A stretch of DNA of 64,000 bases, from the NCBI GenBank assembly GCA_015068905.1, contig SVJQ01000004.1:1-64000 (forward strand), written 5' to 3'. Below are positions 1 to 64,000 of the stretch, one piece after another (position 1 is the stretch's first letter; each line of letters starts with the position of its first letter). This DNA is from Oscillospiraceae bacterium. Lineage in GTDB: Bacteria; Bacillota; Clostridia; UBA1381; UBA9506. The notes beneath the pieces were generated by a model. That model was not told the origin of the DNA, ran no database searches, and was given only the letters and a program-made list of their open reading frames with translations. The position numbers and the translations under genes are program-made.

Positions 1-122
1 ATTGTTGCCAAAATTCTCATTTTATTATTCAATTAAATTTTGGTTTGTTTCTTTTGGATTTATTTTTGTTTATCGGTTAACCTCTATTGAACCACGCGAC
101 TATCGCGTGGTTTTCGTTATAC

Positions 123-160
123 AAAAAGACATGGATTATTAAACAATCCATGTCTTTTTT
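123..160. terminator. Rho-independent terminator (bidirectional type) after the AGCS symporter gene
   Basis: AAAAAGACATGGATT-N7-AATCCATGTCTTTTT perfect 15-bp stem with T/A tracts. Confidence 0.8.
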
Positions 161-191
161 GCGGTCTGTGCATTTTGCTACAGCCCTTATA

Positions 192-1712
192 TTATAGCTT
201 TGCCTCCTGCTCTTTCTGCACATCCGGGAACACAGAAAGCATTGGCTTTACATCCTTACCCTTTAGTCGTCTTGCCACATAGTTCCGCGTGATTTTCATA
301 ACCAGACCGGAAAGGGCGATAACACCGATTAAGTTCGGTACCATCATCAGACCGTTAAAGGTATCTGAAATATCCCATGCAAGAGATGAGGTTAAAAGGG
401 CACCGCACAAAATGGTCACTAAGTGAATCACTTTATAAAGCATCTTTGTCTTTTCACCAAAGAGATATTCCCAAGCCTTGCCGCCGTAATGATCCCAACC
501 TAAAACCGTGGTAAAGGCAAAGAGCAAAATAGCAACGGCAATAAACCGCTCACCCCAGATACCAAACACACCTGAAAAAGCTTTGGCAACCAAGGTTGCA
601 TCACCGGCGCCCTTAAGCATCAGCGCACCCGTATCTAAATTAATAGCGCCGGATGTCAGAACAACTAACGCTGTCATAGTACAAACCACCATGGTATCGG
701 CAAAGACCTCAAAAATACCCCAAAGTCCCTGACGGACAGGCTCAACAACATTGGAATTTGAGTGCACCATAACAGAAGAGCCAAGACCTGCTTCATTTGA
801 GAACACGCCACGCTTGCAACCCTGCGTCACAATATCCTTAACCACGATACCTGTGACGCCTCCCAAGGCTGCAGGTACAGTAAAGGCATATTTAAAGATG
901 GCTTTAAAAGAAGCACCGATAGCATCATAGTTAACGCCAATAATAATTAACGAGCCAACAACAAAAAGGACAACCATCACCGGTACAACTTTTTCTGCAA
1001 AGCTTGCAATGCGCTTTAAACCACCTAAAATAATCAGCGCAGCAATTACAAGCAGGATAACACCGATTAGCAGGTGATATACAGAAACGCCCTCATACAG
1101 CATTTTTGTAGAAAGAGCAGGGATATCAAAAGCAGAAACCATATTCACTACAATTTTGTTAATCTGACCCATAGCACCAATACCAAAGGATGCTAAAATA
1201 CAGAAAATCGAGAACAGAATTGCAAGAATTTTACCGATATATTTACAGCCCTTAAAGCTTCCCAAACCATCCTGCAGATAATACATTGCACCGCCGGACC
1301 ACTCACCATCAGCATTTTTTCTGCGAAAGAAAATGCCCAACACGTTTTCTGAATAGTTTGTCATCATACCAAAAAAGGCAGCAACCCACATCCAGAACAC
1401 AGCACCGGGACCACCGCCCACAATCGCCGCCGCAACACCGGCAATGTTACCAACACCTATGGTTGCTGCAAGGGCTGTACAAAGAGCCTGAAACTGAGAT
1501 ATTGATTTCCCCTTCACATGACCGGAAACGTCTTTTTTGAAAATCTTACCTATGGTTTCAGAAAACCAATGACCAATGTGAGTAATCTGAAAAACACCGG
1601 TAACCACTGTCATCAAAACACCTGTTGCAAGGAGCAGATACAGCCCCTTACCCCATACAAAGCCGTTGATGCTGTTGTTAAAATCCGTTAGCCACTTGAA
1701 AAATTGTTCCAT
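192..1712 (-). CDS. Alanine/glycine:cation symporter (AGCS family)
   Basis: 506 aa ORF; typical AGCS motifs (GNIAGVAAAIVGGGPGAVFWMW, FSNEAGLGSS); preceded by a glycine riboswitch. Confidence 0.95.
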   Translation of the reverse strand: MEQFFKWLTDFNNSINGFVWGKGLYLLLATGVLMTVVTGVFQITHIGHWFSETIGKIFKKDVSGHVKGKSISQFQALCTALAATIGVGNIAGVAAAIVGGGPGAVFWMWVAAFFGMMTNYSENVLGIFFRRKNADGEWSGGAMYYLQDGLGSFKGCKYIGKILAILFSIFCILASFGIGAMGQINKIVVNMVSAFDIPALSTKMLYEGVSVYHLLIGVILLVIAALIILGGLKRIASFAEKVVPVMVVLFVVGSLIIIGVNYDAIGASFKAIFKYAFTVPAALGGVTGIVVKDIVTQGCKRGVFSNEAGLGSSVMVHSNSNVVEPVRQGLWGIFEVFADTMVVCTMTALVVLTSGAINLDTGALMLKGAGDATLVAKAFSGVFGIWGERFIAVAILLFAFTTVLGWDHYGGKAWEYLFGEKTKMLYKVIHLVTILCGALLTSSLAWDISDTFNGLMMVPNLIGVIALSGLVMKITRNYVARRLKGKDVKPMLSVFPDVQKEQEAKL

Positions 1713-1744
1713 TAAAAATCCTCCTGTTTGCTGCTAAATAAAGC

Positions 1745-1778
1745 AAAAAACGGAGCTTTTGCATACACAAAAACTCCG
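1745..1778 (-). terminator. Intrinsic terminator between glycine riboswitch and symporter gene (putative expression platform)
   Basis: Minus strand CGGAGTTTTTG-TGTATG-CAAAAGCTCCG followed by TTTTTT. Confidence 0.75.
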
Positions 1779-1809
1779 CGTAAAAATCAAAGCCTTCTAA
1801 GACCTTTAC

Positions 1810-1980
1810 CTCCGTCCTTTTGCCTGAGAGATTAACCCTTGTGGGTCTTACACCTTCGGCATCCTTTTTGGTTCATAATATGAACCGGACTTCTCCGGAG
1901 CGCTATCCGTCTGCAGTCATTGCACATTGGCGCCTGAGAGCATTACTCCTTCGGCAAGGCTACTGCCTTTCTCCTACACA
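1810..1980 (-). ncRNA. Tandem glycine riboswitch
   Basis: Minus strand has two aptamer cores: GCCGAAGGAGTAA..GCTCTCAGGCGCCAATG..ACTGCAGACGGA and GCCGAAGGTGTAA..AATCTCTCAGGCAAAAGGACGGAGG; lies upstream of an AGCS gene. Confidence 0.93.
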
Positions 1981-2053
1981 CTTCACTTAGCATACATATT
2001 TAATTAAATTTATTATAGTATAGATCTGACTGTTTGTCAACTCAAAAGGTACA

Positions 2054-2965
2054 TTACTTTACAATTACTACGATTCTTTCGTCTCCGTTCCAATCAACCT
2101 TTGCATCCATTGCCTCAGCAACAGCGCGCAGGGGCAGATAGGTTCTGCCGCCTACGATAAACGGTGCAACATCTAATGAAAAGGCTTCTGAATTTTTTTG
2201 TGCCACATCTGAACCAACACCAAACAACAAAGCTGTACCGTCTTTACCAATCATAGATACCATCTGGTTTGCGTCATCCCAGTTAACTTTATAGCCTAAC
2301 GTTTCTGCAACCGCTCTGATAGGCACCATGGTTCTGCCTTCAATAATCATCGGTGCCACATCAGGGCGAATGATCTCATCATTAATTGTGATTTTGATTG
2401 CACCAATTTCATAGGAAAGAGTTTCCAGCATATTATACAAATCTATAAAGTTGTTTTCGTCATCACGTCTTTCGTACTCATAAAAATATAAATGACCGTT
2501 TTGCGCTGTAACATAGCAATATCGGTAAAACCTTGTCGCATCGTAGCCGGTTGCATTGGCAGTATATATTTTTTCATATTTGTAATAAGCAATACCATTG
2601 TGGTATTCAATGCCGTCATTTACATAATCGGTTGTAACGTTCACATAGATATTGTCATTATGCGAGGATAAATCCTGAGACAGTTTAGAATCAGAATAAA
2701 CCTCTTCACATATTGCCTTTATCGCATCTACACCAACCATCTCCAAAGAATACCCTATATCATTACGGTAAGTTTCTATGACGATAGTTTCATTTGTTCT
2801 TCTGTGTTCAAATACGTATGTGTTCTGATCTCCCACATCTGTCCAAGTATCCGGCAACGTAAAAGAAATGCCAAAGCCCGTATCGTCAATCCTTTCGGCA
2901 AAAGTTGTAACCGACATACCCAGAACCAGACAAACCACCATTAAAACACTGATAATTTTTTTCAT
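2054..2965 (-). CDS. Secreted protein with C-terminal copper-amine-oxidase N-domain-like (stalk) repeats
   Basis: Signal peptide; two MIIEGRTMVPIRAVAETLGYKVNWD / FIVGGRTYLPLRAVAEAMDAKVDWN repeats. Confidence 0.85.
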   Translation of the reverse strand: MKKIISVLMVVCLVLGMSVTTFAERIDDTGFGISFTLPDTWTDVGDQNTYVFEHRRTNETIVIETYRNDIGYSLEMVGVDAIKAICEEVYSDSKLSQDLSSHNDNIYVNVTTDYVNDGIEYHNGIAYYKYEKIYTANATGYDATRFYRYCYVTAQNGHLYFYEYERRDDENNFIDLYNMLETLSYEIGAIKITINDEIIRPDVAPMIIEGRTMVPIRAVAETLGYKVNWDDANQMVSMIGKDGTALLFGVGSDVAQKNSEAFSLDVAPFIVGGRTYLPLRAVAEAMDAKVDWNGDERIVVIVK

Positions 2966-2996
2966 AATAATCTACCTCTTTTCTACATTCTTTAAT

Positions 2997-3950
2997 TTAT
3001 TCCTTATCACAACATGGGTCAGCTTTTTGGGCTACCGGTGCATCAGCGCCGGGTGCCGTTGTATCGCCAATGCCTGTCACTTCAGAAAACATAACATTAG
3101 ATTTTGCCATCTCTACCGTATCGGTAGGAATAATAATTTTAGATGCCTTTCCGTCTGACATAGCAACCAATGCTTCATACTTTTTAAGCTCTAAAACAGC
3201 TGCATCAGCACCGGCTTTTTTCAAAGCTTCAAGACCGTCAGCCTCTGCCTTTTTCTTTAAATAAATCGCTTTGGATTCACCTTCAGCACGGGCAATACGG
3301 GCATCTCTTTCACCCTCTGCCGCCAGAATCATCGCCTGCTTGTCGCCCTCTGCACGGGTAATGGCTGCTGCTTTGTGACCTTCAGCTTGCAACATGGTTT
3401 CACGTCTTTCGCGTTCTGCCTTCATCTGCTTTTCCATGGCATTCTGAATTTCTTTGGGCGGAATAATATTTTTAAGCTCCACGCGGTTTACTTTAATGCC
3501 CCACTTATCCGTTGCTTCATCTAATATGCTTGTCATCTTCGCATTAATGGTATCACGCGAGGTCAGAGTGCCGTCAAGTTCCAGCTCACCAACTAAGTTT
3601 CTCAAGGTTGTTGCCGCAAGATTTGCAAGGGCTGAAATCGGGCTCACAGCGCCATACGCAAACAGTTTTGCATCATACACAGCATAGTAGATAACCGTAT
3701 CAATCTGCATGGTAACATTATCTTTTGTAATAACCGGCTGCGGCGGTGAATCCAGAACCTGCTCCTGCAGGGTAACCTTTTTTGACACCTTTTCCAAAAG
3801 GGGAATTTTAAAGTGAATCCCGGCTGTCCAAGTGGTTTTATACTTACCCAAAAATTCAATGACATACTCGTGTGCCTGAGGCACAATTTTCAGGCACGAT
3901 CCCAAAAGGGATATAACCAACAACACAATTAAACCTAATACATATTCCAT
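2997..3950 (-). CDS. SPFH/band 7 (stomatin-like) membrane protein
   Basis: 317 aa; N-terminal TM, VPQAHEYVIEFLGKYKTTWTAGIHFKIP, MKAERERRETMLQAEGHKAAAITRAEGDKQA. Confidence 0.92.
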   Translation of the reverse strand: MEYVLGLIVLLVISLLGSCLKIVPQAHEYVIEFLGKYKTTWTAGIHFKIPLLEKVSKKVTLQEQVLDSPPQPVITKDNVTMQIDTVIYYAVYDAKLFAYGAVSPISALANLAATTLRNLVGELELDGTLTSRDTINAKMTSILDEATDKWGIKVNRVELKNIIPPKEIQNAMEKQMKAERERRETMLQAEGHKAAAITRAEGDKQAMILAAEGERDARIARAEGESKAIYLKKKAEADGLEALKKAGADAAVLELKKYEALVAMSDGKASKIIIPTDTVEMAKSNVMFSEVTGIGDTTAPGADAPVAQKADPCCDKE

Positions 3951-3991
3951 ATTTCATCTCTCCTTTTAATTTTTATAGATAACAGATAATT

Positions 3992-6196
3992 TTATCTGCC
4001 TATCATTTTCAACGCTTTTTCTGTGTTTTGCTTGGCTCTGTCACGAAGCTCCTGATAAGCCATATTCACGGGCTGTCTATAGGCATTCTCCATCGCCCCA
4101 GAAAGCGCCTCGCAGGTCAAATTCTCAACATTACAAATGTCATGCAGCCCCACATATTCCATAAAACCGTCAATCTTGGGGTCATAGCGCAGACCAACTG
4201 TTTTCACACCTTGCGAAACCGAATAAATCATACTGTGCAATCGCATGGCAACGTTGAGCTTTGACCGGCTGATAACGCCAATCGTTTCTTTAATACCAAT
4301 GTTCCCATCCAGCACATACGCCCGTGAACCAATCTGCTTTTGAATGTCCTGTGCCATTGGAACATCGTGAGGATACTGCATGGGCACAAGCAAAACAATC
4401 AAATCATGTTTCTCAGAAAATGCTTTCAGCGCTTTTGCAACTTCTATATTGAAATCAGGTGCATTTTTCTTCCACTCTCTGACCGCTACTGTCATATAGT
4501 CTGCCTCAGGAATGTTTGCAGCAGAAAGCAGTCTGAGCCGCTCTTTTTCAGAGCACCCGGTCAGAAGCATAGCCGGATCCGCCGTCAGGGTGATGTCCTT
4601 TTGAATATCCAGCGCCTGCATCCGCTCCAGGGATGCCTTATCACGAGTGGTAATCACATCCACACACTCGTTGATTGTTTTAACCGTAACCTTTTGGTTA
4701 GAGGCTTTATTGATAGGACCAAAGCCGTTTGCAAACTGCATAACCTTCATGCCGCAAGCCTTAGCAAGCTTAATAACAGAAAGATAATACCACAAAGACT
4801 TGCTGCTGGTTTCATCCTGCAGCAGAGAGCCACCGCCAAAAATAAGCCCCCGGGTTTTCTTGAACACTTGCTTAACCTTTCCCATTTTGAGTCTGTGCAC
4901 GGCATCAATCCGATAAATCTTTGCTGTTTCCTTCGGTCGGTTTGATAAGACCACAATGCGTACATCTTTATTTTCTTTTTTTAACTCTTCAGTCAAAGCA
5001 AGCAACAGGGCATCATCGCCATTGTTGCGAAAGCCGTAATAACCCGACACCGCAAAATCATACTGCTTGTCATCGTGATAATCTTTGATAATGCTCTCAT
5101 AAATCGCCACATGGTCGCTGGCAAATTTTTCGTTTGAGAACAGGGTTGTGGCGCGTTCCTGTATGTTTTGCCCCATCTCAGAAAGCAGCTTCGGGTTATC
5201 CAATAGTACGGCAAGCTTTTCTGCCATTTCATGATAGTCACCGCTATTAAACAAATAGCCCGTTTCATCATCAATGATGAAAGACGGAATGCCACCCACC
5301 CGAGAAGCAACCATAGGCTTACCCAAGGCAGCACCCTCAAGCATTGAATAAGGAAAGCTTTCGCAAAGCGAAGTCAGACAGTTAATGTCAATGATGTTCC
5401 AGAACGCATAAATGTCTCTTTCAAAGCCCAAGAAGCGGATTGAATCTGAAAAGCCTGTTTTTTGGGCAAGAGATACCAGCTTATCTTTTTCAACACCATC
5501 GCCGGCAATTAAAAACTCTACATTTTTATGTGTTTTTAAAACTTCTCCGGCAGCTTTGATGAAAACATCCACACCCTTGACAACGTCAAAACGAGCGGCA
5601 ATACCTACATATATTTTGTTGGCATCATACACAAAGCCGTGTTTTTTTGCATATTCTTCTTTCGGCATAATCTCTGTCGGCACCTGGGAAAAATCCATAC
5701 CGTTATAAATGGTATAAATTCCGTTTGGGCGAAAGCCACGTTCAATAAGCATATCTTTAAAATTATCCGAAACTGCCATATGATACGGAATTTTCTTCAA
5801 GGCACGCTTGTTAAGACTAGTAAAAAAGATTTTTTTAACAGGCTCGTCAAAATCCAGAAGATAGTCACTGTGTATCGTAGTGACCGTGGGGATTTTAATT
5901 TTTTTCATAACAAACTCTGCAACAAAGTTAGCACGGGCACCGTGTACATGAAAAACATCAAAACCCTCTTGATTAATCATCTTTGCAATATCATTCACAA
6001 CGGATAAATCGAATCTGTTTTTCTGCAAAAACAAAACGTTGTCAACGCCCTGCTCTTGCAGTTCCTGATAAAAAACGCCGTCAAGCAGGCAGGCAACCCG
6101 AACCGTTACTTTATGTTTCAGTTTATCCAGCAGTGAAAACAGATGTGTTTTCGCACCGCCGCTGTCGCCGCCCGATATCAGATGAAGTACTTTCAT
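3992..6196 (-). CDS. Fusion of GT4 glycosyltransferase (N-term) and CsaB-type polysaccharide pyruvyl transferase (C-term)
   Basis: 734 aa; N-term HLISGGDSGGAKTHLFSLL and LCESFPYSMLEGAALGKPMVASRVGGIPSFI; C-term FAVSGYYGFRNNGDDALLLAL, LIFGGGSLLQDETS. Confidence 0.9.
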   Translation of the reverse strand: MKVLHLISGGDSGGAKTHLFSLLDKLKHKVTVRVACLLDGVFYQELQEQGVDNVLFLQKNRFDLSVVNDIAKMINQEGFDVFHVHGARANFVAEFVMKKIKIPTVTTIHSDYLLDFDEPVKKIFFTSLNKRALKKIPYHMAVSDNFKDMLIERGFRPNGIYTIYNGMDFSQVPTEIMPKEEYAKKHGFVYDANKIYVGIAARFDVVKGVDVFIKAAGEVLKTHKNVEFLIAGDGVEKDKLVSLAQKTGFSDSIRFLGFERDIYAFWNIIDINCLTSLCESFPYSMLEGAALGKPMVASRVGGIPSFIIDDETGYLFNSGDYHEMAEKLAVLLDNPKLLSEMGQNIQERATTLFSNEKFASDHVAIYESIIKDYHDDKQYDFAVSGYYGFRNNGDDALLLALTEELKKENKDVRIVVLSNRPKETAKIYRIDAVHRLKMGKVKQVFKKTRGLIFGGGSLLQDETSSKSLWYYLSVIKLAKACGMKVMQFANGFGPINKASNQKVTVKTINECVDVITTRDKASLERMQALDIQKDITLTADPAMLLTGCSEKERLRLLSAANIPEADYMTVAVREWKKNAPDFNIEVAKALKAFSEKHDLIVLLVPMQYPHDVPMAQDIQKQIGSRAYVLDGNIGIKETIGVISRSKLNVAMRLHSMIYSVSQGVKTVGLRYDPKIDGFMEYVGLHDICNVENLTCEALSGAMENAYRQPVNMAYQELRDRAKQNTEKALKMIGR

Positions 6197-6270
6197 GTCC
6201 CTGTCCTCTCAATCGTCTCGTTTCTTACAAGTTGTATCATCAAATGCAAACATTGTTTTTGTAAAATCAA

Positions 6271-6744
6271 CTATTCCTCTATTTTCTCAATGCCGGATAC
6301 CCGACCAAAAATTTTTGTATTGCCGGCACGCAAAGCCAACGAGTGGCCTACACCATATCGTGCAACCCCTACCGTGATCCCGTGTTCAAACTCCTTAGCA
6401 GAAACCCGAGCAACCAGCGTTACGCTGTTTGCATCTTCCTTTGAGGTAAGTTTCAGCTGTCCCTCTGCCGTTTCTACATAATTCTGCGAGGGACCCAGCT
6501 CTACAGTTTCAACCACACCCAAAGAAACTTTTTTATCATCATCGGTGACGGCATCGCCTTTTTTAATCAGCTCTGCTTCATGACCGGGAACATCTTCACA
6601 AAAAAAGCTGACGTGATACCATGATACTGTTTCTGTACTTGCGCGGTCAGAAAAGAGTTGCATACCCACAATGCCGACAGCGGCAATAACAACCGCCACA
6701 ATTATGGCATCAACCACATTAAACCTTGCTTTTTTCTTTTCCAT
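6271..6744 (-). CDS. DUF4330-like single-pass membrane protein
   Basis: 157 aa; N-terminal FNVVDAIIVAVVIAAVGIVGMQLF; position in polysaccharide cluster. Confidence 0.7.
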   Translation of the reverse strand: MEKKKARFNVVDAIIVAVVIAAVGIVGMQLFSDRASTETVSWYHVSFFCEDVPGHEAELIKKGDAVTDDDKKVSLGVVETVELGPSQNYVETAEGQLKLTSKEDANSVTLVARVSAKEFEHGITVGVARYGVGHSLALRAGNTKIFGRVSGIEKIEE

Positions 6745-6765
6745 TGAAAACGTCTCCTCTTCAGA

Positions 6766-7857
6766 TTAAAAATAATATTGAAATGTTTCTTTCAAAAGCT
6801 CATCAAGATTAAATCTGCTGAGCGCCGCCTTGCGGGCATTCTGAGAGAATTTTTCATACCCTTCTGTATCTTCAATCATGGTTTTGATTGCCTGAGCCAT
6901 AGCCTTAGTGTCCCCATATTCAACCAAAAAACCACAATTCGTTTCATCATTTACAATATCCGAATTTCCACCAACATCCGTTGCTACAATAGGCAGGGCA
7001 TGGTCAAGTGCCTCTACAATCGCAAAGGAAAGTGCTTCAAAACATTTGGCTGAGTTGACATACAAATCGCTCATGGCTAAAATCTCCTGACTGTCCTTGC
7101 GGAAGCCAAGCTGACGGATCTCGTTTTCAAGCCCCAACCGCTCTATCTGTTCTTTCACTTCATCAAACAGCTCACCATCACCAACATATAAAACAACAAA
7201 CTTTTTATCTGTCATTTTCTTCAGCTCATTAACGCTGTCAGTAAAGTAATCAAGACCCTTGGCAATGTGATATCTTGCAAGGGTTGTAATCACAAAGGTA
7301 TCGGGATCAATGCCGAATTCCTGTCTTTTTTCCATATTTTTTTCTACGCTTTCAGAAGGGGTGATACCATTAAAGACAACCACAATTTTATCTGCCGATA
7401 CCCCGTTACCAATGAGCAGCTCCTTACCCTTGTTGCACACAGAAATAATTTTGTGGTTGTGCTTGGTGAACAGTCTGTTGGTGATGCGCCAGGGCAAAGA
7501 ATTTTTTAAGGTCAGGTGACAGGTATACACCACCCGCACCTCAGGATTATAACGCTTTGACAAAATGGCAATGTAATTTTCTCTGGGATACTGGGTGTGA
7601 ATCACGTCAATTTTATGTTCACGGCAGTATGCCGCCAGGGCTTTTGCCGCTTTTAAGTCAAAGGGGTTTTTCATTGTCAACTGAAAGCAGGGAATGCCCA
7701 GTTCCTGCATCTGTTCGAGCAACAGCCCCGGCTCAGAGTAGGCAAAATAACACTCTGCATCCACTCCGTTATAGGTTTTCACTAGATTATAAACATATTT
7801 TTCCGTACCTGCTTTGCCGGCATGGTTAATGAGATATAAAACTTTCAATTTAGACAT
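6766..7857 (-). CDS. Glycosyltransferase family 4 protein
   Basis: 363 aa; NHAGKAGTEKYVYNLV, SFAIVEALDHALPIVATDVGGNSDIV. Confidence 0.92.
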   Translation of the reverse strand: MSKLKVLYLINHAGKAGTEKYVYNLVKTYNGVDAECYFAYSEPGLLLEQMQELGIPCFQLTMKNPFDLKAAKALAAYCREHKIDVIHTQYPRENYIAILSKRYNPEVRVVYTCHLTLKNSLPWRITNRLFTKHNHKIISVCNKGKELLIGNGVSADKIVVVFNGITPSESVEKNMEKRQEFGIDPDTFVITTLARYHIAKGLDYFTDSVNELKKMTDKKFVVLYVGDGELFDEVKEQIERLGLENEIRQLGFRKDSQEILAMSDLYVNSAKCFEALSFAIVEALDHALPIVATDVGGNSDIVNDETNCGFLVEYGDTKAMAQAIKTMIEDTEGYEKFSQNARKAALSRFNLDELLKETFQYYF

Positions 7858-7858
7858 G

Positions 7859-9400
7859 TTATTTCTCTCCTCTTTTTAAAAACTTGAATAAAAGCTCTGT
7901 CACCGGTGTAATTTTCAGAACAACCGCCATAATCACATATACCAAAGCCCCTGCACCCACAGGCACAAACAGGCTGATAATACGGCTTACAACCGTTCCC
8001 GCATCCGGCAGCAGGGCATTTAACAACTCTACTACCAAAAACATAATTAGGGATGCGATGATACTCTTTACTATCAGCACGCCTAACCCCTTGGCAAAGG
8101 TGCCGATTTTCTTTCTCACTACAAATAAAAGAACACACATACCAATCAGCGAAGCACAGCTATAGGCAAGGGGAATACCATAAGCACCTAAAAACTGAAT
8201 TAAAATCAGGCTGATTGAAATGTTAGCCACCATAATCACAAGACCGTTCACAGCGCTGATGACGGTGTTACCCAAAGAATAGAGGGCACGGTCTAAAATT
8301 TCTTTATAACCAACGCCTAAAATACCGATGGCATAAACTGCCAAAAGCATTGCAGCTTTGTTAATATCTCCCGGAGTAATCTGCCCCCAGCCGGCAAGCA
8401 GAGTCAAAAGGCTGTTGCGAACACCGATAAAACCAAAGGTCATGGGAATGAGCAGCGCACTCATGCTCATCAGCACACGAAGCAACGTTGCCCTGTATTC
8501 ATCCATATTGCCCTTTGACGCACTTTCCGTCAGTTTCGGATAGATAACCGCCGTAACGGCAAATACCAGCGCCAGAACCATCTGCAGGGTCAGGTTCTGC
8601 ACATAGGTCAGAAGGGTAACCATTCCTTCAAAGCGGGCAATCATCGTTACGTTATACAGCATATTAAGCTGATAGGCACCCACGCCAAGCTGCACGGGAA
8701 TCGCCATTTTGCCGGCTTTGATAATGTCCGGATGCTTAATCTGAAAAGACGGCTTGTAGTAATACCCTTCGCGAATCAGCGGCGGAATCAATATCAATGC
8801 CTGCAGCGAAAGACCAATCACCGTCGCAACCAAAAGGCCTGAGATGCCAAAGGTGTCACCTAAAAACAAGGTATATACAATCACCACCAGACTGGACGGC
8901 ACCGTTACAAATGCCGGCAGCTTGTACCGCCCCATGGATTGCAGCATCCCCTGAAAAATGTAGTTCAGCGCATAGAAAAACATAACAGGAAAAACAATCA
9001 TCAGGGCCTTGACCGTAAAGGAATACAGCTCCTTTTTCTCAGCAAATGCCGTGTATTTCGGCAAAATGGGTGAAATAGCAAACCCAATCAGCATCAAAAC
9101 AAAAGTGAGCGCCAAAGATACTGTAATGATGTTATCTGCAAACTTTTTCGCCTCAGTAAGCTGACCCTTTGCCCTGTGGCCTACATAAATGGGAATCACC
9201 ACCGTTGAAAGTGCCGTTCCGATACAGGTAAACACAATATTGGGTATGCTGATAACATACGAATAGATATTTAGGTATTCATTGGCCACCCCGTAGTGCG
9301 CCATGTAAAACTGAACACTAAAGAGCGACAAAAGTTTTGACAGTATGGTAATCAAAAGAACCGGACTGACGGCTCCTAAAATATTTTTTTCTCTCTTCAA
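7859..9400 (-). CDS. murJ: Lipid II / polysaccharide flippase, MurJ (MviN)-like
   Basis: 513 aa polytopic protein with MOP-superfamily/MurJ pattern (KLLSLFSVQFYMAHYGVANEYL, FFYALNYIFQGMLQSMGRYKLPAF). Confidence 0.85.
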   Translation of the reverse strand: MKREKNILGAVSPVLLITILSKLLSLFSVQFYMAHYGVANEYLNIYSYVISIPNIVFTCIGTALSTVVIPIYVGHRAKGQLTEAKKFADNIITVSLALTFVLMLIGFAISPILPKYTAFAEKKELYSFTVKALMIVFPVMFFYALNYIFQGMLQSMGRYKLPAFVTVPSSLVVIVYTLFLGDTFGISGLLVATVIGLSLQALILIPPLIREGYYYKPSFQIKHPDIIKAGKMAIPVQLGVGAYQLNMLYNVTMIARFEGMVTLLTYVQNLTLQMVLALVFAVTAVIYPKLTESASKGNMDEYRATLLRVLMSMSALLIPMTFGFIGVRNSLLTLLAGWGQITPGDINKAAMLLAVYAIGILGVGYKEILDRALYSLGNTVISAVNGLVIMVANISISLILIQFLGAYGIPLAYSCASLIGMCVLLFVVRKKIGTFAKGLGVLIVKSIIASLIMFLVVELLNALLPDAGTVVSRIISLFVPVGAGALVYVIMAVVLKITPVTELLFKFLKRGEK

Positions 9401-9418
9401 AGTAAACAGCTCCTAAGC

Positions 9419-9949
9419 TTATGCCTTCCACCAGACATTTTCTTTCACAATCCTTGCAGGATTGCCTGCCACCAGGCATTTTTCCGGCACATCCTTTGTC
9501 ACCACGCTGCCGGCGGCCACCACAGACCCCGCACCAATGGTAACACCTTTTAAAATAAAACAGCCGCAACCAATCCACACGTTATCGCCAATCGTAACAG
9601 GTGCAACACGCTCTGTCTCTGATTCAAACCCATGGTAGTCACGGTCTAAAATATTACAGTCCCAGGAAATATTAACATTGTTCCCAATGGTTACACTCTC
9701 ACCCGCGTGAATTTCAGTGCGGTCACCAATATAACAGTTATCGCCAATGGTGATTTTGCCGCCATAGGCAGACAGCTTGACATAACGATGCAATAGCACC
9801 TTGTCACCAACGGTGATTGTGCCGTCACGTTTTAACACTCTCACGCCCTTTTCTAAGCGAAGAAGGCGCTTTGACCCCTTAAACTTGCCGCCTTTTAAAA
9901 CGCCACGCAGAACCATCATGGAATTAGAAAAAAAATCACTGATATGCAT
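9419..9949 (-). CDS. Acyltransferase with left-handed beta-helix (hexapeptide repeats)
   Basis: 176 aa; GDNVWIGCGCFILKGVTIGAGSVVAAGSVVTKDVPEKCLVAGNPARIVKEN. Confidence 0.93.
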   Translation of the reverse strand: MHISDFFSNSMMVLRGVLKGGKFKGSKRLLRLEKGVRVLKRDGTITVGDKVLLHRYVKLSAYGGKITIGDNCYIGDRTEIHAGESVTIGNNVNISWDCNILDRDYHGFESETERVAPVTIGDNVWIGCGCFILKGVTIGAGSVVAAGSVVTKDVPEKCLVAGNPARIVKENVWWKA

Positions 9950-10163
9950 AATAAAAATCCTCGTTTTTTATAGGTATATATATTTAATTTATTATATCAT
10001 AGTACGTATTTTTTTGTCAACAAGTCTTTTCTTTTTGTGTTCCTTGTGGTATAATGAATGCAAACCATATTAAAAATTTATTAGTAGCATTCATTGCACC
10101 ATAATTTTCCTTGAATAACTTTTTAAATGAAAAATTTTGGTATAATGAAAAAGAGGTGATTCT

Positions 10164-12431
10164 ATGAAAAAAATTATGACTATGCTTCTGACAGCCGCGC
10201 TTATGACATCACAGCTTACAGCAGGCGCTGAAATTATATACGAAAGCACAAACCGAGAGCCCATTACCCAAGGTGTTTTCTATGAAGAGACTGACCGGTA
10301 CACAACGGATGGCTGGCAACGTGTCAGCGTTGTGGAAGTTGACCTTACCGATGATAAAATTGAGGTCAAAGCCCTCTCCCCCAAAAAAGGCAGCGCTTCT
10401 CTTGCAACCGTTAAACAAATGGCAGAAGAAAATGGCACCAAAGCCGCCATCAACGGTGACTTTTTTAATTTTTCTGCCGGTGAAACAAACATGCTGGGTA
10501 TGATGGTGTCAGACGGTGAGCTGATTTCAACCCCGTCAAAAGACAAACTTGCTTCCTTTGCTTTGACAGAAGATAATACTGCCGTTTTTGATTATTTTAC
10601 CTTCAGCGGCACATTGTATGCTGAAAATACCTCTTTGGTAGAAAGTTCTCACGTTGAGCTGTATCAGATCAACAAGGTACCTCTGACCACCGGGGCAATC
10701 ACTATGTTTACATCTGCCTGGGGTGACAAGGTCACCATTCCCACCGGCAATTATGCTATGATTTGTGAACCTTACGCTGAAAACCAGTACAAAATGATTG
10801 GCTTTTCATGGGGGTCTGAGGCGGTGGCAATTCCTGAAGGCGGTGCCGTTTTTACAGCCAATTATGAAATAAACGGCTTTTTGAATTTAAACTTTGCCAC
10901 AGGCGATGTGATTCGTGTTGAAACCTCGCTTTCGCCGGATGTTCCCCGCATTAAGGAATCCATCGGCGGCAACTCCCTGATTGTAAAAGACGGTGCTGTT
11001 TACGATTTTACCAACAACATTGCCGGCAAAAATCCCCGTAGTGCTTTGGGTGTTTCAAAAGACGGCAACACCCTGTATTTCGTGGCTGTTCAGGGCAGGT
11101 TGAGCGACTGTCCCGGCTTTACCCAGACTGAGCTTGCACAGTTTATGATTGACCTTGGCTGCGACAGCGCTATTAATTTAGACGGCGGCGGCAGCACCAC
11201 CTTGGTAACAGAAAATAAATTTACCGGTAACCAAGAGGTCAGAAACGACATTACCTCCCTCAGGCAGGTATCAAACGCCATAGGCGTTATTTCTCACCGC
11301 GCCCCGCTTTCAGGCGCCGCCGGCGGTGAAATTGTTCTGTCTGCCGACACGGTCGTCTGTGATGACACAGTTGATGTATGGTATTATTTTCACGACCGGA
11401 ATTATAATACCATTCCCAACGTAATGCCCCTGATTCAGACCTCAGATATACAGGCTGTTATTACAGAAAATACAATCCGTTTTAAAACCCCCGGTGACCA
11501 CACCGTCACCGTCAGCTATCAGGATGAAAAACTCACTGCTCCGGTCAAGGTTTTGGGTGACATTTTCACCATAACCGTCTCCCCTGAATCAGTCTCTGCC
11601 AAAGATAAGGACCGTGTACTTACAGTGACCGCCCACGACAGAAATGGCTACTCAGCGCCCATTCCTGCGTCTTTGGTAACATTCTCCCACTCTGATTCCC
11701 TTTCCATGTCAGGCAGTACCATTAAAAAGACTAGCGCCACCGGAACGGTTACAGCATCTTATAAAGGGCTGACCGCTAACTGTGTGGTCAATGGCGAAAA
11801 GTATCTCCGTGCAGACGACATCACTGAACGTGACGCCTTTTACGGAAAAATACAAGGCGGTGAACTGATTACCGTTGCAAATACACAAAAGCCCCAAAAA
11901 TTCATTGGCCTTCACCAACTCAAAAAATACTTAAACAGCTTAGGGGATGCCGGCGACATTTATGCTGTATCTATGTTATACGACAACTGGGGTATTGTGG
12001 AAAACTATATTGCATCAGGCAGCTTTACTGACCGCACCATTGAAAACAGCCGCGTCGTGACCGTCTCAGCGACAAAATCTGCCTCCATACGGCTGACAAA
12101 TGCCTCCAGCTGGAGCAAAATTAAAAACATCTGCCAAACGGCAACGGAAAAAAATGTGATTTTTATCTTAGACACAAACATCACAAAGCTTGATAAAAAT
12201 GAAAAAATTGTCTGGGATTATTATATGAATCAACTCCTTGCAAAAGGTAAAAACGTGTTTGTTGTCTCTCCCGGAATTAAAACCTCCGCCGAGCCCGAAA
12301 ACGGTGTCCGCTACCTGTATCTCGGCGCCCCGGGCGGAAGCACAACCGCTTCTGTCTTTTATGATTTAAATCAGGCAAAGCCCCTGCGCTTTACCTTTTC
12401 GGGGGACGAAGTGAAATACTGTTTCGAATGA
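10164..12431 (+). CDS. Secreted phosphodiester glycosidase (NAGPA-domain) family protein with C-terminal extension
   Basis: 755 aa; signal peptide; NSLIVKDGAVYD..NPRSALGVSKDGNTLYFVAVQGR..INLDGGGSTTLV. Confidence 0.88.
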   Translation: MKKIMTMLLTAALMTSQLTAGAEIIYESTNREPITQGVFYEETDRYTTDGWQRVSVVEVDLTDDKIEVKALSPKKGSASLATVKQMAEENGTKAAINGDFFNFSAGETNMLGMMVSDGELISTPSKDKLASFALTEDNTAVFDYFTFSGTLYAENTSLVESSHVELYQINKVPLTTGAITMFTSAWGDKVTIPTGNYAMICEPYAENQYKMIGFSWGSEAVAIPEGGAVFTANYEINGFLNLNFATGDVIRVETSLSPDVPRIKESIGGNSLIVKDGAVYDFTNNIAGKNPRSALGVSKDGNTLYFVAVQGRLSDCPGFTQTELAQFMIDLGCDSAINLDGGGSTTLVTENKFTGNQEVRNDITSLRQVSNAIGVISHRAPLSGAAGGEIVLSADTVVCDDTVDVWYYFHDRNYNTIPNVMPLIQTSDIQAVITENTIRFKTPGDHTVTVSYQDEKLTAPVKVLGDIFTITVSPESVSAKDKDRVLTVTAHDRNGYSAPIPASLVTFSHSDSLSMSGSTIKKTSATGTVTASYKGLTANCVVNGEKYLRADDITERDAFYGKIQGGELITVANTQKPQKFIGLHQLKKYLNSLGDAGDIYAVSMLYDNWGIVENYIASGSFTDRTIENSRVVTVSATKSASIRLTNASSWSKIKNICQTATEKNVIFILDTNITKLDKNEKIVWDYYMNQLLAKGKNVFVVSPGIKTSAEPENGVRYLYLGAPGGSTTASVFYDLNQAKPLRFTFSGDEVKYCFE

Positions 12432-12442
12432 TTCTGTTGATT

Positions 12443-12475
12443 AAAAAAGAAGCCACTTCGGTGGCTTCTTTTTTT
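12443..12475 (+). terminator. Rho-independent terminator
   Basis: AAAAAAGAAGCCAC-TTCG-GTGGCTTCTTTTTTT. Confidence 0.9.
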
Positions 12476-12662
12476 GTGCTGATAAAAAATTACAGACAGC
12501 AAAAAAGAGACAGCTCTCTCACTCCTGTTTTTTGAATAAATTGAAAATATTTTTAGTTTTGCAAAAATTTATCTAGTATTTTTCAAAGAAGTATGATATA
12601 CTATGTATGATTATGTTTCCATATAGGGAACAGATACTGTTGTTTTTTAAGGAGGTTATCCT

Positions 12663-13016
12663 ATGGCAATTAAAACAGAAAATGAACGCGGCGCTATCGT
12701 TATGAGCAATACTGTCATTGCACATATTGCCGGTATGGTGGCTACCGGTTGCTATGGTGTTGTGGGTATGGCATACAAAAATGCCGGCGACACAGTGGCA
12801 AGCCTTTTAAAATGGGATACAATTACCAAAGGCATAAAAGTCACAACAGAAGATGATAAAATCAGCATTGATTTACACATCATTGTCGAATACGGTGTGA
12901 ACATTAAAGTCATTTCTGACAGCATTATCAGCAATGTTCGCTACAACGTTGAAAGCATGACCGGCTTCCGTGTGGGCAAGGTGACTGTTAACGTTGAAGG
13001 TATCCGTGTGAACTAA
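12663..13016 (+). CDS. Asp23/Gls24 family envelope stress response protein
   Basis: 117 aa; IAGMVATGCYGVVGMA, DLHIIVEYGVNIKVISDSI. Confidence 0.93.
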   Translation: MAIKTENERGAIVMSNTVIAHIAGMVATGCYGVVGMAYKNAGDTVASLLKWDTITKGIKVTTEDDKISIDLHIIVEYGVNIKVISDSIISNVRYNVESMTGFRVGKVTVNVEGIRVN

Positions 13017-13023
13017 TCCGGAG

Positions 13024-14658
13024 GTGTATGACTTGATTTATACAATGGATGCGGCAGAGCTGTCAAAGGCACTTATCTCTGCGGCTAACAATCTTTGTAA
13101 CAATAAAAATATTTTAAATGATTTAAACGTGTTCCCCGTTCCTGATGGGGATACAGGTTCTAATATGTCTATGACTGTCAGCGCCGCCGCAGGTGAGCTG
13201 GTCGGTCGTGATTTTGAAACCGTTGGTCAGGTGATGAGCGTTGTTGCCAGCGCTTCTCTGCGTGGCGCCCGCGGTAACTCAGGTGTTATCCTGTCTCAGT
13301 TATTCCGTGGTATGTCAAAGCAGTTAAAAGAGTGTACGCTTGCTGACGCAACTGATTTGGGCAAAGCCTTTACTGAAGGTGTTGCCACCGCTTACCGCGC
13401 CGTTATGAAGCCGGTAGAGGGCACTATGCTTTCCGTTTCACGCGATGGTGCTGAAGGGGCTAAGGCTTACCTTGCCGGCAATAACGAAATTATTGCTATG
13501 TTAAAGGCAACCATTGATGCGGCTCAAAAGAGCCTGGATATGACGCCCGAAATCCTGCCGGCATTAAAAGCAGCCGGTGTTGTTGACTCCGGCGGTCAGG
13601 GTATTTTGTACCTGTTAGAGGGTGCTCTTACTTATTTAGAAACCGGCGAAATTGTAGAGCGCAATGATGGCGAGGCACTGCCTGCGCCTAAAACCGGATC
13701 TGCAAAAGCGGCAGACGGTGACATTAAATTCGGTTACTGTACTGAATTTATCATTGAAAAAGATAACAAAGATGCTTCCAGCAAGTCGTTCTCCGAAAAA
13801 TTTTCTAAAAAAGGCGACTCTATGGTTGTGGTGGATGATGAAACCATTATCAAGGTGCACATTCATACCAACAACCCCGGCTTTGTGATTGAAGAGGCGT
13901 TAAAACTGGGTGCCTTAATCAATATTAAAATTGACAATATGCGGTATCAGCACAATGAACTGTCCGAAACTGCTGCTCCCGCCGCCCCGAAGGAACCCCC
14001 TGCACCTTACGGTTTTGCCGCTGTTGCAGCCGGTGAAGGTATGGAAGCGTTGTTCCGTGACATGGGTGCAAATGAGGTCATTTTAGGCGGCCAGACTATG
14101 AACCCCAGCACTGATGATATTTTAGAAGCAGTCAATAAGATCAATGCTGAAACAGTTTATGTTCTGCCCAACAATAAAAACATCATTATGGCGGCAGAAC
14201 AGGTTGATGCTTTGACTGACAAAAACGTCGTGGTTATCCCCACCCGCTCTATTCCTGAAGGTATTTCGGCACTGCTTGCCTTTACACCCGATGTGGATTG
14301 CGATGAGAATAAAGAAGTGATGACAGAAGCTGCTTCTTTAGTCAAAACAGGTAACGTAACCTATGCTGTCAGAGAGTTTAACTTAAACGGTGAGACTCTG
14401 CCTGAAGGTAAAATCATCGGTCTGACCGGCAAAAATATTTTGGCAGCCGGTGATGACCCTGCCACCGTTGCTAAGGAGCTGCTTTCCGGCATGGTAGATG
14501 AAAATAGTGCCATCATCAACGTGTTCTACGGCGAAGATGTTGCAGACAGCGATGCCGAAGCCCTGCAGGCTTATCTGGAAGAAACCTATCCGGACTGCGA
14601 TATTTTGGTTCACAACGGCAAACAACCGCTGTATTATTACATTGTTTCTGTCGAATAA
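13024..14658 (+). CDS. fakA: DAK2 domain fatty acid kinase-like protein (FakA/YloV); true start probably TTG at 13033
   Basis: 544 aa; NLCNNKNILNDLNVFPVPDGDTGSNMSMT, GARGNSGVILSQLFRGM; GGAGG RBS 5' of 13033. Confidence 0.93.
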   Translation: MYDLIYTMDAAELSKALISAANNLCNNKNILNDLNVFPVPDGDTGSNMSMTVSAAAGELVGRDFETVGQVMSVVASASLRGARGNSGVILSQLFRGMSKQLKECTLADATDLGKAFTEGVATAYRAVMKPVEGTMLSVSRDGAEGAKAYLAGNNEIIAMLKATIDAAQKSLDMTPEILPALKAAGVVDSGGQGILYLLEGALTYLETGEIVERNDGEALPAPKTGSAKAADGDIKFGYCTEFIIEKDNKDASSKSFSEKFSKKGDSMVVVDDETIIKVHIHTNNPGFVIEEALKLGALINIKIDNMRYQHNELSETAAPAAPKEPPAPYGFAAVAAGEGMEALFRDMGANEVILGGQTMNPSTDDILEAVNKINAETVYVLPNNKNIIMAAEQVDALTDKNVVVIPTRSIPEGISALLAFTPDVDCDENKEVMTEAASLVKTGNVTYAVREFNLNGETLPEGKIIGLTGKNILAAGDDPATVAKELLSGMVDENSAIINVFYGEDVADSDAEALQAYLEETYPDCDILVHNGKQPLYYYIVSVE

Positions 14659-14688
14659 GATTTTGCACAAAAGAGGAGGACTGCTGTC

Positions 14689-16734
14689 ATGACAACACCG
14701 GAACTTACAAGCAGCATAACCGTGCTCTCCGGCGTTGGTGAAAAACGTGCCGCTGCCTTCTCCCGTCTTGGCATTGTCACCTTGGCAGATTTACTCTCCC
14801 ACTACCCCCGCGCTTATGAAAATCGGGAGAACTGTAAAAAAATAATAGAACTTTCACATGAAGAAACGGTCTCCGTCCGCGGGGTCGTTTCTTCTTCTGT
14901 TAAGACGAATATTATCCGTAAAAACCTTCGTGTTTCTACTGTAAAAGTTTCAGACGGTACCGGTTTTTTAGAAATGGTCTGGTTCAACAACCGGTTTATT
15001 GAAAACCGGCTGAAAAAGGGCGAAACCTATGTGTTTTACGGCAAGGTGCAGCTGACACCAAAAAAACAGATGCACACTCCCATTTTTGAACGCCCTGAGG
15101 AGCAGAAGCAGTTAGGCAGAATCATGCCCATCTATCCCCTGACCGAAGGGATTACGGCAAGCATACTGACCGACTGTGTAGCACGGGCGCTGGACGCCTG
15201 CCGTGGGCAAATCAAAGAATCTTTGCCGGCAGCTTTACGCAACGCCTTTAAGCTTTGCGAAATTAACTTTGCCCTTGAAAACATCCACTTTCCTGCAAAT
15301 GAGGAAGCTTACCGGATCGCCCGGCGCAGGCTTGCCTTTGAGGAACTGTTCCTGTTCCAAACAGCTCTCTTTTCCTTAAAAAAACGGCAGAACTCCAGCC
15401 ATGCACCCCGACTGTCCGCTGATATGCAACCGTTTCTGAATTCTCTGCCCTTTACGCCCACCGGTGCACAGCGCCGCGTTATGGATGAAATCGGGAGAGA
15501 TGTATCAAACTCCAATATGATGAACCGCCTGATTTGCGGTGACGTTGGCTCCGGTAAAACAGTTGTCGCTGCCGCCGCTGTATATATGGCTGTAAAAAGC
15601 GGTTTTCAGGTTGCCTTTATGGCACCGACTGAAATTTTGGCGGCACAGCACTATAACACTTTACAAAAACTGTTTGCACCCCATAATATTACGGTTGAGC
15701 TATTGTCAGGCTCTCTGCCCGCAAGACAGAAGCGCGAAACCCTCGCCCGCATTCAAGATGGTACCACGCACCTTGTTGTGGGAACTCACGCGTTGCTCTC
15801 TGACGATGTGGCCTTTAACAAGTTAGGCTTAGCAGTCACCGATGAACAGCACCGCTTTGGTGTCGAGCAGCGACGCCTTTTGACAGACAAAGGCGAAAAT
15901 CCTCATGTTCTTGTTATGAGTGCCACGCCCATCCCTCGCACGCTAGCTTTGATTATTTATGGAGATCTGGACGTCTCTGTCATTGACGAGCTGCCGCCCG
16001 GCAGGCAAAAAATTGATACTTTTGCCGTCGGCGAAAGCTACAGAAAGCGCATTTACGATTTTTTAAAAAAAGAAATCAGTCAAGGCAGACAAGCCTACAT
16101 TGTGTGTCCTTTGGTTGAAGAATCTGATGTCACAGAGCTGCAGTCCGTAACGGCTTACATAAAAAAGCTGGAGCAAAGCGGCTTTCCCGCAGCATCCATC
16201 GGCATTCTCCACGGCAAGCTGAAGGGCGCTGAGAAAGACGCTGTTATGTCTGCCTTTAAAGAAGGAAGGCTGTCACTCTTAGTTGCCACAACCGTCATCG
16301 AGGTTGGCGTAGATGTGCCCAATGCAACCATTATGCTGATTGAAAACGCCGAACGCTTCGGGCTTTCACAGCTTCACCAGCTTCGCGGTCGCGTGGGGCG
16401 CGGCAGCCACAAATCCTACTGCATCCTGCTGTCTCAAAGCTCTCAGAACGCCGCCATGGCAAGACTGTCTGTTATGAAAAAGGAAAGCGACGGCTTTAAA
16501 ATTGCAGAAGAGGATTTAAAACAACGTGGACCGGGCGAATTTTTCGGCACACGCCAGCACGGCTTGCCGGCATTCCGCATTGCAAGCCTGTATACGGATA
16601 TGGCACTGCTCGAACAAACCACAAAAGCTGCCCGGGATTTTCTGAACCAAAGGTTCCCCTGCTCGGATGTGGAGAAAAAACTGATTACAGAAAAAATTGA
16701 TGCTTTGTTTAACAATCATGTTACAATTAACTGA
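14689..16734 (+). CDS. recG: ATP-dependent DNA helicase RecG
   Basis: 681 aa; CGDVGSGKTVVAAAA, VTDEQHRFGVEQR, MSATPIPRTLALIIYGDLDVSVIDELPPGR. Confidence 0.98.
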   Translation: MTTPELTSSITVLSGVGEKRAAAFSRLGIVTLADLLSHYPRAYENRENCKKIIELSHEETVSVRGVVSSSVKTNIIRKNLRVSTVKVSDGTGFLEMVWFNNRFIENRLKKGETYVFYGKVQLTPKKQMHTPIFERPEEQKQLGRIMPIYPLTEGITASILTDCVARALDACRGQIKESLPAALRNAFKLCEINFALENIHFPANEEAYRIARRRLAFEELFLFQTALFSLKKRQNSSHAPRLSADMQPFLNSLPFTPTGAQRRVMDEIGRDVSNSNMMNRLICGDVGSGKTVVAAAAVYMAVKSGFQVAFMAPTEILAAQHYNTLQKLFAPHNITVELLSGSLPARQKRETLARIQDGTTHLVVGTHALLSDDVAFNKLGLAVTDEQHRFGVEQRRLLTDKGENPHVLVMSATPIPRTLALIIYGDLDVSVIDELPPGRQKIDTFAVGESYRKRIYDFLKKEISQGRQAYIVCPLVEESDVTELQSVTAYIKKLEQSGFPAASIGILHGKLKGAEKDAVMSAFKEGRLSLLVATTVIEVGVDVPNATIMLIENAERFGLSQLHQLRGRVGRGSHKSYCILLSQSSQNAAMARLSVMKKESDGFKIAEEDLKQRGPGEFFGTRQHGLPAFRIASLYTDMALLEQTTKAARDFLNQRFPCSDVEKKLITEKIDALFNNHVTIN

Positions 16735-16832
16735 TTTTTTGACAAAAGTCTTGACATTTATAGCAAAGTATGTAAAAATAGTATATGTATAATAGTATTT
16801 TACTGTCATAATTTTGAAATCGGGGTTGGTTA

Positions 16833-17375
16833 GTGTTGAGAGTGGTTGCAGGTTCTGCCAGAGGTACAAAGCTCCTTTGTCCTGACGGTTTATCTGTGCG
16901 CCCGACCCACGACCGGGTTAAAGAAGCTTTGTTCAGCATGCTGACAAACCGCATAAACGGTGCTTTGGTCTTAGACCTTTTTACCGGCACCGGTGCTTTG
17001 TCGATTGAAGCGCTGAGCCGTGGCGCAGAGCAGGCAGTTATGGTTGACTGTGCAGAAAAGTCCCTCTCTGTGGCAAGAGGCAATCTTGAAAAAACCCACT
17101 TGACAGAAAAAGCACGTCTGATTAAAAGCGATTATGCCGTTTTTTTAAAAAACACGGATATGCGGTTTGATCTGATTTTTTTAGACCCGCCTTATCAGGG
17201 TGAGTTCTTAAAAAATGCGCTTTCATTGATTGCCGACAGAGGGCTTTTAAACCCGGACGGTTTGATTTATTGCGAAACAGAAGGCGAGCCGCCACAAGAG
17301 GCTACCACCCTTTTTGAAGTTCTTCGTGATAAAAAATACGGCAGAGCGCGTGTTCTGCTTTTGAAAGAGTTGTAG
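16833..17375 (+). CDS. rsmD: 16S rRNA (guanine(966)-N(2))-methyltransferase RsmD
   Basis: 180 aa; RVVAGSARGTKLLCPDGLSVRPTHDRVKEALFSML, LDLFTGTGALSIEALSRGA, FLDPPY. Confidence 0.96.
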   Translation: MLRVVAGSARGTKLLCPDGLSVRPTHDRVKEALFSMLTNRINGALVLDLFTGTGALSIEALSRGAEQAVMVDCAEKSLSVARGNLEKTHLTEKARLIKSDYAVFLKNTDMRFDLIFLDPPYQGEFLKNALSLIADRGLLNPDGLIYCETEGEPPQEATTLFEVLRDKKYGRARVLLLKEL

Positions 17376-17378
17376 CAC

Positions 17379-17864
17379 ATGAGCATTGCAATCTACCCCG
17401 GCAGTTTTGACCCTATCACAAGCGGTCATTTAGACATTGTTAAAAGAAGCTGTCAGCTGTTTGATACAGTCATCGTTTCCGTTTTAAATAATTCCGCAAA
17501 AACACCGCTTTTTACGGTAACAGAACGGATTGATCTGATAAAAAAAGCAACTGCTGACCTTTCAAATTGTAAGGTTATGCATTTTGACGGCTTATTGGTA
17601 GATTTTGCTGAAAAGCAGGGTGCAACTGCGGTCATCAAAGGCCTGCGGACAATCTCTGACTTTGAATATGAGTATCAAATGGCACAATTAAATAAAAATT
17701 TAAATGCTAACATCGAAACCTTATTTATGGTTACCAATGCAAACTATTCCTACATCAGTTCCAGCGTTGTGAAGGAAATTGCTTCCCTAGGCGGCGATTT
17801 TTCCGATTTGGTTCCCAGTGAAATATATGAGGATGTTAGACAAAAGATTGAAAAGGGGCGTTAA
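17379..17864 (+). CDS. coaD: Pantetheine-phosphate adenylyltransferase
   Basis: 161 aa; YPGSFDPITSGHLDIVKR, KGLRTISDFEYEYQMAQLN, SYISSSVVKEIA. Confidence 0.98.
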   Translation: MSIAIYPGSFDPITSGHLDIVKRSCQLFDTVIVSVLNNSAKTPLFTVTERIDLIKKATADLSNCKVMHFDGLLVDFAEKQGATAVIKGLRTISDFEYEYQMAQLNKNLNANIETLFMVTNANYSYISSSVVKEIASLGGDFSDLVPSEIYEDVRQKIEKGR

Positions 17865-17866
17865 AA

Positions 17867-18307
17867 ATGGAAATTTTAGAAATCATTGAGGCATTGGAAG
17901 ATAAAATTGAACATAGCTTCACAATTCCTTTCGCCGGCCGTGGCATCGTTGATAAGGACGCGCTGCTTGACCTTCTGCAGGAAGCAAGAATTAAATACCC
18001 TGAAGAAATGAAGCAGGCAAAGTGGGTCAAAGATGAACGCCAGCGCATCATTGCAGATGCTCAGAAAGAAGCAGCTGCCATTATTAAAAATACCGAAGAC
18101 AAAATTGCCGGTATGATTAACGAACACGAAGTAACCAAGCAGGCGTATGAAAACGCAAACAAGATTGTTGAAAGCGCTCAGGACCATGCCCGCGAAATCA
18201 GATTGGGTGCAAACCAGTATGCTGACGGCGTGCTTCACACCATTGAAGAACAGCTCATCACAACTGTTGAAACCATCCGTGAAAACAGAAAAGATTTAAA
18301 GAGATAA
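17867..18307 (+). CDS. Coiled-coil, ATP synthase subunit b/H-like protein of unknown function
   Basis: 146 aa helical protein directly after coaD. Confidence 0.65.
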   Translation: MEILEIIEALEDKIEHSFTIPFAGRGIVDKDALLDLLQEARIKYPEEMKQAKWVKDERQRIIADAQKEAAAIIKNTEDKIAGMINEHEVTKQAYENANKIVESAQDHAREIRLGANQYADGVLHTIEEQLITTVETIRENRKDLKR

Positions 18308-18321
18308 TGATTTTCTTACAT

Positions 18322-18358
18322 AAAAGAGGTTGTCGCATATTTGCGACAACCTCTTTTA
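18322..18358. terminator. Rho-independent terminator (convergent genes)
   Basis: AAAAGAGGTTGTCGCA-TATT-TGCGACAACCTCTTTT. Confidence 0.88.
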
Positions 18359-18362
18359 TTAT

Positions 18363-18944
18363 TTATAGCTTTTTCAGCAAATCCGCAAGGGCACGTTTTC
18401 TGTGACTGATTTGATTTTTTTGCTCGTGGGTTAAAACCCCGAAGCTTTCCCCGAAATCATTTGAATAAAACACCGGGTCGTACCCAAAGCCACCACTGCC
18501 CTTTCGCTCTGTGAGAATTCTGCCGGAGCAGACACCCTCACCAAAAAATTCATTGCCGGCTTCATCAATCAGACAGACAACACTTTTAAACTGTGCGCCC
18601 CGGCATTCCTCCGGCACATCCTTGATCGCTTCAAGCAGCTTGTCAATGTTACCGTCATCCGTTGCGTTCTCCCCGGCATACCGGGCAGAATATACTCCCG
18701 GTGCGCCGCCTAAGGCATCTACACACAAGCCGGAATCATCAGCAAGCACCGCATATTCAGTCAGCTTTTTCAGCTCTCTTGCCTTAATCGCCGCATTTTC
18801 TGCAAAGGTTGTGCCTGTTTCTTCGGCATCAAAGGAAATGCCTGCCTCAGCAGCACCCAGAACGCGGTACCCTGTCAGAATGGATTTAATTTCTGCCAAT
18901 TTTCCCTTGTTGCCTGTGGCAACTAACAACACTTTCTCCGGCAT
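18363..18944 (-). CDS. rdgB: XTP/dITP diphosphatase (RdgB/HAM1)
   Basis: 193 aa; VLLVATGNKGKLAEIKSIL, ADDSGLCVDALGGAPGVYSARYAGE, GFGYDPVFY. Confidence 0.97.
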   Translation of the reverse strand: MPEKVLLVATGNKGKLAEIKSILTGYRVLGAAEAGISFDAEETGTTFAENAAIKARELKKLTEYAVLADDSGLCVDALGGAPGVYSARYAGENATDDGNIDKLLEAIKDVPEECRGAQFKSVVCLIDEAGNEFFGEGVCSGRILTERKGSGGFGYDPVFYSNDFGESFGVLTHEQKNQISHRKRALADLLKKL

Positions 18945-18956
18945 ACTTGCCCTCCG

Positions 18957-19838
18957 TTAAATCCCTTTATATTTTCCTTCTGCTACAAACTGCGCCATAG
19001 CGCGTTTAACCATTTCTTTATCCTCGCGGTAAGTAACACCGTACCATTTTTCCGGTGTAGACAGCACGCGCACCTTCTTTTCGCCGCTTTGAATCAAACC
19101 ATCAACCACACTGGGCAGGAAGAATTCACTTTTCTCCTCAGTCAGTCTTGTTTTGCAGAACGCATCAAAGCCCTGCTCCAGATAGGTAAAGATTGAGGTG
19201 TCAAAGCCCCACAGATTCATGGAAACAATGGTATCCTCAGGAAGCTGGATCCAATTCTCACCATCCTCGGTATACTTTGAATCCTGAATTTTTGTGCGTT
19301 CTGTAATGGTCTTTAAATAACCGTTTTCTGCTTCACAAACCCCACGGGCAACGGTGCCGTTTTCTGTCAGGGTGTTTTTCAGCAAAAAGCCTACCATTGA
19401 GTAATCCGCAGTCCCTGCTTTTAAATGCTCAGCCATTGTCTGATAAGCGTAGGAACCATAATAGTCGTCGGCGTTGATAACAGCAAAGGGTGTATCAATT
19501 AAATCTTTCGCACATAAAATGGCGTGGCCGGTGCCCCAGGGCTTGGTTCTGCCATCCGGCACAGAAAATCCTGCAGGCAATTTATCCAGTTCCTGAAAAG
19601 CATAGTCCACATCAATCATCTTTTCAATGCGTTTTCCCATTACCTCGCGAAAGTCCTTTGCAATTTCCTTTTTGATAATAAAAACAACTTTATCAAAGCC
19701 GGCCTGTTTAGCATCATAGACAGAATAGTCAATGATAATCTCTCCATCGGGGCCTACCGGTTCAATCTGCTTTAAACCACCAAAACGACTGCCCATACCG
19801 GCAGCCATAACAGCTAATGTAATTTTATTTGATTCCAT
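18957..19838 (-). CDS. Sugar-phosphate nucleotidyltransferase family protein (start placed at internal ATG with AGGAGA RBS)
   Basis: LAVMAAGMGSRFGGLKQIEPVGPDGEIIIDYSVYDAKQAGF, PFAVINADDYYG. Confidence 0.88.
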   Translation of the reverse strand: MESNKITLAVMAAGMGSRFGGLKQIEPVGPDGEIIIDYSVYDAKQAGFDKVVFIIKKEIAKDFREVMGKRIEKMIDVDYAFQELDKLPAGFSVPDGRTKPWGTGHAILCAKDLIDTPFAVINADDYYGSYAYQTMAEHLKAGTADYSMVGFLLKNTLTENGTVARGVCEAENGYLKTITERTKIQDSKYTEDGENWIQLPEDTIVSMNLWGFDTSIFTYLEQGFDAFCKTRLTEEKSEFFLPSVVDGLIQSGEKKVRVLSTPEKWYGVTYREDKEMVKRAMAQFVAEGKYKGI

Positions 19839-19999
19839 CGTTCCATCTCCTATTGCCAATTATTACTATACCTTTATTATACACAATTTTGTTTCAGATT
19901 GCAAACACTCTTACCAAAAATACAAAAATTGTTGCCAAAAAGGCAAAATTTTGAGAAAGCGCCTGACCGCATACTACATATTTTTCTCTTTTTCGAGTC

Positions 20000-20028
20000 T
20001 TGACATCCAAGTTTAATTGTATTAAAAT
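20000..20028 (+). promoter_or_regulatory. SigA-type promoter for carD homolog
   Basis: TTGACA-N17-TAAAAT. Confidence 0.75.
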
Positions 20029-20069
20029 AGAAATTAGATTGATCCACTCTTAGATGGAGGTCTGTGGCG

Positions 20070-20561
20070 ATGCAGTATCATATTGGCTCAAAAGTCGTTT
20101 ATCCCATGCACGGTGCAGGTGTGATTGAATCAATTGAAGAACGTGAAATTATGGGAAAAAAACAAGAGTATTACATTATGCGTATTCCCATTGGTGACAT
20201 GCAGGTTATGGTCCCCATTGAAAGTGCAGAAGAAATCGGCCTGCGAGAGGTCATTGACCCTGAGGCTGCTGACCGCGTGCTTGAGGACTTTAAAGCCTGC
20301 CCTATTGAAATGGATTCTAACTGGAACAAGCGCTACCGTGACAATATGACTAAAATTAAAAGCGGCAACATAAAAGATGTAGTCTCAGTTGTAAAAAATT
20401 TGATGTATCGCGACAAACTGCGGGGGCTTTCTACCGGCGAGCGGAAAATGCTGTCAAATGCAAAGCAGATTTTAGTCAGCGAGCTGGTAGTGGCAAAATC
20501 CTGCCCACAACAACAGATTGAAAAAATGATGGAGCAGGTTATCACCGCAGAACTGGCTTAG
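20070..20561 (+). CDS. CarD family transcriptional regulator
   Basis: YHIGSKVVYPMHGAGVIESIEEREIMGKKQEYYIMRIP; GGAGG RBS fits ATG at 20070 better than GTG at 20064. Confidence 0.94.
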   Translation: MQYHIGSKVVYPMHGAGVIESIEEREIMGKKQEYYIMRIPIGDMQVMVPIESAEEIGLREVIDPEAADRVLEDFKACPIEMDSNWNKRYRDNMTKIKSGNIKDVVSVVKNLMYRDKLRGLSTGERKMLSNAKQILVSELVVAKSCPQQQIEKMMEQVITAELA

Positions 20562-20610
20562 AAAAAATATCTTCACGCGTGTCTGATGAGCAGACAGAAG
20601 GGAGGCCTCT

Positions 20611-20910
20611 ATGCCTGACAGAAATAAATTGGTGGTTAAAATCGGCGGTGGTGAATACACCCTGTCATCTTCTGAATCCAGAGAATATATGCTGAGTGTT
20701 GCAGATTTGGTTGATAAAAAAATGCAACAGGTGAAGTGCGCTGACCCCACTCTTGGCACCGCTAATGTTGCCGTGCTGACTGCTGTAAATTTAGCAGACG
20801 ATTTAATTCGTATGAAGAAAAATGAGCAGGCACTGTCAAAGAACATTTTAACATATACAGAAAAAATCAGAGCCTTAGAATCTGAAATTGAAAGATTAAA
20901 AAGAAGATAA
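20611..20910 (+). CDS. zapA: Cell division protein ZapA-like
   Basis: 99 aa; NKLVVKIGGGEYTLSSSESREYMLSVADLVDKKM, AVLTAVNLADDLIRMK. Confidence 0.88.
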   Translation: MPDRNKLVVKIGGGEYTLSSSESREYMLSVADLVDKKMQQVKCADPTLGTANVAVLTAVNLADDLIRMKKNEQALSKNILTYTEKIRALESEIERLKRR

Positions 20911-20918
20911 AATTTAAA

Positions 20919-20954
20919 ACACCTACTGTGCCTTTAACAGTAGTGTGTTTTTTC
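20919..20954 (+). terminator. Rho-independent terminator
   Basis: ACACCTACTGT-GCCTTTA-ACAGTAGTGTGTTTTTT. Confidence 0.7.
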
Positions 20955-21093
20955 TTTTTAACAATCAAACGGTTGTATTTTCGCTATTTATTTAAAATTT
21001 AATCAATTTGTTAAAATTTTTTAATGAGTGTATAGTATGATATAAATAAGAATCTTGTGCAAGCACAAACCCCTTTTAAAAGGAGGAATTTTT

Positions 21094-22014
21094 ATGTTAA
21101 AAAAATTGCTTTACATAACACTGTGTGTCGTATTGCTTCTTACCGGCTGTAGCCTTTCAGGCACCGGTTCTGTGAAAGGTGAGCAAAAAACTGCGATGGT
21201 TTATTATGCCAACGCCGAAGGGACAGACCTTGTCTCTGCTGAAATTGATGTTCGGGACAAAACAGAAAAAGAGTTGCCCCGTTATGTGATTGAAACACTG
21301 CTTGAGGGTCCCTCTTCTGCTGATATGTCACGTTCTGTCCGTGCGGGCACTAAGCTTTTGTCGCTGATAACGGAGAAAAGCCTTGCAAGGGTTGACCTTT
21401 CAAAGGAATTTTATCACGAAGAAAGCGTTCTGGATGTATTATCCATTGCTGCCATCGTCAAATCCCTTTGCTCCGTTAACAGCATTGATCAGGTGCTTGT
21501 GACGATTGAAGGGCAACCCCTGATCTCGCCTGATGGCACTGCACAAGGCATTTTAAAGGAATCGGATGTTGTCTTTGTAGCGGATACCTTAACAGAAGAT
21601 GAAGCCAACATCACTCTTTACTTCTCTGATGCCAATGCAGAATGTCTGGTATCTGAAATCCGTCGCGTCAAGCTGCGTCGCGGTGACTCTTTAGAGCAGC
21701 TTGTAATGCAGGAGCTGATCCGGGGTCCTGAGCTTCCGGAAAACGGCAATACGGTTCCTACCGAAACAAAAATCCGCTCCATTGAAACAAAAGATAAGGT
21801 TTGCTTTGTGAACCTTTCTTCTGAATTCGTAACCAAAAATCCGTCCGGCATCTCAGGCGAGCGAATGACGGTTTACTCCATTGTCAACTCCTTAACTGAG
21901 CTTTCCGGCATTGATAAAGTGCAGTTTTTGATTGAAGGCGAAAAAAAGGATGTATACCTGCATATGACCTTTAATGAACCCATTGAACGGGACGTCAGCA
22001 TGATACAGAAATAA
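21094..22014 (+). CDS. GerMN domain lipoprotein (two GerMN domains, GerM-like)
   Basis: Lipobox LLTGCS; two copies of the pattern LV..LL.GP.......VP.GT.......V.VNLS.EF. Confidence 0.88.
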   Translation: MLKKLLYITLCVVLLLTGCSLSGTGSVKGEQKTAMVYYANAEGTDLVSAEIDVRDKTEKELPRYVIETLLEGPSSADMSRSVRAGTKLLSLITEKSLARVDLSKEFYHEESVLDVLSIAAIVKSLCSVNSIDQVLVTIEGQPLISPDGTAQGILKESDVVFVADTLTEDEANITLYFSDANAECLVSEIRRVKLRRGDSLEQLVMQELIRGPELPENGNTVPTETKIRSIETKDKVCFVNLSSEFVTKNPSGISGERMTVYSIVNSLTELSGIDKVQFLIEGEKKDVYLHMTFNEPIERDVSMIQK

Positions 22015-22059
22015 CCCCGAAACATTTTTAAACGGTTACTTTAGAAAGGTCGCAAAAAT

Positions 22060-23223
22060 ATGACATTATCTCACGTTGAAAAAAATCTATATTACAGATG
22101 CTATGCCGCTATAGACCTCAGCGCCATCACTCACAACGTAAGCCGGCTGAAGACCTGTATGGGCGAAGGCATTATGGCAATGGCAGTTGTCAAAGCCGAT
22201 GCCTACGGTCACGGCAGCATCACTGTAAGTAAACATATTGAAAAGGATGTAGATTACTTTGCTGTTGCAAGCCTTGATGAGGCCATTGTACTGCGTGAGG
22301 GAGGAATCAGCAAACCGATTCTGATTCTTTCTTATACAAGCCCCCTGCTGTTTGATGAGCTGATTGACAACGATATAACTGCCACAATCTATAACGTGGA
22401 TGAAGCAAAACAGCTGTCTGAGGCTGCTATTGCCAAAGGCAAAAAGGCAAAGGTTCACATCGCCATTGATACCGGTATGGGGCGAATCGGCTTTACACCG
22501 GATGCCGAAAGCGCTGACTGCGTGAAAGAGATTTCGCAGCTTGCCGGCATCACCTTAGAAGGGCTTTTCAGCCATTATGCCTGCGCTGATTGCCTTGATA
22601 AAACGGATGCACAGGAACAAACCCGCCTGTTTGATGCCTTTATTGCTATGCTTGAAGAGCGCGGTGTCAACATCCCCATCAAGCACATCTGCAACAGTGC
22701 CGGCACCATTGACTTTACAAAGCAGTATAATATGTGTCGTCTGGGCATCGCCCTGTACGGTCTTGAGCCCTCTAATGAGGTGGACATACACAAGCTTGGT
22801 CTCACCCCTGCTATGGAGGTTGTCAGCCACGTTGTACATATCAAAGATGTTCCAAAGGGCTTTAAAATTGGCTACGGCCACATTTATGAAACCCCGGTAC
22901 CTCGGAAAATTGCCACCGTCAGCATTGGCTACGCAGACGGCTTTAACCGCTGTCTCACCGGCGTGGGTTATGTGCTGATCAACGGCAAAAAGGCTCCCAT
23001 TGTTGGCAAGGTTTGCATGGATCAGATTATGGTAGATGTGACGGATATTGAAGACGTTTCCATCGGTATGCATGCCATCATCCTTGGCGAAAACCAGGAC
23101 GCACATATAACCGCCGAAGAATTTGGTGCTATGTGCCACAGCTTCAACTACGAAGTTGTCTGCACCTTTATGCCGAGAGTGAAAAGAGTATATTATGAAA
23201 ACGGAAAGATTATGAATCCATAA
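22060..23223 (+). CDS. alr: Alanine racemase
   Basis: 387 aa; AVVKADAYGHGSITVSK, HIAIDTGMGRIGF, GYADGFNR, VGKVCMDQIMVDVT. Confidence 0.98.
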   Translation: MTLSHVEKNLYYRCYAAIDLSAITHNVSRLKTCMGEGIMAMAVVKADAYGHGSITVSKHIEKDVDYFAVASLDEAIVLREGGISKPILILSYTSPLLFDELIDNDITATIYNVDEAKQLSEAAIAKGKKAKVHIAIDTGMGRIGFTPDAESADCVKEISQLAGITLEGLFSHYACADCLDKTDAQEQTRLFDAFIAMLEERGVNIPIKHICNSAGTIDFTKQYNMCRLGIALYGLEPSNEVDIHKLGLTPAMEVVSHVVHIKDVPKGFKIGYGHIYETPVPRKIATVSIGYADGFNRCLTGVGYVLINGKKAPIVGKVCMDQIMVDVTDIEDVSIGMHAIILGENQDAHITAEEFGAMCHSFNYEVVCTFMPRVKRVYYENGKIMNP

Positions 23224-23225
23224 AT

Positions 23226-23253
23226 TAAAAAGCCGCCATATGGCGGCTTTTTA
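23226..23253. terminator. Rho-independent terminator (convergent genes)
   Basis: AAAAAGCCGCCATATGGCGGCTTTTTA. Confidence 0.88.
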
Positions 23254-23262
23254 ATATGCACA

Positions 23263-24132
23263 TTAGTTACAGCAACCCTGTCGCAAATCTGATACAGTTT
23301 CAAATTTACAGTCATCCTTTTCCGGCGGGAAGAACTCGTCAAAGGGGAACTCAATTTGTTCAAACAAATCGCAGGGGCTGTCTTCGCTGGATGCTACGCA
23401 CTCCTTCTGAGGCACGCAGAAATCGTAAGCGGGAATTAAAAGCTGTACGCTTCTTTCAATCTTAACAATGGAGAAAAGACCGATGGAAACAAACACACGC
23501 TTTTTGTCGCCGCCCAGCACCAACGAATCATCAAATACGTTGCAAACACACTGAGGGATTCTTGAAAAATCGAGATCCTCACAACAGCAACAAAGCTTAT
23601 CGTTTGCATCCACCACCTTAGCAGCTAAGCACAGTGGGTCAACCACCTCAACAACAGCTTTCGGCATATTGGTTTTCTGCCATAGCTGTTCATCAAAGCT
23701 GTCATAGCTGTAGCGGGATTCAAAGACCTTGGCAGAGCCTTCAGAGCCGAACAGAATCACCTTTTTATCAAAGCTGGCAAGACCCTCTACCTTGCAGGGC
23801 TTACCTACACCGGTAAAGGCATCTAAGGTAATTTTAAAGAAGAACTTTAAATCTACCGTAAAATAGCCACGATTAAAAGGCACCGGCTCAACATCAGAAA
23901 ATACCCAGATGATTTCTGACTTTCTGCATTTTACATTAACAGCTCTGTCAATTATTTCCTGAGCCGCCGCAGTAAAATACACACGGGCATCTTCAATGCA
24001 GTCTTTATCTTTGCAGGAATCATAAATTTTATCGGTATGTATGCAGACTGCGTCCTTGGGTTCGTTGCAGCCACCACCATAGGGGTTACGCATTTTGTCA
24101 TTCATAAAAATTCCATACCTTTCTGCCCACAC
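23263..24132 (-). CDS. Cysteine-rich conserved hypothetical protein, possibly spore-associated
   Basis: 289 aa (alternative start 24105, MNDKMRNPYGGGCNEP); about 19 Cys including a CCCC run and C-terminal GCCN; next to SipL-like gene. Confidence 0.7.
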   Translation of the reverse strand: MWAERYGIFMNDKMRNPYGGGCNEPKDAVCIHTDKIYDSCKDKDCIEDARVYFTAAAQEIIDRAVNVKCRKSEIIWVFSDVEPVPFNRGYFTVDLKFFFKITLDAFTGVGKPCKVEGLASFDKKVILFGSEGSAKVFESRYSYDSFDEQLWQKTNMPKAVVEVVDPLCLAAKVVDANDKLCCCCEDLDFSRIPQCVCNVFDDSLVLGGDKKRVFVSIGLFSIVKIERSVQLLIPAYDFCVPQKECVASSEDSPCDLFEQIEFPFDEFFPPEKDDCKFETVSDLRQGCCN

Positions 24133-24244
24133 ATTCTATCGTATCTACGCCTTATTTATGGGCTGATAAGGCGCAGTATCAGGAATACATAATTCCCTCT
24201 CTATACCATATCATATGCGGATACATCATAAAATGCCACAGGCG

Positions 24245-25834
24245 TTATCCCCGTGGGATTAAAATTTTCTGTCCTGCCAGAATCTGCGTGCTGTCCATTT
24301 GATTCAGCTTCATAACCTTATGTTGATCTGTGCGATAATGCTTTGCAATATCCCATAAGGTATCACCGTGCTGAGCAAAATAAATCACCAGACCGCGTCT
24401 TGCTTCATTTTCTACCTCTTCCTCCGTCAGCTCACAGCCGGTAATGTGCTCCACTGCCTGACGTCGAACGGCACGGGTGTAAAACTCCAGCACACAACGC
24501 AACTCAATTTCAGAGGCCGCATTTAATGAAAAGCTGATGTTCTGATCCGTCACGCCACATTCGAAAAAGGCTGTTCCGTCAGCGCCGTCGGCAGGCACAA
24601 TATGTTCAAAATCATATTCACCCTCTAGACTGTACATAGCCTCATCCCCCTCAGCACTGGCATACAAAACAAAAACACTGAGTTTGCCACGGATAATCAG
24701 CTTTTCATCTGCCACCAAAAGCTCTGAAACCTTAGGGCGACATTCTAAGCTGTAAACAGAACCGGCGGCAGGCAGACCTGCCGGAACTGAAAGAATCTCC
24801 TTTAAATTCAAATGACTGATTCCCTCACACAATAGCTCGTCAAGCTCTACTGTATCGCGGGCAATCTCTGCGCGACCTGACAGGCTGTAACAATCGTCAA
24901 TGTACTGCACATCCTGTATTTTTGACGCCACAACATCCGCTCGCAGAACCACATCTAACGAAATCACTCTCGGATCGCCGTTTGCGTCATCCTTGAGCAT
25001 ATAATACACATCTTTAACGGCATAAGATACGTTGCACATACAAGTATCATCCAGACCGGGGATTTCGAGCATTTCGCCAAAGGGCACTTCGTGTTCAGCA
25101 ATATGAATGCCCTCATCCGGGTCAAGGCACTGATACAGGGTGCGAACCACCAGAGTGCCCTTTGCAATCATCTTACCGGACATAATTTTGCACTCACCGC
25201 GAAGAGCTTTGACGCTCAGCTTGATAATTTCATCCACATCCGGCTTGGCCCCGGGGATTTCAAGGGTTTCTGTTACTGTCAGCTCTTTTGAAGTATCGGC
25301 AGTCACCCGATAAACAGACAGAGGCTTTGTGCGCACCTGCAATGGGCAGTCAGGCTCAACACCGGCAAGAAGTGCAAGCTCCCGCTGTCTGTACCCACGG
25401 GCAGTCACAGTAACTAAAACCTTCATATTCAGTTTGCGGGAATTGATGAGAGAAAATTCCACCTGCTCGGCCTGAGCCTTGACATTGATTTCTACGTTCT
25501 CTGTCAGGCCAAGATCAATCACATCTTTAAACTCAAATTTAGCATCAATGCTTTTAGGTCCCTCTGTTGTGCCTTCCGGGATATATAAAATTTTTACCGA
25601 TGCCAGTCCTGAAAAGCTCAGCTTGCCGTCTGCAAACTCCCGGTTTGTCACAATGGCAACTGCTTCTGTCTGCAAAATGTTTTTGATATCCGGCTTAATA
25701 TCAGGCACAATCACATCGCCCTCTGCAAGCAGGCTCATTGTCTGATTGGTTATCATCTTGCTTGCATATAAATCTTCTTTTTGAAAATGAATCTGCATCA
25801 TCTGCTCCTCCTTCAATATATTCCTCTGTTCCAA
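24245..25834 (-). CDS. SPOCS (DUF3794) repeats plus C-terminal LysM; SipL-like spore morphogenesis protein
   Basis: 529 aa; MLIPDIKPDIKNIL-type SPOCS repeats (VIVPDIKPDIKNILQTEAV, IPGAKPDVDEIIKLSV); C-terminal LysM IYFAQHGDTLWDIAKHYRTDQHKVMKLNQMDSTQILAGQKILIP. Confidence 0.88.
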   Translation of the reverse strand: MEQRNILKEEQMMQIHFQKEDLYASKMITNQTMSLLAEGDVIVPDIKPDIKNILQTEAVAIVTNREFADGKLSFSGLASVKILYIPEGTTEGPKSIDAKFEFKDVIDLGLTENVEINVKAQAEQVEFSLINSRKLNMKVLVTVTARGYRQRELALLAGVEPDCPLQVRTKPLSVYRVTADTSKELTVTETLEIPGAKPDVDEIIKLSVKALRGECKIMSGKMIAKGTLVVRTLYQCLDPDEGIHIAEHEVPFGEMLEIPGLDDTCMCNVSYAVKDVYYMLKDDANGDPRVISLDVVLRADVVASKIQDVQYIDDCYSLSGRAEIARDTVELDELLCEGISHLNLKEILSVPAGLPAAGSVYSLECRPKVSELLVADEKLIIRGKLSVFVLYASAEGDEAMYSLEGEYDFEHIVPADGADGTAFFECGVTDQNISFSLNAASEIELRCVLEFYTRAVRRQAVEHITGCELTEEEVENEARRGLVIYFAQHGDTLWDIAKHYRTDQHKVMKLNQMDSTQILAGQKILIPRG

Positions 25835-25929
25835 CCTATGCCTGCAGATGGCTGTTTATGCCGTTTTTCAGAATAAAAAAACTTTTTTTCGCCAAAATAG
25901 TAAGAGAATACTGTAACGGGAGTGTTTGC

Positions 25930-26424
25930 ATGGTCACAATTGCAATCGCAGAGAAAGAGGGCATAATTGCAGAGCTACTGCAAAATGCGCTAAAGGCAAA
26001 AGGGCAAAAAATATGCCGCAAAAATAGCGCCTCGGACTGCGACTATCTGCTATTGGCGCCTGACAGCCAAAAAAGCTGTGACGTTTTGCTTCTCCACCAC
26101 TACTGCCCGCCCCCCTGCGCTGACTACATTACCCTGCTGAATGCAGACGCAAAAATTACGCCGCCCACCGGCAAAAAATCTTTAGTGATTACCTACGGTT
26201 TAAATCCCCTTGCCACCGTTACCGCTTCCTCCGTCAGTACCGACGGTGAAAAAACCTCCTTTTTATGTTGCCTGCAGCGCTCTATTGTCACATTAAAGGG
26301 CAAGGTGATTGAGCCTCAGGAATTCCCGGTCACATTCCCGGGAAACTCGCAGGACCTCAGCTCTATGATGGGCTTTGTTTGTCTGGGTTTGGTTTTATCC
26401 TTTTCTCCTGACGAGTTCAGGTAA
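25930..26424 (+). CDS. Conserved hypothetical protein, possibly related to Mur-ligase C-terminal domain
   Basis: ATG at 25930 inside the tracked ORF; SLVITYGLNPLATVTASSVSTDG...CCLQRSIVTLKGKVIEPQEFPV. Confidence 0.6.
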   Translation: MVTIAIAEKEGIIAELLQNALKAKGQKICRKNSASDCDYLLLAPDSQKSCDVLLLHHYCPPPCADYITLLNADAKITPPTGKKSLVITYGLNPLATVTASSVSTDGEKTSFLCCLQRSIVTLKGKVIEPQEFPVTFPGNSQDLSSMMGFVCLGLVLSFSPDEFR

Positions 26425-26496
26425 CTATTATTTGGTTATTGCTCCTTTTTAACGAAAAAAGTTGTGAAAAAAATGTCAAATTCTTTAATTTGGCTA

Positions 26497-26525
26497 TTGA
26501 TTTTAATCACGACTTTTGATACAAT
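26497..26525 (+). promoter_or_regulatory. SigA-type promoter for fba
   Basis: TTGATT-N17-TACAAT. Confidence 0.7.
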
Positions 26526-26557
26526 AGATATGATAAAAATTTAAGGAGTTGAACCAA

Positions 26558-27493
26558 ATGGCATTAGTAACAAGTAAAGAAATGTTCCAGAAGGCATACG
26601 ACGGCGGCTATGCTATCGGTGCTTTTAACGTAAACAACATGGAAATCATTCAGGGTATCACTGAAGCTGCAAAAGAAGTCAGCGCTCCCCTGATTCTGCA
26701 GGTTTCCGCAGGCGCAAGAAAATATGCTAACCATACATATCTGGTAAAGCTGGTTGAAGCTGCCCTGATCGAAACTGACCTGCCCATCTGTCTGCACCTT
26801 GACCATGGTGACAGCTTTGAACTGTGTAAGTCTTGTATCGACGGTGGTTTTACCTCCGTTATGATTGACGGTTCTCACCATTCTTTCGAAGATAACATTG
26901 AACTGACCAAAAAGGTTGTTGAATACGCTCACGAACGTGGCGTTGTTGTTGAAGGTGAATTAGGCCGCTTAGCTGGTATCGAAGATGACGTTAACGTTTC
27001 TGAAGAAGACGCTTCTTACACCCGTCCTTCTGAAGTTGAAGAATTCGTTACCCGTACCGGTGTTGACTCTCTGGCTATCGCTATCGGCACAAGCCACGGT
27101 GCTTACAAATTCAAGCCCGGTCAGAAACCCCAGCTGCGTTTTGACATCTTAAAAGAAGTTGAAAAACGTCTGCCTAACTTCCCCATCGTTCTCCACGGTG
27201 CAAGCAGCGTTATCCCTGAATTTGTTGACATGATCAACGCTAACGGCGGTAACATGCCCGATGCTATCGGTATCCCCGAAGATATGCTGCGTGAAGCTGC
27301 AAAATCTGCAGTATGTAAGATTAATATTGACTCTGACCTGCGTCTGGCTATGACCGGTTCTATCCGTAAGTACATGGCTGAAAATCCTGCACACTTCGAC
27401 CCCAGACAGTACCTGTCTCCGGCTCGTGCAGCTATCAAAGAGTTGGTTAAGAACAAGCTGATCAACGTTTTAGGTTGCGACGGCAAGGCGTGA
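26558..27493 (+). CDS. fba: Class II fructose-bisphosphate aldolase
   Basis: AFNVNNMEIIQGI, CLHLDHGDSFELCKSCIDGGFTSVMIDGSHHSFEDNI, ALAIGTSHGAYKF-type motifs. Confidence 0.97.
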   Translation: MALVTSKEMFQKAYDGGYAIGAFNVNNMEIIQGITEAAKEVSAPLILQVSAGARKYANHTYLVKLVEAALIETDLPICLHLDHGDSFELCKSCIDGGFTSVMIDGSHHSFEDNIELTKKVVEYAHERGVVVEGELGRLAGIEDDVNVSEEDASYTRPSEVEEFVTRTGVDSLAIAIGTSHGAYKFKPGQKPQLRFDILKEVEKRLPNFPIVLHGASSVIPEFVDMINANGGNMPDAIGIPEDMLREAAKSAVCKINIDSDLRLAMTGSIRKYMAENPAHFDPRQYLSPARAAIKELVKNKLINVLGCDGKA

Positions 27494-27529
27494 GTCTAAT
27501 CCGTTAGATTGCATATACTATGCATTTTT

Positions 27530-27559
27530 GCGGGCGATTTCATATCGCCCGCTTTTTTT
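27530..27559 (+). terminator. Rho-independent terminator after fba
   Basis: GCGGGCGAT-TTCAT-ATCGCCCGCTTTTTTT. Confidence 0.92.
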
Positions 27560-27571
27560 GTAAAAGGGAAT

Positions 27572-27702
27572 GTAAAAAAGTTCAGAGCGTAAAAAGAAAC
27601 TAAAATTATTTGTTTTTGCTATAAATAAACCTCGCCTTCGGGTAACCAAAATTAAGGATAAACCTTGATTTTGCTCGGTTTATTCATTCTGACTTTTTTT
27701 AC
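27572..27702 (+). repeat. Inverted-repeat-bounded structured element (MITE-like or 5' leader RNA)
   Basis: GTAAAAAAGTTCAGA (27572-27586) pairs with TCTGACTTTTTTTAC (27688-27702); internal AATAAACC/GGTTTATT stem (27624-27631 / 27677-27684) enclosing CAAAATTAAGG-ATAAA-CCTTGATTTTG. Confidence 0.6.
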
Positions 27703-27730
27703 CTATTTCCACTAAAAAGGAGGCATTCAC

Positions 27731-29101
27731 TTGAACCAAAGAGAACAATTCGGCTCCCGTCTGGGTTTTATTTTAATCTCTGCCGGTTGCGCCATCGGTC
27801 TTGGCAACGTCTGGCGGTTCCCTCACATTGCGGGTGAATACGGCGGTGCTGCATTTATTTTAATTTATCTTTTATTTTTATTGATTTTCGGTATTCCCAT
27901 TATGACCATTGAGTTTGCTGTCGGTCGTGGTAGCGGCAAAAGCATTGCCAAGTCTTTCGAGGAGCTTGAGCCAAAGGGCACCAAGTGGCATTGGTTCAGT
28001 CCCATTGCCATTGCCGGCAACTATCTGCTCATGATGTTTTACACCGTCGTCACCGGCTGGATGTTTATTTACTTTATTAAAATGCTCACGGGTGACTTTG
28101 TGGGCAACACTGCCGCACAAATTTCTGCACAGTTTGACGCCATGACAGCAAACCCCTGGTTGCTCATGGGCTTTATGGCGCTTTCTGTCGTCATTGGTTT
28201 TGTCATTTGCTCCTTGGGCTTAAAGGGCGGTGTAGAAAAAATCACCAAGGTTATGATGCTGGCACTTCTTGCAATCATTGTTATTCTGGCAATCCGTGTT
28301 ATCATGCTCCCCGGTGCCGGGGAAGGTCTGCGCTACTATCTGATTCCCGATTTCGGTAAAATGGTGGAAAAAGGCATTGGTGAAGTGATTATGGCAGCTA
28401 TGGCGCAGGCATTTTTCACTCTTTCCATCGGTATGGGCTCTATGGCTGTGTTCGGCAGTTATATCAGCAAAAAACGCAGACTGATGGGCGAAAGCATCAC
28501 CATTGCTATTTTAGACACCTTTGTTGCCATTATGGCAGGTCTCATCGTCATCCCGGCTTGCTTTGCCTTTGATATTAAACCGGATGCCGGTCCAAGCCTG
28601 ATTTTTGAAACTCTGCCCAATGTGTTTAACGCTATGTCGGGCGGCAGACTTTGGGGTGCTTGCTTCTTCTTATTTATGATTTTTGCCGCTATGTCTACCC
28701 TGATTGCCGTGTTTGAAAACATTATTTCCTACAGCATGGATCGCTGGGGATGGAGCCGCAAAAAATCTTGCTTAATTAACTGCGGTCTGGTCATTCTGTT
28801 ATCTGTCCCCTGCGCTTTGGGCTTTAATGTTCTGTCAGGCTTTACTCCCATGGGCACAGGCACCACAATTTTGGATTTAGAGGACTTTATCGTCAGCAGT
28901 AACATTCTGCCCTTAGGTTCTTTGGTGTATGTTCTGTTTGCCACAAGCAAAAAATACGGTTGGGGCTGGAACAACTTTTTAGAGGAAGCCAATACGGGAA
29001 AAGGTCCGAAGTTCCCCTCCTGGCTTAAAGTGTATGTTAAATATGTTTTGCCTGTTATCATTATTTTACTATGGGCACAGAGCTACCTTCCAAAAAAATA
29101 A
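27731..29101 (+). CDS. Sodium-dependent transporter, neurotransmitter:sodium symporter (NSS/SNF) family
   Basis: 456 aa; GSRLGFILISAGCAIGLGNVWRFPHIAGEYGGAAFILIYLLFLLIFGIPIMTIEFAVGR. Confidence 0.96.
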   Translation: MNQREQFGSRLGFILISAGCAIGLGNVWRFPHIAGEYGGAAFILIYLLFLLIFGIPIMTIEFAVGRGSGKSIAKSFEELEPKGTKWHWFSPIAIAGNYLLMMFYTVVTGWMFIYFIKMLTGDFVGNTAAQISAQFDAMTANPWLLMGFMALSVVIGFVICSLGLKGGVEKITKVMMLALLAIIVILAIRVIMLPGAGEGLRYYLIPDFGKMVEKGIGEVIMAAMAQAFFTLSIGMGSMAVFGSYISKKRRLMGESITIAILDTFVAIMAGLIVIPACFAFDIKPDAGPSLIFETLPNVFNAMSGGRLWGACFFLFMIFAAMSTLIAVFENIISYSMDRWGWSRKKSCLINCGLVILLSVPCALGFNVLSGFTPMGTGTTILDLEDFIVSSNILPLGSLVYVLFATSKKYGWGWNNFLEEANTGKGPKFPSWLKVYVKYVLPVIIILLWAQSYLPKK

Positions 29102-29120
29102 ACCCTATGCCAATACTCTA

Positions 29121-29152
29121 TGCACCCCGAAACCGGGGTGCATATTTTTTTT
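29121..29152 (+). terminator. Rho-independent terminator
   Basis: TGCACCCCG-AAAC-CGGGGTGCATATTTTTTTT. Confidence 0.9.
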
Positions 29153-29161
29153 GTTTTTTCC

Positions 29162-29190
29162 TTGACAATGCCATGTTTTGCTGATATAAT
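29162..29190 (+). promoter_or_regulatory. Consensus SigA promoter of the AtuA/DUF4387 operon
   Basis: TTGACA (29162-29167)-N17-TATAAT (29185-29190). Confidence 0.88.
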
Positions 29191-29204
29191 AGTGTCAGAA
29201 TATA

Positions 29205-29220
29205 ACTTGTTATAACAAGT
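29205..29220. promoter_or_regulatory. Candidate GntR-family operator
   Basis: Perfect 16-bp palindrome ACTTGTTATAACAAGT just downstream of the -10 box, ahead of an operon ending in a GntR/UTRA regulator. Confidence 0.65.
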
Positions 29221-29239
29221 ATTAACAGGAGGCATAAAA

Positions 29240-30610
29240 ATGGCAAAAGACGTACTCAGAATTATTTCCCCTAACGGGCATTTAGGATTTGCACCTACAA
29301 AAGAAGAAAGCTTCTATTTAGGTGCTGAAACAAAACCGGATTATTACTGCTGTGACAGCGGCAGTGACGACATCGGTCCCGTACCCTTGGGCGCTGATAA
29401 ATGCGCCAGCCACCCCGACCATCAGTATCACGATCTTGAACTGATGTTACTTAAGGCAAGAGAACAAAACGTGCCTATGATTATCGGTTCAGCCGGTGAC
29501 ACCGGTACAAACAGCCGTGTTGATATGTACGTTGGCTTTATTAAAGATATGGCAAAAAAACACAACTTAAAGCCCTTTAAGCTGGCATATTTCTACTCTG
29601 AAGTTGACAAAGAATATCTCCGCAAAAAGATGGAAGCCGGCGAAGAAATTGAAGGTCTTGACGGCCGCAGCAACTTAACCCTCGAAGAGCTTGACAAAAC
29701 CGACCGTATCGTAGCTGTTGCAGGCGTTCATCCTTTCATCAAAGCTTTAGAAATGGGCGCAGATGTTATCATCGGCGGTCGTACCTCTGACGCCTGCGTG
29801 TTTGCAGCACCTGCAATCTATGAAGGCATTCCTGAAAATATGGCATACTACACCGGCAAGGTGCTTGAATGTGCTTCCTTCTGCTGTGAGCCTTACGGCG
29901 CAAAAGAAAGCGTTATCGGTACTGTTACAAAAGACGATGTAAAGGTTACTGCTATGGCACCCTTCCAGCGTTGTACCCCGGCATCTGTTGCAGGCCACGC
30001 TATGTATGAACGTACCAACCCCTACTACGAATATGTTGCCGGCGGTATGATGGATATGAGCGAATGCGTCTACGAACAGTATGACGAAAAAACCTGCCGC
30101 ATCACCGGTGCAAAGTTTGTTCCCATTGAGGGCAAAGTTAAGGTTAAACTGGAAGGTGCCGGCTTTGTCGGCTACCGCTATTTGGGTCTTGCCGGCATTC
30201 GTGACCCCTACACCATTAAAAACATTGACGCTGTTATTGACTGGGCAAAATCTCAGGTTAAAGAGCGCCGCCCCAACGACTGGTATGAAATCAGCTACCG
30301 TGTATTCGGTAAAAACGGCGTTATGGGAGATCTCGAACCTATTAAAGAAACCAAATCCCACGAGCTGATGGTTGTAGTTGAAGGCGTTGCTAAAACTAAA
30401 GAGGTTGCTGAAGAAGTAGCCCTGGTCGGCACACGTCAGCTGTTCTATGCCCGTCTGCCTGAGGTTAAGGGTACCGCCGGCACTGCAGCCTTTGTTATGG
30501 ATGAGGTTGTTGAAATGTCTCCGGCATACAACTGGACAATGGACCACACCGTAGCCGTTGATGACCCCATGGAACTGTTCCCCGTTACCATGATTGAGAT
30601 TGGAGAGTAA
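29240..30610 (+). CDS. AtuA (acyclic terpene utilisation)-like / DUF1446 family protein
   Basis: 456 aa; MIIGSAGDTGTNSRVDMYV, GADVIIGGRTSDACVFAAPAI. Confidence 0.88.
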   Translation: MAKDVLRIISPNGHLGFAPTKEESFYLGAETKPDYYCCDSGSDDIGPVPLGADKCASHPDHQYHDLELMLLKAREQNVPMIIGSAGDTGTNSRVDMYVGFIKDMAKKHNLKPFKLAYFYSEVDKEYLRKKMEAGEEIEGLDGRSNLTLEELDKTDRIVAVAGVHPFIKALEMGADVIIGGRTSDACVFAAPAIYEGIPENMAYYTGKVLECASFCCEPYGAKESVIGTVTKDDVKVTAMAPFQRCTPASVAGHAMYERTNPYYEYVAGGMMDMSECVYEQYDEKTCRITGAKFVPIEGKVKVKLEGAGFVGYRYLGLAGIRDPYTIKNIDAVIDWAKSQVKERRPNDWYEISYRVFGKNGVMGDLEPIKETKSHELMVVVEGVAKTKEVAEEVALVGTRQLFYARLPEVKGTAGTAAFVMDEVVEMSPAYNWTMDHTVAVDDPMELFPVTMIEIGE

Positions 30611-30615
30611 GAGAT

Positions 30616-30942
30616 ATGAAAACAAAAAAATTAGTTGAACTTGCAAAAACCATCCGTAGCAAAAATGCAGGTACTGACCGCATTACCTTTGACATCATCT
30701 TCCGTGAAAAAGAGAACTACGAACTGGTTAAAAAATCCGGTGCGCTGACTCGTGAAACCGTGGCAAAGCTCTACGGCATCCCCGACAGCCGCATTGCAGA
30801 CTTTGTTGAATTTGACCCGGCATACGCCATCAAGTTCACCATTAACCGCCTGCGTCCCTCCGGTTCATTTGGGGAGGGCGATGTGTTCGGTTGCCAGCAG
30901 TATCCGCCTTTATACGATATTGAAATTCCTGTTGAAGAATAA
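30616..30942 (+). CDS. DUF4387 family protein
   Basis: 108 aa; LVELAKTIRSKNAGTDRITFDIIFRE, AYAIKFTINRLRPSGSFGEGDVFGCQQYPPLYDIEIP; adjacent to AtuA-like gene. Confidence 0.87.
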   Translation: MKTKKLVELAKTIRSKNAGTDRITFDIIFREKENYELVKKSGALTRETVAKLYGIPDSRIADFVEFDPAYAIKFTINRLRPSGSFGEGDVFGCQQYPPLYDIEIPVEE

Positions 30943-31033
30943 TAATTTGTGCCTTTTTCGGGCGGTAGCTATTGACTGCCGCCCGATTTTGTTATAAAAT
31001 TTTTATGTATAAACAGAGGACGGAGGAACTATT

Positions 31034-32656
31034 ATGTTTGACGTAATCATCCGTAACGCTACCATTATAGATGGCACCGGCAATCCCGGTTATACCGGTG
31101 AGCTTGCCATTTATGATAAACAAATTGTAAAAATTGCTCCTAAAATAGAAGGGGAAGCTAAAACCGTGATTGATTCCAAGGGGCGTGTGGTTTGTCCCGG
31201 TTTTATTGATGCCCACGGTCATTCTGACTTTACTCTGTTTGTCAATAACCGCGGGGAAAGCAAAATCCGTCAGGGTATCACTACCGAGGTAACCGGCAAC
31301 TGCGGTTTTACCGCCGGACCGATCACAGAAGAACACGAAGATGATTTGGTACACTACTTAGCCAACACCATTGTGCTTTCTGATGACCTCAGGGCAAACT
31401 GGAAGTGGAAAACCCAGGACGAATTTTTGCGTCATTGCGCTAAAGACGGCTTAAGCTTTAACATTGTGCCACTGGTGGGTCAAGGTATGATCCACGTTGG
31501 CGTCATGGGTTTTTCTGATAAAATGCCCGATGAAAAAGAAATGGATACTATGAAATCCATGTTAAAAAGAGAACTAGACGCCGGCTTTTTCGGTATGAGT
31601 ATGGCGTTTGAATATGAACCCGGCAACTATATGCACATTGAAGAAGTTTCCGAAATGTGTAAGGTGTTAAAGGAATATGGATGTATCTATACCATTCACA
31701 TGCAAAACGAGGGTATGGATTTAATCCCCTGTGTTTCCCACGCTATTGAAATTGGTCGCAAGTCCGGCTGTCGGGTTGAAATTTCTCACCTAAAGGCACG
31801 GTATCCGCATAACTGGGGCAAAGCCAAAGAAGCTCTGAAGCTCATTGAAGAAGCAAAAAAAGAAGGTCTTGACATCTGCTTTGATGTATACCCCTACATT
31901 GCCTACGGAAGCGGTCTTATTGACCTGATTCCCCCTTGGGTAAAAAAAGACGGTCCCCGCATTATGTGCGAGCGCCTCGCGGACCCCAAGCTTCGCGAAA
32001 AAGCTCTTTATGATATGGAGCACGGCCTCCCCGGTTGGGATTCTATTATGAAAGGCGAAAACTGGGCAAGTGCGGTACAGATTGCTTCTTTAAAAACTGA
32101 AGCAAATAAAGCCTGCGAGGGCAAAGTAATTCAGGAGATTGCAGATGAGCGTAGCTGCACCCCCTACGAAGCGGTGGTTGACTTAATGGTAGAAGAAGAT
32201 GCTTCTATTAAATGCGTCTGGTTTGCCATGAATGAAGAGGAATTACAGGGCATTATGAAACATCCTGATGCTATTTTCGGTACAGATGGCAGAGCCTGCG
32301 CCACCTATGGCGAATTATCTAAAGGCGCTGTTCATCCCCGTTATTACGGAACCTATCCCCGTATTTTAGGAAAATATGTCCGGGAGGAGGGTGTGCTGAC
32401 TTTAGAAGAAGCGATTCGAAAATCCACCTCTGCGGTAGCAAAACGTTTCGGCATTTGCCGCCGCGGTGAGATAAAAGAAGGCTATTTTGCTGATTTGGTA
32501 ATTTTCTCACCGGAAGAAATCAGAGAAACCAACAGCTTTAAAGCACCCCACAGCTATCCGGCAGGCATTGACTATGTCGTCGTTAACGGTCAGGTGGTAA
32601 TCGACCACGGCGAGCATACGAATAACCTCCCCGGTGAAATTTTGAGAAAAGAGTGA
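31034..32656 (+). CDS. N-acyl-D-amino-acid deacylase / D-aminoacylase family amidohydrolase
   Basis: 540 aa; DVIIRNATIIDGTGNPGYTGELAI, VCPGFIDAHGHSDFTLF, GITTEVTGNCGFTAGPI, VEISHLKAR, GTDGRACATYGE. Confidence 0.93.
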   Translation: MFDVIIRNATIIDGTGNPGYTGELAIYDKQIVKIAPKIEGEAKTVIDSKGRVVCPGFIDAHGHSDFTLFVNNRGESKIRQGITTEVTGNCGFTAGPITEEHEDDLVHYLANTIVLSDDLRANWKWKTQDEFLRHCAKDGLSFNIVPLVGQGMIHVGVMGFSDKMPDEKEMDTMKSMLKRELDAGFFGMSMAFEYEPGNYMHIEEVSEMCKVLKEYGCIYTIHMQNEGMDLIPCVSHAIEIGRKSGCRVEISHLKARYPHNWGKAKEALKLIEEAKKEGLDICFDVYPYIAYGSGLIDLIPPWVKKDGPRIMCERLADPKLREKALYDMEHGLPGWDSIMKGENWASAVQIASLKTEANKACEGKVIQEIADERSCTPYEAVVDLMVEEDASIKCVWFAMNEEELQGIMKHPDAIFGTDGRACATYGELSKGAVHPRYYGTYPRILGKYVREEGVLTLEEAIRKSTSAVAKRFGICRRGEIKEGYFADLVIFSPEEIRETNSFKAPHSYPAGIDYVVVNGQVVIDHGEHTNNLPGEILRKE

Positions 32657-34035
32657 AAAAGTTGACAATACAGCACATTATAGGCATCAGCATCACCTTG
32701 GCGGTTATCCTTGGCCTCAGCATCTATACCGGCAAGGCAGTTAAAAAGAATAAAGAAGCAAACTCATGGATTGTTGCCGGCATCATTATGGGCACGCTAG
32801 TTGGCGGTTCATCAACCGTCGGAACGGCTCAGCTTGCCTATAACTATGGTATGAGCGCCTGGTGGTGGACTTTGGGTGCCGGCATCGCCTGCCTTGTGCT
32901 GGCTGTTTTGTATGTAAAGCCCCTGCGGCAAAGCGGGTCAAATACCCTGCTTTCCATCGTCGGCAAGGAATACGGCACAAAGACCGGACTTTTAGCCTCC
33001 GTTCTTTCCTCCTTAGGGAGCTTTATTAACATCATTTCCCAATTAATTGCGGCAACTGCCATTATTGCTGTGGTGTTTCCAAAGCTTTCGTTGGCGCCCG
33101 CCCTTTTGATTTCTGCTCTCTTTATGACCCTGTATATCATTTTCGGTGGCACCAAAGGCAGCGGTATGGTAGGCATTTTGAAAATGGTGCTTTTATATGT
33201 CGCAATGATGACCTGCGGCATTATGGTCTTATATTTTTCCGGTGGTTTGTCCGGCTTTTTAGGAATTGTAGAACGTATCGATAATCCTGAACAGGTTTCC
33301 TTTTTCAGCTTGTTTGCCCGGGGCATTGGTACTGATTTAGGTGCTTGCTTCTCGCTGATTGTTGGCGTTATCGCCACACAAAGCTATGCCCAGGGTATTT
33401 TTGCCGCCAAAACCACCAAAGAGGCAAAAAAAGGTGCGCTTCTCAGCGCCCTGTTGGTTCCCCCTGTGGGCATCGGCGGCATTTTGGTGGGACTGTATAT
33501 GCGTAGCGTCCATCCGGGTATTGTTGCTAAAACTGCGCTGACAATGTTTGTAACAGAATATATGCCGCCACTCTTTTCCGGCGTGGTTCTGGCGACCTTA
33601 TTTATTGCTGTTTTAGGCACCGGTGCAGGTCTTGCCTTAGGCATTGCCACCATTTTAAAAAATGACATTATTCCGACCCTGACCCGTAAATCCCCCGGCG
33701 GCATGACGCTGGAGAGAATTTTAATTGTTGTTATTTTATTCTCTGCCTGCCTGTTATCTATGGGGCCCTTGGGCGACACCATTTTAAATTTTGCCTTTAT
33801 GTCTATGGGGCTTCGGGGTGCTACCATTTTTATCCCCCTGTGTTGCGCCTTTTGGTGTTCCGGCAAAATTCACAGCCGCTATGCCTTTTTATCCATTATA
33901 TTAGGCCCTGTATTGGTTTTAATTTTCGGGTTATGGAAGGTTCTGCCCTTTGACCCCTTGTTTATCGGTATTTTTGCTGCCTTGTTAATCATGGCGTTTG
34001 GATATGTGATAAACCGCAAAAACAAATTACAGTAA
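32653..34035 (+). CDS. Sodium:solute symporter (SSS) family protein
   Basis: 460 aa polytopic; WIVAGIIMGTLVGGSSTVGTAQLAYNYGMSAWWWTLGAGIACLVLA; GTGA overlap with preceding gene. Confidence 0.88.
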   Translation: MKKLTIQHIIGISITLAVILGLSIYTGKAVKKNKEANSWIVAGIIMGTLVGGSSTVGTAQLAYNYGMSAWWWTLGAGIACLVLAVLYVKPLRQSGSNTLLSIVGKEYGTKTGLLASVLSSLGSFINIISQLIAATAIIAVVFPKLSLAPALLISALFMTLYIIFGGTKGSGMVGILKMVLLYVAMMTCGIMVLYFSGGLSGFLGIVERIDNPEQVSFFSLFARGIGTDLGACFSLIVGVIATQSYAQGIFAAKTTKEAKKGALLSALLVPPVGIGGILVGLYMRSVHPGIVAKTALTMFVTEYMPPLFSGVVLATLFIAVLGTGAGLALGIATILKNDIIPTLTRKSPGGMTLERILIVVILFSACLLSMGPLGDTILNFAFMSMGLRGATIFIPLCCAFWCSGKIHSRYAFLSIILGPVLVLIFGLWKVLPFDPLFIGIFAALLIMAFGYVINRKNKLQ

Positions 34036-34051
34036 GGAAAGGTTTTTCTTT

Positions 34052-34789
34052 ATGATTAAACATAACGCATCAAAGCCCCTGTACCTACAGGTAAAAGAAA
34101 ATCTTGAGGAAAGTATCCGCTCAGGCAAATATCCCGAGGGTGCAAAACTCCCGTCAGAAAAGACTTTGTGTGATGAATTTAAAGTCAGCAGAATCACCAT
34201 CCGTCAGGCGCTGGACCTTTTGGAAGCCAAGGGTATGACCTATTCCGTTCACGGTAAGGGGACCTTTGTCAAAGCCAGCATCATTGATTCAAACCTGCAA
34301 AAAATCAGTTCTTTTGGTGAGACGCTGGAAAAAATGGGCTACACCGGATATACGAAAATTGCATCCTACGAAGAACGGCAGGCAGACGATTTTGAACGTA
34401 TGCTTCGCGGTCAGGAATGGAACCGGATTAGCCAACTGTCATTAACGGGATATTCTATGGACGAGCCTGTGGTGCTCTACCGTTCCGTTATCCGCAGCCC
34501 TTATGGCGCACAAATGTATCAGGCAGCTTTGGATATGGAGCGAGAGGGCATTCCCTTTTCTACCTTTGACCTATATGCCAAAATCGGACTCTCTATCGGC
34601 AGCATTAACCAACAGGTTGCTGCGGTGAATGCAGATCAAGAGATTGCAGAGCTGCTCAAGCTAAAACCCGGAGATGCGGTTTTGGTGCTGGATTCTGTGA
34701 TTATGGATCAGAACAAACAGCCGATTGAATATAAAAAAGGTTACTACTGTACTGATAAATATGCTTTTAATTTAAACAGAGAGTTATAA
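34052..34789 (+). CDS. GntR family transcriptional regulator (HutC/UTRA type)
   Basis: 245 aa; N-terminal wHTH KPLYLQVKENLEESIRSGKYPEGAKLPSEKTLCDEFKVSRITIRQAL; UTRA-like C-term. Confidence 0.95.
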   Translation: MIKHNASKPLYLQVKENLEESIRSGKYPEGAKLPSEKTLCDEFKVSRITIRQALDLLEAKGMTYSVHGKGTFVKASIIDSNLQKISSFGETLEKMGYTGYTKIASYEERQADDFERMLRGQEWNRISQLSLTGYSMDEPVVLYRSVIRSPYGAQMYQAALDMEREGIPFSTFDLYAKIGLSIGSINQQVAAVNADQEIAELLKLKPGDAVLVLDSVIMDQNKQPIEYKKGYYCTDKYAFNLNREL

Positions 34790-34793
34790 TTTT

Positions 34794-34840
34794 AAAAAAG
34801 ACCGTAGCAAAACGCATTGGTTTTGCTACGGTCTTTTTTT
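34794..34840 (+). terminator. Rho-independent terminator of the AtuA operon
   Basis: AAAAAAGACCGTAGCAAAAC-GCATTG-GTTTTGCTACGGTCTTTTTTT. Confidence 0.95.
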
Positions 34841-35045
34841 GTGCAAATAGAGTAAAAATAACACCATTGTATCCAAAATGAAATAAAACTGTCTTTTTTT
34901 GAATGCAAGCTACAATATCACGGCTGTAAATAACCCGCAGCAGCGCCGTTTTTTAGAAAATATTGTATTTAAAAAGGCATTTTATACTATATCTTGTATG
35001 TTACCGTTTGATTGCAAAAAAATTAAATTTTTTTTGCAAAAACAC

Positions 35046-35074
35046 TTGCAAAATCTATAAAAATAGAGTAAAAT
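35046..35074 (+). promoter_or_regulatory. SigA-type promoter of dcw cluster
   Basis: TTGCAA-N17-TAAAAT. Confidence 0.65.
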
Positions 35075-35084
35075 TAAATAAAGA

Positions 35085-35110
35085 TGGTGAAAAGTGGAGC
35101 AAAATGGAGC
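35085..35110 (+). promoter_or_regulatory. MraZ-type operator: three direct repeats with 10-bp period
   Basis: TGGTGAAAAG TGGAGCAAAA TGGAGC at 35085, 35095, 35105, upstream of mraZ. Confidence 0.8.
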
Positions 35111-35216
35111 AAAAATAGCGTCTTTTTTGAAATGTTTTTTCAAAAATTAGCTGGTTGCTTTCATTTGTGTTCCTTAAATTTGTTTAAAGAACCTGCAGAA
35201 AGGGCGGTGAAAGGCA

Positions 35217-35648
35217 TTGTTTATCGGTGAATATCAGCACACATTAGACGCTAAAGGCAGAATGTTTGTTCCTGCAAAATTCCGCGATGACTTAGGCGAT
35301 GTCTTTATCGTTACTTTGGGTCTTGACAACTGCCTTTTCGTTTTCCCGGTTTTAGAGTTTGACCGCTTAAAGGCAAAGCTTGATGCCATTTCTATTACCA
35401 ATAAAGATGCCCGCCGTTTTGCCCGCTTCTTCTTTGCAAGAGCCTGCGAATGCGAAATGGATAAACAGGGCAGAATTATGTTACCTGCTAACCTGCGCGA
35501 ATACGCAGACCTTTCAAAAGATGTAACTGTTGTGGGCGTTTCTAACCGTGTGGAGCTTTGGAACACCACCGCCTGGGAAGAAACCCACAGCTTTGATAAT
35601 TTCAGTCCCGATGAATTATCTGAGAAAATGGAGCTGCTTGGTCTATGA
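35217..35648 (+). CDS. mraZ: Transcriptional regulator MraZ
   Basis: 143 aa; MFIGEYQHTLDAKGRMFVPAKFRDDLG, MDKQGRIMLPANLREYA; TTG start. Confidence 0.97.
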   Translation: MFIGEYQHTLDAKGRMFVPAKFRDDLGDVFIVTLGLDNCLFVFPVLEFDRLKAKLDAISITNKDARRFARFFFARACECEMDKQGRIMLPANLREYADLSKDVTVVGVSNRVELWNTTAWEETHSFDNFSPDELSEKMELLGL

Positions 35649-36586
35649 CAGAAACACAGTTTCATCACGTTCCTGTGATGCTAGAACCCTGCCTGGATGC
35701 CTTAGCAATCAAGCCTGACGGCGTTTATGTTGATGGTACCTTAGGCGGCGCCGGACATTCTTTTGAAATTGCAAAACGTTTAACCACCGGCCGGTTAATT
35801 GGTTTCGACCGTGACCCGGCTGCTATTGAAGCTTCTCGTGTAAGACTGACCTCTTTCGGCGATACTGTCACTTTTATCAACCGAAATCACTCGGAAGTGA
35901 AAGCTACATTAGAAGAGCTTTCCGTTTCACAAATCGCCGGAGCTTTGCTTGACTTAGGCGTTTCCTCACACCAACTTGACGAAGCCGAAAGAGGATTTTC
36001 TTACATGCAGGATGCACCCCTTGACATGCGTATGAATCCGAATGATTCTATGAGTGCATACGACGTGGTGAACACCTACACAAAACAAGAGCTTGAAAAC
36101 ATCATTTTTACATACGGCGAAGAACGCTGGGCAAAACGAATTGCAGAATTTATTGAAGATGCCCGCAAAAATGCACCGATACAATCTACCGGCGAACTGG
36201 TGGACATCATAAAAAAAGCCGTTCCGAAAAACGCGCGGCGCGACGGTCCCCACCCCGCCAAGCGAACCTTTCAGGCAATCCGCATCGAAGTGAACAATGA
36301 GCTTGGCAGTCTTAAGCAAACTGTATATGATTTTATTGATGCCCTTGCCCCCGGTGGCAGACTTGCGATTATCACCTTCCATTCATTAGAAGACAGAATC
36401 GTGAAAACCGCTTACCGTGACAAGGAAAAAGGTTGCATTTGTCCGCCGGAATGCCCCGTTTGTATGTGTGGCATTAAAAGTTCCGGCAAAGTGATTACAA
36501 GAAAACCCATTCTCCCCACCGAGGCAGAATTAGAAGAAAATCCCCGGGCACGGAGTGCAAAACTTCGGGTCTTTGAGAAAAAATAA
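35645..36586 (+). CDS. rsmH: 16S rRNA (cytosine(1402)-N(4))-methyltransferase
   Basis: 313 aa; HHVPVMLEPCLDAL, YVDGTLGGAGHS, RGFSYMQDAPLDMRMN, ATG overlaps mraZ stop. Confidence 0.98.
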   Translation: MTETQFHHVPVMLEPCLDALAIKPDGVYVDGTLGGAGHSFEIAKRLTTGRLIGFDRDPAAIEASRVRLTSFGDTVTFINRNHSEVKATLEELSVSQIAGALLDLGVSSHQLDEAERGFSYMQDAPLDMRMNPNDSMSAYDVVNTYTKQELENIIFTYGEERWAKRIAEFIEDARKNAPIQSTGELVDIIKKAVPKNARRDGPHPAKRTFQAIRIEVNNELGSLKQTVYDFIDALAPGGRLAIITFHSLEDRIVKTAYRDKEKGCICPPECPVCMCGIKSSGKVITRKPILPTEAELEENPRARSAKLRVFEKK

Positions 36587-36621
36587 GAACTATAAAATAA
36601 AAGGATTGGAGCGATAGACAG

Positions 36622-37128
36622 GTGAATACAAGAACAAATCTTGCTTATGACAGATTGTACGGTCCTGCTGAATCTACAACTACATACCCTGCCTATAACC
36701 CCTACCCTACATCTCCGAATGTAAGGGTTAAGGTTTCAACAAAAAAATCAAACCGTGTGGCTGAGCGCCGTGCTCATACCGCCGGTATTGCCCGTGTTTT
36801 GCTGGTTGTGGGCTTCGCATTTTTAGTGCTCTTCCGCGGTGTTATGATTACTGACCGCTGCGCTTCTGTTGAAAGAAAGCAGGATGAACTAAATGCACTG
36901 GTTGCCTCTAACGAAAAGCTGCAGGTCGAAATTGACCGCTCATTAGATCTGGACAAAGTAGAAGCCTACGCCAAAGATGAGCTTGGTATGCGCCGGGCAG
37001 AAAAATATCAAACCATTTACTTAAACCTTTCCCAGGAGGGGTATGTTGAAAAAACCTCTAAAAGCAAAAACCTGTCCAACGCTAAAACCGGTGAATTTTT
37101 AAACGGTTCTGTGGCATATTCAGACTAG
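36622..37128 (+). CDS. FtsL-like cell division protein
   Basis: 168 aa, one TM followed by coiled coil; dcw position between rsmH and PBP. Confidence 0.8.
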   Translation: MNTRTNLAYDRLYGPAESTTTYPAYNPYPTSPNVRVKVSTKKSNRVAERRAHTAGIARVLLVVGFAFLVLFRGVMITDRCASVERKQDELNALVASNEKLQVEIDRSLDLDKVEAYAKDELGMRRAEKYQTIYLNLSQEGYVEKTSKSKNLSNAKTGEFLNGSVAYSD

Positions 37129-37191
37129 TTCTTCATTATAATATATTAGTAACACTCGGAAAGGAGTTGCGGATATCCGCAGAGTACGAGT

Positions 37192-39387
37192 ATGAGCCAA
37201 TCTGCCCCCAAACGTAAATTGCGAATCAGAATATTGTGCGTTTTCATAGCCTTTGCCTCTCTTTTATCTTTGCTTGGCGTAAGGCTTGTTTTTTTACAGA
37301 TTATAGACGGTTCCGAACTGCATAAAAAGGCAGTTGAACAACAGACCCGTGACAGTTTAGTAGCGTCTCATAGAGGCGCTATTTATGACAGAAATAAAAA
37401 AATGTTAGCACAAAGCTCGGTTGCGCATACCATTACGGCAAATCCTAACGAAATTCAAAAAGCCAAAAAGAACATTTTAGAAATCGCTGCAACTCTTGCG
37501 CCCATTTTAGAAATGGATGTAAATGACATTGCGGCTCTTTTAGAGAAGAAAACCAACCACGTCACCATTAAAAGACGTGTTGAAGACGATGTGGCCAATG
37601 CTGTCCGTGAACTTGAGCTCACCGGTATCTACCTGCAGGAGGACGCCAAGCGCTACTACCCCTACGGGCATTTTGCATCCCACATTTTAGGCTTTGTAGG
37701 TTATGATAATCAGGGTCTCGGCGGCATTGAAATGGTGTATGAAGATGTGTTAAAGGGCGAGCCCGGTCGTATTATTGCCCTAAAGAATGCACTGGATACC
37801 GATATGCCTTTTAAAGATGAAACCCGTATTGACCCCGAAAACGGTACCAACGTTGTACTCACTATCGACGAGGTCGTTCAGCACTTTACTGAAAAGCACT
37901 TAGAAGAAGCTTATTATGAAGAAAAAGTTCTCTCCGGCGCCTGCGCTATCGTAACCGATGTAAAAACAGGCGAAGTGCTTGCAATGGCAACAAAATCTGA
38001 CTTTGATTTAAATGAGCCCTTTACCCTGCCGGAGGATATTGAAGCACAGCTTTCTGAAATAGACGACGATGACGAAAGAACCACGGCACGGTCCAACGCA
38101 CTGCAGAAAATGTGGCGTAACAAAGCCGTTGTTGACTCTTACGAGCCCGGTTCCTGTTTCAAAATCATCACCGGCTGTATGGCGCTTGAAGAAGGCTTGA
38201 TCACACCCGAAACCCCCTTCTTCTGCTCCGGTTCTAAAAAGGTTGAAAACCGAACCATCAACTGCTCACATCACGAAGGTCACGGCGCGCAGACTTTTGC
38301 AGATGCTGTTAAAAATTCCTGCAACCCTGCCTTTATTGACGTGGGTCTGTTGATCGGCAAAGAAAAATTCAAAGAATATTATAAGGCCTTTGGCTTTATG
38401 GATGTGACCGGCTTCGACCTGCCCGGTGAAGCATCCGGTATCTTCTATTCTGACGCAAACTATAACACCGTTGAGCTTGCAACCGCTTCCTTTGGTCAGG
38501 GTCCTGTTGTAACACCCCTGCAGCTGATGGCAGCTGTTGGTGCTGTTGCAAATGGTGGCAAGCTGATGAAACCCTATTTGGTTAAAGAGCTAATTGACAA
38601 CGACGGTAATGTTCTTAAAAAGACAGAACCCACCGTTGTCCGTCAGGTTATTTCGCAAAAAACTTCTGAACAGATGTGTGCTATGCTTGAAAACACAGTT
38701 GCAAACGGCACCGGTCAGAATGCATATATCAAAGGCTACCGCGTTGCCGGTAAAACCGGTACTTCTGAAAAAGTACCCCGTGGCAGCAACAAGTATATTT
38801 CTTCCTTCATTGCCTTTGCACCGGCAAACGACCCGAAAATCGCTTGTCTTGTAGTGCTGGATGAACCCTCAAACGGTCAGTACTACGGTGGTGCTATTGC
38901 AGCACCCGTTGTAGGTAAGATTCTGGAAGACACTCTCCGCTACATGGGCGTTGAGCCCCAGTACACGGAAGAAGAAAGACAAAACCTTGAAGTTTTTGTA
39001 CCCGATGTAAAGGGTCTGTCTATCGAAAATGCCGGCAAAAACTTACGGAATGAAGGTCTGACCTACCGCATTGTTGGCAACGGCAGCACCGTTCTGAATC
39101 AGACGCCCAAGACAGGTTCTACCCTGCCCACCGGCTCTGTGGTCATCTTATATACAGAAGAAAATGTTGCAAAAGCCACCATTGTGCCGGATGTGCGGAA
39201 CCTGTCGCTGACTGAAGCGCAGGCGCGCCTTGTCCAGCACGGTCTCAATATGAATATAACCGGTGCCGGTGCTACGGGCAACTCGTCAAATCTGACAGTC
39301 GCCAACAGTCAGTATCCGCTGCCGAGCGCTCAGGTAGAAGAAGGAACCGTCGTCGAGGTTGAGTTCCGCTATCTGGACGTAGATTAG
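37192..39387 (+). CDS. Class B penicillin-binding protein (FtsI/SpoVD type) with two PASTA domains
   Basis: 731 aa; SYEPGSCFKI, KTGTSEKVP; PDVKGLSIENAGKNLRNEGL and PDVRNLSLTEAQARLVQHGL PASTA repeats. Confidence 0.95.
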   Translation: MSQSAPKRKLRIRILCVFIAFASLLSLLGVRLVFLQIIDGSELHKKAVEQQTRDSLVASHRGAIYDRNKKMLAQSSVAHTITANPNEIQKAKKNILEIAATLAPILEMDVNDIAALLEKKTNHVTIKRRVEDDVANAVRELELTGIYLQEDAKRYYPYGHFASHILGFVGYDNQGLGGIEMVYEDVLKGEPGRIIALKNALDTDMPFKDETRIDPENGTNVVLTIDEVVQHFTEKHLEEAYYEEKVLSGACAIVTDVKTGEVLAMATKSDFDLNEPFTLPEDIEAQLSEIDDDDERTTARSNALQKMWRNKAVVDSYEPGSCFKIITGCMALEEGLITPETPFFCSGSKKVENRTINCSHHEGHGAQTFADAVKNSCNPAFIDVGLLIGKEKFKEYYKAFGFMDVTGFDLPGEASGIFYSDANYNTVELATASFGQGPVVTPLQLMAAVGAVANGGKLMKPYLVKELIDNDGNVLKKTEPTVVRQVISQKTSEQMCAMLENTVANGTGQNAYIKGYRVAGKTGTSEKVPRGSNKYISSFIAFAPANDPKIACLVVLDEPSNGQYYGGAIAAPVVGKILEDTLRYMGVEPQYTEEERQNLEVFVPDVKGLSIENAGKNLRNEGLTYRIVGNGSTVLNQTPKTGSTLPTGSVVILYTEENVAKATIVPDVRNLSLTEAQARLVQHGLNMNITGAGATGNSSNLTVANSQYPLPSAQVEEGTVVEVEFRYLDVD

Positions 39388-39424
39388 CGGAAAAGTAATA
39401 CAAAAACCGGAAAGGAGTCATACA

Positions 39425-40873
39425 ATGAAGCTCAGCAAGTTGCTTGCAGGCGTCAGCCTGACCATAAAACCCGAACAAGATATAGACATTACAAATGTCG
39501 CCTATGACTCCCGTCGTGTAACACCCGGTGCATTATTTGTCTGCATTAAGGGCTACGCCACCGATGGTCACTTATATATTGATAGCGCTATTAAAAACGG
39601 CGCTGTTGCCGTTTTGGTGCAGGATGCCGCAGCAGATACCGGCGTTTTAACCCTGCAGACCGGCGATACCCGCAAGGCTTTAGCACAAATCAGCGCTAAC
39701 TTCTATAACCACCCGGAAAAGGAAATGAAAATCGTTGGTGTAACAGGCACAAACGGCAAAACCACTGTTACCACCCTGATTAAGAGTGTGCTGGAGTTCA
39801 CCGGCAAAAAGGTGGGACTCATCGGCACCAATGAAAATATGATTGGCAGCCGTGTTCTGCCAACCGAGCGCACCACACCCGAATCCTTAGAGCTGTTTGC
39901 CCTGTTCCGCGAGATGGCAGACGAGGGCACAGAGTATGTAGTGATGGAGGTTTCCTCTCACTCACTCATTCTCCACCGTGTATTCGGCATTGTATTTTCC
40001 GTGGGTGTGTTCACCAATTTAACACAGGATCATCTGGACTTTCACGAAACTATGGAAAACTATTTTCAGGCAAAGCGTCTTTTGTTTAACACCTGTGATG
40101 TTGCCGTCTTGAATTTTGACGACCCCGCCGGCAAACGCATTGCAGAAGACCTTGCCTGTCCGGCTCTTTCCTACTCCATTGATGCTGAATCAGACTTTAC
40201 TGCGAAGAATCTTCGCATTTCACCCCGGGGTGTTTTGTTTGACCTGCAAGCAGGGGATAAACTTCTGCCTGCAAGGCTCGGCATCCCCGGCAAGTTCTCG
40301 GCTTATAACGCCTTGGCTGCACTTTCTACCTGTGTCGCTTTGGGTATAACCCCTGAAAAGGTTATTGAAGCTTTGCTGGTTGCAAAAGGCGTTAAAGGTC
40401 GGGCTGAAACGGTGTATACCCGAACTGACTATACTGTTTTAATTGACTATGCACACACCCCTGACGGTCTTGAAAACATTATCAGCACCGTAAAAGAATT
40501 TTCTCAGGGTCGTGTGGTAACTCTCTTTGGTTGCGGTGGCGACCGTGACCCGGTAAAACGCCCCATCATGGGTGAGATTGCCGGCAAGCTGTCTGATTAT
40601 TGCATCATCACCTCTGATAACCCCCGCACAGAAGACCCTATGACAATTATCCGTCAGGTTGAAGAGGGAATGAAGCGCACAACATGCGCATATACTGTCA
40701 TAGAAAATCGGCGGGATGCCATTCGCTATGCTTTAGAAACCGCCCAAAAAAATGACTGTATCATTCTGGCAGGCAAAGGTCACGAAACCTATCAGATTAT
40801 CGGTACAGAAAAGCGGCACTTTGATGAACGCGAGGTCATTCGCGATATTCTGGCAGGAACAGACAGCCAGTAA
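39425..40873 (+). CDS. murE: UDP-N-acetylmuramoyl-L-alanyl-D-glutamate-2,6-diaminopimelate ligase
   Basis: 482 aa; GVTGTNGKTTVTTLIKSVL, DNPRTEDP motif (suggests mDAP specificity). Confidence 0.96.
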   Translation: MKLSKLLAGVSLTIKPEQDIDITNVAYDSRRVTPGALFVCIKGYATDGHLYIDSAIKNGAVAVLVQDAAADTGVLTLQTGDTRKALAQISANFYNHPEKEMKIVGVTGTNGKTTVTTLIKSVLEFTGKKVGLIGTNENMIGSRVLPTERTTPESLELFALFREMADEGTEYVVMEVSSHSLILHRVFGIVFSVGVFTNLTQDHLDFHETMENYFQAKRLLFNTCDVAVLNFDDPAGKRIAEDLACPALSYSIDAESDFTAKNLRISPRGVLFDLQAGDKLLPARLGIPGKFSAYNALAALSTCVALGITPEKVIEALLVAKGVKGRAETVYTRTDYTVLIDYAHTPDGLENIISTVKEFSQGRVVTLFGCGGDRDPVKRPIMGEIAGKLSDYCIITSDNPRTEDPMTIIRQVEEGMKRTTCAYTVIENRRDAIRYALETAQKNDCIILAGKGHETYQIIGTEKRHFDEREVIRDILAGTDSQ

Positions 40874-40888
40874 AATCCCGGAAAGGGT

Positions 40889-42271
40889 TTGAGTAAAATG
40901 AAACCGATTTCTATTCAAGATATTATCCTTGCCACCGGCGGCGCACTGCTCTCAGGCGACCCAAGCCAAACTGTGATCTCCGTCTGCACGGATACAAGAA
41001 AAATTGTGCCGGGCAGTTTGTTTGTGCCCCTTGCCGGTGAAAACTTTGACGCGCACAAGTTCATCCCCGATGCCTTGACAGGGGGATGCGCCGCATCACT
41101 GACCGCAAGAAAAGATATAACGGCAGAAAAGCCTTTAATTTATGTACCCGACACTCGCCGTGCATTGGCGGATTTGGCGGCATATTACCGCAAACAGTTT
41201 GCTATTCCTGTAGTTGCCATCACCGGCAGCGTAGGAAAAACAACGGCAAAAGAGCTTACATCTGCAGTTTTATCAACAAAACTGAACGTTTTAAAAACAG
41301 CCGGCAACTTTAATAACGAAATCGGCCTGCCCCTGACCCTGTTCCGGTTAGAAGATGACCACGAGGTTGCCATTACCGAAATGGGTATGAGCGGCTTTGG
41401 AGAAATTGACCTCCTTGCCAAAATTGCAAAGCCTGATATTGGCATTGTGACCAACATTGGTATGTCTCATATTGAAATGCTGGGCTCTCAGGAAAATATT
41501 TATAAAGCAAAATCTGAACTGTTTCGTCACATAAGCCCTGACGGAACTGTTATTTTAAACGGTGACGATCCCATTTTAGCAGCTCACCGAAAAGAGATTA
41601 CGCAAAAAACAATCACCGTTGGCCTTTCTGCAGGCTGTGACCTGACAGCTACTGATATCGTGCCTAAAAGCGACAGTCTTTCCTTTACAGCCGTCTATGG
41701 CGATGAAAAGGTTCCTGTCAACTTGGCCTTCCCCGGTGAACACAACGTTATCAATGCGCTGCTTGCCTGCGCTGCAGGCTTGTGCCTTGGCATTTCACTT
41801 GCCGATGCTGCCTTTGGCCTCGGGGCATATATTCCCTCTGACAGAAGGATGCAGCTCATAGACTGTGACGGCATTACCATCATCAACGACTGCTACAACG
41901 CCGCCCCCGCTTCTATGGAAGCAGGCATACGTGTTCTTTGTTCCTATGAAGGTAGAAAAATCGCGGTATTGGGTGACATTAAAGAACTGGGCGAATTCTC
42001 AAAGGAAGCACACACAGGCGTTGGCACCTTCGCAGGGCACGCCGGTGTGGATGCCCTTTTCACCTTGGGCGATCACGCAAAATGGATTGCCGAGGGTGCT
42101 AAAAACGCGGGCATGGCAGAGGAATCTATTTTCTCTTTTGATGATATTGACGAGTTAAAGAAAAGTCTGGGCGCCTTTATCAAAAAAGGCGATACCGTAC
42201 TAATAAAGGCCTCTCGTGCCATGGCGCTTGAGCGCGTAACAGAGTTTTTAACAACCGGGCAAAATGCATAA
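40889..42271 (+). CDS. murF: UDP-N-acetylmuramoyl-tripeptide-D-alanyl-D-alanine ligase
   Basis: 460 aa; AITGSVGKTTAKELTSAVL, NNEIGLPLTL, DCYNAAPASMEAGI. Confidence 0.96.
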   Translation: MSKMKPISIQDIILATGGALLSGDPSQTVISVCTDTRKIVPGSLFVPLAGENFDAHKFIPDALTGGCAASLTARKDITAEKPLIYVPDTRRALADLAAYYRKQFAIPVVAITGSVGKTTAKELTSAVLSTKLNVLKTAGNFNNEIGLPLTLFRLEDDHEVAITEMGMSGFGEIDLLAKIAKPDIGIVTNIGMSHIEMLGSQENIYKAKSELFRHISPDGTVILNGDDPILAAHRKEITQKTITVGLSAGCDLTATDIVPKSDSLSFTAVYGDEKVPVNLAFPGEHNVINALLACAAGLCLGISLADAAFGLGAYIPSDRRMQLIDCDGITIINDCYNAAPASMEAGIRVLCSYEGRKIAVLGDIKELGEFSKEAHTGVGTFAGHAGVDALFTLGDHAKWIAEGAKNAGMAEESIFSFDDIDELKKSLGAFIKKGDTVLIKASRAMALERVTEFLTTGQNA

Positions 42272-42292
42272 GCTTACAAAGGAGCTGAAACT

Positions 42293-43261
42293 GTGAACTA
42301 CATGATTATTTCTGCGGCTATTTCTCTCATTTTGGGGTTATTATTCACCCCCGTTTTAATTCCCTTTCTACGCCGTTTAAAATTTGGTCAAAGTATACGC
42401 GAGGAGGGGCCTAACTGGCACCGCGTAAAAAGCGGCACACCCACTATGGGCGGTATTGCCTTCATTGCTTCCTCTGTTTTGGCAAGCCTGATTGTTATGT
42501 TTTTTGCAGGCGATAATAAGCTTAAAATTCTTATCCCGCTTTTAACCGCCTTGGCCTATGGCATTGTTGGCTTTGCAGACGATTATATTAAAGTTGTGAA
42601 AAAACGGAATCTGGGTCTTTCAGCCAAGCAGAAGTTTTTAGCCCAGCTTGCGGTTTCAGTTATCAGCACAATTTCTATGCATTATACCGGTTGCATCAGC
42701 GGCGAGCTGATCATCCCCTTCCTTTCTCACAGCGTAGATATTGGTTTGTGGATGATTCCCTTAACTGTTTTGGTACAGCTTTCTGTTGTCAACAGCGTGA
42801 ACCTGACTGACGGCTTAGATGGCTTAGCATCCAGCATCACCTTCATTGTCAGCCTGTTCTTAGTTGTTTGTGCTTATGCGTTCCAAAATGCTTCCGGCAT
42901 TTTTATGGCAGCTGTTGCCGGCGGTTGTATTGCCTTTTTGGTGTTTAATGCAAATCCGGCAAAGGTGTTCATGGGTGACACCGGCTCACTTTATTTAGGC
43001 GGCGCAATTGCCGCAGTTGCTTCCCTGCTGAATATGCCTCTTTTGTTAATCATTGTAGGCGGTGTATTTTTAATTGAAACCTTGTCGGTTATTCTGCAGG
43101 TAGCATCCTTTAAGCTGACAGGCAAGCGCATTTTCAAAATGAGTCCCATTCATCATCACTTTGAAATGTGTGGGCTGACCGAAACGAAAATTGTCTTATC
43201 CTTTTCTTTAGTAACGCTCATTTTGTGCATAATCGGCTTCCTCGCAGTAAGGGGCCTTTAA
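42293..43261 (+). CDS. mraY: Phospho-N-acetylmuramoyl-pentapeptide-transferase
   Basis: 322 aa; GTPTMGGIAF, NLTDGLDGLAS, FMGDTGSLYLGG, SPIHHHFE. Confidence 0.98.
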   Translation: MNYMIISAAISLILGLLFTPVLIPFLRRLKFGQSIREEGPNWHRVKSGTPTMGGIAFIASSVLASLIVMFFAGDNKLKILIPLLTALAYGIVGFADDYIKVVKKRNLGLSAKQKFLAQLAVSVISTISMHYTGCISGELIIPFLSHSVDIGLWMIPLTVLVQLSVVNSVNLTDGLDGLASSITFIVSLFLVVCAYAFQNASGIFMAAVAGGCIAFLVFNANPAKVFMGDTGSLYLGGAIAAVASLLNMPLLLIIVGGVFLIETLSVILQVASFKLTGKRIFKMSPIHHHFEMCGLTETKIVLSFSLVTLILCIIGFLAVRGL

Positions 43262-43295
43262 TGATAAAAAACAAAGCCAAGGACGGTGATAATCA

Positions 43296-44429
43296 ATGGG
43301 TGAAACGCCTGCTAAAAAAACATTAACAAAAACAAAACTTTCCAAAACAAGCTTTGATTTTGGTTTTCTTTTTGTGGTTATTCTCCTTTTGGCTTTAGGA
43401 CTTTTAATGGTTTTCTCTGCCAGCTATCCTTACGCATATTATTATTTTGAAGATGGACTGTATTTTATTAAAAAGCAGCTTTTGTGGGCAGCCCTTGGCA
43501 CATGTGCTATGATTTTTACCGCCAACCTTCCCTATCAGAGATATAAAAAGCTGGCGTTTCCTATTTTGGTCGTTACCGCCGTTTTACTGCTTGCCGTTCT
43601 TGCTATCGGTATCAACCTAAACGGCGCCAAGCGTTGGCTTGGTGTGGGCGGTTTCACCTTTCAGCCCTCTGAGGTTGCTAAACTCGGTCTGGTGATTTTT
43701 TTCGCTGCCAGCTTGTCGCAGGCTAAAGAGAAAATTAAAGATTTTAAAATCCTGCTCCGATACTTTTTAATCATGGGGCTTTTTATGGGGCTGTTGCTTT
43801 TAGAACCTCACTTTTCCGTCTGTCTCATCATCGGTTTGACCCTTGTGATTATGCTCTATGTTGCAGGCGCAAAACTTCTGCACTTTGTGATCATCGGCAT
43901 CCCATTCGGCATTGCCGGTGCTGCTATTGCAATTATGGAGCCCTACCGCATGGCGCGTTTATTGATTTTCCGCCATCCTGAAACCGACCCATTAGGCGCC
44001 GGGTGGCAGATTCTTCAGTCTTTATACGCCATTGGTTCCGGCGGTCTGTTCGGTGTTGGGTTTGGTAACTCAAGACAGAAATTTATGTATATTTCTGAAC
44101 CGCAGAATGACTTTATCTTCTCTATTGTCTGTGAAGAACTGGGGCTCATTGGTGCTCTTGCCATTTTGGTTCTTTTTGCGGTTTTGTTCTGGCGCGGTAT
44201 GAAAATTGCTGTCAGCGCACCGGATAACTTTGGCAGTATGCTTGTTACAGGCATCATCGCTTTAATTGCCGTACAGGTTGTCTTAAACATTGCTGTTGTG
44301 ACCTCATCCGTTCCCACCACGGGTATCCCACTGCCCTTCTTCTCTGCCGGTGGTTCGTCTCTTGTCTTTATTATGGCGGCGATGGGCATTGTTTTAAACG
44401 TTTCGAAGTATAAAAAACAAACCATTTAA
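43296..44429 (+). CDS. ftsW: FtsW/SpoVE-type peptidoglycan polymerase (SEDS family)
   Basis: 377 aa; GVGGFTFQPSEVAKLG, SEPQNDFIFSIVCEELGLIG, TGIPLPFFSAGGSS. Confidence 0.95.
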   Translation: MGETPAKKTLTKTKLSKTSFDFGFLFVVILLLALGLLMVFSASYPYAYYYFEDGLYFIKKQLLWAALGTCAMIFTANLPYQRYKKLAFPILVVTAVLLLAVLAIGINLNGAKRWLGVGGFTFQPSEVAKLGLVIFFAASLSQAKEKIKDFKILLRYFLIMGLFMGLLLLEPHFSVCLIIGLTLVIMLYVAGAKLLHFVIIGIPFGIAGAAIAIMEPYRMARLLIFRHPETDPLGAGWQILQSLYAIGSGGLFGVGFGNSRQKFMYISEPQNDFIFSIVCEELGLIGALAILVLFAVLFWRGMKIAVSAPDNFGSMLVTGIIALIAVQVVLNIAVVTSSVPTTGIPLPFFSAGGSSLVFIMAAMGIVLNVSKYKKQTI

Positions 44430-44448
44430 TTGTGAAGGATTTGATTGT

Positions 44449-45546
44449 ATGAGAGCCATTATCTCCGGTGGCGGTACCGCCGGTCACATTAACCCGGCAC
44501 TAGCAACCGCCGGTCGCCTTGCCAAAGAGCACGGGGCTGAGATTCTTTTCATCGGCACAAAAAAAGGCCTGGAGAGTACCCTGGTCCCCAAGGCCGGTTG
44601 GGACATCCGCTATATTCAGGTCTCCGGCTTAATCCGCCGGCTGACTCTGAAGAATTTTTTGGTTATCAAACAGTTTTTAACGGCTATCTCTCATTGCAAA
44701 AAAATCATCAAAGACTTTCGTCCCGATGTTGTTATCGGAACCGGTGGCTACGTTTGTGCACCGGTTTTATTTGCTGCTCACGCTTTGGGCATTCCCACTT
44801 TGGTCCATGAGCAAAACGTCATTCCCGGTGTTACGGTTAAAATGACCGCTAAAACCGTAGACAGCCTTTGTATTAGTTTTCCCGAAACAACCGGCTATTT
44901 AAAACCGGCATGTGCTGAAAAATGCGTTCTCACCGGTAATCCCATCCGTGAGGAAATGCTGACTGTTGATAAAGAAAGCGCACGCAAAAAACTGAACTTA
45001 GATGACCGCCCCTTTATTGTTTCGTTTGGCGGCAGTTTAGGTGCTGAGCGGCTAAATCAGGCAGCTATCTCTTTTATAAATGAAAATAAAACCGCAAATG
45101 TTCAGTTTCTATTGGGAACAGGACAGCGGTACTATGATACAGTAAAAAGTACAATTACAAATAACGCTCCCGCCATTTCAGTTGTGCCCTATATTGACAA
45201 TATGGATACCGTTATGGCGGCGGCTGACCTGATTATCGGTCGTGCGGGCGCTTTAACTGTCAGCGAGCTTTGCGCTATGGGCAAGCCCTCTATTTTAGTC
45301 CCTTCACCTAATGTAGCACATGACCATCAGACATACAACGCCAAAAGCGTTGAAAACGCAGGTGGCGCTGTGTTAATCCCTGATTGTGAATACACCGGCG
45401 ACAGACTTACCGCCGTTCTCTGCGAGCTTTTGCAAAATCCGGATCGCCTTACTGATATGTCTCAAAGGGCGAAGACCATCGGAATCACAGACGGCACCAA
45501 ACGTATCTGTGATGTTGCCTGCAAGCTTGCAGAAAGTAAAAAATAA
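44449..45546 (+). CDS. murG: UDP-N-acetylglucosamine transferase MurG
   Basis: 365 aa; ISGGGTAGHINPALA, GTGGYVCAPVLFAA, HEQNVIPG, SFGGSLGAERLNQ. Confidence 0.98.
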   Translation: MRAIISGGGTAGHINPALATAGRLAKEHGAEILFIGTKKGLESTLVPKAGWDIRYIQVSGLIRRLTLKNFLVIKQFLTAISHCKKIIKDFRPDVVIGTGGYVCAPVLFAAHALGIPTLVHEQNVIPGVTVKMTAKTVDSLCISFPETTGYLKPACAEKCVLTGNPIREEMLTVDKESARKKLNLDDRPFIVSFGGSLGAERLNQAAISFINENKTANVQFLLGTGQRYYDTVKSTITNNAPAISVVPYIDNMDTVMAAADLIIGRAGALTVSELCAMGKPSILVPSPNVAHDHQTYNAKSVENAGGAVLIPDCEYTGDRLTAVLCELLQNPDRLTDMSQRAKTIGITDGTKRICDVACKLAESKK

Positions 45547-45664
45547 ACAGAAAAAAACGTTTTTACACCGTCAGTAGCAAAGTAACAGACTTTGCATACT
45601 ATGATACTGTAAAATGTTTTCCTTTTAGCAGAAAACAATTTTCCGTATCAGGAGGTGTAAGAAC

Positions 45665-46918
45665 ATGAGCAAGTTAGTCATTAGGGGCGGAAAACCGCTT
45701 TGTGGCACTGTTTCTGTCCAAGGCTCAAAAAATGCTGTGTTGCCAATTCTCGCCGCATCCATTTTGTGTACAAAGGGCGTAACTGTCATTCACAACTGCC
45801 CTGATTTAGATGACGTTACAATTACCGTTAAAATTCTCCGTTTTCTCGGCGCCCGTGTTAAAAGAGACGGACATACCATAACTGTAGATGCACGAAGCAA
45901 AATAAAGCATCGCATCCCCAAGCGCCTGATGCAAAAGCTTCGTTCTTCTATCATTTTTATGGGCGCCATTACTGCCCGGAATCATAGGGCTAAAATCTCT
46001 GCACCCGGTGGGTGCAAGCTGGGTGCAAGACCCATCGACCTGCATAAGGACGCCCTGCGCGCCTTAGCCTGTGATATTACAGAAAAACGCGGGTACATAT
46101 ATGTAAATGGCAAAAACCGAAGAAGCAGCGAGATTACGTTGCGTTTCCCCAGTGTAGGCGCTACTGAGAACATACTGCTTACCAGCTGTATGACCGGTGG
46201 TGTAACCGTCTTACACAATGCCGCTTGTGAGCCGGAGATTGTCGATCTGGCAAACTTTTTAAATGCTATGGGCGCAAGCATAACAGGTGCCGGCACCCCC
46301 GATATTACCGTTACCGGTGTTCCCGAACTTCACGGTACAGTCTACACCGTTATGCCGGACCGGATTGTTGCCATTACCTATCTTTGTTGCGCGGCTGTCA
46401 CCGGCGGCAATATTTATCTTTCAAACACCGTGCCGGACCATTTGGAAACGGCTCTTTCATACCTGGCGCAATGCGGCTGTCTGGTAGAGGCAGAAGATAG
46501 CAGAATTCACCTGTCTGCTCCCAAGCGGCTGACGGCACTGGCTGAGATTGAAACCTCACCCTACCCCGGCTTTCCCACCGATGCACAATCCCTCTTTTTA
46601 GCACTTTTATCCACAGCAAAGGGCACCAGCATCATCTGTGAGCGCATTTTTGAAAGCCGCTTTAAAACCGCTGATGAGCTTTCCCGTATGGGGGCTGATA
46701 TAAAAATAAAAAAGGATATTGCCACCATTTACGGCAAAGAACGCCTGTCCGGCGCACAGGTTTCTGCCTGCGACCTGCGAGGCGGCGCCGCTATGGTTAT
46801 TGCCGCTCTTGCGGCAGAAGGCACCACCGAAATTGACAACGTATGTTATATTGACAGAGGGTATGAAGCGCTGGAGAAAAACCTACAAGCTTTAGGAGCT
46901 TCTGTCAAACGGATATAA
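45665..46918 (+). CDS. murA: UDP-N-acetylglucosamine 1-carboxyvinyltransferase
   Basis: 417 aa; GGKPLCGTVSVQGSKNAVLPILAAS, APGGCKLGARPIDLH, PGFPTDAQ. Confidence 0.97.
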   Translation: MSKLVIRGGKPLCGTVSVQGSKNAVLPILAASILCTKGVTVIHNCPDLDDVTITVKILRFLGARVKRDGHTITVDARSKIKHRIPKRLMQKLRSSIIFMGAITARNHRAKISAPGGCKLGARPIDLHKDALRALACDITEKRGYIYVNGKNRRSSEITLRFPSVGATENILLTSCMTGGVTVLHNAACEPEIVDLANFLNAMGASITGAGTPDITVTGVPELHGTVYTVMPDRIVAITYLCCAAVTGGNIYLSNTVPDHLETALSYLAQCGCLVEAEDSRIHLSAPKRLTALAEIETSPYPGFPTDAQSLFLALLSTAKGTSIICERIFESRFKTADELSRMGADIKIKKDIATIYGKERLSGAQVSACDLRGGAAMVIAALAAEGTTEIDNVCYIDRGYEALEKNLQALGASVKRI

Positions 46919-46940
46919 AACTTTCAGAAAGGCACAACCA

Positions 46941-47858
46941 ATGAAAACTCTGTCTCAGAATCAGAAAAGAAGAGCAAAACTGAAAAAACGCAGACTCTGC
47001 GTTACGCTGACACTCTTGCTGATTGTCGCTGCTATCAGCATTTGCCTTTTCACGCCCTTTTTCAATGTTAAAACCGTAGAAGTCAAGGGCAATAGCGACA
47101 TCAGTGCTGAACAGATTATAAAGACAGCTGCGATTCCTGATGGAATTAATATTTTCAGAGTGAATACCGGAAAAGTCAAAAAAGCACTGCTGAACATTCC
47201 TGAAATTGACTCGATTCGCGTGCGCCGGCTTATCCCCTCTAAAATTCGTTTAGAAGTAACCGAAACAAAGCCTGTTATGTCTTTTTCCTATTTGTCAGGT
47301 TATGTCATTACCAACGAAGCCGGTCGGGTTATGGCGACCGTTGACACCATAGATGACACGAATTTACTGAATATTACAGGATTGGAAATAAAAAAAGCTG
47401 AAATTTGTAAAAAAGTATCTGTACAAGACACTGATAAGTTTGATATAATATTAAATACCATCAGCGCCCTCAACCGGGCAGGTATTCTGCAGGAGATTCG
47501 TTCCGGCCATTTTGATGATATGCAAAACGTGCATTTCTACCTGCACGACGGCACCAAGATTATTTTCGGCAAAATAACAGACCTTGACTATAAGCTGTCC
47601 GTCCTGACCAAGGTTTTGGTTCAGGTGAACAGAACCGAAGGTGCCTATATTGATTTAACCACGCCGGAACGTACCTATTACGGCGTAATAGAACCGGAGC
47701 CTGAAGAGCCTGAGGAAGGCGAAGAGGCAGAGCCCGGCACAGAGCAAGCCGAGGGCGAGCAGGCAGAATCAGATGATTCTGAAGCTCAAAGTGATGATTC
47801 TGCTGACAGCGCCGAAGATGCTCAGGATGATGGAAACGAAGAAAAAGGGGAAGCTTAG
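46941..47858 (+). CDS. ftsQ: FtsQ/DivIB cell division protein with POTRA domain and long acidic C-terminal tail
   Basis: 305 aa; TM then FNVKTVEVKGNSDISAEQIIKTAAIPDGINIFRVN; acidic tail EPEPEEPEEGEEAEPGTEQ... Confidence 0.9.
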   Translation: MKTLSQNQKRRAKLKKRRLCVTLTLLLIVAAISICLFTPFFNVKTVEVKGNSDISAEQIIKTAAIPDGINIFRVNTGKVKKALLNIPEIDSIRVRRLIPSKIRLEVTETKPVMSFSYLSGYVITNEAGRVMATVDTIDDTNLLNITGLEIKKAEICKKVSVQDTDKFDIILNTISALNRAGILQEIRSGHFDDMQNVHFYLHDGTKIIFGKITDLDYKLSVLTKVLVQVNRTEGAYIDLTTPERTYYGVIEPEPEEPEEGEEAEPGTEQAEGEQAESDDSEAQSDDSADSAEDAQDDGNEEKGEA

Positions 47859-47859
47859 T

Positions 47860-48618
47860 ATGCTGAAAGATCATAAAACGCAAATTGCCGTCGGCATTTT
47901 GGTTTTAATTCTGACTTTTTTATTAGCTCTTCAATTTAAAAGCGTAACCTTTAACGCCCAAACTAACCAATCAACAAATCTGCGTGTTGACAATCTGACA
48001 GCAGAGCTGACACGCGAGCGTGAGACTAATGCAGATTTGCAAAAGCAGATTGAGGCTTACAAAAATGATATTGCTCAGTACCGTAAAGACGCCGAGCAAA
48101 CCAGTGGTTATTCTACCTTTTTGTCAGAGCAGTTAAAGCGTGCCGAGCTTATGGCTGGCTTTGTTGATGTCAAAGGCCCCGGCATTACCGTTACCTTAAA
48201 TGATATGGATAGCCAAAAAGCACAAAATAGCGTTCTGACAACCGGTGAGGCTTTAATTCACGATGAAGATTTGCGCCGTGTCATTAATGAACTTTGCGCC
48301 GCCGGCGCAGAAGCGGTTTGTGTAAACGACAGCCGCATTATCGGCACCAGCGCCATCCGCTGTGTTGGCCCCACTATTTTGGTTAATGATAAAAAAATGG
48401 CTCCGCCCTATGTGATTAAGGCTATCGGTGATACTAACCAGTTAGCTGCTGCCATGAACTTAAAGGGTGGCGTGATTGATAATTTAAAGGTCTGGGGTTT
48501 TTCTGTTCACATTGCCAAATCCCCGGAACTGGTTATTCCAAAATATGACGGCGCCATTCATTTTTCCAATGCTACCGCTGTAGAAACGGAAGAAGAAAAG
48601 GGGGGAACTGACAGATGA
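47860..48618 (+). CDS. DUF881 family protein
   Basis: ATG at 47860 after ftsQ stop; TM plus coiled coil; DVKGPGITVTLNDMD, INELCAAGAEAVCVNDSRIIGTSAIRCVGPTILVN. Confidence 0.93.
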   Translation: MLKDHKTQIAVGILVLILTFLLALQFKSVTFNAQTNQSTNLRVDNLTAELTRERETNADLQKQIEAYKNDIAQYRKDAEQTSGYSTFLSEQLKRAELMAGFVDVKGPGITVTLNDMDSQKAQNSVLTTGEALIHDEDLRRVINELCAAGAEAVCVNDSRIIGTSAIRCVGPTILVNDKKMAPPYVIKAIGDTNQLAAAMNLKGGVIDNLKVWGFSVHIAKSPELVIPKYDGAIHFSNATAVETEEEKGGTDR

Positions 48619-48977
48619 TAATCATTATCATTTGCGCCTTAATCGGTATTATCGCCGGTGTGCTGTTTCCCTATCACATCCCCTATGACTACTCCCGCTA
48701 TGCCGCTATGATTATTCTGGCACTGCTGGACTCAGTGTTCGGTGCAGCCTCTGCCGCAACGAGAAAAAGCTTTGACCTGCGAACTTTTATTACGGGCTTT
48801 ATCAGCAACAGTCTTTTGGCAGCTTTATTGACTTTTATGGGTGACAAATTAGGCATTGATTTATATTTAGTAGCACTTTTGGTCTTTGGTTCCCGTCTTT
48901 TTACCAATCTTTCGACCATGAGAAGGCACTTTTTAGCACAAATTAGCATAAAATTTAAAAAAAAGTCCTGTAATTGA
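48615..48977 (+). CDS. Small basic protein, Sbp/DUF1290 family
   Basis: 120 aa; hydrophobic; YSRYAAMIILALLDSVFGAASAATRKSFDLRTFITGFISNSLLAALLTFMGDKLGIDLYLVALLVFGSRLFTNLSTMRR. Confidence 0.93.
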   Translation: MIIIIICALIGIIAGVLFPYHIPYDYSRYAAMIILALLDSVFGAASAATRKSFDLRTFITGFISNSLLAALLTFMGDKLGIDLYLVALLVFGSRLFTNLSTMRRHFLAQISIKFKKKSCN

Positions 48978-49140
48978 AAATTTATACTTGTGTAATCATA
49001 CTGTAATATGTTATAATAGAAAAAGTAGTATAATAATAATGGGTTTATGTATAAAAAGCTTTGATGATAAACGTGTAAACTCATGCTGATTTACATAAAA
49101 CGGTCGGCAATATACCGAACCAAAGAGGAGGAAACAAAAA

Positions 49141-50247
49141 GTGATTGAATTTGATAACGACGCACTGAAAAACAACCGTGTAGAAACCATTAAGGTAATC
49201 GGTGTTGGCGGCGGTGGTAATAACGCCGTTAACAGAATGATTGATTACGGCGTTAAAAATGTAGATTTCATCGCAGTTAACACAGACAAACGTGCTCTGT
49301 ATATGTCTCAGGCACCGGTTAAAATCCAGATTGGCGAAAAGCTGACTAAGGGTCTTGGCGCAGGTGCTGATCCCGAAGTTGGTCAGAAAGCCGCTGAAGA
49401 AAGCCGTGAAGAAGTTGCTCAGGCAATCGCTGGCAGTGACATGGTTTTCGTTACAGCCGGTATGGGCGGCGGTACAGGTACCGGTGCTGCTCCCATGGTT
49501 GCATCCATCGCAAGAGAAATGGGCATCTTAACTGTTGGTATCGTAACCAAACCTTTTGCTTTTGAAGGCCGCCAGAGAATGGCTCGCGCTGAAGAAGGTA
49601 TTGCAGAACTGAAAAATTCAGTTGATGCACTGGTTACCATCCCCAACGACAGACTTCTGCAGGTTTCTAACGCACACACCACTTTGGTTGACGCGTTCAA
49701 AATGGCTGACGATGTTCTCCGTCAGGGTGTTCAGGGTATTTCAGACCTGATTTCCGGTCCCGGTTACATCAACTTAGACTTTGCTGACGTTGTTAAAATC
49801 ATGAAGAACACCGGTATCGCTCACATGGGTGTTGGTCGTGCTTCCGGTGAAAAACGTGCTGAAGAGGCAGTTAAGGCTGCTATCCAGAGCCCGCTGCTTG
49901 AAACCTCTATTGACGGCGCACGCGGCGTGCTGATTAACATCACCGGTGGTTCTGATCTGGGTCTGTTCGAAATCAACAGCGCTGCTGAACTGGTTACTGA
50001 GGCTTCCGATCCCAATGCAAACATCATCTTCGGTGCTGCACTGGACGAATCTCTGCATGATGAAATCATCATCACTGTTATCGCAACCGGTTTTGAAGGC
50101 ATCCCCGCTAAGGATAAGAGCACAGGTTTCTTTACCGCTCCGGTATTCTCCGGTGGCGTGGCAGCCGGCGCTCCGGCAGCTGCTTCTGATGAGGATGGCT
50201 CTGATAAAGGCGTTGACATTCCCCACTGGATGAAAGAAAGCTTCTAA
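49141..50247 (+). CDS. ftsZ: Cell division protein FtsZ
   Basis: 368 aa; [34 protein letters not shown] start. Confidence 0.99.
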
Positions 50248-50256
50248 GAAATACAT

Positions 50257-50288
50257 AAGGGACTGTGAAAAATCACAGTCCCTTTTTT
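50257..50288 (+). terminator. Rho-independent terminator after ftsZ
   Basis: AAGGGACTGTGA-AAAA-TCACAGTCCCTTTTTT. Confidence 0.92.
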
Positions 50289-50305
50289 GTGCCAAAAATT
50301 GCAAC

Positions 50306-50334
50306 AAAAAAGCGGTTCCGTTGGAACCGCTTTT
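50306..50334 (-). terminator. Rho-independent terminator for AbrB-like gene
   Basis: AAAAGCGGTTCC-GTT-GGAACCGCTTTT. Confidence 0.85.
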
Positions 50335-50344
50335 ACAAACTCAC

Positions 50345-50584
50345 TCAGTCTTTTAACTCGCCCATGCATTTAGGACAGATATTTCTGCCTTTAAATGTTA
50401 AGACATCTGTTGAATTGCCACAGAAAATACAAGAAGGCTCGTATTTTTTCAAAATAATCGTATTGCCATCAACATAGATTTCCAAAGCATCCTTTTCAGC
50501 TATGTCTAAAGTTCTTCTTAATTCAATCGGTAAAACAATTCTACCTAATTCATCGACTTTTCTAACAATACCCGTTGATTTCAT
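50345..50584 (-). CDS. AbrB/MazE/SpoVT family regulator with C-terminal zinc-ribbon-like CxxC pair
   Basis: 79 aa; MKSTGIVRKVDELGRIVLPIELRRTLDIAEKDALEIYVDG; CIFC...CPKC. Confidence 0.95.
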   Translation of the reverse strand: MKSTGIVRKVDELGRIVLPIELRRTLDIAEKDALEIYVDGNTIILKKYEPSCIFCGNSTDVLTFKGRNICPKCMGELKD

Positions 50585-50833
50585 ATTTTGTCCTCCTCTT
50601 GCCGCAATAAAATGTTACATTGATTTCTAAAACTCAACAGCTACAACACTTATGATAACATATATTTAGCAAAACGTCAAGTCGAAAGCCGTTACTTTAT
50701 TGAATTTTTATGATTGAAAAAAATGTATTTTACTGAATTTGATAAAATTTTGTCGTCTTTTGTCAAATTTACAAACAATAAAAGCGGCTGGCCAAAAGAC
50801 CTGCCGCTTTATACATTTCAATCAAGCTTTCCC

Positions 50834-52021
50834 TTAGCAGTCAATTTCAAATAACTTTCTGGGATAGTTAGTCAGGTTTTCACAGCCATCTTTTGTTACA
50901 ACAACAACGTCTTCGATTCTGAGGCCAATTTCTTTTTCCTTAGAGCCTAAGAAGATGTCAGCACAGAAAGCCATGTTTTCTTCCAGTAAGAAGTCTGCAC
51001 TGGTTTCAATCCAGGGTGCTTCACCCTCCATAGTGCCGTTACCGTGGAAAGGACCATACAGCAGCCAATCGCCGTAGCCCCACTCGGTTACGTTCTTAAC
51101 GTGCTGTTTTGCAACTTCACAAGCAGGCACACCGGCTTTTAACATGCCGATTGCAGCTTCCTGAGCCTTGTAGCCAACTTCAATCAGCTCGCGCTGCTCA
51201 TCAGTTGCCTTACCAAACACAACAGGACGACCGATGCTGGAAGCATAACCGTCAACACGGGCACCAATCTGCAGGAAGGTCATATCACCTTTTTCAATTT
51301 TCTTGTTACGGGGACGGCTGATAGCCTGATTTGAGCCCTTACCGGTGAGCACCCAAAGAGGATAAGATTCTCTTTCGGCACCCAGCTCGTGCATTTTGCC
51401 AAGAGCAAGACCAACAACCTGCTGTTCTGTCATACCCACGCGGATGTTTTCTAACACATAGTCAAAAGTTTTTGCTGTAATTTCAGCAGCCGCACGCATA
51501 CAAGCCAGTTCATTCGGGGTCTTGTTCATACGGATTTTATTAACAACATCATCAGCTTTTTCAATCTTCACATCGCCGTAAACCTTTAAGGACTCAGCCA
51601 AAGCTTCATACACGCCAATGGTCATCAGCGGCAGACCGGCAACACCAAAGCGACGAACCGGCTTGTCGCCCAAAAGACGCTCAATAACGGTGTTAAAAGT
51701 GTCCAGCTTATGACCGGGATATTCCGGTTCAGAAGATTCTCTGAACGCCTTTAAACGGCAGATTTCAGAAATCATAGAACGGTCAGATGCGTATGTATAG
51801 CTTTCAGGACCAATTAATAGTAAGGGATCACCCTCAGCCGGAATCAGAACACCTGCGGTTTCAAATGAGGGCCAGTAGTTTGAAAAATAGCGAACATACT
51901 GGGGCTCAGCTTCGTTTCCGTAGCTCAGAATCAGGTCATAGCCTTCTTCCTTCATAATTTTCTGAACCTTTACAACTCTTTCTTTAAACTCTTCTTTGGG
52001 GATAGACGGAATGTTTAACAT
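50834..52021 (-). CDS. M24 family metallopeptidase (Xaa-Pro aminopeptidase-like)
   Basis: N-terminal creatinase-like domain plus pita-bread fold motifs (GPFHGNGTMEGEAPWIETSADFLLEENMAFCADIF); RBS GAGGAG before ATG at 52021. Confidence 0.85.
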   Translation of the reverse strand: MLNIPSIPKEEFKERVVKVQKIMKEEGYDLILSYGNEAEPQYVRYFSNYWPSFETAGVLIPAEGDPLLLIGPESYTYASDRSMISEICRLKAFRESSEPEYPGHKLDTFNTVIERLLGDKPVRRFGVAGLPLMTIGVYEALAESLKVYGDVKIEKADDVVNKIRMNKTPNELACMRAAAEITAKTFDYVLENIRVGMTEQQVVGLALGKMHELGAERESYPLWVLTGKGSNQAISRPRNKKIEKGDMTFLQIGARVDGYASSIGRPVVFGKATDEQRELIEVGYKAQEAAIGMLKAGVPACEVAKQHVKNVTEWGYGDWLLYGPFHGNGTMEGEAPWIETSADFLLEENMAFCADIFLGSKEKEIGLRIEDVVVVTKDGCENLTNYPRKLFEIDC

Positions 52022-52051
52022 TATAGCTTCTCCTCTCGTTATCAAAATCTG

Positions 52052-52423
52052 TTATTCACTTTGCGCCATCAGCGCCATATATGCCATGTTAGACTGCTGC
52101 ACGTCTAAACGACCGTACTGCACAACAACGCCCACATCACTTTTAATTTCCATAGAATACTGAACGCCAACGCCAATTTTAAGGCCGCCCAAAGCTTCGC
52201 TGTCATCGGTTTTAAAGCAGCGAATGCGTTTTGCCGGAACCAGATAGGGGATGTTTTCTACCGGGTCTCTGTCCTCAAAATACACGCTGATTAAAACGTG
52301 TGCATCCTGATCGTTTGTGTTTAAAATCATAACACTTTCATGTCCCACATAGTCTGCATTGGGGTCGGGCTGGGGCGAAGGACGGTAACCGTCAACAATG
52401 TACCATTGCTTTTTTCCGTTCAC
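52052..52423 (-). CDS. Sensory rhodopsin transducer (ASRT)-like family protein
   Basis: 123 aa; WYIVDGYRPS..GHESVMILNTNDQDAHVLISVYFEDRDPVENIPYLVPAKRIRCFKTDD..GVQYSMEIKSDVGVVVQYGRLDVQQ. Confidence 0.8.
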   Translation of the reverse strand: MNGKKQWYIVDGYRPSPQPDPNADYVGHESVMILNTNDQDAHVLISVYFEDRDPVENIPYLVPAKRIRCFKTDDSEALGGLKIGVGVQYSMEIKSDVGVVVQYGRLDVQQSNMAYMALMAQSE

Positions 52424-52543
52424 TTGCCTGACACCTGCCTTTCATCAATAATTAAATATAGTATATCTCATTTTGCCACCTTTGTCTATAGACTTTTGCG
52501 TACAAATATGTATTTTAGCGTATATTTTTAAATTTCCTCTCGG

Positions 52544-52572
52544 TTGACTTTTAGCAGAATCCGTTGTATAAT
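52544..52572 (+). promoter_or_regulatory. SigA-type promoter for YgjV-like gene
   Basis: TTGACT-N17-TATAAT. Confidence 0.8.
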
Positions 52573-52608
52573 AGTGAGGTTGAAATAAAAGAAAGGGCTG
52601 TCTTATAT

Positions 52609-53166
52609 ATGTGGACTTTTATGTCAATTTTAGTAAGAGTGTTAGGCATTTTAGGGCTGATTACCGGGGTTATTCCCTTTCAGTTCAAGCGCCATAAGCA
52701 TATTGTTTTGTGCAAAGGTCTCTCCACGGTTTTCTTTGCATCACAGTATTTTGTTCAGGGGGCCTATTTCGGTGTGGCGGATGCTTTCACCGGTGGCTGG
52801 ATGGATTTGATTTCCTCCACCCGAAATTATCTGTACTATAAATTTGTTGAAAAAAAGTGGTCTACCCTGCCGATTATCCTCTTTTTCTGCCTGATGTATG
52901 TGATCATTGCTGTTTTTTCCGGTGGCGGTTGGCTCAGCCTGCTTCCGCTGGTAGCCAAGCTGATTTCCACCATTTCATACGGGATGAAAAATGAGCGTTT
53001 GCTCCGCCTCATCACCTTCCCCTCCTGCATTTTGTGGGTTATCTTTAACTGCATTGTCGGCACCTATGAGGCGGCAATCGGCGATGCCTTATCCTTCATC
53101 TCCATCATGATTGCCATTTATAAATTTGATATCAGAAAGCCGAAGGAAGCTGTAACTACTGAATAA
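52609..53166 (+). CDS. YgjV-like membrane protein
   Basis: ATG at 52609 with upstream AGAAAGGG; VLGILGLITGVIPFQFKRHKHIVLCKGLSTVFFASQYFVQGAYFGVADAFTGGWMDLISSTRNYLYYKF. Confidence 0.82.
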   Translation: MWTFMSILVRVLGILGLITGVIPFQFKRHKHIVLCKGLSTVFFASQYFVQGAYFGVADAFTGGWMDLISSTRNYLYYKFVEKKWSTLPIILFFCLMYVIIAVFSGGGWLSLLPLVAKLISTISYGMKNERLLRLITFPSCILWVIFNCIVGTYEAAIGDALSFISIMIAIYKFDIRKPKEAVTTE

Positions 53167-53211
53167 AAAAACGGGCTATCTCAAAATAATGATTGAGATA
53201 GCCCGTTTTTT
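53165..53211. terminator. Rho-independent terminator (convergent)
   Basis: AAAAAACGGGCTATCTCAA..TTGAGATAGCCCGTTTTTT. Confidence 0.9.
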
Positions 53212-53218
53212 AATGTCT

Positions 53219-53362
53219 TTACTTGTCCTGCTGCATTTGCTGCTTTTGGAGCAAATACTCATAAAAATCCCACACCAGCGCCTGACTTGTTTCGCTTAGA
53301 TCACTAATGTCTAAATACTTTTGTTCACCGCTTAAGATTGCCTGATACGTTTTTTCATCCAT
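53219..53362 (-). CDS. Small ORF, 47 aa, unknown function (not in supplied ORF track)
   Basis: Translates MDEKTYQAILSGEQKYLDISDLSETSQALVWDFYEYLLQKQQMQQDK*; RBS AAGGAGA upstream; terminator hairpins on both sides. Confidence 0.65.
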   Translation of the reverse strand: MDEKTYQAILSGEQKYLDISDLSETSQALVWDFYEYLLQKQQMQQDK

Positions 53363-53385
53363 GTTTATCTCTCCTTAAAATAAAA

Positions 53386-53417
53386 AAGTGCACCAACCGA
53401 AGTCGGTGCACGAAAAA
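53386..53417. terminator. Hairpin/terminator
   Basis: GTGCACCAAC-CGAA-GTCGGTGCAC flanked by A-rich/T-rich tracts. Confidence 0.65.
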
Positions 53418-53431
53418 CACAAACTCCGATT

Positions 53432-53598
53432 GTTGCAACACAAATTGAATTAGGACGGGTATACCGTTACCATAAACCAATCTTCGGAATTTGCATTTTT
53501 ACCAAATTCAAGATTAGTTTATGATACGACTAATAAAGGTATATTATCCCTTACAGACAAAAAATACCCGTTCCTAACTATTCAATTTGTGTTGCAAC
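53432..53598. repeat. Long inverted-repeat element (MITE-like)
   Basis: Left arm GTTGCAACACAAATTGAATTAGGACGGGTAT (53432-53462); right arm ATACCCGTTCCTAACTATTCAATTTGTGTTGCAAC (53564-53598); inner hairpin ATAAACCAATCT..AGATTAGTTTAT. Confidence 0.75.
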
Positions 53599-53703
53599 TT
53601 TATTGTATCACAAGAATCGACAAATTGCAAGATGTTTCACAGCAGGTTTCAAAACGTGTCAAAATACCAATAAATATATTTATAACCCCTGTAAATAACT
53701 ATG

Positions 53704-53850
53704 TAAAGGGGTCCAGGGGCAAAGCCCCTGTGTCGTTTTAAGGGGGTATGGGGGAGAATCGAAACTCCCCCATGTTTTTGCTACTTCGCGTGCCCCAGAG
53801 GGTATTGTCGCACAAAAGTAGGCCCGCCCGGCAGGGCATTTAAAACTGAA
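53704..53850. repeat. Palindromic REP-like intergenic repeat cluster
   Basis: CAGGGGC-AAA-GCCCCTG, ATGGGGGAGaatcgaaaCTCCCCCAT and CCCGCCCGGCAGGGC in non-coding DNA. Confidence 0.5.
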
Positions 53851-53902
53851 AGAAACAACAATTTTCCAAACAAGCGAGGCTGAATATGTTCTATTTATAC
53901 AG

Positions 53903-53932
53903 CAAAAAAGCACCCATCAGGGTGCTTTTTTA
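53903..53932 (-). terminator. Rho-independent terminator of SLH-serpin gene
   Basis: AAAAAAGCACCC-ATCA-GGGTGCTTTTTT. Confidence 0.88.
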
Positions 53933-55666
53933 TTACTCTGCAAACGCATATTCGCCCATAAACAGAATTTCGCCGTTTGTGTTATCACGAATCACAAAGG
54001 TAAAGGGCTTATTATATTTTACCTCTATGGGTTCGGGCGGAAGGGCTGAGCCTGCCATACCGAGTGCTGTGACTGCAGCTGCCTCTGTTCCCTCTTCATC
54101 CACACTGATGTAGGTTTTATGGATAGCAGAGTCAATCCACATATTGCCGCTATCAAACATATTTTGAAATTCTGCATCTTTGGTAAAAGCTTTCGCGATG
54201 CCCATCACCTGCAGAATGTCATTGAGCCCCGTGCTGTATTCTACTTTAAATTTCGGCACGGATAAAGCCACATACTCAGATTCAAAGCTTGCATTTTTAA
54301 GGACTGCCTCAGGACTGAATGCCCCGTCACCCATCAAAAGATACATGCTGACATCCATATCCTCAAGCTTTTTGGTCTCAACATATTCCCCTTTTTCGTT
54401 GAACACATCTTCTCTTGTCTGATACGGCAGAGACACAATGGTCACGCCATCAGCTTCAGCATATTGCATCCAGGCGGTGCGATTCATAAAATCAATTTTA
54501 GTTTCCTGACCGTTTCTGTCAGTAAACACGTCCTCTGCAGTAGCACCTTTGTTAAACTCCTTGAGCCATCTGCCTTTAAAATAAACGGCATTGACAAGCA
54601 TTGCCCAGAAGTCTTTGTTATCTTCTGTAATAATAGCAGGAATTTTACCTGTTGTCTTCTCGTCTACCCAGCTATTTATGCGGCTCACAGCATTCTTATT
54701 GTTCACAATGTCAGCCGTAGCACCAAAAACCTCGGCAAGCTGATTGGTATAAGCCTGCGAAAAACGCTGCGCCGTCTTATCGCTGTTAATCCAGACAGAG
54801 TTGGCAACCTGAAGCCTCAGCAAGTCAGACTGTGCATATTTTGCAAGCATATTTTGAATTTCTTTATTATAAGCATCTAAATCCTCTACGCCCACAGCGC
54901 TCAGAATTTCATCACGAGTCTCGCCATCTGCGCCGTTTGCCGCCATTAAAAGCGCCATTTTGATAGATAATGGCGAGAACATATAGTTCTGATTCTCCGG
55001 CATCTGCGCGTTCATGTTGTCTGCAAAAGTAACGGCTACATTCCGGCTGCCTGTAATGGCGTCGTACATCCGAACCAAGGTTGCCACTGCCTGCTCTGCG
55101 GTATAGGCGCCCTTCGGGCTGAATCGGTTTTCACCCACGCCCTGCATAATACCCATGTTACAAACATTTTGCACCGCACTCATTGCCCAATCGGAAATCT
55201 CTGTTTCATCATCAAACAGATAATACACCTCGTGGTGTGCAAGGCTTGCAAATAAGCCGATTCTGTCTAAAATGGTTGCAGCCTCTTCACGGGTCAGCGG
55301 TGCCTTCGGGTCAAACAGTCCGTTGCCTTTGCCTGCAACAATGCCTAGGGCATATAGTGCTAAAACCTTTTCATTGTCAGTGTCCGCAAATGCCTTCGGA
55401 TAAACATTGCCGCCATGTCCGCCCATCGCCTTATCCAGCATATTATAGGCAAGCTCACAAAACTGTTCACGGGTAATATTTCGGGTCCAAGAGACCTTAA
55501 AAGCATTTGTAATCCCAAGGCTGTCCGCCTGTGCAACATATTCCATTGCCCAGTCGCTAGGGGCTCCCATGTCTCCGTGGCCAAGCTCAGCACTATCAGT
55601 TATTACCGGCACACTCGCTATAAAAAGCATAGCCACCATCAAAAACATTGATAACACTTTTTTCAT
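53933..55666 (-). CDS. SLH-domain-containing serpin (cell-surface serine/cysteine protease inhibitor)
   Basis: Signal peptide, N-terminal SLH repeats (ITREQFCELAYNML, LTREEAATILDRIG, YTAEQAVATLVRMYDA), C-terminal serpin fold (NYMFSPLSIKMALLMAANGADGETRDEIL; hinge DEEGTEAAAVTALG; NKPFTFVIRDNTNGEILFMG). Confidence 0.93.
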   Translation of the reverse strand: MKKVLSMFLMVAMLFIASVPVITDSAELGHGDMGAPSDWAMEYVAQADSLGITNAFKVSWTRNITREQFCELAYNMLDKAMGGHGGNVYPKAFADTDNEKVLALYALGIVAGKGNGLFDPKAPLTREEAATILDRIGLFASLAHHEVYYLFDDETEISDWAMSAVQNVCNMGIMQGVGENRFSPKGAYTAEQAVATLVRMYDAITGSRNVAVTFADNMNAQMPENQNYMFSPLSIKMALLMAANGADGETRDEILSAVGVEDLDAYNKEIQNMLAKYAQSDLLRLQVANSVWINSDKTAQRFSQAYTNQLAEVFGATADIVNNKNAVSRINSWVDEKTTGKIPAIITEDNKDFWAMLVNAVYFKGRWLKEFNKGATAEDVFTDRNGQETKIDFMNRTAWMQYAEADGVTIVSLPYQTREDVFNEKGEYVETKKLEDMDVSMYLLMGDGAFSPEAVLKNASFESEYVALSVPKFKVEYSTGLNDILQVMGIAKAFTKDAEFQNMFDSGNMWIDSAIHKTYISVDEEGTEAAAVTALGMAGSALPPEPIEVKYNKPFTFVIRDNTNGEILFMGEYAFAE

Positions 55667-55744
55667 CAAAACATCCCCTTTCAAATAAGGTTTTCCTTTA
55701 CCTATGTTACCTTCATTCTAGCATATCACTTGATAAATTGCAAG

Positions 55745-55790
55745 AAAAAAAGACTCCCGTAAAATAACCGCGTTTTACGAAAGTCTTTGA
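55745..55790 (-). terminator. Hairpin/terminator after ferredoxin gene
   Basis: AAAGACT..GTAAAA..TTTTAC..AAGTCTTT. Confidence 0.6.
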
Positions 55791-55798
55791 CTAAAAAC

Positions 55799-55984
55799 CT
55801 ATTCCCCTGTCACAATCACACTGACAGGGCAACCTTCGGCTGACTCACTGACTGCCCCTTCCTGACCTTTTTCCGGCTGGGCATAAACCTCTGCGGTGCC
55901 ATCGTCTTTCATTCTGAAAACCTCAGGGCAGGTGCCGGTGCAAAGCCCACAACCGATGCAGCCCTCAACAATAGTAACGTTCAT
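55799..55984 (-). CDS. Ferredoxin (CxxCxxC...C pattern)
   Basis: 61 aa; VEGCIGCGLCTGTCPEVFRM...EGCPVSVI. Confidence 0.92.
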   Translation of the reverse strand: MNVTIVEGCIGCGLCTGTCPEVFRMKDDGTAEVYAQPEKGQEGAVSESAEGCPVSVIVTGE

Positions 55985-56124
55985 ATACGTCTCTCCTTTA
56001 TGAATGATAGAATACCATTATTTTCCCTGATTTTTACACTTTTATGCAAAATAGTTCTTCGGACTTTTGGTGAATCTATTGACAAAACCTGCGGTTCATA
56101 GTATAATAAGGAAAGATTTTAAAC

Positions 56125-56200
56125 GCTGGTGTGGCTCAGTCGGTAGAGCAGCTGATTCGTAATCAGCAGATCGTCGGTTCAAGTCCGATCACCAGCTCCA
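56125..56200 (+). tRNA. tRNA-Thr (anticodon CGT), CCA encoded
   Basis: GCTGGTG acceptor stem pairs CACCAGC; anticodon arm GCTGA-TTCGTAA-TCAGC; GGTTCAAGTCC T-loop; 3' CCA. Confidence 0.95.
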
Positions 56201-56232
56201 AAAAAAGACTTGTCAATTGACAAGTCTTTTTT
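56200..56232 (+). terminator. Rho-independent terminator after tRNA
   Basis: AAAAAAGACTTGTCAATTGACAAGTCTTTTTT. Confidence 0.9.
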
Positions 56233-56235
56233 CTA

Positions 56236-56405
56236 TGAAATAAATCCTGACGTATTTGTGAAATACCCTTCGGGTGTGAAATATCGCTACGCAATATGAA
56301 ATGCCTGCGGCATGAAAGGATTTATTTTATTTCACATTTTGCGATAGCAAAATATTTCATAATCCGTAGGATTCTTTCATATCGAGCAAAGCGAGATATT
56401 TCACA
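56236..56405. repeat. Array of six mini-hairpins separated by GAAAT / ATTTC spacers
   Basis: TGAAATA-CCCTTCGGG-TGTGAAAT-ATCGCTACGCAAT-ATGAAAT-GCCTGCGGC-ATGAAA ... TTTCAC-ATTTTGCGATAGCAAAAT-ATTTCAT-AATCCGTAGGATT-CTTTCAT-ATCGAGCAAAGCGAGAT-ATTTCAC. Confidence 0.8.
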
Positions 56406-56439
56406 AAAAAACAGCCTCTGCAAAAGCAGAGGCTGTTTT
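56405..56439 (-). terminator. Rho-independent terminator of groESL
   Basis: AAAAAACAGCCTCTGC-AAAA-GCAGAGGCTGTTTT. Confidence 0.9.
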
Positions 56440-56460
56440 AATTTACCTTTTATGTGTTTC

Positions 56461-58104
<1,644 letters not shown>

Positions 58105-58109
58105 TTAAA

Positions 58110-58406
<297 letters not shown>

Positions 58407-58440
58407 TTAAATTATATAAACGTTAATTGTTAACAAATTG

Positions 58441-58467
58441 TTAGCACTCTTGACCATTGAGTGCTAA
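58441..58467. promoter_or_regulatory. CIRCE element (HrcA operator)
   Basis: TTAGCACTC-N9-GAGTGCTAA, perfect consensus, upstream of groES. Confidence 0.98.
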
Positions 58468-58659
58468 CACAAGTTATATAATACTCAATATTTCACTTTT
58501 TGGCAAATATTATGCTAAGTCATTTTTTTAAATTATTCTTATTTTTCTTGTGATTTCTTTCGTTTTCTTTCATTTTCTTTAAATTGCTGAATATTGATAA
58601 ATTTTCCGGGGTCTGTTATACTAAGAAATGTAGAAAATAACGTAAATGAGTGATAGAAA

Positions 58660-59907
58660 ATGGACTTTGATGTACTGGTCATCGGTGCCGGTGCTGCCGG
58701 GTTGATGGCAGCAGGCACAGCCGCTATGTATGGCGCAGACACCTGCCTTTTAGAAAAAAATGAAAAATGTGGCAAAAAGCTGTTCATTACCGGCAAGGGG
58801 CGTTGCAATGTGACAAACGCTGCACCGATTGCCGACTTTATGGGGCAGATTCCCGGTGACGGCCGGTTTTTATACAGCGCCTTTTCTACCTTTAATAATG
58901 AAGACCTGCGTGAGCTTTTGCTGCAAAGAGGTGTTGAAACCAAAGTCGAGCGTGGTGGTCGTGTGTTCCCCGTCAGCGATAAATCCTCCGATGTGATCCG
59001 TGCTCTTTCAGAATATGCTACTTGCTGTCGATCCGTTCAGTATAACGCCAAAGTCAAAGAACTCATCATAAAAGACGGCGCTGTTTGCGGGGTGAGCCTT
59101 TCAGGCGGTAAGAAAATAACAGCCAAAGCCATCATCATTGCAACCGGCGGTGTGAGCTATCCCCAGACAGGGTCAGATGGTGACGGCTATCGTTTTGCAA
59201 AGACAGCAGGGCATCAGATTATTGAGCCCAAGCCCTCACTCGTTCCCTTAGAAACCGTCGAAAGCTGGCCTAAGGATGCTATGGGGCTCTCCCTTAAAAA
59301 TGTGACCCTGACAGCAAAAAATAAAAGCGGAAAAGTGCTGTATCAGGAAAACGGCGAAATGCTGTTTACCCATTTTGGCATTTCCGGTCCTTTGGTGCTT
59401 TCTGCCAGCGCGCATATGCGTGACTATAGTCGCGACCGCTACACCGTGACTGTTGATTTAAAACCGGCACTCATGCCTGAGCAGCTTGACAACCGGATTC
59501 TCAGGGATTTTGCTGAGGAAATTAACAAAGACTTTATTAACAGCTTAGATAAATTGCTCCCCAAAAAACTGATTCCCGTCATTGTGAAGCTGTCCGCCAT
59601 TGACCCAAGGAAAAAGGTAAATGAAATCACAAAGGAAGAAAGAAGCCGCTTGGTACGACTTTTAAAAGAGCTGACCTTGACGGTTAAACGCCCCCGCCCC
59701 ATCGCGGAAGCCATTATCACGGCCGGCGGCGTTTCTACAAAAGAGGTTGTGCCAAAGACAATGGAATCAAAACAGGTAGCCGGTCTTTACTTTGCCGGCG
59801 AGGTATTGGACCTTGATGCCTATACCGGCGGCTATAACCTGCAGATTGCTTTTTCCACCGGCTACTTAGCCGGTAAAAGTGCCGCAGAAGCAGTTTTAGG
59901 ATACTAA
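58660..59907 (+). CDS. BaiN/HI0933-type NAD(P)/FAD-dependent oxidoreductase
   Basis: 415 aa; DVLVIGAGAAGLMAAGTAAMYG, FITGKGRCNVTNA, GGYNLQIAFSTGYLAGKSA. Confidence 0.94.
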   Translation: MDFDVLVIGAGAAGLMAAGTAAMYGADTCLLEKNEKCGKKLFITGKGRCNVTNAAPIADFMGQIPGDGRFLYSAFSTFNNEDLRELLLQRGVETKVERGGRVFPVSDKSSDVIRALSEYATCCRSVQYNAKVKELIIKDGAVCGVSLSGGKKITAKAIIIATGGVSYPQTGSDGDGYRFAKTAGHQIIEPKPSLVPLETVESWPKDAMGLSLKNVTLTAKNKSGKVLYQENGEMLFTHFGISGPLVLSASAHMRDYSRDRYTVTVDLKPALMPEQLDNRILRDFAEEINKDFINSLDKLLPKKLIPVIVKLSAIDPRKKVNEITKEERSRLVRLLKELTLTVKRPRPIAEAIITAGGVSTKEVVPKTMESKQVAGLYFAGEVLDLDAYTGGYNLQIAFSTGYLAGKSAAEAVLGY

Positions 59908-59929
59908 AAACACACGAAAGGAGCCTCTT

Positions 59930-61213
59930 ATGGCTTTAGTTGAAACCAAACAGGAAATAGAACGTGCCGTTTTGGCAGGTGTGCACACCGGCAGCGGCGA
60001 CCCCTTAAAAGATACAACCGAAGAATCCATCGCCGAGCTTTCACGTCTGGCAGAAACCGCCGGCGCTGAAACAGTAGGCGTTCTCATTCAAAATCGCCCC
60101 AGCCCTGAAAACGCAACCTATCTGGGTGAGGGCAAGGTGGAGGAACTCTTAAATGCCTGCCAGACGCTGGATGCAACGCTGGTCATATTTGACAGCGAGC
60201 TCTCCCCCATTCAGCTTAAAAACTTAGAGAAAATTTTAGGTCTGCGTGTCATTGACCGTAGCATGCTGATTTTAGATATCTTTGCCCGTCACGCCCATTC
60301 CAGCGAGGGTAAAATTCAGGTTGAGTTGGCACAGCTCCGCTATATGCTGCCCCGCCTGATGGGCATCGGCACACAGCTTTCCCGCTTAGGTGCCGGCATT
60401 GGCACCCGTGGTCCCGGTGAAACACGGCTTGAAACTGACCGCCGTCACATTCGCCGCCGGATTCATCACCTGCAAGAAGCCCTCTCAGAGGTCCGCAAGC
60501 ACCGCGAGCTGCTTCGTGCCGGTCGCAAAAACGACAAAGCTATTACTGTTGCCTTAGCCGGCTATACCAACGCAGGAAAATCTACTTTATTAAATATATT
60601 AACCGGTGCCGAGGTATATGCTGAGGATAAGCTTTTTGCAACCCTGGACCCCACTGTTCGTGGCTTTAGCTTAGAAGACGGCAGACAAATTTTAATGATT
60701 GACACCGTCGGCTTTATCCGCAAGCTGCCCCACCACTTAATTGAGGCCTTTAAATCTACTTTGGAAGAAATTTCGCTTGCCGATGTCATCGTGCATGTTG
60801 CCGACGGCTCAAACCCTGAATATCTGCAGCATATTCAGGTTGTCAGCGGCATTTTGTCAGAGCTTGGCGCCGGAGATAAGCCGGTGGTGCTTGCCTTTAA
60901 CAAATCTGATGCAAAGCCGGATGATTTGGAGCTGCCTGCTTCCCTCCCCGGCACAGAAAAAACTGTTTCTATCAGTGCTAAAACAGGCACAGGACTATCA
61001 GATTTAATCGACGCCATAGCTGATGTTGCCCCCGGTAAAAAGCAGGCATTCACCTTAAAAATTCCCTTTTCTCAGGGCGCACTTTTATCTGAACTTCACG
61101 AAAACCATCCCATTTTAAAAGAAGAGTATGAGCCGAACGGCACTTTAGTGGAAGTTCTTTTAAATGCCGGCGACTATAATCGCTTTAAACCTTACCTTGC
61201 AAAAGAGGAGTAA
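59930..61213 (+). CDS. hflX: GTPase HflX
   Basis: 427 aa; GPGETRLETDRRHIRRRIHHL, VALAGYTNAGKSTLLNILTGA, DTVGFIRKLPHHLIEAFKSTLEE. Confidence 0.98.
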   Translation: MALVETKQEIERAVLAGVHTGSGDPLKDTTEESIAELSRLAETAGAETVGVLIQNRPSPENATYLGEGKVEELLNACQTLDATLVIFDSELSPIQLKNLEKILGLRVIDRSMLILDIFARHAHSSEGKIQVELAQLRYMLPRLMGIGTQLSRLGAGIGTRGPGETRLETDRRHIRRRIHHLQEALSEVRKHRELLRAGRKNDKAITVALAGYTNAGKSTLLNILTGAEVYAEDKLFATLDPTVRGFSLEDGRQILMIDTVGFIRKLPHHLIEAFKSTLEEISLADVIVHVADGSNPEYLQHIQVVSGILSELGAGDKPVVLAFNKSDAKPDDLELPASLPGTEKTVSISAKTGTGLSDLIDAIADVAPGKKQAFTLKIPFSQGALLSELHENHPILKEEYEPNGTLVEVLLNAGDYNRFKPYLAKEE

Positions 61214-61217
61214 CCCC

Positions 61218-61847
61218 ATGGAAAAAGACTATAAAACCATAAAACAGCCTGCACGGGCAGAACACGTTGAAAAAAAATCCCGTTTTATTGCAACGGTTCG
61301 CCCCGTAACTACCGAGGCACAGGCCCTTGCCTTTATTGCGGAAATGCGGAAGGAATTTTCTGACGCTACCCATAACACCTATGCCTATGTCATCCGCGAA
61401 AACAACATTGCCCGTTTTTCTGATGACGGGGAGCCGGGCGGCACGGCAGGTCTGCCTATGATGGAAGTGTTAAAACAGGAAGAACTGCAGGATGTGGCCG
61501 TGGTTGTAACCCGTTACTTTGGCGGCACACTTCTCGGTGCCGGCGGTTTGGTTCGTGCCTATTCAAAGGGCGCTAAAATTGGTGTAGATGCCGGCATTAT
61601 TTCTGTGATGACAGATTGCACCGTGCTAAAAATCACCGTCAGCTATGAGCTTTACGGACGTCTGCAGTATCTGTTAGAGCAAGAGAATTTAAAAATTGAG
61701 GAATCTGACTTTGGTCAGGATGTTTCGGTCACCGTTTGTATCCGCTCAGCTCTGTTAGATGCTTTTCAGAAAAAGCTGACCGAAACCACCAACGGCCGGA
61801 GTCAATGTGAAATTATCTCCACCGAATACAGACCCATAGAAATTTAA
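61218..61847 (+). CDS. YigZ/IMPACT family protein
   Basis: ATG at 61218; EKKSRFIATVRPVTTEAQALAFI, ATHNTYAYVI, FSDDGEPGGTAGLPMMEVL, VTRYFGGTLLGAGGLVRAYS. Confidence 0.95.
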   Translation: MEKDYKTIKQPARAEHVEKKSRFIATVRPVTTEAQALAFIAEMRKEFSDATHNTYAYVIRENNIARFSDDGEPGGTAGLPMMEVLKQEELQDVAVVVTRYFGGTLLGAGGLVRAYSKGAKIGVDAGIISVMTDCTVLKITVSYELYGRLQYLLEQENLKIEESDFGQDVSVTVCIRSALLDAFQKKLTETTNGRSQCEIISTEYRPIEI

Positions 61848-61880
61848 AAAAGCTGCCTTGCTTTGCAAGGCAGCTTTTTT
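61846..61880. terminator. Rho-independent terminator (convergent)
   Basis: AAAAAAGCTGCCTTGC-TTT-GCAAGGCAGCTTTTTT. Confidence 0.9.
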
Positions 61881-61890
61881 CATTAACTTA

Positions 61891-62949
61891 TTATTTAACT
61901 TTAATACCGTCTACAACATTCTGATGAATCACAATGTCCATTTCAGGCTTATAGGTGTCAATAACAGCATTGTACTTATCGGTCAGAGCCTGCTGTTTTT
62001 CGCCGGAGAGCTTTTGTTCAACAGCTGCAATAGCTGCATCATACTCTTCGCCGGAGGTAGGCAGAGCCAGCTTTTTAATGATGTGCCAGCCATATTCTGT
62101 TTCAACCAGGTCAGAAATCTGGCCAACTTCCAGCTCGTAAGAAGCTGTCTCGAAAGCGGCAACCATTGTACCCTTTGTAAAGGTGTAACCGTCAGGGGAC
62201 TGTTCCATACCCGGGTCTTCACCATATTCTTTTACCAAGCTGTCAAAGTTTGTACCGGCCTTTGCTTTTTTCAAAACATCTTCTGCCAGCTTCAGCTGTT
62301 CAGCTTTATAAGCTTCAGGATCTTTCGGTTCTACACCTTCAGCCGGTGTTTCGGTGTTGGAGATTAAAATATGTTTAACGTGAACATATTCCTTTTTATA
62401 AGCGTCCTGAATTTCATCCTCTGTGGGAACTAAATCAGCAGGATCAGCTTCCTTATCAGCGGTGCTCAGCTCGCTTACATACATGCTTGCCAGTGTGGTT
62501 TTCATCAACAGGTCAATCAGCTGATTCTGTGATAAACCGGTTGCATCAAGCAATGCATCAACCTGTGCTTTTTGATCTGCGTCTGTTGCTTTTACTGTCT
62601 GACGAATGTACTTAATGTCTTCGTCAGAAACAGCAAGGCCCTTTTCCTCAGCCTTAACACAAGCCATTTCAACACGCAGCATTTCTTCTAAGGCTTTGTT
62701 TTTTGCAGCTTCGCTTGCTTTTACGCCATCAATGTCAGCATCCCAGAAGCCTTCTAAATCGGTTGTTCCGGATTCAGCAATCATCTGCTGTTTAACATTT
62801 TCCAGATAATACATAAATTCTGCCTTGGTAACAACGCGACCGTTAACCGTAGCAATTTCTCTGGAAATTTCAAGCTTACCACAGCCTGCAAAGCTAAGCA
62901 TTAAACAAAAAACGCAAGCCAGTACAACAATTCTCTTCATTGTTTTCAC
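61891..62949 (-). CDS. Lipoprotein peptidylprolyl isomerase/foldase (PrsA/SurA-like, parvulin domain)
   Basis: 352 aa; lipobox SFAGCG; VKHILISNTETP..; ATYELEVGQISDLVETEYGWHIIKKL-type parvulin region. Confidence 0.93.
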   Translation of the reverse strand: MKTMKRIVVLACVFCLMLSFAGCGKLEISREIATVNGRVVTKAEFMYYLENVKQQMIAESGTTDLEGFWDADIDGVKASEAAKNKALEEMLRVEMACVKAEEKGLAVSDEDIKYIRQTVKATDADQKAQVDALLDATGLSQNQLIDLLMKTTLASMYVSELSTADKEADPADLVPTEDEIQDAYKKEYVHVKHILISNTETPAEGVEPKDPEAYKAEQLKLAEDVLKKAKAGTNFDSLVKEYGEDPGMEQSPDGYTFTKGTMVAAFETASYELEVGQISDLVETEYGWHIIKKLALPTSGEEYDAAIAAVEQKLSGEKQQALTDKYNAVIDTYKPEMDIVIHQNVVDGIKVK

Positions 62950-63030
62950 TTAAAACACTCCTTTTCTCTGCGCCCGTGGGCGGTATATGATTCATACATA
63001 TAAGACAAAATATCTCTCACCTATTATACA

Positions 63031-64000
63031 CTATTTTTCTTCCGTGTGCAAGACCTTATAGGCTTGTAACAAACTTTTAATACAAGAGGCCATTGTTTTT
63101 TTCTCCTCTTCTCTGAGCCTGTAAGAAAAATATGGTTTTTGTCCGGCTGAAAGTAAAATTCTGCCCTGATACTTGCCAATCATCGCCGCAATCTTAGAAG
63201 GGTCAAAGCTGTCTTTAAAATAAAACAGCAGGCTACCCTCTCTGGCTGTTATCTGCGAAATGCCCGTCTCTTTGGCTAAGGCTTTACTCTCTGCCGCCAA
63301 AAGCAGATTTTCAACACAGGCAGGGTAATCCCCAAAGCGGTCAATCATTTCGTCTGCCACGTCACGGCTGTCTTCTTCATTTGCCACTGCACCGATTTTT
63401 TTATAAAATTCAAGGCGCAGACGATGACTGCGGATGTAGCTTGCCGGCAGGTAGGCATCTGCCTCAAAATCAAGCTGTGGCTCCCAATCCTCAATGGCTG
63501 CAGGCAGACCTGAAAGCTCATTCACACATTCTTCCAGCAGGCGACAATACATATCATAGCCTACCGTTTCCATATGTCCGTGCTGCTCGGCACCAAGCAG
63601 GTTGCCGGCACCGCGAATCTCTAAATCTCGCATGGCAATTTTAAAGCCTGAGCCAAACTCTGTAAATTCACGAATGGCAGAAAGTCTTTTTACCGCTTCC
63701 TCACGAAGTGCCTTATCCCGACGATAGGTCAGGTAGCAATAGGCACGGCGATTGCTGCGCCCCACGCGACCGCGCAGCTGGTAAAGCTGAGAAAGCCCCA
63801 AACGGTCCGCATCTTCTATAATCATTGTGTTCACATTCTGAATGTCAAGACCGGTCTCAATAATGGTTGTGCAAACTAAAATATCAATCTCACCCTGCTG
63901 CATAAGCATCATAACATCTTCAAGCTCCTCCGGGTCCATCTGCCCGTGGGCAAACCGAATCCGTGCATCGGGGATGGCCTCTGCCAGTCGTCTTGCACAA
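63031..64000 (-). CDS. mfd: Transcription-repair coupling factor Mfd, C-terminal part (5' end beyond window)
   Basis: Frame stays open to the window edge (CARRLAEAIPDARIRFAHGQMDPEELEDVMM); TTIIETGLDIQNVNTMIIEDADRLGLSQLYQLRGRVGRSNRRAYCYL; TRCF C-terminal domain. Confidence 0.97.
   Translation of the reverse strand, partial: CARRLAEAIPDARIRFAHGQMDPEELEDVMMLMQQGEIDILVCTTIIETGLDIQNVNTMIIEDADRLGLSQLYQLRGRVGRSNRRAYCYLTYRRDKALREEAVKRLSAIREFTEFGSGFKIAMRDLEIRGAGNLLGAEQHGHMETVGYDMYCRLLEECVNELSGLPAAIEDWEPQLDFEADAYLPASYIRSHRLRLEFYKKIGAVANEEDSRDVADEMIDRFGDYPACVENLLLAAESKALAKETGISQITAREGSLLFYFKDSFDPSKIAAMIGKYQGRILLSAGQKPYFSYRLREEEKKTMASCIKSLLQAYKVLHTEEK

Follow-up and report, generated by a model that had tools for sequence, protein, structure and literature searches.

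The 64,000-nt stretch of DNA that was analyzed, which is called here the window, contains an array of seven hairpins, preceded by a head hairpin, between a tRNA-Thr (CGT) gene and the terminator of groEL. The tRNA gene, which would be the insertion target, was located with ARAGORN at 56125..56200 on the plus strand, and its CCA occupies positions 56198-56200 of this strand. The head hairpin, AAAAAAGACTTGTC-AATT-GACAAGTCTTTTTT (56201..56232, plus strand), follows directly after the CCA, and in the window copy it looks like a terminator of the tRNA. The array itself (56236..56403, plus strand) has the plan S0 hp1 S1 hp2 S2 hp3 S3 hp4 C S3' hp5 S2' hp6 S1' hp7 S0'. Its direct spacers are TGAAAT, at 56236, 56259, 56277, and 56297 of the plus strand, while the inverted spacers are ATTTCA, at 56329, 56354, and 56398, and CTTTCA, at 56374. 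The first hairpin, hp1 (AAATCC-TGACG-TATTTG, 56242..56258, plus strand), begins with the left arm L (AAATCC, 56242-56247, plus strand), which covaries with the centre C (GGATTTATTTT, 56318..56328, plus strand), its complement. The right end of the array is adjoined by the groEL terminator (56408..56439, minus strand), and the groEL ORF extends over 56461-58089.

A first-pass annotation, made from the sequence alone, had described this region as six hairpins with spacers that change orientation at the centre. All the elements that it named were found in place, including the flip of the spacers and the echo of TGAAATAAATCC in GGATTTATTTTATTTCA. The six hairpins are present, while the seventh, hp1, and the head hairpin had been overlooked. 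The observation that the hairpin cores differ while the spacers are conserved also held. The array was not classified as a CRISPR, because its hairpins vary and its spacers flip. Elsewhere in the window a 583-aa ORF (53933-55684, minus strand) appears by eye to consist of S-layer-homology repeats fused to a serpin, and a glycine riboswitch (RF00504) is located at 1802-1908 of the minus strand.

On both strands, none of 200 dinucleotide-shuffled sequences folded as well as the element (z about -4.3); these shuffles and the copy number given below rule out chance palindromes. The arm L can pair either with the right arm of hp1 or with the centre C. Of 60 copies, which represent 11 L classes, 54 had an exact complement of L in their own centre, as compared to 20% for centres taken from other classes; the observed mean was reached in none of 300 permutations, a kind of statistic that is inflated by the relatedness of the sequences. 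The letters flanking the spacers were complementary between the two halves in 82% and 91% of cases versus 50% and 53% after shuffling, values that relatedness also inflates. The hairpin arms keep their complementarity while their sequence changes. A rod formed by pairing of S with S', with hairpins on its two sides, was also evaluated for the window copy; as RNA it comes within 2.6 kcal/mol of the optimal fold, whereas as DNA it lies 5.4 kcal/mol above the optimum. The S:S' complementarity alone could also mark a double-stranded motif that is used both ways.

Gut-1 identity and dispersal of the element

The left half of the element matches Gut-1 RNA, Rfam family RF01706. The cmscan match at 56233..56307 of the plus strand scored 68.8 bits (E 1.2e-11), above the curated cut-off of 50 bits, while the right half gave a weak reverse match (56349..56444, minus strand) of 34.1 bits, under the cut-off. 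The Gut-1 model spans one half of the element. The home genome, which comprises 35 contigs and 1.73 Mb, has 15 Gut-1 matches, most of them as convergent pairs, and the element is therefore composed of two inverted halves. The first-pass annotation had proposed a BLAST search for copies and held that a single copy, with no related arrays in relatives and neither a transcript nor insertion/deletion polymorphism, would refute its reading. The search detected six whole copies in the home genome, and related arrays and variable occupancy of sites were found as well, so that this refutation does not apply. Within the order, 31 of the 95 genomes have Gut-1 matches, with a maximum of 17 per genome, and the array plan recurs in dozens of other genomes, which bears out the impression of the first-pass annotation that similar arrays exist in other gut Clostridia. 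The genomes compared were mostly metagenome assemblies. In being short, dispersed, and present in many copies, and in having fuller, gene-bearing relatives, the element resembles MITE-like non-autonomous elements.

Gut-1 was originally reported among probable noncoding RNAs, with the remark "Human gut only" (Weinberg et al. 2010; PMC2864571). Its range is wider than that, with arrays located upstream of PF05635 genes in goat, sheep, deer, yak, and buffalo assemblies. In the open-access papers searched, preprints excluded, RF01706 was named by the 2010 original alone. The suggestion of the first-pass annotation that the array could be a structured transcript agrees with this existing label, which denotes a predicted RNA.

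Position behind tRNA genes and occupancy of orthologous sites

The copies start directly after the CCA of a tRNA, on the same strand as the tRNA, with the junction CCA/GAAAAAAG-hairpin-CTTTTTTC-AAYGAAAT. Of 57 arrays with a head hairpin for which sufficient sequence was available upstream, 43 had a same-strand tRNA ending at most 90 nt away, and 14 isotypes were represented. At the 80 PF05635 loci described below a tRNA was found upstream in 60, always on the same strand (60/60) and from 13 isotypes, with an expectation of 0.013 per 700 bp. In the relatives the head hairpin, CCA/GAAAAAAG...CTTTTTTC, is part of the unit. Its frame is conserved, and the sequence of its stem changes yet stays self-complementary. 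Other repeats were also seen behind tRNA genes. A different repeat family, CGTCGGAACAAG...CTTGTTCCG and then GTCACTTGCTTCACTGTTCCTCC, starts directly behind tRNA CCA ends at five loci (L002, L003, L103, L114, and L122), and it can finish in the tail that home-family units have. In a further type of unit behind tRNAs (L149, L099, and L157) a second copy of the tRNA 3' end is present, TCCCATCTCCAGCTCCA being one example, as in classic integrase insertions.

The occupancy of orthologous tRNA sites is variable, as was observed at species level for tRNA-Cys and tRNA-Thr; neither a strain-level empty site nor an excised form was found among these species-level comparisons. The orthologous tRNA-Cys genes of 15 genomes have an identical 3' end, while the sequence after the CCA mostly differs from the first bases on. 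At this site G000 has an array of type A and G019 has type B with a tail. G014 and G015 both have a G-type unit that includes a PF05635 gene, while the remaining genomes have other repeats or plain terminators. The first-pass annotation had also proposed to look for empty sites at orthologous tRNA-Thr genes, and the array is indeed absent there from G006 and G008. The tRNA-Thr of G006 is identical over 78 aligned bases and is followed by a plain terminator, yet the tRNA-ferredoxin block is inverted relative to groEL, and the site was not accepted as a clean empty one. In G008 groEL is 99% identical. The tRNA-Thr (CGT) gene of the latter genome (L155 and L160/L161) seems split, with parts overlapping by about 8 query bases, and this appears to be the pattern expected from integration inside the gene. 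The tRNA-Pro/secD site in the genus of G021 was rejected as a clean empty site, because its neighbors are not syntenic. The dispersed copies, the variable occupancy of orthologous tRNA sites, and the gene-bearing relatives speak for the non-autonomous mobile element that the first-pass annotation had listed among its possibilities.

The PF05635 gene, cargo, and right tail

Several home-family copies of the array adjoin a gene for PF05635, the four-helix-bundle protein of 23S rRNA intervening sequences; the nearest solved structure to this protein is 2rld. The PF05635 alignment was scanned against named genomes and 80 loci were kept, all of them belonging to Clostridia-type genomes, most of which are assemblies from animal guts. 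At least five hairpins were present within 320 nt upstream of the gene at 78 of 79 loci, compared to none in shuffled sequence and two downstream. Judged from the sequences, the PF05635 gene is linked to the arrays, and the link is one of position. Home-family PF05635 genes also have arrays with other spacers, which are AGCTAAAT, TGGTATT/AATATCAC, GCGATATA, TCGATATG, and ATGAATTG, and each of these recurs as its complement in the second half of the array; some other home-family genes sit in different inverted-repeat contexts. For the array spacer type of some genomes, such as G008, a PF05635 gene of the same type was not found, and in the high-copy genome G021 most of the arrays examined had no PF05635 gene and one had it. 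Outside this set, PF05635 genes that lie between short tandem repeats in inverted orientation were seen on a Nostoc plasmid (L283), a Treponema plasmid (L284), and a viral contig (L279). Such repeat-flanked genes in other phyla hint that structured repeats are a general companion of the protein family. The Coxiella intervening sequence has heptamer repeats too (PMC4990558). Carriage by phages or plasmids was considered and rejected, close PF05635 relatives being few there.

At half of the loci (40/80) the PF05635 gene is followed, within 40 nt, by the start of an ORF that is 70 aa or longer, and in 24 cases the two overlap by 4 nt. These cargo ORFs vary and include GNAT acetyltransferases, HAD, SfsA, MazG, a WapI-like immunity protein, kinases, a short-chain dehydrogenase, and others. 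Neither a recombinase nor a transposase was consistently linked to the units among neighbors and cargo, no reverse transcriptase was seen among the cargo, and no Y1 (RAYT) transposase was present among the Pfam matches of the cargo listed. The REP-associated tyrosine transposase that the first-pass annotation had named as a possible partner was not seen in the units, where the accompanying gene is that of PF05635.

Units of the home family end in the tail GCATCTAAACCATTCGGCTCTTCCA. Of 20 genomes, 14 contain this tail, at 33 places in all, while a reversed control pattern gave 0; at least one of the tail matches falls within an unrelated ORF. The tail comes after arrays, PF05635 genes, or other ORFs, and downstream of it lies either a terminator or the head of a further unit. 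Other genera have different tails. The home-family tail ends in CCA and, from a T-arm shape recognized by eye, it could mimic the 3' half of a tRNA. That it duplicates the 3' end of the target tRNA was rejected, as the tail stays constant behind different tRNAs, with CCA mostly being all that the two have in common; a single case with a longer shared end (L259, GCTCACCA) was left aside. The C-terminus of a tyrosine recombinase was found before the tail at two places, both cut by contig ends, and with just these two neighbors the enzyme was rejected as a standard partner. The window copy has neither the right tail nor the PF05635 gene, and it is therefore regarded as non-autonomous.

Proposed mobile unit and comparison with known systems

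Because the full form of the unit has a four-helix protein and changing cargo, the array does not look like an RNA that stands by itself but like the front end of an undescribed mobile unit. We consider it probable that the unit, with the array as its left end, joins at tRNA CCA ends. The fuller unit would have the order tRNA-CCA, head hairpin, hairpin array, PF05635 gene, often a cargo gene, and right tail. One strand of the array would fold, with the complementary spacers paired as a rod bearing the hairpins, the four-helix-bundle protein would bind the folded array, and an enzyme from elsewhere would help the protein, with the unit being inserted after the CCA. It is the binding of the array by the PF05635 protein, the folded strand as its substrate, and the joining at the CCA that we infer here. 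A broader and more tentative proposal, which we hold to be possible rather than likely, is that these units could be an undescribed class of mobile gene cassettes that insert directly behind the CCA of any tRNA gene, with a folded hairpin rod as recognition end and, as their own factor, the PF05635 protein, for which no catalysis is known, which would explain both Gut-1 and the origin of the 23S intervening sequences. No earlier report of such a unit was found in the open-access literature, preprints excluded, and the terms "four helix bundle protein", "tRNA gene", and "mobile genetic element" did not occur jointly in any of the open-access papers searched.

Movement via RNA was also considered, in which the array would be transcribed, the PF05635 protein would serve as an Avd-like helper, and an outside reverse transcriptase would copy the RNA into the tRNA 3' end. 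This explanation is kept because PF05635 resembles Avd of diversity-generating retroelements, which has a related four-helix-bundle fold (PMC10053308), and it is consistent with the good folding of the hairpins as RNA and with the CCA-ending home-family tails, which by eye may mimic a tRNA 3' half. However, the terminator-like head hairpin should halt transcription coming from the tRNA, and a promoter-like sequence was recognized by eye after the array, which together place the array outside the likely PF05635 message; the cargo is also without a reverse transcriptase, and the RNA route seems unlikely. The Rfam match, the original report (Weinberg et al. 2010), and the arm covariation would also suit an expressed noncoding RNA that was spread between tRNA operons by recombination, with PF05635 as a regulatory or binding partner that has no role in mobility. 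This appears quite unlikely, since the adjacency to 13-14 tRNA isotypes, the variable occupancy, the cargo, and the tails are better suited to a mobile unit. The spacers are the most constant part of the array, and every subfamily uses a spacer of its own that occurs in both orientations, which could suggest a double-stranded site whose spacer is read both ways by a protein, with the hairpins as by-products of repeated palindrome formation. Such a site does not require the arm and L:C complementarity, which is kept despite sequence change, and we find this explanation highly improbable.

With the array as the left end of a mobile unit, the orphan family Gut-1 gains a context and probably another nature, that of a mobile-element end. 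The PF05635 family gains a natural candidate substrate, by which the mobility of 23S rRNA intervening sequences becomes directly testable. The units also point to a way in which single genes could come to accumulate behind the tRNA genes of gut bacteria.

Gut-1 RNA (RF01706) matches the left half of the element in sequence and structure, but in the present case it forms one of the two halves of a longer inverted element, which lies behind a tRNA and is linked to PF05635. Where 23S rRNA intervening sequences come from and what they do was called unclear, and a mobility role of their ORF is an earlier, unproven proposal (PMC4990558). These sequences (S23/IVP, PF05635) share with the present units the protein family, the adjacent structured DNA, and insertion in or beside structured RNA genes, while the units differ in targeting the tRNA 3' end and in having hairpin arrays, cargo, and protein-less copies; the window copy, which is one of the latter, is not located in a 23S rRNA helix. 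Unlike Avd and diversity-generating retroelements, the units were seen without a template repeat, a variable repeat, or a reverse transcriptase. REP and REPIN sequences are short palindromes that occur in many copies and are presumably mobilized by a protein whose gene lies elsewhere. The present units are likewise short, palindromic, and multi-copy, but the cores of the array hairpins vary rather than being shared, the spacers are constant, the plan is an inverted one with seven hairpins, the target is a tRNA, and PF05635 takes the place of the Y1 transposase of REP/REPIN with RAYT. Integron cassettes have a changing cargo of single genes, are sometimes arranged in tandem, and have folded attC sites. 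The units described here also have a single changing cargo gene, are sometimes in tandem, and have predicted folded sites, but they have no consistently linked integrase, they target tRNA 3' ends, and they carry their structured part in front.
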